Shown here piece by piece: positions 1 to 30,153 of a DNA stretch of 30,153 nucleotides (its first letter is position 1; the number at the start of each line of letters is the position of its first letter). The position numbers were made by a program, and so were the translations under genes. The stretch comes from a virus. The notes under the pieces are model-generated. The model was not told where the DNA came from. It ran no database searches and was given only the letters and a program-made list of their open reading frames with translations. The DNA is taken from IMG/VR virus record IMGVR_UViG_3300001533_001348, positions 1 to 30,153 of that record, one strand, 5' to 3'.

Positions 1-58
1 GCTTTGCCTGCCCTGGTTACGTTGCCCAGCCTTGCCCTGCCACGGAGTAAAATAGGGA
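1..58. repeat. GC-rich low-complexity edge segment
   Basis: The first 58 bases are much richer in G and C than the sequence that follows. They are built from short repeated words (TTGCC, CCTGCC, TTGCCC). The top frame starting at base 1 is open to a TGA at 103-105, giving about 34 residues rich in Leu, Pro, Ala and then Lys. This could be the tail of a gene entering from the left, but the other two frames close within about 55 bases and nothing is recognisable. It may equally be part of a longer intergenic repeat cut by the window edge. Confidence 0.4.
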
Positions 59-132
59 GGGTAAAAAAAAGTTGGAAAAAGATTGACAAAAAATTTGCTT
101 TCTGACCGTTCTTGATTATTTTATAGCCTCCT

Positions 133-187
133 ATGTAACATACTTGTAACATACTTGTTACCTCTTGTAACAATACTTGTAACATAT
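133..187. repeat. iteron-like array, five 11-bp repeats
   Basis: Five imperfect copies of the unit TTGTAACATAC start at about 133, 144, 155, 165 and 177, so the period is 10-12 bp, close to one turn of the helix. The third copy is the inverted variant TTGTTAC. With the fourth it forms a 7-bp inverted repeat with a 5-bp spacer (TTGTTAC at 155-161, GTAACAA at 167-173). Arrays with this phasing usually bind several copies of one protein on one face of the DNA, as at phage or plasmid operators and origins. A TATAAT lies 10 bases downstream. Inference: a control site or origin, possibly for the winged-helix protein encoded at 551. Confidence 0.6.
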
Positions 188-393
188 TATATAGGCTATA
201 ATATAGTCGAAACACTTGTTTTGCCAAATTATTTCTGCGTTTTCCGTGAAATTTCTTTGTACTTGGCACGTAAGTTACCTTGTACCATACAAATAAAAAT
301 TAGAAAAAAGTTTAGTGTTCGTGACATTTGTGGCAAGAATGGTGGCATTGTTATGGTAAGCATAAACTTTTTCACGTTTTGATACGATTTCTC

Positions 394-422
394 TTGACAG
401 AAAAGACGAGTCTCGCTATACT
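394..422 (+). promoter_or_regulatory. sigma70-type promoter of the packaging operon
   Basis: TTGACA (394-399), a 17-bp spacer and TATACT (417-422) give a near-consensus housekeeping promoter. Transcription would start at about 429. The ten bases CTTGACAGAA around the -35 are repeated exactly at the second promoter before the portal gene, which suggests that one class of polymerase reads both operons. Confidence 0.8.
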
Positions 423-428
423 TGTATC

Positions 429-550
429 ATGAAAGTTAAAGGATGGATAACAACAAAAACATTATCGGGGGAAGGTTGTGCCGAGTTTATCCTCCTTTGT
501 AGGTGTGACTAACCCCCTTTTCGTGGGAAATAAGATGAAGGTGATATTGG
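429..550 (+). promoter_or_regulatory. 120-nt leader with possible structure
   Basis: The predicted transcript starts about 120 nt ahead of the first gene. The leader contains GGGGG (467-471) and CCCCC (513-517), which could pair, enclosing CCTCCTTT (491-498), a word that resembles the 3' tail of 16S rRNA. A 27-codon frame begins with ATG at 429, right at the expected transcription start, and ends with TGA before 515. It would have to be leaderless. The role is unknown; a long leader may simply add a translation-control element. Confidence 0.25.
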
Positions 551-1009
551 ATGGCACAGTACGAAACTAAGGTCAATTTAAGCGTAATGAAGGTACAAAA
601 GAACGTTGACGGGGATTTGGTCTTTGTTTCCAAGATATGTCCGTTTAGAAGCCATCACGCAAATTTAAACCAATACTACTATATCATGCTTACAGCTTTA
701 GAAAAAAATAGAAATAGATTAGTTTACAAGAGAGACAAGGAGCTTGTTCCCTGTACCCGTGCAATGTTTCGCAGACTTCTTGATATTTCCGAGACAACTT
801 TCAGTACAATGATACGTCAGTTTTGTGAAGAAGGTATCGTCGGTATCTTTCAGATTAACAACCGTGAAGAGTATTATGTTAACCCAGCTTATGCCTTTTG
901 TGGTGACGAAATACCAGAGTTTTTACTGTGGATGTTCAAAACTAAGCCTGAAGACTTGAAATCGTTTGACCCATACTGGATACAAAGAGTAAAGGACTTA
1001 CGTAAATGA
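551..1009 (+). CDS. RepL-like winged-helix DNA-binding protein
   Basis: This 152-aa protein opens the operon. Residues about 45-120 look like a winged helix: a helical stretch with the tyrosine-rich QYYYIML, then a helix-turn-helix (RRLLDISETTFSTMIRQF), a short beta wing (GIFQINNREEYYVNP) and a conserved-looking Asn-Pro. The order helix-turn-helix, Gly-Ile, wing, 'vNPxyaF' resembles the RepL/plasmid replication initiator and related phage regulator family. The start at 551 has AAGGTG seven bases upstream. It overlaps the next gene by ATGA. It could bind the repeat array at 133-187 as an autoregulator or replication/packaging factor. The DNA-binding fold is fairly secure; the exact role is a guess. 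Confidence 0.6.
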   Translation: MAQYETKVNLSVMKVQKNVDGDLVFVSKICPFRSHHANLNQYYYIMLTALEKNRNRLVYKRDKELVPCTRAMFRRLLDISETTFSTMIRQFCEEGIVGIFQINNREEYYVNPAYAFCGDEIPEFLLWMFKTKPEDLKSFDPYWIQRVKDLRK

Positions 1010-1488
1010 GAGAAGACGAACACTCTGCAAAGAAACCTAACCTGAAAACAGAGTATATCACACGTGCTGATGTTAGCTTGCGGTCTTTGTCAAAGGAGTT
1101 TAACGTACCTTTAGGGGTCATTGGCAAATGGTCTTCAGAAGAAGGTTGGGATGACAAGAGAAAGCGGTTTCAGGATAAGCTTGAAGAAGATACTTTAAGT
1201 AGGATAGCTCCTAAGCTTGCCAAAGAGCGAGCAAAGATGCTGTCTGATATAGATGAAATATTAAAGGTTGCTATTGGTAACTTACGTGAATCGGTTATAG
1301 GTGAAGGTAAAGAACTAACGGTAACACAGATAGACAAATTAGCTAAATTAAACGAATTGTTACGAGGTAACGCAACTTCACGTGACAACCGAGTTGTTAC
1401 CTTGAATGTACACCCATCGAAAATGACACTTGAACAAATAAAAGAATCAAAGCAAATACTTAACGTTGACTATGAGGAGACAGAATGA
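1006..1488 (+). CDS. terS: terminase small subunit
   Basis: This 160-aa protein would recognise phage DNA and hand it to the large terminase for packaging into proheads. The N-terminal helix-turn-helix (residues about 25-50, SLRSLSKEFNVPLGVIGKWS, followed by 'EEGWDDKR') is the classic DNA-binding motif of Gram-positive-type small terminases. The middle is helical and suited to oligomerisation (IDEILKVAIGNLRES and IDKLAKLNELL), and the acidic C-terminus probably contacts the large subunit. It overlaps both neighbours by ATGA. The large subunit lies unusually far downstream (5858). The call is supported by the motif and by the packaging-operon context, not by a database match. Confidence 0.75.
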   Translation: MREDEHSAKKPNLKTEYITRADVSLRSLSKEFNVPLGVIGKWSSEEGWDDKRKRFQDKLEEDTLSRIAPKLAKERAKMLSDIDEILKVAIGNLRESVIGEGKELTVTQIDKLAKLNELLRGNATSRDNRVVTLNVHPSKMTLEQIKESKQILNVDYEETE

Positions 1489-1778
1489 GTGGAGAATTTA
1501 AGCCATTAGAAGCAAAGGTAGCTGACAGTTATATAGTTGAAGGGGATATTATTACTGCTTCGGCAGAAGCACATACAGGAAGGTGGAACGCTATACAAAT
1601 AATCGTTGCCGACTTTCCTGACAATGCAACTAATTTCATACAAAACGGCACAGGCAAGAACCTTTCACACTTGAATGTATTGCCTGACGGTAGTGGTCTA
1701 ATGTTCTTTGGCGACTGGCAAAAACTGCACATACCTGAAGCTAATGACTCGGTAATTATCGCATATAGGTCAAGATAA
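1485..1778 (+). CDS. hypothetical protein, probably beta-rich
   Basis: A 97-aa protein that I do not recognise. It is predicted to be mostly beta strand (alternating hydrophobics, many Gly/Asn/Asp turns) with no signal peptide, membrane segment or cysteines. It starts in an ATGA overlap with the small terminase and ends in a TAATG overlap with the lectin-like protein, so it belongs with that pair. The C-terminal stretch 'SVIIAYRSR' looks like the last strand of a small beta domain. It could be a partner or adaptor of the two lectin-like proteins that follow. Confidence 0.65.
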   Translation: MSGEFKPLEAKVADSYIVEGDIITASAEAHTGRWNAIQIIVADFPDNATNFIQNGTGKNLSHLNVLPDGSGLMFFGDWQKLHIPEANDSVIIAYRSR

Positions 1779-2695
1779 TGGCAAACAAGATTACGCAGTT
1801 TTATACCGCTTTCAGTGGCTACAAGACTGGAGAAGTTGGCGGTAGAGACCTGATAGAGAAGCTTTACAACGTCAAGAACCTTGCAAGTGCAGGCATACCC
1901 CTTGACGTGTCGTTTGCAGGCAGCAACAGACCAGAACACAAAACAGTTGACATTGACGGCACAAACAGACCAGTTATTGCAGTTGAAGATTTGTCCCCTG
2001 ACCCATCACCAGCTCCAAGAATACCTGACTTCATCCCCGACGCAGGGTACATAGCCTGTTGGGTTGACATGGTAAACGACCCTGATGGGCAAAGGTTCGT
2101 GTTCTCTAATGGGGACACAGGTGGTAACGAACTGAGTATCAGCTTCGACCCTGAACATGACAGCTTGACGGTGAGACTATTTGGAGACGTAGGGATAGCC
2201 TATACGTTCCCATCAGGTGTAATAGATTGGGATTTGTATGAACGTAAAGTATTGGGCTTCTTCCTACAATGGGATGCAGATGAGTTCAGGATTAACCTTC
2301 TCGAACATTCACCGCAAATTGAACAGGATTGGCAACTATGGTACGGGGAAGGATACACAGAACTTAACCTAACAGGTAAAGATTCTTCGCTTAACCTTGG
2401 CTGTAGCAGAGACGGAGACAGTCAAGGAAAAATTTACTTCCATACCCTTGTAGCAGACGCAGAGAGCAAGCTGTCAGAACCTGACGCAGTTGCCCTTATG
2501 AAGATACTCGCAAAAGGTTTCGTTGACGTAGAGGCTACTACAGTGGCTCAGGAGCTTGCTTATTTAGCCGAGACAGAAGACTTCATCACACGTGTAGAGA
2601 CAGCAGAAGACAAAGTAGGCGACACACTGACACTGAATCTGAACATCAAGCAGTTGAAGATCGGTGAACAATGGGATATAGAGGAGGAAGAGTGA
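1778..2695 (+). CDS. lectin-like (concanavalin-A-type fold) protein, paralog 1
   Basis: A 305-aa protein. Residues about 5-30 carry a helical 'YTAFSG...RDLIEKLYNVKNL' element. Residues about 90-245 look like a jelly-roll lectin domain: alternating strands with 'FSNGDTGGNELSISFD', 'KVLGFFLQWDADEFRINL' and 'SLNLGCSRDGDSQGKIYF', the pattern seen in LamG/concanavalin-A-type folds that bind sugars. The next gene repeats the whole arrangement, so the pair arose by tandem duplication. The acidic C-terminus (GEQWDIEEEE) overlaps the next start by GTGA. No signal peptide is present, so a virion appendage or decoration protein is likelier than a secreted one. The fold assignment is from pattern only. 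Confidence 0.6.
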   Translation: MANKITQFYTAFSGYKTGEVGGRDLIEKLYNVKNLASAGIPLDVSFAGSNRPEHKTVDIDGTNRPVIAVEDLSPDPSPAPRIPDFIPDAGYIACWVDMVNDPDGQRFVFSNGDTGGNELSISFDPEHDSLTVRLFGDVGIAYTFPSGVIDWDLYERKVLGFFLQWDADEFRINLLEHSPQIEQDWQLWYGEGYTELNLTGKDSSLNLGCSRDGDSQGKIYFHTLVADAESKLSEPDAVALMKILAKGFVDVEATTVAQELAYLAETEDFITRVETAEDKVGDTLTLNLNIKQLKIGEQWDIEEEE

Positions 2696-4122
2696 TAAAA
2701 CAATACTACACAAGCATAGCAGGGCGGAGGCTTACAGGGACTGACGTTGACCTGCTACACAACGTAAAGAACCTTTCTCCGCTTACTCTTAACTTTGGTA
2801 GCGAGAAGCCCACCCTTGCCACACAGGATATACTTGGTACTGACAGGGACGTACTGCTTATAGACGATACGAAGAATGTAGCCCCAGAAGTACCTGACTT
2901 CTTAGCTGCTTCTGGATGCGTAGCCTTCTGGACAAATGTTTACAAGGATGAGACAGAGACAGGTATCATCTTCAGCAACAAGGCAGGTAACGGCACGGAG
3001 TTCAGCCTTAGCTTTACAAGCGAGTACAAGGTAGTATCAGTTAAAGTCTTCAACGACACAGCAGTTGACTTCTTATTGCCAGAAGATTTCGAGTGGGAAG
3101 ACTTATCATACAAACCTTTAGGCTTCGTACTACAGTGGAACTCAAGCAAGTTTGACCTGTACATCTGCGAACGTAGCAGTGACCAGTGGAACTTATGGCT
3201 CTGTACAGCGGACACAGACCTTGACCTTACGACACCTGACTACGACCTTATGTTAGGTTGTGACAGAGACGGTGATGGACAGACCTCAGTAGGCTTCTTT
3301 AACCTTGTTAGTGGCTACGACAGCAACACGGCAGAAGCAGACGTACAAAATCTTTTGAAAGCCTTGTCAAGGAAGTTCACGGATGTTAGGGCGATGGAAA
3401 GTGCGGTTGAAGTACCAGCAGCAAGTGCAGTGTTTACTGTAGCTGCTAACGAAGGTGGCACAAAATATATACGTATTCGAACATCTGAAGAGATGATTCT
3501 GAAAACTACAGGTGATTGTGAGATAAAGTTAGGTTCAGGTGGAACATTTGCTACATCGCTTACCGTACCAGCAGGTGACACAAACAGAGACATATATTTC
3601 AAAACAGGTGCAGCAGGTGGTGCATTTGTTATACCAAATAAGAAAAAAGTTACTTACCTGTATCTTTTAAACACAGGAACATCTATCACAGGCGACATCA
3701 CAGATATGGCACTTATTACCCTGCGTCTTTATAACACAGGAACATCCATAGATGTAACAGAGACAGAAGCTATGACAATAAGTAATGCGTTTGGCATACA
3801 ATTATTAGGAGATACTGCATTGCCTTCAGGGTATTCCAATATACTTGCAAAAGCTGCTAATTCTACTTGGACTAATACTGCAACACGCAGATTCATTCTT
3901 AACGGTGCAGACAGCCATGACGATACAGACCAAGGTGGGTTCTGGGGTGACTTCTCAGACTCTGAGGACTACCTTCCTTCCGACAATGCAGAAAACTTGA
4001 AAACTATTAACAACCATATCCAAGGTGCAAATACAACAAAAGAACTTGTGATAAAGGGGTGTACTTTAGAATCCCCGTGGACTGGTTTCCCTGATGGATT
4101 TGGAGATTGGTGGGTGTTATGA
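2692..4122 (+). CDS. lectin-like protein, paralog 2, with leucine-rich-repeat extension
   Basis: Start chosen at GTG 2692, not the in-frame ATG at 2671. The ribosome site GAGGAGGAAGA lies directly before 2692, the GTGA overlap matches the operon style, and the protein then aligns with paralog 1 from its first residues (IKQYYTSIAG against ITQFYTAFSG). This gives 476 aa. Residues 1-245 are the lectin-like core ('GFVLQWNSSKFDLYI', 'LMLGCDRDGDGQ'). The remaining 230 residues are absent from paralog 1. They include a beta region and two 21-residue leucine-rich units around 320-360, both carrying 'L.L.NTGTSI', encoded by DNA that repeats the 14-mer AACACAGGAACATC (3670-3683, 3733-3746). The C-terminus is rich in Trp and Gly. 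A receptor-binding or adhesion role is plausible. Confidence 0.6.
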   Translation: MIKQYYTSIAGRRLTGTDVDLLHNVKNLSPLTLNFGSEKPTLATQDILGTDRDVLLIDDTKNVAPEVPDFLAASGCVAFWTNVYKDETETGIIFSNKAGNGTEFSLSFTSEYKVVSVKVFNDTAVDFLLPEDFEWEDLSYKPLGFVLQWNSSKFDLYICERSSDQWNLWLCTADTDLDLTTPDYDLMLGCDRDGDGQTSVGFFNLVSGYDSNTAEADVQNLLKALSRKFTDVRAMESAVEVPAASAVFTVAANEGGTKYIRIRTSEEMILKTTGDCEIKLGSGGTFATSLTVPAGDTNRDIYFKTGAAGGAFVIPNKKKVTYLYLLNTGTSITGDITDMALITLRLYNTGTSIDVTETEAMTISNAFGIQLLGDTALPSGYSNILAKAANSTWTNTATRRFILNGADSHDDTDQGGFWGDFSDSEDYLPSDNAENLKTINNHIQGANTTKELVIKGCTLESPWTGFPDGFGDWWVL

Positions 4123-4259
4123 TGGATGACCTACTCAACATCGACAACTGGATTGCTAACGAAGGCAAGGCTATGATAGCACGAATTGCCAAAGAAGTGG
4201 AAGACATGACAGCAGAAATACGCAAAGCAACAAAGCCACCTGATGTGTACGGTAAATAA
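4119..4259 (+). CDS. small helical hypothetical protein (46 aa)
   Basis: A short gene that fits exactly between its neighbours. It starts at ATG 4119 in an ATGA overlap with the lectin-like protein (the next codon is also ATG) and stops at TAA 4257-4259, sharing one base with the next ATG. The product is 46 aa, charged and predicted to be one long amphipathic helix (NWIANEGKAMIARIAKEVED) followed by a Pro-rich end (KPPDVYGK). GGTGGG lies upstream as a ribosome site. The function is unknown; the perfect overlaps on both sides are the main evidence that it is real. Confidence 0.6.
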   Translation: MMDDLLNIDNWIANEGKAMIARIAKEVEDMTAEIRKATKPPDVYGK

Positions 4260-4465
4260 TGTCAATTGAACCACGAAACGTTGTACACAACAAGAAGTAT
4301 CGTGTCATGTGGAGTGAAGATTACAAGACGATACACCTGAACAGCTTACCACAGAGCGGTAACCTTGGCATGGCAAGCGGTGAAGTTGACTTCGAGTACC
4401 AAACGGATAACCTTGACGAACTGATTGTGCTGATTTCGGAAACATATAATAGGAGTTTGAAGTGA
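4259..4465 (+). CDS. hypothetical protein (68 aa)
   Basis: A 68-aa soluble protein, not recognised. It begins in a TAATG overlap with the 46-aa gene and ends in a GTGA overlap with the next. The sequence mixes strands (KKYRVMWSEDYKTIHLNSL) with a helix near the end (LDELIVLISETYNRSL). Nothing suggests a membrane or catalytic role. Confidence 0.6.
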   Translation: MSIEPRNVVHNKKYRVMWSEDYKTIHLNSLPQSGNLGMASGEVDFEYQTDNLDELIVLISETYNRSLK

Positions 4466-4662
4466 TTTTAAGTAACGTTTTACGAATTGGTTCGATACCA
4501 GTGATGAATGCAATTGCCTTTGTGGAACACATTACCAAGGAAGTGATAGATTTCTTTGAAAGAATTGAAGCGGATAGTGGAAGCAAAGGTGATGAAGAGT
4601 TAATAGATATAATGGTTAGGCTATTAAAAGAAGCAGAGCTATTTGGAACAAGCGACATATAG
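4462..4662 (+). CDS. hypothetical protein (66 aa), GTG start
   Basis: The start is GTG 4462, inside a GTGA overlap with the previous stop, with AGGAG about eight bases upstream. The 66-aa product is helical and acidic in its second half (EELIDIMVRLLKEAELF), with a mildly hydrophobic N-terminus that is too short for a clear membrane anchor. The function is not recognised. It lies directly upstream of the two small membrane proteins. Confidence 0.55.
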   Translation: MILSNVLRIGSIPVMNAIAFVEHITKEVIDFFERIEADSGSKGDEELIDIMVRLLKEAELFGTSDI

Positions 4663-4672
4663 GAGACAAATT

Positions 4673-4924
4673 ATGATTACAGGAATGTTGGACTGGATTG
4701 ACGGGAAACGAGATATGTTGTTGCATATTTTCGTGACGTATTTTATCGTAAGTTTATTGTTGAAGTTCACATCGGACATTGCGTTTATACTGATTGCCGT
4801 GGGTGTTATTGGTATCGGATGGGAAAAGGTGCGTCAGGGGCTGTACGAGATTAAGTTCTCTATTCTTGACATTGGTTACAACTATATCGGTGCTGTGTTG
4901 GCAATACTGTTAGGACTTATTTAA
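4673..4924 (+). CDS. small membrane protein, holin candidate 1
   Basis: Start at ATG 4673, with AGGAG six to ten bases upstream (TAGGAGACAAATT). An upstream in-frame TTG at 4643 has no such site and would overlap the previous gene. The product is 83 aa with two or three hydrophobic stretches: about 15-30 (LLHIFVTYFIVSLLLKF), 34-48 (IAFILIAVGVIGIGW) and 68-83 (YIGAVLAILLGLI). Size, topology and the neighbouring XhlA-like protein fit a phage holin, but no family motif is seen. It could instead be a superinfection-exclusion or virion membrane protein. Confidence 0.6.
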   Translation: MITGMLDWIDGKRDMLLHIFVTYFIVSLLLKFTSDIAFILIAVGVIGIGWEKVRQGLYEIKFSILDIGYNYIGAVLAILLGLI

Positions 4925-4925
4925 G

Positions 4926-5141
4926 ATGCAACCGCTTTCTCACAAGTTGTGTTCAACCAAACTGATAGTTATCCTTGTTGTGATAATACTTGCAACTATT
5001 TTCCTTTGGCTTGGCACAGGTGATGCAAGGTACAGCGAGTGGACAAACTTTATGAAGTGGGCTGTAGGGTTGTTTGTAGCTGGAAATATAACTTCAAAAA
5101 TGTTCAGGAAAAAGGATAAGGATGCTGGCAGTAAAAGCTGA
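4926..5141 (+). CDS. small membrane protein, holin candidate 2
   Basis: A 71-aa protein starting two bases after the previous stop codon. It has one strong membrane segment at residues 12-30 (KLIVILVVIILATIFLWL), a possible second at about 44-58 (WAVGLFVAGNITSKM) and a strongly basic tail (FRKKDKDAGSKS). A two-span protein with a charged cytoplasmic tail is typical of class II holins or antiholins. Two such genes side by side could be a holin and antiholin pair. The start of the next gene lies inside its last codons. Confidence 0.6.
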   Translation: MQPLSHKLCSTKLIVILVVIILATIFLWLGTGDARYSEWTNFMKWAVGLFVAGNITSKMFRKKDKDAGSKS

Positions 5142-5538
5142 CATGACACCGCCTATTAGTGTTGCAGACCATGCTACAGTGATAGAGCAGACTTCAACAA
5201 AGAAATGGGCGAGACTGCACGAATGGTACTACCCTCAAGTGAAGGAGCGTATGTTTATGACGAACCATCACAAGTATGAGCGGTACTACACTTGGTACGA
5301 GATATGCTTATCAAACAATAAGAAGATAAGACCGTCAAGTGTCGTAGCAACACATTCGGTACTTCATGTTAGTGCGTTGGTAAAAGCAAAGGTAGTAAGA
5401 ACCGCAGAGCAAAGGCATCACTTAGGATGCTTAGGCTGGAAGGTAACAGTAGATAGAACCCTTGAGAAATCACAGGTAAAAGCTTTCATTTGCAGAGATG
5501 ACGAGGTAGATAAATGTCCTATGAACAGACCATATTAG
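5122..5538 (+). CDS. hypothetical protein (138 aa), His/Tyr/Trp-rich
   Basis: A 138-aa protein, not recognised. It begins at ATG 5122 after AAAGGATAAGG, overlapping the holin-like gene by 20 bases, and ends overlapping the next gene by 25. It is rich in His, Tyr and Trp (HEWYYPQVKERMF, HHKYERYYTWYE) and has Cys near the C-terminus. A metal- or nucleic-acid-binding fold is possible, but the residues do not form a standard zinc motif. No membrane segment is seen although both neighbours are membrane proteins. Confidence 0.55.
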   Translation: MLAVKADMTPPISVADHATVIEQTSTKKWARLHEWYYPQVKERMFMTNHHKYERYYTWYEICLSNNKKIRPSSVVATHSVLHVSALVKAKVVRTAEQRHHLGCLGWKVTVDRTLEKSQVKAFICRDDEVDKCPMNRPY

Positions 5539-5858
5539 AACGATTAGATAACATTGTAAAGGAAATTTCGGCAATAAAAGAAGAGCAGAGAGACCAGGCA
5601 ACTAAGCTTGACAAGGCTATTCTTGCAATAGTAACACAGCAAACAAGGGAAGAAACAAAACATCTAAGGTGTCGTGGTGAATTTGACGAAAGATACGTAC
5701 TAATAAAAGATGTATCGTCACACTTGGCACAACGAGACAGAGAGACTGCAAGGTCAACAAGACAGGCAGTTGCAACAGCAAGGGATATACTTAATATAGT
5801 TAACTTGGTAATCGTAATCGGTGGAGCGTTAATAGGTTCATACCTATTCCTATTCTAA
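5514..5858 (+). CDS. XhlA-like coiled-coil protein with C-terminal membrane anchor
   Basis: A 114-aa protein. Residues 1-40 form a coiled coil (ILERLDNIVKEISAIKEEQ), the middle is charged, and residues about 92-114 are one membrane span at the very C-terminus (NLVIVIGGALIGSYLFLF). This is the layout of XhlA-type haemolysin/holin accessory proteins of phages, where the soluble part faces the cytoplasm. The ribosome site GAGGT precedes ATG 5514. It ends in a TAATG overlap with the large terminase. With the two small membrane proteins upstream it completes a putative holin set located inside the terminase region. Confidence 0.55.
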   Translation: MSYEQTILERLDNIVKEISAIKEEQRDQATKLDKAILAIVTQQTREETKHLRCRGEFDERYVLIKDVSSHLAQRDRETARSTRQAVATARDILNIVNLVIVIGGALIGSYLFLF

Positions 5859-7333
5859 TGATTGAACTTTCTGAAGCGGAACTGCTAAAGGCTCTACGTG
5901 AGCGTGAGAAGGAACTCCGAATACAGGACTCCGACAACTTCTATACCAAAGGTGGTTTCTGGAGATACTGTAAGTGGTGGGATGACTCTTTTTTCTTTGA
6001 CGCTAAAGAGCCGTTACAACAGCTTGCACAGATACTTGAAGATATGTTTCTTGAAGATAAGTATCAACGCCTTATTATCACGGTCTTCCCACGCTTTGGT
6101 AAGTCGTATATCGTTACCATGCTTGTTACATGGCTGTACAGCATGAACACAGGCAAGCGTTACGGTAAGAAAACGCAGATTATGCGTAACTCTTATGACG
6201 ATGACATGGCAAAGAAGTTTTCACGTGATACGTTGGCAGTTATACGTGACGAAAGGTATCAGCTCAAGTTTCCACACATCAAGATGTCCAAGCGAGTTAA
6301 AGAAATACTTAGCTGGACACTTCAAGGTGCAACAGAATACAGTTACACAGGCTCAGGTCTCGACTCAGGTATTACAGGTAAGGGTGTTAAGGACTTGAGG
6401 ATATTGGATGACCCACACAAGGGTTACAAAGAAGTAATCTCTGAAGTAAAGTCTGAAGCCTCGTGGCAAAGCTATATCTCTACTCACTTGACCCGTGATG
6501 ACCATACGTCAAACTGTAAGGACATTATTATCGGTACTCGTTGGGGTGTCTCCGATATCATAGGTCGTGAACTTGAGTCAAGAAGCCAAGACTGGAGCGT
6601 ATTTAGTTTCCCATTCCTTGACCAGCGTGATAACAGTATATGCGAAGCCATGTGTAGCACCAAAAGAGCAAGAGAAATACGGCAGTTCATGGCAAAGAGT
6701 GGTCAGTACCATATCTTTACGGCTGCGTACCAGTGTGATCCGATAGAAGCCAAAGACGTGCTATTCAAAGAAGGAAGCTTACGTTACTTCAGGAAAAGCG
6801 ACCTATCGAGACCAGAGAAGAAGGAAGAGATTGTTGACAAGTTCATGTTTGTTGACTTTGCGGATAAAGGAACTGACTACTTGTCTGCTCCGATTTGTGT
6901 ACAAGCTGGAGAAACCATTTATGTAGTTGACTGGATATTTACGCAAGACCCTGTAGAGAGTACGCAGAGCAGGATAGTACAGGCTATACAGGACTACAAC
7001 TTGAGCAGATGTATCGTTGAGTCCAATAGTGGTGGCAGAATATTTGCAAATAATATAGAAGAAGAGCTGTCAAGTGACCGTGTTATAGTTGACTCGATAC
7101 CTACTTCTTCCAACAAGGAAACGAGGATACTTGCAAATGCTCCAGCTATAAAAATTAACTTTAGGTTCTTGCAAGAGTCAGAACGAAGCGAAGAGTACGA
7201 ACTTGCAATGAAACAATTGTTCCGATACAACAAGAAAAAGAAGAAGCAGAAAGATGATGCCCCAGACAGCTTGGTAGGTGCTTACCAAATGCTTGAAACT
7301 TCTGGTGAAGAATCCATGCTGTTCAACTATTAA
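5858..7333 (+). CDS. terL: terminase large subunit
   Basis: A 491-aa packaging motor with N-terminal ATPase and C-terminal nuclease. Visible motifs: a Walker A variant 'FPRFGKS' at residues 77-83, Walker B 'LRILDDP' at 180-186, and the coupling motif 'GTRWG' at 226-230. The RNase H-like nuclease has candidate metal-binding acidic residues at D333 (FVDFADKGTD), E388 (IVESNSGG) and D470 (DAPDSLVGA). Length and motif order match phage large terminases. The enzyme would pump DNA into the prohead through the portal and cut it. It starts in a TAATG overlap with the XhlA-like gene. It sits about 4.4 kb after the small subunit, where many phages have the two adjacent. Confidence 0.95.
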   Translation: MIELSEAELLKALREREKELRIQDSDNFYTKGGFWRYCKWWDDSFFFDAKEPLQQLAQILEDMFLEDKYQRLIITVFPRFGKSYIVTMLVTWLYSMNTGKRYGKKTQIMRNSYDDDMAKKFSRDTLAVIRDERYQLKFPHIKMSKRVKEILSWTLQGATEYSYTGSGLDSGITGKGVKDLRILDDPHKGYKEVISEVKSEASWQSYISTHLTRDDHTSNCKDIIIGTRWGVSDIIGRELESRSQDWSVFSFPFLDQRDNSICEAMCSTKRAREIRQFMAKSGQYHIFTAAYQCDPIEAKDVLFKEGSLRYFRKSDLSRPEKKEEIVDKFMFVDFADKGTDYLSAPICVQAGETIYVVDWIFTQDPVESTQSRIVQAIQDYNLSRCIVESNSGGRIFANNIEEELSSDRVIVDSIPTSSNKETRILANAPAIKINFRFLQESERSEEYELAMKQLFRYNKKKKKQKDDAPDSLVGAYQMLETSGEESMLFNY

Positions 7334-7343
7334 AGGTGGATAA

Positions 7344-9233
7344 GTGAAAGACAAAATAATTGTAGCTTTAATGAGTTGTGGTGAGCCTACTACACAGGAA
7401 TCACTCGACAAGTTGAATCAAATGTTTGACGAGGTTGTGTTAGTGGAAGAAGTACCACACTCTAAAGCTATACGTAAATGCTATGAGATAGGTCTTTCAA
7501 GTGACAAGGAATGGCTTTTAATCGCTGGTGCTGACGGTATCCTTTATCCTGAAGCGATGCAAGAGTTTCTTGACACAGCAGAAAATATGGTTGAAGAGAA
7601 AACGTTTCACTTTTCAAGCTATTGTGACGATAAGTTTAGGGTCGGTAATCGTTACGGATGGGGTATCTATAGAACCAAATACCTTGACGTTGTATTAGCT
7701 AACTTGTCGGAGACGGATATCACGCCTGAAGGTATGGCAATGACAAAGACAATTGCACAGGGATACCTTAACCATGTTATACCAATCAAAACAAGCACAC
7801 ACGATTACGGACAGTTGCCTTTTGATGTTTACCGTAAAGGATATATGTGGTCAAGAAGGCTACAAGGAAGTGCAATATCCAACACAACAAAACATTGGTT
7901 GTCAAAGTACAAGGAAGATAAGGACTTCAGGTATTTGCTGGAAGGGTACGGTGACGGCATAAAGAACATTCATCAGGAGTACTTTTGCGACAGCACTTAC
8001 CACAACAGGAATCGAGTCAAGTACCTAATAGAAGACCTTGACAACAAGGAAGACCATGTAGTTACCATGTTCTCTGTTTCCGATTTTGCAGGTTCAGGGT
8101 ATCACTACGCCGAAGCTATCAACCGACACACTAAGTTTAAGGTTAGACAGTTTGTTAGCAGACAGAAAATATCCTGTCCATTCGATGCGGAGTTTGTAGC
8201 TTCTCAGAATCCTGAGTTTTTCCAAGAATGTATGCGACACTCTGATATATTACATCTAAAATGGGACGGTATGCCAATTATCAAGAATGGTCAATTACAC
8301 CTGTACAGGAGAGAGTACGATAACTTTATGTTGGTTATTGGCAACAAAACATACTCCGTTCCTGTTAATCCTGACGCTGGTACTATTGTTACTCATTGTG
8401 GTACGGCATCAAGAAGAGATGAGACACATCCAGTTTACAATAAATGGACAAGACCAAAGACAAGTGAGATTATCAACAACACACATATCAGGACAGCTTT
8501 ATCTCCAGACCTTTGCTATCCTGACCTTAATAATATCTTTACGCCACACGCTATTGATAGTCAGAATGCTCAATACACATGGAAGGAGCGAAAGATACCT
8601 ATTATAGGATGCTATCCCGCAACAAATGACAGGAAGGGTGTTGACCAGTACCTAAAGACCGCACTTAATTACCTTGCAAGTCAAGGGTACAAGTTTCACC
8701 TAATAGAAACCAAAAACATGAGTAACGCAAAGTGTATCGAAGCGAAGAAAGACTTTACTATAATGTTCGACCAAGTCACATCTGCTGGAACGTACGGTCG
8801 CTCTGCTATTGAAGCCATGCAATTTGGTGTACCTGTTATATGTTACATAAGCGAAGAAGCAAAAAGGCAGTCATGTAACGAGATATATCAGAACAGCCCA
8901 GTGCTTAACCCGGGCAATACCGTTGAAGGTATGATAGAACTGCTACGTAACATATTTGACGGCAAGATTAACCTGAAAGAAGTTTCGGTTAAGACTAAAA
9001 AGTATTGTGACGAACTTCACGGTTACCGTGCTTCAGGAAAGCAGTGGGAACAGATTTACAAGGAATTATTAATATTGAAAGAAATCCGCAAGATAAACTA
9101 TGTATGGGCAAACGGTGTTGAGCCAAACTTCAAGGTAATGATACCAAAGAAAAAAAAGACAAGGATTGTTCCTGATGATGAGTTTGATGCCTACAGGAAA
9201 ATAAGAAAGAATGGCATGAGAAGGTACAGGTGA
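7344..9233 (+). CDS. two-domain glycosyltransferase (GT-A plus GT-B)
   Basis: A 629-aa protein starting at GTG 7344 after AAAGGTGGA. Residues 1-230 resemble a GT2-type fold: an N-terminal strand, a variable middle, and 'LLIAGADGILYPEA' at 59-71 in the place of the metal/sugar-nucleotide DxD motif. From about 240 a GT4-type fold begins ('SDFAGSGYHYAEAINRHT'). Its second half shows 'GCYPATNDRKGVD' and the family signature 'GTYGRSAIEAMQFGVPVICY' near 480-500, where a conserved Glu binds the nucleotide-sugar. The last 60 residues are basic. Two glycosyltransferase domains in one chain suggest two sequential sugar transfers. The acceptor is unknown: virion protein, host surface glycan or modified DNA base. 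It overlaps the methyltransferase by GTGA. Confidence 0.85.
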   Translation: MKDKIIVALMSCGEPTTQESLDKLNQMFDEVVLVEEVPHSKAIRKCYEIGLSSDKEWLLIAGADGILYPEAMQEFLDTAENMVEEKTFHFSSYCDDKFRVGNRYGWGIYRTKYLDVVLANLSETDITPEGMAMTKTIAQGYLNHVIPIKTSTHDYGQLPFDVYRKGYMWSRRLQGSAISNTTKHWLSKYKEDKDFRYLLEGYGDGIKNIHQEYFCDSTYHNRNRVKYLIEDLDNKEDHVVTMFSVSDFAGSGYHYAEAINRHTKFKVRQFVSRQKISCPFDAEFVASQNPEFFQECMRHSDILHLKWDGMPIIKNGQLHLYRREYDNFMLVIGNKTYSVPVNPDAGTIVTHCGTASRRDETHPVYNKWTRPKTSEIINNTHIRTALSPDLCYPDLNNIFTPHAIDSQNAQYTWKERKIPIIGCYPATNDRKGVDQYLKTALNYLASQGYKFHLIETKNMSNAKCIEAKKDFTIMFDQVTSAGTYGRSAIEAMQFGVPVICYISEEAKRQSCNEIYQNSPVLNPGNTVEGMIELLRNIFDGKINLKEVSVKTKKYCDELHGYRASGKQWEQIYKELLILKEIRKINYVWANGVEPNFKVMIPKKKKTRIVPDDEFDAYRKIRKNGMRRYR

Positions 9234-9808
9234 CAAGACCACAAGTCGGTGCAGAGTTTTATGACAACCTTTACCGTACAAAGGAGAGCTACAGTCTTAA
9301 TGTTTCAGCACAACAGTCTCCACACGGTGTACTGTATAACAACATTGTGGTGTATTTACGTAATATACCTAATGCAAGGATACTTGACGTAGGTTGTGGA
9401 ACTGGTCAGCTTGCAGAACTTATTATTAGTTCAGGATACAACTATATAAAAGGTATAGATATTTCTTCGGTAGCAATAGAGCTTTCACGTAAAAGGTGTC
9501 CAAAGTACGAAGATAGGTTTCAGTGTGTTAGCATTGAAGATTACGACCACAGCGATGACTACAACACTGCTATCATTTGTGAAGTGTTGGAACATATTGC
9601 AGAAGATATAGCGGTAATAGATTCACTTAAGCCAGGGACACAAGTAGTATTAACAGTGCCAAACTATGACTCTGCTTCACATGTAAGGCACTTTGACGGA
9701 CTCCTGTCAGTAATAAGAAGATACAATAGATTATTAGTTCATTACGGCACTGTAATACATTGTGGAGATACAAGTGAGTTTTACCTTATACATGGCACGA
9801 AGCAATAA
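9230..9808 (+). CDS. class I SAM-dependent methyltransferase
   Basis: A 192-aa protein with the Rossmann-like methyltransferase signature. Motif I is 'ILDVGCGTGQ' at residues 51-60, the acidic adenosyl-binding strand is 'IKGIDIS' at about 73-79, motif IV is 'CEVLEHI' at 117-123, and 'LTVPNYDSASHVRHF' follows at about 141-155. This order is typical of the UbiG/Methyltransf_23-like group that methylates small molecules or sugars. The DPPY/NPPF motif of DNA adenine methylases is absent. The GTG start lies in a GTGA overlap with the glycosyltransferase, so the two are probably co-translated and act on the same substrate, for example O-methylating a transferred sugar. A new promoter follows the gene. 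Confidence 0.85.
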   Translation: MTRPQVGAEFYDNLYRTKESYSLNVSAQQSPHGVLYNNIVVYLRNIPNARILDVGCGTGQLAELIISSGYNYIKGIDISSVAIELSRKRCPKYEDRFQCVSIEDYDHSDDYNTAIICEVLEHIAEDIAVIDSLKPGTQVVLTVPNYDSASHVRHFDGLLSVIRRYNRLLVHYGTVIHCGDTSEFYLIHGTKQ

Positions 9809-9842
9809 CTTGAACAAAAGGGAGAAAGAAGTGAGAAATAAC

Positions 9843-9871
9843 TTGACAGAAGTTCCGTATTTGGTTATCAT
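9843..9871 (+). promoter_or_regulatory. sigma70-type promoter of the head/tail operon
   Basis: TTGACA (9843-9848), a 17-bp spacer and TATCAT (9866-9871) lie in the 84-bp gap between the methyltransferase and the portal gene. Transcription would begin near 9878, just ahead of the portal's ribosome site. CTTGACAGAA is identical to the promoter at 394. A 16-codon frame beginning with GTG 9831 after AAAGGGAGAAAGAA overlaps the promoter; it is probably not a gene. Confidence 0.75.
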
Positions 9872-9892
9872 GGTCTCATAGAAGGAAATAAT

Positions 9893-11317
9893 ATGCAAGA
9901 GAAAAAGAAAGATATAAGTGTTTATCGGCAAAAGAAAGCTGACGACAAGGTGTATGCCTTTTCGTTTGCAGTACAAGGAAACAATACTCTGTCAAAGAGC
10001 TTGTCTTCTAATATTCCAGCAACGGATACGGCAGTGTTCCAGTATTTGAAAGACCAGTCCTATGTAAAACCACCTTATGACCCTTCTATTATTACTGGTT
10101 GGTTGAAAGCTAATACGACACACTCTGCGTGTATCAACTCAAAGACATCTATGATTGCTGGAAATGGTATCGAGATATTAGCTCCTGAGAGTGAACAGAC
10201 TGATGCGTTCAAGCGTTTCCTTGAGAACCCTAACGAGATTTACGAGCAGACACTTGAAGAAATTATCTACTCTTTAGTGATGAACGGTGAGATATTTAAT
10301 AATGCTTATATGCAGGTACGTAAAGCAGGTAGCAAGGTTGCACTCTACAATGTAAACGCAAAGAACATCTTTATCAGACCTTTGTATGATGCGAACGATA
10401 GACCGATTGCTGGTACGGTTGAAAAGTATCTTTACATTTGCAGATACAACACACCATTTGGTTTAAAGGACACCTATCAGTACAATCCGTACCGTGGTAC
10501 AATGAAAGCTACTGACACAAGGTTGTACCATATTAAAGGTGCTTCTGTTAACAGTGACTTTTACGGAGAGCCTACGTACACGTCAATAGAGCAGTCGATA
10601 CTTGAGAGCCGTTATGTATCAGATTTTAACATAAATTTTTTCAGCAACAACGCACAGCCTAATTACGTGATTGCTGTTTCAGGTGTCAAGATGAGTAAGA
10701 AGGCAAAGGAAGCGTTTGTTACTGAGATGCAAGAGAAGCTAAAAGGTATCGAAAACCAGCATCGTGGTATGGTTATGATGTTCGATAACGAAAAGGCTAA
10801 CATTACTATTAAGGAAATGAGCAAGTCCTACGATGAATCATTCTCGAAGCTCAAGAAGGACATAGCTGAAGTTGTTTCAACTGCTCACCTGATGCCAATG
10901 GAGTTGTTACCGCAAAGTGGTAGCTCTAACTTTGGTGGTGGCACGGCTACGATTGGAGCGTTAAAGGTTTTCCTTGAAATGATTGTCAAGCCACGACAAA
11001 GGTTCTACGAGAACAATATTAACAGGCTTATGAAATCTTTGTTTGGCTTTGACCCAAAGATACGCCTACGTGGTATCAAGATTACTACTGAAAAAGATGA
11101 CGCTATTGTTCACGTAATGTACCACAAGCAAGGTATTCTAACAACTAACGAGATACGTGAAGAGCTGAAGAAGAAAGAGATGCCAATATCGGACACAACA
11201 GTTAATGATAGTGATAGTGATAGTCCTAACGTAACAGACGAAGGTGAACCACGTGCTGGAATGGACACAAGTAGCACAAGCCGTGAGCTAACCGATACTA
11301 ATATAGATAAATTCTAA
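9893..11317 (+). CDS. portal protein
   Basis: A 474-aa protein forming the twelve-subunit ring at the prohead vertex through which DNA enters. The sequence follows the PBSX/HK97-type portal family: an early 'YDPSIITGWLKANTTHSACIN' helix, 'LVMNGEIFNNAYMQV' in the clip/wing region, 'YGEPTYTSIEQSI' and 'ISTAHLMPME'-like residues (VVSTAHLMPMELL) ahead of the stem, and 'FLEMIVKPRQRFYENNINRL' near the end. The C-terminus is a disordered tail rich in Ser, Thr and Asp with a short GATAGT microsatellite (near 11205-11222) coding Asp-Ser repeats. Ribosome site GAAGGAA. It sits directly upstream of the protease gene, as expected. Confidence 0.9.
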   Translation: MQEKKKDISVYRQKKADDKVYAFSFAVQGNNTLSKSLSSNIPATDTAVFQYLKDQSYVKPPYDPSIITGWLKANTTHSACINSKTSMIAGNGIEILAPESEQTDAFKRFLENPNEIYEQTLEEIIYSLVMNGEIFNNAYMQVRKAGSKVALYNVNAKNIFIRPLYDANDRPIAGTVEKYLYICRYNTPFGLKDTYQYNPYRGTMKATDTRLYHIKGASVNSDFYGEPTYTSIEQSILESRYVSDFNINFFSNNAQPNYVIAVSGVKMSKKAKEAFVTEMQEKLKGIENQHRGMVMMFDNEKANITIKEMSKSYDESFSKLKKDIAEVVSTAHLMPMELLPQSGSSNFGGGTATIGALKVFLEMIVKPRQRFYENNINRLMKSLFGFDPKIRLRGIKITTEKDDAIVHVMYHKQGILTTNEIREELKKKEMPISDTTVNDSDSDSPNVTDEGEPRAGMDTSSTSRELTDTNIDKF

Positions 11318-11329
11318 GTGGAGGTATAA

Positions 11330-12289
11330 ATGCCGTTAAGTGAACTTGAAAAGAAAAAGAGACGACTCAAAGATATTGAAGTTGATTTTGTCTCTTTAGT
11401 TAAAAGACCTGCTACAGGTAAGAGTTTTTTCCTATGGAAAAGCAGGGATAAGTTACAGGAAGACGTAGTAGAAACAAAGAAAGCTATGGTTAGCCTTATT
11501 AAAGGTAATAGTGAAGCCAAGAGAATCCTTTACGGCGTTGTGTACTCGCCTGATGAAGTTGACAAGCAAGATGACTTTATGGGTGCAGAGCTTATAGAAA
11601 AGGCTGCTCATGACTTTATTATCAACTATCGTAACATTGACCACGAGCATGACTTCATGGAAGGCAAAGGTGTTGTAGTAGAAAGCTATATTGCTCCAAT
11701 GGATATGCTGATAAACGAAGACTCAATATCAAAAGGTTCATGGGTGCTTGCCGTTAAGGTTACGCCTGAGATGTGGGATGAGTTTAGCAAAGGCAACATT
11801 ACCGGTTTTAGTTTAGCTGGTAAAATATTTGATAGCGAATATATCAGGACAGAGGAAGAGGAAGCTAATCTTGATGAGAATAGTTATGGTATTTTCTGGT
11901 CTTTAAGGGCTAATGAAAATGTAGAAAAAAACGAAACAAAACAAGAAGATGAGGTAAACATGGAAGAGTTACAAAAACTGACCGAAACGGTTGCAGGGTT
12001 GCAGAAGTCTCTTGAAGATGTTAATACCAAACTTGAAGGTATTATATCCAAAGAAGACATTGCGAAAAGTATTGACGAAAAGGTTAACGTCGAAGAGATT
12101 ACGAAGTCTATTAAAGAAGGCATCGATACTGAAGTGGCTAATCTTACCAAAACCATTCAGGATACACTGAATACAAAGGTAGAAGAGCTGGAAAAGAAGT
12201 TCACCGAAAATGACCAGCCAGGAAATACAGGCGACAATCCTGCTGGAATAGAAGTAGTCGAGACTTCATTTACTACGGAGGCAAAATAA
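11330..12289 (+). CDS. XkdF-type prohead protease with scaffold domain
   Basis: A 319-aa protein preceded by GGAGG. Residues about 60-195 match the XkdF/S78-type phage serine protease pattern: 'LYGVVYSPDEVDKQDDFM', 'NIDHEHD' (candidate catalytic His105 or His107), 'GSWVLAVKVT', 'ITGFSLAGK' (candidate Ser161) and 'SYGIFWSL'. Residues about 205-300 are a charged coiled coil (MEELQKLTETVAGLQKSLEDV), which would act as the internal scaffold. The protein probably guides capsid assembly and is then cut away. It ends in a TAATG overlap with the capsid gene. An in-frame internal start at 11960 may give a free scaffold. The catalytic residues are assigned by position only. Confidence 0.8.
   Translation: MPLSELEKKKRRLKDIEVDFVSLVKRPATGKSFFLWKSRDKLQEDVVETKKAMVSLIKGNSEAKRILYGVVYSPDEVDKQDDFMGAELIEKAAHDFIINYRNIDHEHDFMEGKGVVVESYIAPMDMLINEDSISKGSWVLAVKVTPEMWDEFSKGNITGFSLAGKIFDSEYIRTEEEEANLDENSYGIFWSLRANENVEKNETKQEDEVNMEELQKLTETVAGLQKSLEDVNTKLEGIISKEDIAKSIDEKVNVEEITKSIKEGIDTEVANLTKTIQDTLNTKVEELEKKFTENDQPGNTGDNPAGIEVVETSFTTEAK
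11960..12289 (+). CDS. possible nested scaffold protein (internal start)
   Basis: ATG 11960 is codon 211 of the protease gene and falls exactly where the protease domain ends and the coiled coil begins. GAGG sits at 11951-11954, five bases before it. Translation from here would give 109 residues made only of the coiled-coil scaffold. The arrangement copies lambda C/Nu3, where a scaffold is made from an internal start of the protease gene. Inference from position and ribosome site only; the full-length product may do both jobs. Confidence 0.4.
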   Translation: MEELQKLTETVAGLQKSLEDVNTKLEGIISKEDIAKSIDEKVNVEEITKSIKEGIDTEVANLTKTIQDTLNTKVEELEKKFTENDQPGNTGDNPAGIEVVETSFTTEAK

Positions 12290-13749
12290 TGGCACAGAAA
12301 TTTAACAAAACACATCTTGGCTTGGTCAAGAATTTAGCAGAAAGAGGAAACGCAGAAGCTATATCTCTTTTGAACAAGCACTTCCCTGACAAGGATGTCT
12401 TGCAGAAGAACATTGGCGACTATGCAATGGATGAAAGGCTTGTTGACCAGAAGGCACAAGAGCTTATCATGTATATGTGGCAGAACACACCAATCATGAA
12501 CGAGTTCTCGCATGAGTACACTCGTGACCGTGTAACCAAAGTACCGTTAGGCATCACCGACAAAGAGTTCTTGGTATCTACCGAGAGACTTGGCAGACAG
12601 CTTACCGCTGGCGAGAAGCAGGGGTTAGGTGCAATCAACTCGTTTGATGTATTCTGTGAAGAGATTGAAGCACAGTGGGACATCAAGATTGGTGACCTGA
12701 TTTACAACCTTGGTAATCCTAACTACATGGATCAACTTGAGAAGGCAAAAATTGCAGAGATTGGTAACGACGTTGCAAGGCTTACCGCTTACGGTGAACA
12801 CCGTGATGCTACAAGTTTCAGCAGATTGCTTTACGGTTTCCCGCACAGACTGCGAACCATGAATGGAAAGAACACATTCTCTACAAGTTCTCAGGAGCTT
12901 TTAGGAAAGAACGGTTTCTTAATGACTCCTGTTAAGTTGGATGCAGGTGCTTCTCCTGACGCTGGTGATACTCTTACAATAATGAACAGAATGATTCGTG
13001 AAACCGAGACACAGCATTTGAACGGAGCTTCATTTATGATGAGTCGTGAAGACGCTAACAACTATGCTGACATGAGAGCTATCCCAGTTGTTGCCGGGAC
13101 TAACGAGTTTGTTGGTGTTAACGTTGCTTTACGTGAAACTTGGTTAACTAATGGTACAGTACCGCCTTTCAAGGGTTACCGTGTAGTTCACTGCGAACAC
13201 ATGAGACCTTTGAGAACTAATGGTGTAATCGTACTTGGCAACCTGAAGAACCTTACTATTGTAAGTCACACTGAAGCAAGAGTGACTAAAGAGTACAAAG
13301 CAAGACTCGATACTGGTGGAAACGGATACGAGTTCACTTATGTATTCTACATGAACCTTGCAATTAAACGACCTTATGCTATGACCGTTGCGTTCAGGAA
13401 CGCTACCGTTGAGACTCCAGTTGTAATGGCTGGTGCTGGTGCGAAACCTGAAGATGGAGAAGTTGAAGCTGGTGGATCAATCAGTGTTAGCGCTGCTGGT
13501 GGAACAGCTACCGTTTATCCTTACACCGACACCGTTGGTGCAGAGATTTACTATGCTGCTCTTGCTGACGTTGCTGACCTTGATGACTATGCTACCGCTG
13601 TTGATGCTGTTGACGTAACTACGTTCAAGATTGACAATGACGACCCATCTGTTGACTTGGCAGCAGGCACTTGGGTGTTCCGTTCATTCAAGGATGGAAA
13701 ATTAACACAGTCGGCTAAAAAGACAATTACTGTTACAGACGGCTTATAA
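12289..13749 (+). CDS. major capsid protein with C-terminal Ig-like domain
   Basis: A 486-aa protein immediately after the protease, with the expected size and position for the HK97-fold shell protein. Residues 1-70 are a helical N-arm. About 80-375 carry the capsid core with 'NEFVGVNVALRETW', 'GYRVVHCEHM', 'GVIVLGNLKNLTIV' and the closing 'YVFYMNLAIKRPYAMTVAF'. Residues about 378-486 form a separate Ala/Val/Thr/Asp-rich beta domain ('GGSISVSAAGGTATVYPY', 'AAGTWVFRSFKDGKLTQSA') like the Ig-type or chitobiase-type add-ons found on phage surfaces. That domain would stand out from each capsomer. A stable hairpin lies just after the stop codon. The capsid call rests on context and size; the extra domain on pattern. 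Confidence 0.85.
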   Translation: MAQKFNKTHLGLVKNLAERGNAEAISLLNKHFPDKDVLQKNIGDYAMDERLVDQKAQELIMYMWQNTPIMNEFSHEYTRDRVTKVPLGITDKEFLVSTERLGRQLTAGEKQGLGAINSFDVFCEEIEAQWDIKIGDLIYNLGNPNYMDQLEKAKIAEIGNDVARLTAYGEHRDATSFSRLLYGFPHRLRTMNGKNTFSTSSQELLGKNGFLMTPVKLDAGASPDAGDTLTIMNRMIRETETQHLNGASFMMSREDANNYADMRAIPVVAGTNEFVGVNVALRETWLTNGTVPPFKGYRVVHCEHMRPLRTNGVIVLGNLKNLTIVSHTEARVTKEYKARLDTGGNGYEFTYVFYMNLAIKRPYAMTVAFRNATVETPVVMAGAGAKPEDGEVEAGGSISVSAAGGTATVYPYTDTVGAEIYYAALADVADLDDYATAVDAVDVTTFKIDNDDPSVDLAAGTWVFRSFKDGKLTQSAKKTITVTDGL

Positions 13750-13765
13750 TGATAGATAACCGTAT

Positions 13766-13785
13766 GGGGTGGCTTCGGTCACCCC
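13766..13785 (+). terminator. UUCG-capped hairpin after the capsid gene
   Basis: GGGGTGGC, loop TTCG, GTCACCCC forms an 8-bp stem with one G-T wobble and a C-G-closed UUCG tetraloop, one of the most stable RNA hairpins. It begins 16 bases after the capsid stop codon. Only a short T/A-rich TATATT follows, so it is likely to be a partial terminator or an mRNA-stabilising 3' end. Either would raise the amount of capsid message over that of the downstream connector genes. Confidence 0.7.
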
Positions 13786-13804
13786 TATATTAAAGGAGTT
13801 TAGC

Positions 13805-14089
13805 ATGAGCGAGAAAGAAGAAGTCACTGAAAGATACTTCAATGTTAACAAAGAGTGGAGTAAGGAAGAGCTTGAAGCAATGGGTTGGCAAGATGTCAGA
13901 GCGTTAGCAGGAAAGCTTGGAATTACGTACACTACTAAGGATGAAGCAGTGAGAGACATAGTAACTAAAACCAATAAGTATGTGCGAGTAATATTCAAGA
14001 AGAATTACTTGCAGTACAAGCGTGGCAATGCTTACAGTGTCAACACCACAATGCGTAACAAGTTCAAGAAGATGAAACTAATAACATGA
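13805..14089 (+). CDS. probable head-tail connector or capsid accessory protein with HeH/SAP-like motif
   Basis: Start chosen at ATG 13805, directly after AAAGGAGTTTAGC. An in-frame GTG at 13769 lies inside the hairpin and has no ribosome site. The 94-aa product has 'WSKEELEAMGWQDVRALAGKLGI' at about 18-40, followed by 'KDEAVRDIV'. This helix-extended-loop-helix pattern (HeH/SAP-like, often DNA-binding) is common in small proteins after the capsid gene. The C-terminal half is basic (FKKNYLQYKRGNAYSVN, NKFKKMKLIT). It overlaps the next gene by ATGA. The role is inferred from position. Confidence 0.6.
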   Translation: MSEKEEVTERYFNVNKEWSKEELEAMGWQDVRALAGKLGITYTTKDEAVRDIVTKTNKYVRVIFKKNYLQYKRGNAYSVNTTMRNKFKKMKLIT

Positions 14090-14565
14090 AAACACATAGC
14101 GAGATAATCAAGGATATTGCTGTCAACCTTTCTGTTCTGGAAGCTGACGTTACCAACAAGTTGTTGAACAATAACAATATGTACCAAACAGTTAGCAGTA
14201 GAATGGAAACGTTACTTGAAGATGAGTATCAGGATTACGTTGAAGCCTTTACCGCAATGAATGCTTCCGATAGAGCCGAGTTTGACGCAAAGGACTTCTG
14301 GGAATACACCGAAGATGAGAAACGGCTTGCTAATCTGGAAAAAGCAGAAGCGTTTGTATTGTTATCACAACTTGCACTGAGTTTGAAGCAGATGACAAAA
14401 GGCGACGTTATATCCGACAAGGAAACGTTTGGTCAAGGACAGCTATCACCGTCGCAAATACGAGAAATTATTTCGCTGAGAGACCACTACTATAACCAAG
14501 CAATTAACCTTATACGCCAAAAGGCAGATACCGCTCAAGGTGAAGGTGAGGTATTCATAATATGA
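14086..14565 (+). CDS. probable head completion/connector protein
   Basis: A 159-aa, almost wholly helical and acidic protein located two genes after the capsid, where head-tail connectors of the gp6/gp15 type sit. Residues about 80-110 ('RLANLEKAEAFVLLSQLALSLKQM') and 122-147 ('LSPSQIREIISLRDHYYNQAINLI') are strong amphipathic helices. ATGA overlaps occur at both ends. No diagnostic motif is visible, so the call rests on gene order. Confidence 0.5.
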   Translation: MKTHSEIIKDIAVNLSVLEADVTNKLLNNNNMYQTVSSRMETLLEDEYQDYVEAFTAMNASDRAEFDAKDFWEYTEDEKRLANLEKAEAFVLLSQLALSLKQMTKGDVISDKETFGQGQLSPSQIREIISLRDHYYNQAINLIRQKADTAQGEGEVFII

Positions 14566-14939
14566 TATTCGATAAGATAGATAAGCTTGTAGATGCAGTA
14601 GAAGAAGAGTTTGAAGACCTTACGGTTAGCGACTCTGACTTCTTTATTCCTGAAGCAGACCAGTATCCAGTGTTTTGGGTTATCCCACAATCTACCGATA
14701 CCGTTGGTAATGTTAGCGGTATAGTTGAAAAACAAGACAGGATAACGCTGATACTTGCTGACTACGTGGCAGAAAATGCAGACGTAGGTGCAAAGCGTAG
14801 AACCAATAAGACACTGTTCAATTCTATCGTTACCGTTATATCTACTTTGAATTTCTTGCCAGCAGGTCAGCTTGATTACTTTGAATCAGTTATCGGTAAG
14901 AATAAAGTTACTGGTATAAAAATAACAATAAGGATGTAA
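14562..14939 (+). CDS. probable tail terminator / neck protein
   Basis: A 125-aa alpha/beta protein just before the tail tube genes. It has an N-terminal helix (FDKIDKLVDAVEEEF), then strands and 'YPVFWVIPQSTDT', 'RITLILADYV', and a C-terminal 'VTGIKITIRM' strand. Size, order of helix then strands, and place match tail terminator proteins (lambda U / HK97 gp10 region), which cap the tail tube and join it to the head. It overlaps the previous gene by ATGA. No signature residues confirm the call. Confidence 0.5.
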   Translation: MIFDKIDKLVDAVEEEFEDLTVSDSDFFIPEADQYPVFWVIPQSTDTVGNVSGIVEKQDRITLILADYVAENADVGAKRRTNKTLFNSIVTVISTLNFLPAGQLDYFESVIGKNKVTGIKITIRM

Positions 14940-14941
14940 TT

Positions 14942-15730
14942 ATGGCACAAGATTTTTCATTCGATTATGGGCAAGACGTAAAGTTCCTTGACTACGAGGT
15001 GTACCTACGTCTCCATGATGATGAATTGAGACCGTTGATACCTGTTGGTCAGTGTACTGCCGATTCGATTAACAATACATACGAAGGTGAAACGCAGGTA
15101 AGGCTTAACCGAAGTGGCGATATTGACGTTAACTCAATGGGTACGATGTCTTTTAACATAGCACACTTGAAAGTTGACAACATCAACGAACTACAGTCAC
15201 ACGACAAGAAAACGTTCGATGTTTGTCTTGAGTCGATAGGAACAGCAGAAGGTGCATCAACTAAACGATACATGATAGTACGAGACGTTATCATGAACTA
15301 TCAGCAGAACTTTGGTGGTGGTGATGTTGAAACACTGCCTGTTGTATTCACCAAGAAAGTAAACTCACCAGTAGATTGGGACACAGTCACTAACACAAAG
15401 CCTACTGACCATGTGGATTATACGGCAACAAATCTCGAAGTTGGCGACACTACACTTGATGCAGGGACTACCTATGATATAGACTTAACTTGGGATTTAT
15501 CTGAAGATATTAAAGAGACTGATACTCAGGAGATATGGGTAAGAGAATATTCTTCAGGAAGTTGGAAAGACTGGGCAGTTGAAACGAATTCTATTGCCCC
15601 AACAGCGGTCACCTCTACTCTTAACTATGACTTTAATACCATAGACGAGATAGAAATAGCTGTTCGGGTCAATACTGGGAGTCTATTAAGATATTCGAAC
15701 ATAGTAACGGTGGAAACACCAATAACATAA
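14942..15730 (+). CDS. major tail tube protein, long paralog with FN3/Ig-like domain
   Basis: A 262-aa protein. Residues 1-158 align closely with the next gene (FDYGQ.VK...Y.VYL.LHDD, VGQC..DS..NTYEG, NFGGG.V.TLPV.FTKKV.SP). This is a compact beta domain of the size and position expected for a tail tube subunit. Residues about 159-262 are an extra beta-sandwich of fibronectin-III or Ig type ('TTYDIDLTWDLSED', 'EIWVREYSSGSWKDW', 'EIEIAVRVNTGSLLRYSN'), comparable to the surface domain on lambda gpV. The tube would enclose the tape measure and carry DNA during infection. Ribosome site AAGGATG. Which paralog is the major subunit cannot be told from sequence. Confidence 0.65.
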   Translation: MAQDFSFDYGQDVKFLDYEVYLRLHDDELRPLIPVGQCTADSINNTYEGETQVRLNRSGDIDVNSMGTMSFNIAHLKVDNINELQSHDKKTFDVCLESIGTAEGASTKRYMIVRDVIMNYQQNFGGGDVETLPVVFTKKVNSPVDWDTVTNTKPTDHVDYTATNLEVGDTTLDAGTTYDIDLTWDLSEDIKETDTQEIWVREYSSGSWKDWAVETNSIAPTAVTSTLNYDFNTIDEIEIAVRVNTGSLLRYSNIVTVETPIT

Positions 15731-15750
15731 TCACAATATAGGAGAAAAAA

Positions 15751-16233
15751 ATGGCACAAGTTTTCGATTTCGATTACGGACAGAACGTTAAACAGATACA
15801 CTATGATGTGTACCTTAAACTGCACGACGATGATGATTTCGTTCAGGTTGGGCAGTGTATTACTGACTCCGTGTTAAATACCTACGAAGGTGAAGATACG
15901 GTTGAATTAAACATTTCCGGGGACATCAATGTAAGCTCTCGTGGAACTATTGCGTTTGACATTGCACATCTTACTACTGATAACATTAATGCAATGAGAG
16001 GGCACGACAAGAAAAGCTTTGATGTATGCCTAAAGACAGTTGACCCTGTAGAAGAGAACGGTACTGACCACATTTACATGTCAGTCAGAGACGTAATCTA
16101 CAATTACCGGCACAACTTTGGTGGCGGAGAAGTGAACACACTTCCTGTATCCTTTACAAAGAAAGTTGCTTCACCAGACCAGTGGGATACAATAGCTATT
16201 ACACCACCTGACGACCACCCAGACTCCACCTAA
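15751..16233 (+). CDS. tail tube protein, short paralog
   Basis: A 160-aa paralog of the preceding gene, preceded by AGGAG. It has only the tube core and stops just where the other gene's extra domain begins. The stop codon lies inside a perfect 17-bp tandem repeat (16218-16251), so the truncation point coincides with a slipped-strand duplication. One tube could contain both subunits, with the long form decorating the outside. Alternatively this gene may be a truncated copy that still folds. Confidence 0.6.
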   Translation: MAQVFDFDYGQNVKQIHYDVYLKLHDDDDFVQVGQCITDSVLNTYEGEDTVELNISGDINVSSRGTIAFDIAHLTTDNINAMRGHDKKSFDVCLKTVDPVEENGTDHIYMSVRDVIYNYRHNFGGGEVNTLPVSFTKKVASPDQWDTIAITPPDDHPDST

Positions 16234-16251
16234 ACCCAGACTCCACCTAAA
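16218..16251 (+). repeat. 17-bp perfect tandem repeat at a gene end
   Basis: CCCAGACTCCACCTAAA occurs twice in direct tandem (16218-16234 and 16235-16251). The stop codon TAA of the short tail-tube gene is within the first copy (16231-16233). The unit is not a multiple of three, so expansion or contraction would change the reading frame of anything reading through. Confidence 0.9.
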
Positions 16252-16282
16252 CCGTTAACCAATTAATTAAAAGGAGTGAACA

Positions 16283-16678
16283 ATGTTAACAGTCGATAAA
16301 TTAGCAAGGGTTAAAAGGGTTCTTGATGACCTTGATATGCGTGACATCCCAGTTAGCGATGACCCTGAGAAATTGGCAAACGCCTTTATCTTGGGGTCAC
16401 TGCACAACGAAGAAACATTCAACGAGTTCTTCGCTGTCCTGACAGGTAAGAAGGACAACTACTACGTCAAGCCGTACACGGAGGTTGTTGGCATTGCCAT
16501 TGATTTTTTTACCAATACGGAAAGTCAATTGAAAGAATTAATCGTGACAATGTTAGGCGACAAGAAAGTGCATTACGACATGGAGGTAGAGTCAGTGAGA
16601 AACCTTCAGATAAGAGCGATGACGGAAGCGATGAAGGCTCAGAAGGAAACCACTACCTCGAAATCTGTACAAGATTAA
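16283..16678 (+). CDS. tail assembly chaperone (G-type)
   Basis: A 131-aa, helical protein with ribosome site AAAAGGAG. It sits between the tail tube and tape measure genes, where the tail assembly chaperone of siphophages lies. Residues about 60-95 ('VVGIAIDFFTNTESQLKELIVTML') form the core, and the C-terminus is a Lys/Thr-rich linker. The chaperone would coat the tape measure during tail building. The -1 frame beneath the gene is open from 16504 to 16944, so part of the translation probably shifts into the next reading frame to make a longer G-T fusion. Confidence 0.65.
   Translation: MLTVDKLARVKRVLDDLDMRDIPVSDDPEKLANAFILGSLHNEETFNEFFAVLTGKKDNYYVKPYTEVVGIAIDFFTNTESQLKELIVTMLGDKKVHYDMEVESVRNLQIRAMTEAMKAQKETTTSKSVQD
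16504..16510 (+). other. candidate slippery heptamer for -1 frameshift
   Basis: T TTT TTT at 16504-16510 is in the correct phase (X XXY YYZ) for the G-type reading frame, whose codons here are Asp, Phe, Phe, Thr. A TGA in the -1 frame at 16501-16503 lies just before it, so this is the earliest point at which a shift could succeed. The protein made just after this site looks less natural than that made after about 16640, so the true site may be later. No canonical heptamer is visible there. Confidence 0.35.
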
Positions 16679-16728
16679 GCAAGAACGGTATTAATCCTAA
16701 CCAGTATCCTTATGAAGATGCTGTTTAC

Positions 16729-16944
16729 ATGAGCGAAGATATTGTTTCGCAGGACATCAGGGAGGGGATATTCAACATCCTCTCCTATTTGCATGACGAG
16801 ACAGACGTAACAAAGGCGATAAAGTCGGTTGCACAGAAAGTCAACTATGCTCCAGCACTAAATGCAATTTACAAGGATGCGTTGTCTTTGTACGAATCAC
16901 AGAAGGCACGTGAAAAAGCAAAAGCAAGGATGAAAAAGAAATAA
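16729..16944 (+). CDS. tail assembly chaperone T-type extension (-1 frame)
   Basis: Counting from its first ATG this is 71 aa, but that ATG has no usable Shine-Dalgarno site (GAAG eleven bases away is the best). The frame is open upstream to 16504, overlapping the G gene in the -1 phase, with no ATG, GTG or TTG before 16729. The residues just upstream ('EGNHYLEICTRLSKNG', 'INPNQYPYEDAVYM') read like real protein. The downstream part is helical and basic (DVTKAIKSVAQKV, AREKAKARMKKK). This is the pattern of lambda G/GT: the T part binds the tape measure and is made only as a fusion. It ends in a TAATG overlap with the next gene. Confidence 0.65.
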   Translation: MSEDIVSQDIREGIFNILSYLHDETDVTKAIKSVAQKVNYAPALNAIYKDALSLYESQKAREKAKARMKKK

Positions 16945-17507
16945 TGGATAGAAGCAAAGTCGATCAATTACTATATGATACCTTTGCTTCTTTTTCTGCA
17001 TGGTTCGAAGAGAAGCTGAAACACCGTAAACAAAGTGCGTCTGGAAACCTTGCAAGGTCGTTTCAGGTGGAGTTTAAGCGGACAGGCATCATTGCAACTG
17101 ACTTCGAACTATTCACTGACTCACCATACTATGAAGAGCGAGAAACAGGTCTTTGCAAGACAGTAACGACAGAGCGTATAATAGAATGGCTGGAGCAAAA
17201 AAACGAACTACAAGATGCTGGTCTATCTCCTGGAACAATAGAGGCAATGGCTCCAAGGATATCTGGAATCATTAACAATAAGCAGTGGATAATAGATGGA
17301 ACTTACGGTCGTGTCCTCAAAACAGGCGGTACGGTAAGACACTCAACAGGAATAGGTGCAGTGGCACGACACGGATTTAAGTACTACGTAAGAAGAGCAG
17401 AAGACATTTTAGCACAACAAGCACTTGATATGATTGACAAGGAACTGCTTGGATTGAAAGAAAAGGTAACAAACATAGATACCAACCTTGACATTGGGGA
17501 CATATAA
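16944..17507 (+). CDS. possible tail completion protein (HK97 gp10-like)
   Basis: A 187-aa protein between the chaperone and the tape measure, with TAATG overlaps on both sides. The early part, 'SASGNLARSFQVEFKRTG', 'FELFTDSPYYEERETG', resembles the gp10-like tail completion family, where a 'GxLxxS' helix is followed by strands and a 'YYxxxExG' turn. The middle is helical with a Pro-Gly turn (LSPGTIEAMAPRISG), and the end is a helix (EDILAQQALDMIDKEL). Gp10-type genes are usually found before the tail tube, so the position is odd. The assignment is tentative. Confidence 0.5.
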   Translation: MDRSKVDQLLYDTFASFSAWFEEKLKHRKQSASGNLARSFQVEFKRTGIIATDFELFTDSPYYEERETGLCKTVTTERIIEWLEQKNELQDAGLSPGTIEAMAPRISGIINNKQWIIDGTYGRVLKTGGTVRHSTGIGAVARHGFKYYVRRAEDILAQQALDMIDKELLGLKEKVTNIDTNLDIGDI

Positions 17508-20500
17508 TGGCTGAGAAGAGAACAATACATCAGGTAAAAGCGGTCGGCAAAGAACTTGACGAGATTATAAAGAAGCTGAAGACAGCAACTAAAGCACAGG
17601 ATGAATTCTCTGCTGGTGACGAAATAACAAAACTAATGAAACTGGTTCACCAGTTAGGCTTGTCCTACGAAGAGATGCGTAAGAAGATTGAATCGGTCAT
17701 GTTACAGATTGACAATCTTGGCAAGATACAGACAGACCTTAACAAGACACAGCAGGAACGTAACCAGCTTACTGACCAAGAAGTCTCTTCTATTAACACA
17801 CAAATTGATGCTATCAAGGCAAGACTTGAGCTTGAGTTAAAGGGGAAAACCTCTGCATCAGAACGTGTCCAGACATCAAACCAACTCAACGAAGCAGAAC
17901 AGCGTAACCTTGAAACAAAGAAACAGGAAGTTGCTGTTGACGAAAAAGCGAACAGTATTGCCGAGCAACGACAGGAACAACAAAGACAGATACTTCAAAG
18001 AGACCGAGAGCAAGCACAAATAATTGAACAGCAGAATACTGCTTATGCCAAGATAGTTGAACTAAAGAGACAGGCTAAGGATTTAGGTGTTGAAGAAGAG
18101 TCGGCACAGATGATACGTGAATACCAGCGTATATCTGAAGACCTTATTGCAACCGAGAAAACATCTACTGACGAATACCGTAGAAAGCTTGAGTTGCAGA
18201 AGAACCTTCTTGCGGACATTAAAGAACATTTTAACCATACAAAGAACATACAAAAAGAAAATGAGAAAGCAGTCCAGCAACAACAAAATATGCTTGTCAC
18301 CGAGAAACAACGCCTTAAGGTGTTAGGTGAGTTTGAACAAAAGACTTCTGACTTAAGTACAGTACTTTCAAAGGTTACACAATTGCCTATTGATATGGAA
18401 TCGTTGAGCCAATACGAAGGCGTCACCGAAGCCTTAAAGGAACAAGAAGTTTTACAGGAAAAGCTTGCAAGGCTTGACGAGTACAGGAAAGGCATTAAAG
18501 ACGGAAGTATTAAAACGGAACAGGAAATTAACCTTGTTCAGGAAGAGTTGCGTGACACTGCTACCGATATTAATAAACAAACACAGAGTCATTTGAACCT
18601 TATATACGATATACACAAGTTAGACAAGGAACGTATTGCAACGGTTGAGGCTATACGTGACGCTGGTTTAGGTGAGAATGCTGCACAAAAGGCAAACGAA
18701 GAATACAAGAAAATGATTAACAATGTCTCGCAAGTTGACCAGAAGCAGAGACAAGTTGCTGTGAGTGCGGAAAAGAACTCAACTGCTTGGCGTGAAGTTA
18801 AAGCAAATGTTAAGCAGGCAAATCACTACCTTGATATGACAGCTTCACATACAGCAAGGGCACAACGTGCAGGCAGAGGCTTCTCAGAGACGCTACGTGA
18901 TGCGTTTCGTGAAGCGTTCACATTAGAGAAGGTTGCTAACAGGATAGCATTCGTTATTACCGCTAAACTGTCTTACGATGCGTTCAAGTATATGCACAGG
19001 GGTTTGCGTGAAGGGATACGGCTTGCAATGGAGTTTGAAGATACATTGGCAAGAGTGTATTCACTCTTAGGTGAAGATGACAGTCCAGCACTTAGGTCGG
19101 AGTTTGCTGAAGCGTCAAGGTCTTCAATGGTTAGGTATGCTCAAACAATTGAGACAACTAATAGAGCTTTATATGATATTATTTCAGCACAAATAGACAC
19201 TAACCATGCTACTGAAGTGTTGAACAGTACAATGCGGTTAGCTGTTGCAGAGTTTACGGATGTTAAGATTGCGACCGATGCTGTTACAACTACACTTAAC
19301 GCTTACAATATGGAAGCAAGTAGGTCTGCTGACGTAACCGACCTGTTATCAACCATTGTAACGCAAGGTAAAACAACGCTTCAAGACCTTGCTCCTGTAT
19401 GGGGTAGAGTAGCTGCTGTTGGCGGTATGTTTAACGTGCAGATAGAAGACTTAGCTGCTTCTGTTGCAATTATGACACAACAAGGCTTGAGTGCAGGTGA
19501 GGCAACTACAGCTTTAAGGCAATTACTTTTAACTATAATGAATCCTACGGACAAGGCAAAACGTGCAATTGAACAATACGGTCTTGAAATGGATGCAGCT
19601 ACACTGCGTACCAAAGGATTCGGCTACATAATAGAACAGGTTGCAAAGATACAGGATGAAGAAGTTATAACTACACTTGCTTCGTCAAGACGTGGGGTAA
19701 TGGCGTTTGCCGCTGGTCTGTCCGACACGGAGCGTTATGCAAGAACATACAATGCAATGTTAGACAGGACAGGTGAGACACAGCGTAAATTCGGTGAACT
19801 TGTAGAAACAGATAGTTTTAGAATGGAACAAATGAAGGCACAGTTTGCTGACGCTGCTCTTGTATTAGGACAGGAAGTGATGCCGTCTTTGACACTTGGC
19901 ATAGGTGCTATGAGAGACTTTGCTAAAGGTATGTCAACTCTCATTGGCTTGTTAGGTCAAGGCACGGTTGCCATGCTTGCTTTTAGTGCGATTGCTGTAA
20001 AACTAACACCAATGTTACTTGCCAATCCATTTATAGGGACAGCTGCTATTCTTGCTACGCTTATTGGTCTTGTTGGTGCATATAGGAATAGAACTAAAGA
20101 GTTAGTTGAGATTACAAAGCAATTAAGAGACGAATACATCGAGACCATGCGTATCGAACAATCACAACTTCGCTCAAGGCGAGAAATGCTTGTGCGTATG
20201 GTTGAACTTGAAGGGCAAAGCAACAGGAACGCTGAAGCAGATGCGGAGCTTGCACAGATACAGGAAGCGTTAGGTGAAGAACTGCATGGCACGGCAGACG
20301 CAATGGAAAGAGTGAATGAAGAGATGTCAAGGGTTGATACCGAAGAGGCAATTCTTTCATTCAAGTTATATCGTGAAGAGATTGCTAAAACTCGTGAAGA
20401 TGTTGTAGATTTTATCCGTGACATACCTAAGTCTTTCCGAGCAATAGAGAGAGAAACAAGAAGTATAAGACCTTCTGCTATACTAATGGAAGAGTTAAGT

Positions 20501-22732
20501 GAAGCATTCGACAAGAGGGCTGGCATTTTTACCGCCACTCCATTCGTTGGAGATATAGGTGAACTGACAACCGATGAGCAAATAAAAAGGCTTGAAGAGT
20601 TTTCAGGAGTTGTATCGCAAGCAATAAAGAATGTTGAAGAAGCAATACGGTCAGAACGTAGAGCGTCAAGGGCACAAGGAAGGGCACTGGAAGATTCAAA
20701 AAGCCTGAATGCAGCAATATCCCAAACTATAGGACTACTTAAAGACGAACAAGAAGCAAGTGCAGGATATCAAGAGCAATTGGAGCGTGAAGAAGTTGCA
20801 CGAAAATCTATACTTGCTCTTGCAGGTCGTGGAACTGATAACATATACGATACCGCTGAACAATACAAAGAAGTTACGGAACTCGTTACACTGTTAGAAG
20901 AAAGACTTGAAGGGAATCAGGAAGCACAGGATAAACTTAACAATATAACTGCCTTCGGGTTACGAGAAGGAACAGAAGCTTATAAGCTGCTGCTTGGCTT
21001 AGCACTGCAATACAGCGAAGCAATTGGCGAAACACCTGAACCACCTGTTCCGCCTGAATATGCCCCCGCTGAAATAGCGAAACGTCGTGAAGCATTAGAA
21101 GAACAGCTTGCCATTGAAACGGACATGGCAGCAGGTAGAGCAAAAGAAGAGATTGAACTTGAAAAGATACGGCGTGAACATGAGAAGATACTTAAGCAAG
21201 TTAGAGCGATAAATGAAAGCAAGCTACCGATAGGATACCTTAAGGAATTTGAAGGTATCTCGCATGAACTGTTCAGGTTACAGAAGAATAGGCTTGAGAC
21301 ACAAAAAGAGTTAAACGAAGCAAATGTTGAGCTTGGCAAAATACTGAACCAACAGAAGGTAGTAGCAGAAGCTATTGAGTTAGGCTTCGAGATTGACGCT
21401 AAAATGCCAACAGAAGAAGATGCAAAAGCGATTTACGATCGATTAATAAAAGCACAGAAAGCTGCTGGTGAAGATACAATTGCGACTGAACTTGAGCTAT
21501 TTAAGGCGTTAGAAGAAATAAGGCGACAAGGTCTGTCAGACTTTGAACGTTTCGAGGAAGACCAAGACGAAGCATGGAAGCAACGTAATGACGCAGAACA
21601 GCTACGGTTACAGTTGGGAATTAAGCAACTCAAGGACTACTATGGTGAACAATTTGACGTTACAGGACAGTCTTATGTTGACCTGAAAAAACTTCTCGAA
21701 GACCAAGACACTACGGAGTTCCAGCGACTTGTAATACATGTTGAGCTTGACCGTAGGGGATACGAACAAGAGCTACGTGATATACAGGATATGTTCACGC
21801 AGTTTGAAAAGGATATGCTTGACCGTGTCATTTCTTCGCCATTACCTTCACAAATCGTACAGATGATGTCAGGCTTCTCTGAACGTGCCGAACTGAACAA
21901 GAAGTTATCGGAGTTGACTGAAGGAACTGAAGCTTACTTGCAAGTTGAAAAAGCATTACAACAAGACGCTTACCAACGCAGAGTACAAGCGGAACAATAC
22001 ATTGCAAGCCAATTACAGGATATATGGAACTCTTATCTACAGATACGTAAACAGCAGATACAGGAAGAGTATGACGAAGCTGCAAGTAGGATACAGAGAC
22101 GGTACGAGCTTGAGTTCAGAAGCAAAACTTGGCTCGATGCTGAAATGGCAAAGCTCGACGAAGAGAAGGCTAAACGTGAAAAGAAGTTGCGTCAACAGGA
22201 ACAAGTAGCTGCTCTTGCTTCCGCTACCATGAACATTGCACTCGCTATTACAAAGGTTTTACACAATCCTATACTAACAGCAATAGTAGCTTCTTTAGGT
22301 GCGATACAGCTTGGCATTATTGCTTCACAAAGCTTTGCTCAAGGCGGTTACACTGGAAAGTCTAACATGAAGCGTGATAAGTCAGGAGAGCGACCTGTCG
22401 GAACAGTTCACGAAGAAGAGTTTGTGTTTGACAAGAAAGCAACTAAAGGTAATGTCGGACTGCTTTACACGATACGAGATATCCTTGCTGGAAAAGGAAG
22501 CGGTGTCAAGAGACCACAGATTAGCGGTAGTTACGCTACAGGCGGTTACACAGGTAAAGCGGCAGCAAGTAATGTAACAGTCGGTGACGGATGGAGCAAG
22601 TCAGAGATACGTGAGCTATTGAATGCAATTAAGGAAGACAGAATATACATTGAAACAAAAACAATTGACCCTGTAAAAGTTTCAAAGCTTGCGGATAGAG
22701 GTAGAGCAACAAGGGAAAGGGTTGGCATATAA
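17507..22732 (+). CDS. tape measure protein
   Basis: At 1741 aa this is the largest gene. It sets tail length and is ejected ahead of the DNA. Residues 1 to about 430 are nearly continuous coiled coil rich in Gln, Glu and Lys. About 500-800 form the phage minor tail domain ('MEFEDTLARVYSLLG', 'AAVGGMFNVQIEDLAASVAI', 'SAGEATTALRQLLLTIMNP'). Hydrophobic segments occur at about 818-860 and 1565-1608, possible membrane-inserting parts. Coiled coils fill 860-1560. The C-terminus has 'FAQGGYTG' and 'GTVHEEEFVF', common near the ends of tape measures. At about 0.15 nm per residue the tail would be roughly 260 nm. Its place after the chaperone is as expected. Confidence 0.92.
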   Translation: MAEKRTIHQVKAVGKELDEIIKKLKTATKAQDEFSAGDEITKLMKLVHQLGLSYEEMRKKIESVMLQIDNLGKIQTDLNKTQQERNQLTDQEVSSINTQIDAIKARLELELKGKTSASERVQTSNQLNEAEQRNLETKKQEVAVDEKANSIAEQRQEQQRQILQRDREQAQIIEQQNTAYAKIVELKRQAKDLGVEEESAQMIREYQRISEDLIATEKTSTDEYRRKLELQKNLLADIKEHFNHTKNIQKENEKAVQQQQNMLVTEKQRLKVLGEFEQKTSDLSTVLSKVTQLPIDMESLSQYEGVTEALKEQEVLQEKLARLDEYRKGIKDGSIKTEQEINLVQEELRDTATDINKQTQSHLNLIYDIHKLDKERIATVEAIRDAGLGENAAQKANEEYKKMINNVSQVDQKQRQVAVSAEKNSTAWREVKANVKQANHYLDMTASHTARAQRAGRGFSETLRDAFREAFTLEKVANRIAFVITAKLSYDAFKYMHRGLREGIRLAMEFEDTLARVYSLLGEDDSPALRSEFAEASRSSMVRYAQTIETTNRALYDIISAQIDTNHATEVLNSTMRLAVAEFTDVKIATDAVTTTLNAYNMEASRSADVTDLLSTIVTQGKTTLQDLAPVWGRVAAVGGMFNVQIEDLAASVAIMTQQGLSAGEATTALRQLLLTIMNPTDKAKRAIEQYGLEMDAATLRTKGFGYIIEQVAKIQDEEVITTLASSRRGVMAFAAGLSDTERYARTYNAMLDRTGETQRKFGELVETDSFRMEQMKAQFADAALVLGQEVMPSLTLGIGAMRDFAKGMSTLIGLLGQGTVAMLAFSAIAVKLTPMLLANPFIGTAAILATLIGLVGAYRNRTKELVEITKQLRDEYIETMRIEQSQLRSRREMLVRMVELEGQSNRNAEADAELAQIQEALGEELHGTADAMERVNEEMSRVDTEEAILSFKLYREEIAKTREDVVDFIRDIPKSFRAIERETRSIRPSAILMEELSEAFDKRAGIFTATPFVGDIGELTTDEQIKRLEEFSGVVSQAIKNVEEAIRSERRASRAQGRALEDSKSLNAAISQTIGLLKDEQEASAGYQEQLEREEVARKSILALAGRGTDNIYDTAEQYKEVTELVTLLEERLEGNQEAQDKLNNITAFGLREGTEAYKLLLGLALQYSEAIGETPEPPVPPEYAPAEIAKRREALEEQLAIETDMAAGRAKEEIELEKIRREHEKILKQVRAINESKLPIGYLKEFEGISHELFRLQKNRLETQKELNEANVELGKILNQQKVVAEAIELGFEIDAKMPTEEDAKAIYDRLIKAQKAAGEDTIATELELFKALEEIRRQGLSDFERFEEDQDEAWKQRNDAEQLRLQLGIKQLKDYYGEQFDVTGQSYVDLKKLLEDQDTTEFQRLVIHVELDRRGYEQELRDIQDMFTQFEKDMLDRVISSPLPSQIVQMMSGFSERAELNKKLSELTEGTEAYLQVEKALQQDAYQRRVQAEQYIASQLQDIWNSYLQIRKQQIQEEYDEAASRIQRRYELEFRSKTWLDAEMAKLDEEKAKREKKLRQQEQVAALASATMNIALAITKVLHNPILTAIVASLGAIQLGIIASQSFAQGGYTGKSNMKRDKSGERPVGTVHEEEFVFDKKATKGNVGLLYTIRDILAGKGSGVKRPQISGSYATGGYTGKAAASNVTVGDGWSKSEIRELLNAIKEDRIYIETKTIDPVKVSKLADRGRATRERVGI

Positions 22733-24540
22733 TGGTAAAGGTAGAAATAAGGTATCTTAATCCAGAATCTCCACCGCCTTCTTATACGACACTTGATGTA
22801 AGTAGCGGTGTGTTGGCGTGGGATGTTTCCGATATGAACCTGTTCGATGAAAGCCTGTTCATACAAGAACCCCAGACTGCAAGTATAACCTTAAGTGGGA
22901 ACATTCAGTTACAGGAAGTCCTGATGGGACATCTCCAGAATGACCAAGAAATTATAACAAAGACGATACATGAATCTGTTTACGATTACGAAGGAACTGT
23001 CCCAAGACCTGAAGAAACTAATATAACTAAAGCAAGATTAATTATCTCTACTACAGGTGACGACGGCTCGACCTTATTTAGGGGCTTCATAGAGAGGGAC
23101 TCGATCAAATACAACTACAAGGAAAACACTTACACGATCTCAGCTATTGACCCATTGTATTTGTACAAGTTAGCACTTGAAGACGCAAAGATAAATGTTT
23201 CCATGAATACGGTTGCAGGCTCATATCTCACGGCACAGCAGTTATTGAAAATCATGGGATGGGCGTACGATAGTGACACTGATACCGTTACAGATAATAC
23301 CGTAGAAATGTCAGAAGAAGATGCAAGAAGTCTCTTATATGAAACAGATGAGATAGGTGGAATAGATACTATACTCGTAGATGTTGATGATATAAAGAAG
23401 AATGTTAATGTTACTTCGCCGACAACTGTAGCTTCTTTTGGTTTTCCAGTTATACAGGATGTCCTTGTTTCTGAATGGAACAGTGTTAATATTCTATCTG
23501 GAGCTAAAGATGTTCACAAGCCGTTACGGTGCGACCCTATAGAGTTCCCAAGCGTAAGCAATGCTATAAACTGGTTGCCAAACATTGATGGTGATTACTC
23601 TCCTGACGATATAATCATTAGCACGATAGAGTTTCGTGACTTGTCCGGCTTAAGGATAGAGAACGGTAAGGCAGTCTTTCGATACTATAGACAATTCAGG
23701 TTCATATTCAGAGCGTTGGAAGGATGGACTGATACCCCTGATTACCGCTGGTATCGTGCCCATGTAACATTTATCAGGAAAATAATATATGATAGCGGTA
23801 TGATCCATAAGGACACAACCGAAAGGGTAGCGTTTATTGAATATGTGCCACCAGCATGGGAAACAAATCAGTCACCACCGACGATACCAGACAACCTTGC
23901 ATTTTCCACACCATTGACAATGACAGAGTCGGTTACATTAAATGGTAATACTTATAGCCTTAACATTACGGAAAGTTATTTAGGTGTCGTGAACCCAACG
24001 TTACCGCTTGTCCAAATGAACCTTAAGTATGAGGGACTGCTTGCTATTCACGAATACAATTTTGGCGAAGAAAATATTCTTCCAGCACTTGACCTATTGA
24101 AGCTTGTCTGCTATACCAACAACTTAAGGTGTTATTTCGACAAGTTAAGTAATGCCGTTAAGTTTCAACCGAGAACCAATTATAGGGCAAGCCTTGCTTC
24201 TCCTAACTATACCATTGCGGATAACAGTAACATAATAGACCGTGAGAACAGCAAGCTGTTTTTCAGTTACCACGATAGCAGAGCAATACTTGACGACCTT
24301 TACTTCTCTGACTATAACTTGCAACGGCTTTACAATAATATTTACGAATCAATTTTGCGTAACGATACAAACGTTATCGAAATAACTTTACATCAACGTG
24401 AAGGCAGTCTCTTTAATCGTGGCAATATTGGCGACCTTATTAGCTACGACAGCAAAAATTGGATAATCATGTCAGTTGCAATTACCGGTGACAAGACTAA
24501 GCAGATAACCTTATGGGAAGCAAGAACGGATGAAGTATGA
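22732..24540 (+). CDS. tail hub / tip protein
   Basis: A 602-aa, beta-rich protein directly after the tape measure, the usual place of the distal tail and hub proteins. Residues 1-130 contain 'GVLAWDVSDMNLFDESLF' and 'ARLIISTTGDDGSTLFRGFIERDS', a pattern of baseplate hub domains. The C-terminal part has 'NILPALDLLKLVCYTNNLRCYFDKLSNAVKF' and 'FNRGNIGDLISYDSKNWIIMSVAI', which recall the gp27/gpD-like hub where the fold closes around the tube. The middle (about 190-420) is unlike any domain that I recognise and may be an insertion. It overlaps the next gene by ATGA. The hub role is inferred from place and these patterns. Confidence 0.55.
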   Translation: MVKVEIRYLNPESPPPSYTTLDVSSGVLAWDVSDMNLFDESLFIQEPQTASITLSGNIQLQEVLMGHLQNDQEIITKTIHESVYDYEGTVPRPEETNITKARLIISTTGDDGSTLFRGFIERDSIKYNYKENTYTISAIDPLYLYKLALEDAKINVSMNTVAGSYLTAQQLLKIMGWAYDSDTDTVTDNTVEMSEEDARSLLYETDEIGGIDTILVDVDDIKKNVNVTSPTTVASFGFPVIQDVLVSEWNSVNILSGAKDVHKPLRCDPIEFPSVSNAINWLPNIDGDYSPDDIIISTIEFRDLSGLRIENGKAVFRYYRQFRFIFRALEGWTDTPDYRWYRAHVTFIRKIIYDSGMIHKDTTERVAFIEYVPPAWETNQSPPTIPDNLAFSTPLTMTESVTLNGNTYSLNITESYLGVVNPTLPLVQMNLKYEGLLAIHEYNFGEENILPALDLLKLVCYTNNLRCYFDKLSNAVKFQPRTNYRASLASPNYTIADNSNIIDRENSKLFFSYHDSRAILDDLYFSDYNLQRLYNNIYESILRNDTNVIEITLHQREGSLFNRGNIGDLISYDSKNWIIMSVAITGDKTKQITLWEARTDEV

Positions 24541-24995
24541 TAAATAAAGTATCAAGTGTTAAGTTCACGAAGACCGGTTACGACGATGCAATGTTTGATT
24601 TCGTTACCGTTAAAGCTGTTCCAAGGCTTGTGTCGGTTGACCACGAAACTCAAAGGTACGAGAAGTTAAGGAAGTTTCATGGGTACAGGTTAATGTTAAC
24701 CATAACACTGAATGATGTATTACAACCTGACTTTGTCGTAGAAGTACAGAAGTTATCGGATATGTTTAACGGTATCATACACACAACAAACGGAACGGTA
24801 AACTTCTTTCCTGACACCGATGAGTTACCGTTGCTAAGTTACGAGTGTTTGCTTGACGGCACAATAGAACCGTTTGGTGATAACGTAACAAATACTGGAC
24901 ACGGAATAGCCATACCATTGGTAACTGTTAGCAGATTTACTAACGACCTTGACGATACACTGAAGTCGCTATGGTTCACGGAGGAAGAAGAATGA
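24537..24995 (+). CDS. tail tip protein, paralog A
   Basis: A 152-aa protein of mixed strand and helix. 'VDHETQRYEKLRKFHGYRLMLTITLNDV', 'VEVQKLSDMFNGII' and a 'VNFFPDTDE' strand match in order with the next gene, so the two look like tandem duplicates. The acidic end (LWFTEEEE) contains the ribosome site for the next gene. Being next to the hub, it may form part of the tail tip or an adaptor ring. No enzyme motif is present. Confidence 0.55.
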   Translation: MINKVSSVKFTKTGYDDAMFDFVTVKAVPRLVSVDHETQRYEKLRKFHGYRLMLTITLNDVLQPDFVVEVQKLSDMFNGIIHTTNGTVNFFPDTDELPLLSYECLLDGTIEPFGDNVTNTGHGIAIPLVTVSRFTNDLDDTLKSLWFTEEEE

Positions 24996-25534
24996 TATAC
25001 AAACGATTTGGTAACTGCATTGTCTCGAACCAAGCACTTGATAAACAGGTGTCGCTGTATAACTCGTTCACGAAGGTTAGCTTTGAACCACACTTTGTTG
25101 ACGCTACCAATATTGAACACGACACAATAAGGGACTACAATGGATACAATGGTATCATACAAGTTACTCTCAAGAATGTGTTCACCAAAACAAAGAATCC
25201 TTTGTCGGGCAACTATGATTATCAGGAACTTGCTATTCTTGCCGACATCTTTCAGGATATTATAGATGGTGAGAATGAAGTATATGTCAAGCCGTTTAAC
25301 ACTGCAACAAGTGAGACACAGACAATAACACAGACAGACATAGATGAAAAGACGGCATTCCTTGTATCGGTCGAGAGCGATATAGATGTCTTGAACTATG
25401 TAGATTATTTAATAGAATGTGGACAGGAAATCAACCTGACATTCAAAACGTTACAATTAGTTGAACTACCAGTCAGAACAGTAGGATACGGAAACGGTGA
25501 ATACGGTGCTGGTGGATACGGTCATACAGAATAA
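24992..25534 (+). CDS. tail tip protein, paralog B, with Gly-Tyr C-terminus
   Basis: Start set at ATG 24992. GGAGGAAGAAG lies just upstream and the ATGA overlap fits the operon, while the in-frame ATG at 24971 has no ribosome site. The product is 180 aa. 'IRDYNGYNGIIQVTLKNV', 'YQELAILADIFQDII' and 'EVYVKPF' follow the order of paralog A. The C-terminus 'GYGNGEYGAGGYGHTE' is a Gly/Tyr repeat of the kind seen at the ends of phage baseplate and fibre-adaptor proteins. It may attach the fibre made by the next gene. Confidence 0.6.
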   Translation: MIYKRFGNCIVSNQALDKQVSLYNSFTKVSFEPHFVDATNIEHDTIRDYNGYNGIIQVTLKNVFTKTKNPLSGNYDYQELAILADIFQDIIDGENEVYVKPFNTATSETQTITQTDIDEKTAFLVSVESDIDVLNYVDYLIECGQEINLTFKTLQLVELPVRTVGYGNGEYGAGGYGHTE

Positions 25535-25546
25535 CAGGAGAGACAA

Positions 25547-26452
25547 ATGAGTATTATATCAAGAGACGGAATAACAGGCGGAACTGCCAACTGGAATACA
25601 CCGTTGGAAGCAGATTTAGATGCAGTCTTTGGTGCAGTAGCGACATTACAGACAACGCTTGCTGGTGAGTTTGTTGACACGTCGGCAATAGGCAACTATC
25701 AGGTAACCAATGTCAAGATAGCAGATAATGCTATTAATGAAAGAACTATTTCCAATAATGCTGTTACCAATGCAAAGATTGCTGACGATGCAGTAGATAC
25801 TGATAACATACTTGATGATGCCGTTACTCCTGACAAGATGAGTACTTCCGCAAAATATGCAAGCAACATCACTTTACCAGCAACTGCTGACTACAACATG
25901 ATGAACAATGTTGACTCCGCTATTGAGAACATTTACGAGACAATAGGCGTTTCGTACGCTTTCGTTACACCACCTTCAGGGGATGTTAGTTATAGCTTTC
26001 CATCTAATGCGAACGCATTAACCATAAAGTTCAAGAAACGTTCAGAGCATACAGGTGGTGTCGGCATGAGTTGTATGTTCTTGACAGGCGATCCAGCAGT
26101 GCCTGGTTCTGACCTACTAACGTTTACGACGCAACGGATATACACAACAACGACAATAAGCGGTATTGAATACTTCATTGCTTCGTTTGCCTATGCACCG
26201 AGTGTCAACTATGCAGTTGTGGAAGTATGGGAAGAGTTCGCTGGAAATTACAGTAGCGACCATGTTTACTCGTTCAATGTTGACGAAACGTTTCCACTGT
26301 TAACATTTGATGCTATATTCGACAACTCGAATCTTCGCTCACTTGCCGAAGAAGTAGTAAAACTTGTACAGATACAACAGGATATCGAAACTGTTACAAT
26401 CGATTCCGAAGAACACACATTCGTTAAATCAACAAAAGTTACGTTACGATAA
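25547..26452 (+). CDS. tail fibre protein with repeat shaft
   Basis: A 301-aa protein preceded by AGGAG. Residues 1-45 hold a conserved-looking attachment part (GTANWNTPLEADLDAVFGAV). Residues about 55-110 are a repeat of short hydrophobic-Asn/Asp units ('VTNVKIADNAINERTISNNAV', 'KIADDAVDTDNILDDAV'), the trimeric shaft pattern common in phage fibres. From about 135 a beta-sandwich-like globular domain follows (SYSFPSNANALTIKF, TTISGIEYFIASFAY), probably the host- or sugar-facing head. The final coil (LRSLAEEVVKLVQIQQDIE) may trimerise. It is followed by another tail gene rather than a chaperone. Confidence 0.75.
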   Translation: MSIISRDGITGGTANWNTPLEADLDAVFGAVATLQTTLAGEFVDTSAIGNYQVTNVKIADNAINERTISNNAVTNAKIADDAVDTDNILDDAVTPDKMSTSAKYASNITLPATADYNMMNNVDSAIENIYETIGVSYAFVTPPSGDVSYSFPSNANALTIKFKKRSEHTGGVGMSCMFLTGDPAVPGSDLLTFTTQRIYTTTTISGIEYFIASFAYAPSVNYAVVEVWEEFAGNYSSDHVYSFNVDETFPLLTFDAIFDNSNLRSLAEEVVKLVQIQQDIETVTIDSEEHTFVKSTKVTLR

Positions 26453-26462
26453 GTAGGTACAA

Positions 26463-27674
26463 ATGCTGTTAACACTTTTTGATACATATCAAGTCGAATC
26501 TATCAAGTATGAAGCTTCAGTTAGCTTTGCATACCTTGAAATAGAATACAATAACTATCCGTCAGATTGGGATGGCTTGTGTCTCTCACTGCTCAACGCA
26601 GGAGAAACTTTTAACGGTTTCAACGAGTACGAGTTCTTCTACTACCGACCTGTCAACTCTGTGCCTTATGACCGAGATGGTAATCCTATCCTGTTTGATA
26701 CTGATGATAACAGCTTGTATGGTCTTAACGAACTTGACACCTTTGCTGACAGGGTGACAACTGATAGCGGTACAGTTGGCGACGACACAACACTTGAAGA
26801 GATACACACAGCATTGCGAGAAGAAGAACTTTGGGGAACATGGGATGCACACGAACCTGAACTATCAAGTACCTTCCGCAAACAACTTGACACAAAAAGA
26901 GTGTCATTGTCAAAAACAACTGACGACAAGAAAGACCTGTACGTTGCACCGTATTACCAAATCAATGGCAAGCGGTACATTGGCGAAGTTGTCAAAATAG
27001 CAGACATCGAAACTGGTGTAAACTTTATTAATATAGCAGACGAACTTGACGTTGAATGGGATAACATTGCAGATACCAATAGTACAAAACCAGTTGACAA
27101 TGCGACCAAGACGGCTATTGTTTCAGACGTGCTTACAATTAATGATTCTGCTACTGATGTCAAGACATCGGAGAAGGTGAGACAAGAAATAGAAGAAGAT
27201 GATATACCACCGATGGTTTATGACCTTATTAACCATTTGCAGTCACGTGTATTGGAACTTGAAGCAACAGATAAGAGTATTGAAGTTTACACCGACGACT
27301 TAGATTCAGGTGCAAAAGTTAATGTGACAACAAGAGTTGATAGCATGACAGGAAAGAACTTTATAGAAATAACAAGCGTTTCGTCCGCTGAAGGAACATA
27401 CAGTGTCACACTTACCTTATCAGAGTACCAGACCGACAATGTTGGTCTGACACAGATTTACTGGAAAACAGATAATATTATAAAGGGAAAGTCGGAAGTC
27501 AGTGCATATATACAGGTGAATTCCGAATCAGAAGTGAAATATGAAGCTGGAGATTTTATCGACCTTGAAGACAAAGACACAATAAAGATTAGGCTATTAC
27601 TGGAATCTCTGGACAGGACAGCCAATCCACAAGTAAGGGAACTAAAGGTATTCTTTTACGAAGCGGTAGCATAA
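26463..27674 (+). CDS. tail-associated protein, probably fibre or tip component
   Basis: A 403-aa acidic protein (ribosome site TAGGT), not recognised as a family. Residues 1-55 are beta-rich (ESIKYEASVSFAYLEIEYNN). The middle has 'NGKRYIGEVVKIADIETGVNFINI' and a charged helical stretch with 'MVYDLINHLQSRVLELEA' at about 255-275. The last 120 residues are strands (GTYSVTLTLSEYQTDNVGLTQ, KIRLLLESLDRTANPQVREL) that resemble a carbohydrate-binding or Ig-like module. Position between the fibre and the lysis genes suggests a tail tip or side-fibre role. Confidence 0.55.
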   Translation: MLLTLFDTYQVESIKYEASVSFAYLEIEYNNYPSDWDGLCLSLLNAGETFNGFNEYEFFYYRPVNSVPYDRDGNPILFDTDDNSLYGLNELDTFADRVTTDSGTVGDDTTLEEIHTALREEELWGTWDAHEPELSSTFRKQLDTKRVSLSKTTDDKKDLYVAPYYQINGKRYIGEVVKIADIETGVNFINIADELDVEWDNIADTNSTKPVDNATKTAIVSDVLTINDSATDVKTSEKVRQEIEEDDIPPMVYDLINHLQSRVLELEATDKSIEVYTDDLDSGAKVNVTTRVDSMTGKNFIEITSVSSAEGTYSVTLTLSEYQTDNVGLTQIYWKTDNIIKGKSEVSAYIQVNSESEVKYEAGDFIDLEDKDTIKIRLLLESLDRTANPQVRELKVFFYEAVA

Positions 27675-27683
27675 GGAGAACAA

Positions 27684-28226
27684 TTGGAAAACATACGCAA
27701 AATATTAGAAGTGTTATTGTTGATAGCAGTGGTGTATCTATTGTTTGCATATATGGCAAAGCCAAGAGTAGAAGTTGAGACTGTAACCGAGACAGTAATT
27801 GATACTTTATACGTTGAAACGGTGGACACTGTATTCGTTTCGACACCAGCGGTAATTGACACTGTTATAGTCGTGGTTGACGGACAAGATGTTACAGAAG
27901 TCAAGGCTTCCGCTGACACAACTTTTATAGGTGACAATTATCAGGTAAGAGTGGAAGTTGACTATTGGACAAAACGACAGCTTTTTGACATTAGGTCGGA
28001 GATAAAGGTAACAGAGCGGACAATTATTATTAATAATACAATAACAGAATATGCTACGCAACGTAAGGCAATTCTGAAGCCTTTCTTCGGGTTAGCCATA
28101 TCTAAACATGCCGAAAGTTACTTCGGTCAAATAACGGCGGGTGTGTGCGCTCTCGAACGTGTTGACCTTTTTATTGGTGTTGACACGTCGGAACGTATCG
28201 TTTTCGGTACAAATTATAGGTTTTAG
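27684..28226 (+). CDS. membrane-anchored protein next to endolysin (spanin candidate)
   Basis: A 180-aa protein starting at TTG 27684, supported by AAGGAGAA just upstream and the lack of another start nearby. Residues 7-25 are one membrane span (ILEVLLLIAVVYLLFAYM), followed by a run of Val/Thr/Asp strands with repeated 'DTV' (about 35-65). The last 45 residues alternate hydrophobic and polar ('FFGLAISKHAESYFGQI', 'DLFIGVDTSERIVF') and end in an aromatic 'YRF', as in outer-membrane beta strands. An inner-membrane anchor with a periplasmic or outer-membrane-directed end, next to an endolysin, would suit a spanin-like disruptor. No lipobox or coiled coil is seen, so this is speculative. Confidence 0.55.
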   Translation: MENIRKILEVLLLIAVVYLLFAYMAKPRVEVETVTETVIDTLYVETVDTVFVSTPAVIDTVIVVVDGQDVTEVKASADTTFIGDNYQVRVEVDYWTKRQLFDIRSEIKVTERTIIINNTITEYATQRKAILKPFFGLAISKHAESYFGQITAGVCALERVDLFIGVDTSERIVFGTNYRF

Positions 28227-28246
28227 CCACAATGAGGAGATTCTTC

Positions 28247-28708
28247 ATGAGCAGATTGCCGAGTTATGCAAGAAGTTGTTACAATTTTATACGTTCACAC
28301 AATACAAGAGATGTAGAAGTTGAAGCCGACATTGACAAGTATGAAAACTTTTCAAGAAGTGAAATTGCTTGTCGTTGTGGTTGTGGTACATTACGAATCA
28401 GTAAGCTTTTGATGGATAGGATACAAATCATGAGAACACTTTACGGAAAACCAATGCACCCAACTTCAGGATGCAGATGTCCTAACCATAACAGGAACGA
28501 AGGTGGTTCACCTAAATCGTTTCACTTGTCGTCTGCTGTTCACCTTTGCAAGGCAATTGATATCGGATACGCAAACAACCGTGAGCTATTCTTCCTTGTC
28601 ATGCTTGCGGTACTCGTAGGTTTCCGCAGAATACTTATTTATCCAAAACTAAACTTTGTTCACCTTGATGTTGGAGATAGAGACCAAGACATACTTGTAA
28701 TAATGTAG
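28247..28708 (+). CDS. M15-family peptidase (endolysin)
   Basis: Start chosen at ATG 28247, six bases after GAGGAGA. The in-frame ATG at 28232 has no ribosome site. The 153-aa product is a zinc D-Ala-D-Ala-type peptidase (M15_3 / VanY-like). 'EIACRCGCG' at about 39-47 is typical of the family's N-terminus, 'HPTSGCRCPNHNRNEGGSPKSFH' (71-93) holds the first zinc His (H93), 'KAIDI' gives Asp105 and 'FVHLD' gives His139. It would cut peptide cross-links in the host cell wall at lysis. The loop after His93 (SSAVHLCK) is somewhat longer than usual. It is the last plus-strand gene and is followed by a hairpin terminator. Confidence 0.85.
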   Translation: MSRLPSYARSCYNFIRSHNTRDVEVEADIDKYENFSRSEIACRCGCGTLRISKLLMDRIQIMRTLYGKPMHPTSGCRCPNHNRNEGGSPKSFHLSSAVHLCKAIDIGYANNRELFFLVMLAVLVGFRRILIYPKLNFVHLDVGDRDQDILVIM

Positions 28709-28722
28709 CGTTGCAAAAGGAA

Positions 28723-28747
28723 AGGGGACAGCGTATTGCCGTCCCCT
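28723..28747. terminator. bidirectional hairpin terminator between convergent operons
   Basis: AGGGGAC at 28723-28729 pairs with GTCCCCT at 28741-28747. The inner GC/GC pair brings the stem to about nine pairs around a five-base loop (GTATT), with one A/C mismatch. On the minus strand the hairpin is followed by TTTCCTTTTG, a passable U-tract; on the plus strand the tail is weaker. It sits 15 bases after the endolysin stop and 35 bases from the end of the minus-strand operon, as expected for a shared terminator. Confidence 0.65.
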
Positions 28748-28781
28748 AATCCCCGGAGGTTATCTATGAGAGGAGCAGTTG

Positions 28782-29249
28782 TTATTTCTTAATACCAAAT
28801 ATAGTTCTTGCATATTCTCTCCACGTTTCATCTTCTTCTTGACACTCTTTCCTTACTTGACATCCAATCACTTTACCGCTTCCTGTAACACCGCCAACAA
28901 AGAAACCGTCGTGTTTCCCCTTATGGTTCATTCTCATTATGATGTCAGCGAGGGATTGAGCAAAGTCGGTCTTCATAGACTTGATGGTATTCTGAAGCTT
29001 CACTATTTTCCTTTCCTGTTCCGCTTGATTACTAATGAGTTCCGTTACCGTTTGTAGCAGTTCTTTGTGTTCCCTTGCCTTCGTCTCTTCGGGAGTTTCC
29101 TTGACAGCAGGTTGGTACTCCCTTTGAAACCTTTCGTCTTTCATGAACTGTGAGTTGCCTTGGTTAATAATTACCCAACCTTCAGGTTCGTTTGTCCTGC
29201 AAGCTAACACCTTGACTGTCGGATTTGCCTTTAATACATAATCTTTCAT
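28782..29249 (-). CDS. coiled-coil hypothetical protein
   Basis: A 155-aa protein with ribosome site AAGGAG. The N-terminus (residues 1-40) is a small strand-rich part that includes 'CRTNEPEGWVIINQ'. A charged helical region, probably coiled coil, runs from about 50 to 105 (EETKAREHKELLQTVTELI, EQERKIVKLQNTIKSM). The end is Gly-rich and then helical (GFFVGGVTGSGKVIG, ETWREYARTIFG). 'GVTGSGKVIG' looks like a P-loop at a glance but lacks the Ser/Thr after Lys and the rest of the fold. It starts one base after the stop of the shifted deacetylase end. Function unknown. Confidence 0.65.
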   Translation of the reverse strand: MKDYVLKANPTVKVLACRTNEPEGWVIINQGNSQFMKDERFQREYQPAVKETPEETKAREHKELLQTVTELISNQAEQERKIVKLQNTIKSMKTDFAQSLADIIMRMNHKGKHDGFFVGGVTGSGKVIGCQVRKECQEEDETWREYARTIFGIKK

Positions 29250-29250
29250 T

Positions 29251-29376
29251 TTATTTCTCCTTTTCCTTTGGTTCTAACTTGTTTACCATCCTTATTACTT
29301 CAAATGCTTCCGCTAAATGCAGATTGCCTTGGAAACCTCGTAACATTGCAAGCTGCCAAGGTATTCCCATGTTCAT
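29251..29376 (-). pseudogene. displaced C-terminal end of the PIG-L deacetylase
   Basis: The frame ending in TAA at 29251-29253 encodes 'LAMLRGFQGNLHLAEAFEVIRMV' and then a Lys/Glu-rich tail. An 'RG.Q....AEaF.viR' pattern is typical of the C-terminus of PIG-L/LmbE deacetylases. It has no start of its own at a sensible place and lies in the +1 frame relative to the catalytic part. Its stop codon is separated by one base from the next gene's ATG, as if this were the original gene end. It is therefore read as the true C-terminal part of the neighbouring deacetylase, now out of frame. Confidence 0.6.
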
Positions 29377-29764
29377 GCTCTGTCTTGTGGTCTTGATGGA
29401 TATCGCTACGTGATGGCACAAACACAATGTCAGGTTTAAGAATACGATTTCGGTCACAAAAGTATTCTAATATTTCCTGCCGGTTCTCTGGAAAGTGTCG
29501 GACACGTAAGTTTCTTGTGGTAAAACCAGTACTGCCAATACCAAGACATTTAAGAGCGTTACTGTGTTCTTGAACAATAGTGTCTTCGAATATTCCTTCA
29601 GGTAGTGACTCTGCACAGAATGATAGCGAAACATGGTACACGTCAGTGTGTCCTTCACGTATCATCCTTGCAATTGTAGCACCACAACCAAACTCCACGT
29701 CGTCAACGTGTGCTCCTATAACCAACACCTTGCACTTACGGAAAGCACTATTTAGTTTCAACAT
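29300..29764 (-). CDS. PIG-L / LmbE-type deacetylase, frameshifted after catalytic motifs
   Basis: A 154-aa frame. 'KVLVIGAHVDDVEFGCGATIARMI' near residues 12-35 holds the zinc motif (H19, D21, D22), 'VSLSFC' follows, and 'PDIVFVPSRSDIHQDH' at about 111-126 supplies the second HxDH motif. The family removes acetyl groups from N-acetylglucosamine-type sugars. After residue 130 the frame reads an unlikely 'EHGNTLAACNVTRF' and stops at 29300, while the family's C-terminal pattern appears in the +1 frame. The whole is short for the family (usually more than 200 aa), so an internal deletion plus frame change is likely. The start at 29764 overlaps the upstream gene by 17 bases. Confidence 0.75.
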   Translation of the reverse strand: MLKLNSAFRKCKVLVIGAHVDDVEFGCGATIARMIREGHTDVYHVSLSFCAESLPEGIFEDTIVQEHSNALKCLGIGSTGFTTRNLRVRHFPENRQEILEYFCDRNRILKPDIVFVPSRSDIHQDHKTEHEHGNTLAACNVTRFPRQSAFSGSI

Positions 29765-30152
29765 CTTCTTTCTTCTTTAATGATTCCAACGTTTCTTCAA
29801 GTAACTTTATCCTGCTCTTGTAGAAGCCGTGATAGTATTTTTCTGTCTCAAGACATCTTTGGACCTTGGCTAACTCTGACCTAACGTTAGCTATTTCTTT
29901 TTCAATGTTGGTCTTGATTATTGTCGTATCTGTTGTCGAATCCACCCAAATTCCTCTTTTGCTGTCCCACTTCTTGGTAACGCAGAAGCTTTCTGTACCC
30001 TCGTTTCTACCGTGTACAGGTACGGCTTCACCACTGTTCTGTGGCGCCTTTTCCGTTAGATCTACCACCATTATTGACCAATTTTCTTCCTGCTTTTTAT
30101 TCATTTTTCTACCAGGTTTAATCTGTGGTTTCGGAGTCGACGGGGGCGGGTT
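29748..30152 (-). CDS. coiled-coil hypothetical protein, probably partial at the right edge
   Basis: From ATG 30104 this is a 118-aa protein: an N-terminal strand part (WSIMVVDLTEKAPQ, ESFCVTKKWDSKRG) and a long coiled coil from about 62 to 112 (IANVRSELAKVQRCLE, IKLLEETLESLKKK). The reading frame stays open upstream to the window edge, adding a proline-rich 'NPPPSTPKPQIKPGRK', and ATG 30104 has only a weak ribosome site (GGTAG). The gene therefore probably begins beyond the window. It overlaps the deacetylase start. Function unknown; a structural or adaptor role is possible. Confidence 0.55.
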   Translation of the reverse strand, partial: NPPPSTPKPQIKPGRKMNKKQEENWSIMVVDLTEKAPQNSGEAVPVHGRNEGTESFCVTKKWDSKRGIWVDSTTDTTIIKTNIEKEIANVRSELAKVQRCLETEKYYHGFYKSRIKLLEETLESLKKKEDVETK

Positions 30153-30153
30153 A

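Follow-up and report, generated by a model that had tools for sequence, protein, structure and literature searches.

Genes at the locus and the open -1 frame

The window, by which we mean the whole 30153-base virus record analyzed here, has the gene order of a tailed phage. Its head-side module includes a terminase (5858-7333), followed by a portal gene (9893-11317), an XkdF-type protease gene (11330-12289) and a capsid-like gene (12289-13749). The interval between the terminase and portal genes (7344-9808) holds a methyltransferase gene and a region weakly matching a glycosyltransferase profile (PF00534, E 0.017). Two tandem paralogs resembling major tail proteins (14942-15730 and 15751-16233) were assigned to the tail tube by position; they are 61% identical, and the last ~100 residues of the first have no counterpart in the second. 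Downstream of these lies ORF1 (16283-16678, + strand, 131 aa), which has a Shine-Dalgarno sequence, AAGGAG, 6 nt upstream and is labelled here a gpG-like tail assembly chaperone on the basis of its position and architecture. The coding score of ORF1 is typical of the window genes up to its end. It is followed by an ORF in the -1 frame (the T frame), by a 187-aa gene (16944-17507) and by the tape measure gene (17507-22732), which was recognized by tape measure profile matches. The 187-aa gene begins on the T stop codon (TAATG), and its single profile match, to PF07342 (TscT, E 0.004), is below threshold. The full order is therefore tail tube (two paralogs), ORF1, -1 ORF, 187-aa gene and tape measure, with a pair of small ORFs between the tail tube and tape measure genes and one extra gene intervening.

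The -1 frame of ORF1 carries ten or eleven stop codons in its first 74 codons and none from 16504 to 16944 (+ strand), leaving an open frame of 146 codons that is immediately preceded by a TGA at 16501-16503. The initial annotation had described this opening, together with the absence of a start codon before 16729 and of a ribosome site at the ATG found there, and all three observations held on re-analysis. A reading-frame check reproduced the open frame; its first ATG, GTG or TTG is the ATG at 16729-16731 (+ strand); and this codon, 50 nt past the ORF1 stop, has no Shine-Dalgarno sequence and does not overlap the preceding stop, making it an unlikely start. The T frame is thus -1 to ORF1, overlaps it and has no effective start of its own. 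Three of the ten GGAGG strings on the + strand of the window fall in the chaperone region (16480, 16582 and 16761), none of them positioned to initiate the -1 frame. Internal initiation from the GGAGG at 16582 was considered and rejected because there is no start codon for it in the -1 frame; the GTG at 16595, at a good spacing from this string, is in frame 0.

AlphaFold2, given the -1 ORF as a single sequence, returned an all-helical model in which residues 1-38 are poorly predicted and pLDDT is mostly 70-85 from residue 45 (~16636). On this model the frame would comprise a linker part (about 16511-16635, + strand) and a T-like helical domain (about 16636-16941, + strand). The ATG at 16729 is residue 76 of the -1 ORF and lies within predicted helix 70-96, ~90 nt downstream of the point where the predicted helical region begins. 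A helix spanning this residue argues against initiation at 16729, if weakly, as the prediction comes from one sequence. The ORF1 model, also all helical and of low confidence, has helix 65-76 ending at the heptamer T_TTT_TTT (hereafter T7). Fold searches, run with models of low confidence (pLDDT 57-68), gave no match and are meaningless at that pLDDT. According to the initial annotation, the shifted frame does not look protein-like before about 16640. This agrees with the predicted fold, in which order sets in at ~16636, but codon usage is not diagnostic: the -1 coding score is low over 16504-16599, is about as low over 16651-16725 (in part past the ORF1 stop) as over 16504-16650, and climbs near 16690. 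Since linkers are expected after a slip, the onset of protein-like sequence at ~16640 does not locate the slip.

Openness of the -1 frame and the candidate slip site

In the 25 other genes of the window (8442 codons), the -1 frame meets a stop every ~10 codons. Only one of 878 -1 runs in these genes was as long as 58 codons, and none of 133 gene tiles of 57 codons was stop-free in the -1 frame. Synonymous recoding of the same ORF1 peptide left no -1 stop over 16505-16675 with P=0.006; the corresponding values were P=0.036 for 16505-16597 and P=0.26 for 16598-16675, so that most of the surprise is carried by the stretch right after T7. The -1 codon score of 16505-16642 likewise exceeded that of stop-free synonymous draws (P=0.007). 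Chance alone is an unlikely source of a 57-codon -1 opening beneath ORF1. Judged by openness alone, with the geometry prior left out, our simulations would favour T7 as the point of entry, by a factor of roughly 30 to 90, over a position at 16600 or beyond. Openness statistics from a single sequence are modest evidence, and -1 openings of 40-61 codons were seen in six cases inside other genes.

The first codons of the open frame coincide with T7 (16504-16510, + strand), which is the best candidate for a -1 slip site and probably the true one, albeit in an unusual geometry. Its phase, X_XXY_YYZ relative to ORF1, was verified as the initial annotation had it. It is a slippery heptamer in phase within the overlap, it allows perfect re-pairing of both tRNAs, and the run occurs only once on the + strand of the 30 kb window; in-phase canonical heptamers make up ~0.26% of codons. 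Two adjacent Phe codons can by themselves give rise to T7. U_UUU_UUU belongs to the H_HHU_UUY class, reported to be among the efficient ones in E. coli, and shifts at >0.10% without stimulators (PMC4066793); it was weaker than A_AAA_AAG in older constructs (PMC5009743). One extra U in the run (or two lost) is the sole change there that yields the long product, and a +1 shift at T7 (or one lost U) was discarded because it gives only 82 aa.

Stimulatory structures or Shine-Dalgarno sequences are common in -1 frameshifting and are not obligatory. Neither was found at a working distance of T7: RNA folding gave no stable fold downstream (z 0.98 and 0.62), and the nearest GGAGG (16480-16484, + strand), 19 nt upstream, is probably too far away to stimulate. 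The distance to the ORF1 stop is also abnormal, at 165 nt: the three systems used as yardsticks below have 15, 24 and 3 nt, and published sets average 26-36 nt (PMC10885494). Nearness of the slip to the 3' end of G is typical of the G/GT family and not strictly required; here neither T7 nor the rival site discussed below (69 nt from the stop) lies near that end. Slippage at T7 would drop 55 ORF1 residues (77-131) from the fusion, and the stretch 16511-16678 (+ strand; 55 ORF1 codons plus the stop) would be read in both frames.

Comparison with known G/GT systems

A -1 slip that lets one message encode a pair of tail-assembly helper proteins is ordinary among tailed phages, and what is unusual here is the geometry, not the mechanism. 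ORF1 and the -1 ORF occupy the positions of lambda G and T, and lambda gpG/gpGT shares with the window the order tail tube, G, T, tape measure and a -1 shift into an overlapping T frame (PMC5009743). Lambda slips at G_GGA_AAG, 15 nt from the G stop and with a 20-codon overlap, compared with T_TTT_TTT, 165 nt and 57 codons in the window; unlike lambda, the window has the extra 187-aa gene between T and the tape measure gene. In the Lactococcus phage TP901-1, whose architecture rather than chaperone proteins we compared, gpG and gpT (orf43/44) are joined at G_GGA_AAG, 24 nt from the stop, with a 13-codon overlap. The annotated ATG of its T ORF lies 38 nt beyond the G stop (50 nt in the window), yet T depends on the slip, and altering the slip site blocks tail formation (PMC4493119). 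The 20-odd residues that follow the slip in TP901-1 are rich in charged and polar residues and may represent a linker.

A prophage of Aneurinibacillus thermoaerophilus has head genes syntenic with those of the window (TerL 34%, portal 22% and XkdF-type protease 42% identity) and, like the window, a -1 G/T pair that precedes the tape measure gene. This pair slips at A_AAA_AAG, 3 nt from the stop, and its G and T have no detectable homology to those of the window. Among phage records, the closest portal matches were those of the methanogen virus PhiF3 (25%; Methanobacterium virus, the closest annotated one) and of large Streptomyces phages. The module order of PhiF3 is similar, and its small genes before the tape measure gene show no similarity to those of the window. 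Overall, identity between the head genes and their nearest relatives is ~22-42%, the terminase being closest to those of Bacteroidota and Aneurinibacillus prophages.

Neither ORF1 nor the -1 ORF gave a convincing sequence match in Pfam, PHROGs or PDB, and the chaperone label therefore stands on position and architecture. No homolog of either was found in searches of IMG/VR, GTDB genomes and phage records. Viral contigs were scanned with ORF1, ORF2, the major capsid protein and TerL as queries, together with two TerL alignments, a tail-tube alignment and a tail-tube motif; these and the genome scans yielded either nothing or kin at the level of TerL, 26-35% identical apart from one short match at 40%. 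Tblastn of the window proteins against the fetched loci revealed no homolog of ORF1 or the -1 ORF apart from one 21-residue match at chance level, and tblastn against phage records gave no match to the chaperone proteins. Genome searches in two phyla produced two weak chance-level matches, the first of which had no window homolog in its surroundings. A lead to PHROG 11972 (E 0.044) went nowhere, and when 160 records were scanned blindly for -1 extensions, shadow ORFs swamped the result and the approach was abandoned.

The architecture of ORF1 and the -1 ORF matches that of G/GT chaperones. Taking all sites and mechanisms together, we put the probability that a -1 frameshift produces a G/GT chaperone pair here at roughly 0.87. 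The fusion of tail chaperones proposed in the initial annotation is also our best reading, in which the chaperone identity derives from gene order and architecture. We infer that ORF1 would act as the gpG-like chaperone and that a minority of the ribosomes translating it would slip one base back and read on to 16944, probably through tandem re-pairing of two Phe-tRNAs on T_TTT_TTT. The frequency of such slippage would set the ratio of the two products. The longer one would be a gpGT-like protein of 220 residues, in which G residues 1-76 are followed by a linker of ~43 residues and a ~102-residue T domain. If lambda is a guide, G may coat the tape measure and GT may recruit the tail tube protein.

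If T7 is the true site, the frameshift in this tail-chaperone pair would occur a long way before the G stop. GT would then contain T and only part of G, with 55 codons read in both frames, and the arrangement would have implications for the question of which G segment binds the tape measure. Cases of this type could escape annotation tools that look for the slip close to the stop; for PRFect, distances over 30 nt have been named as one likely cause of misses (PMC10885494). Otherwise, the locus would be one more instance of a mechanism that is very common.

Alternative explanations

The alternative that survives best retains the fusion and moves the slip downstream, to A_AAC_CTT (16600-16606, + strand) or another weak site in 16598-16675, perhaps aided by the GGAGG at 16582-16586 (+ strand); we regard it as possible but doubtful. 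The product would contain ~107 G residues, a short linker rich in S, D, G and E (KPSDKSDDGSDEGSEGN) and the T domain. A_AAC_CTT is in phase and, at 69 nt from the ORF1 stop, closer to the normal geometry; slippage there would give a tidy linker, and the -1 residues encoded from 16598-16642 outscore synonymous recodings (amino-acid score, P=0.008). Shine-Dalgarno stimulators of frameshifting are known from dnaX and IS911, and the GGAGG, 13 nt upstream of A_AAC_CTT, has a spacing near theirs; it may be an internal stimulator of this kind or a chance occurrence. The heptamer fits the 'threetwotwo' class (XXXYYZZ) listed by PRFect (PMC10885494), but this class arises by chance at 0.32% of codons. 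Moreover, the tetramers prone to slip in E. coli do not include A_AAC and the tRNA for CTT is unable to re-pair on CCT (PMC4066793), no significant RNA structure lies downstream, and a late slip would leave 16505-16597 open by luck (P=0.036). A fusion at a site outside the X_XXY_YYZ class, for example at A_AAC_CTT with its internal Shine-Dalgarno sequence, would mean that a tail chaperone uses a non-canonical -1 shift of the bacterial type, which we consider unlikely.

The undescribed non-canonical slip that had been suggested near the gene end, at AAGGAAAC (16644-16650), was rejected. No tRNA re-pairing is possible on this heptamer, which is better called a Shine-Dalgarno-like string, and a slip at this point would leave unexplained both the 46 stop-free -1 codons upstream (P about 0.01) and their codon score, which is better than in synonymous draws (P=0.007).

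It appears improbable that the second protein (71 aa) is produced on its own, initiating at the ATG at 16729 or at some non-standard start further upstream, with chance accounting for the open -1 frame. The rise of the -1 coding score near 16690 would fit a separate protein, and other starts in the window also lack a strong Shine-Dalgarno sequence, several of them overlapping the previous stop. The ATG at 16729 has neither signal, however, and initiation there would cut the predicted helical region, while the openness beneath ORF1 (P=0.006) would have to be fortuitous.

Slippage of RNA polymerase rather than of the ribosome on T7, adding a U to some transcripts, would give the same fusion, exactly the 220-aa product, and transcriptional slippage has been given as part of the cause of A7/T7 underrepresentation in enterobacteria (PMC4066793). 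Seven Ts are nevertheless fewer than the runs usually cited for this process (Tn, n > 8; PMC3711429), and we consider it very improbable.

Least probable of all is that one fused ORF was split at ~16600 to 16690, either by an indel introduced during sequencing or assembly or by natural mutation: codon usage changes frame near 16680, the virus record is single and without a second copy, and toward its end the PIG-L gene at 29300 continues in a different frame, but ORF1 codon usage is normal up to its own stop, a two-frame organization is the rule for tail-chaperone genes, and the other long structural genes of the window are intact. The PIG-L deacetylase gene itself (29251-29764, - strand) matches PF02585 with E 1e-12; its likely C-terminal continuation (AEAFEVIR) sits in another frame, possibly through frameshifting, decay or sequence error.
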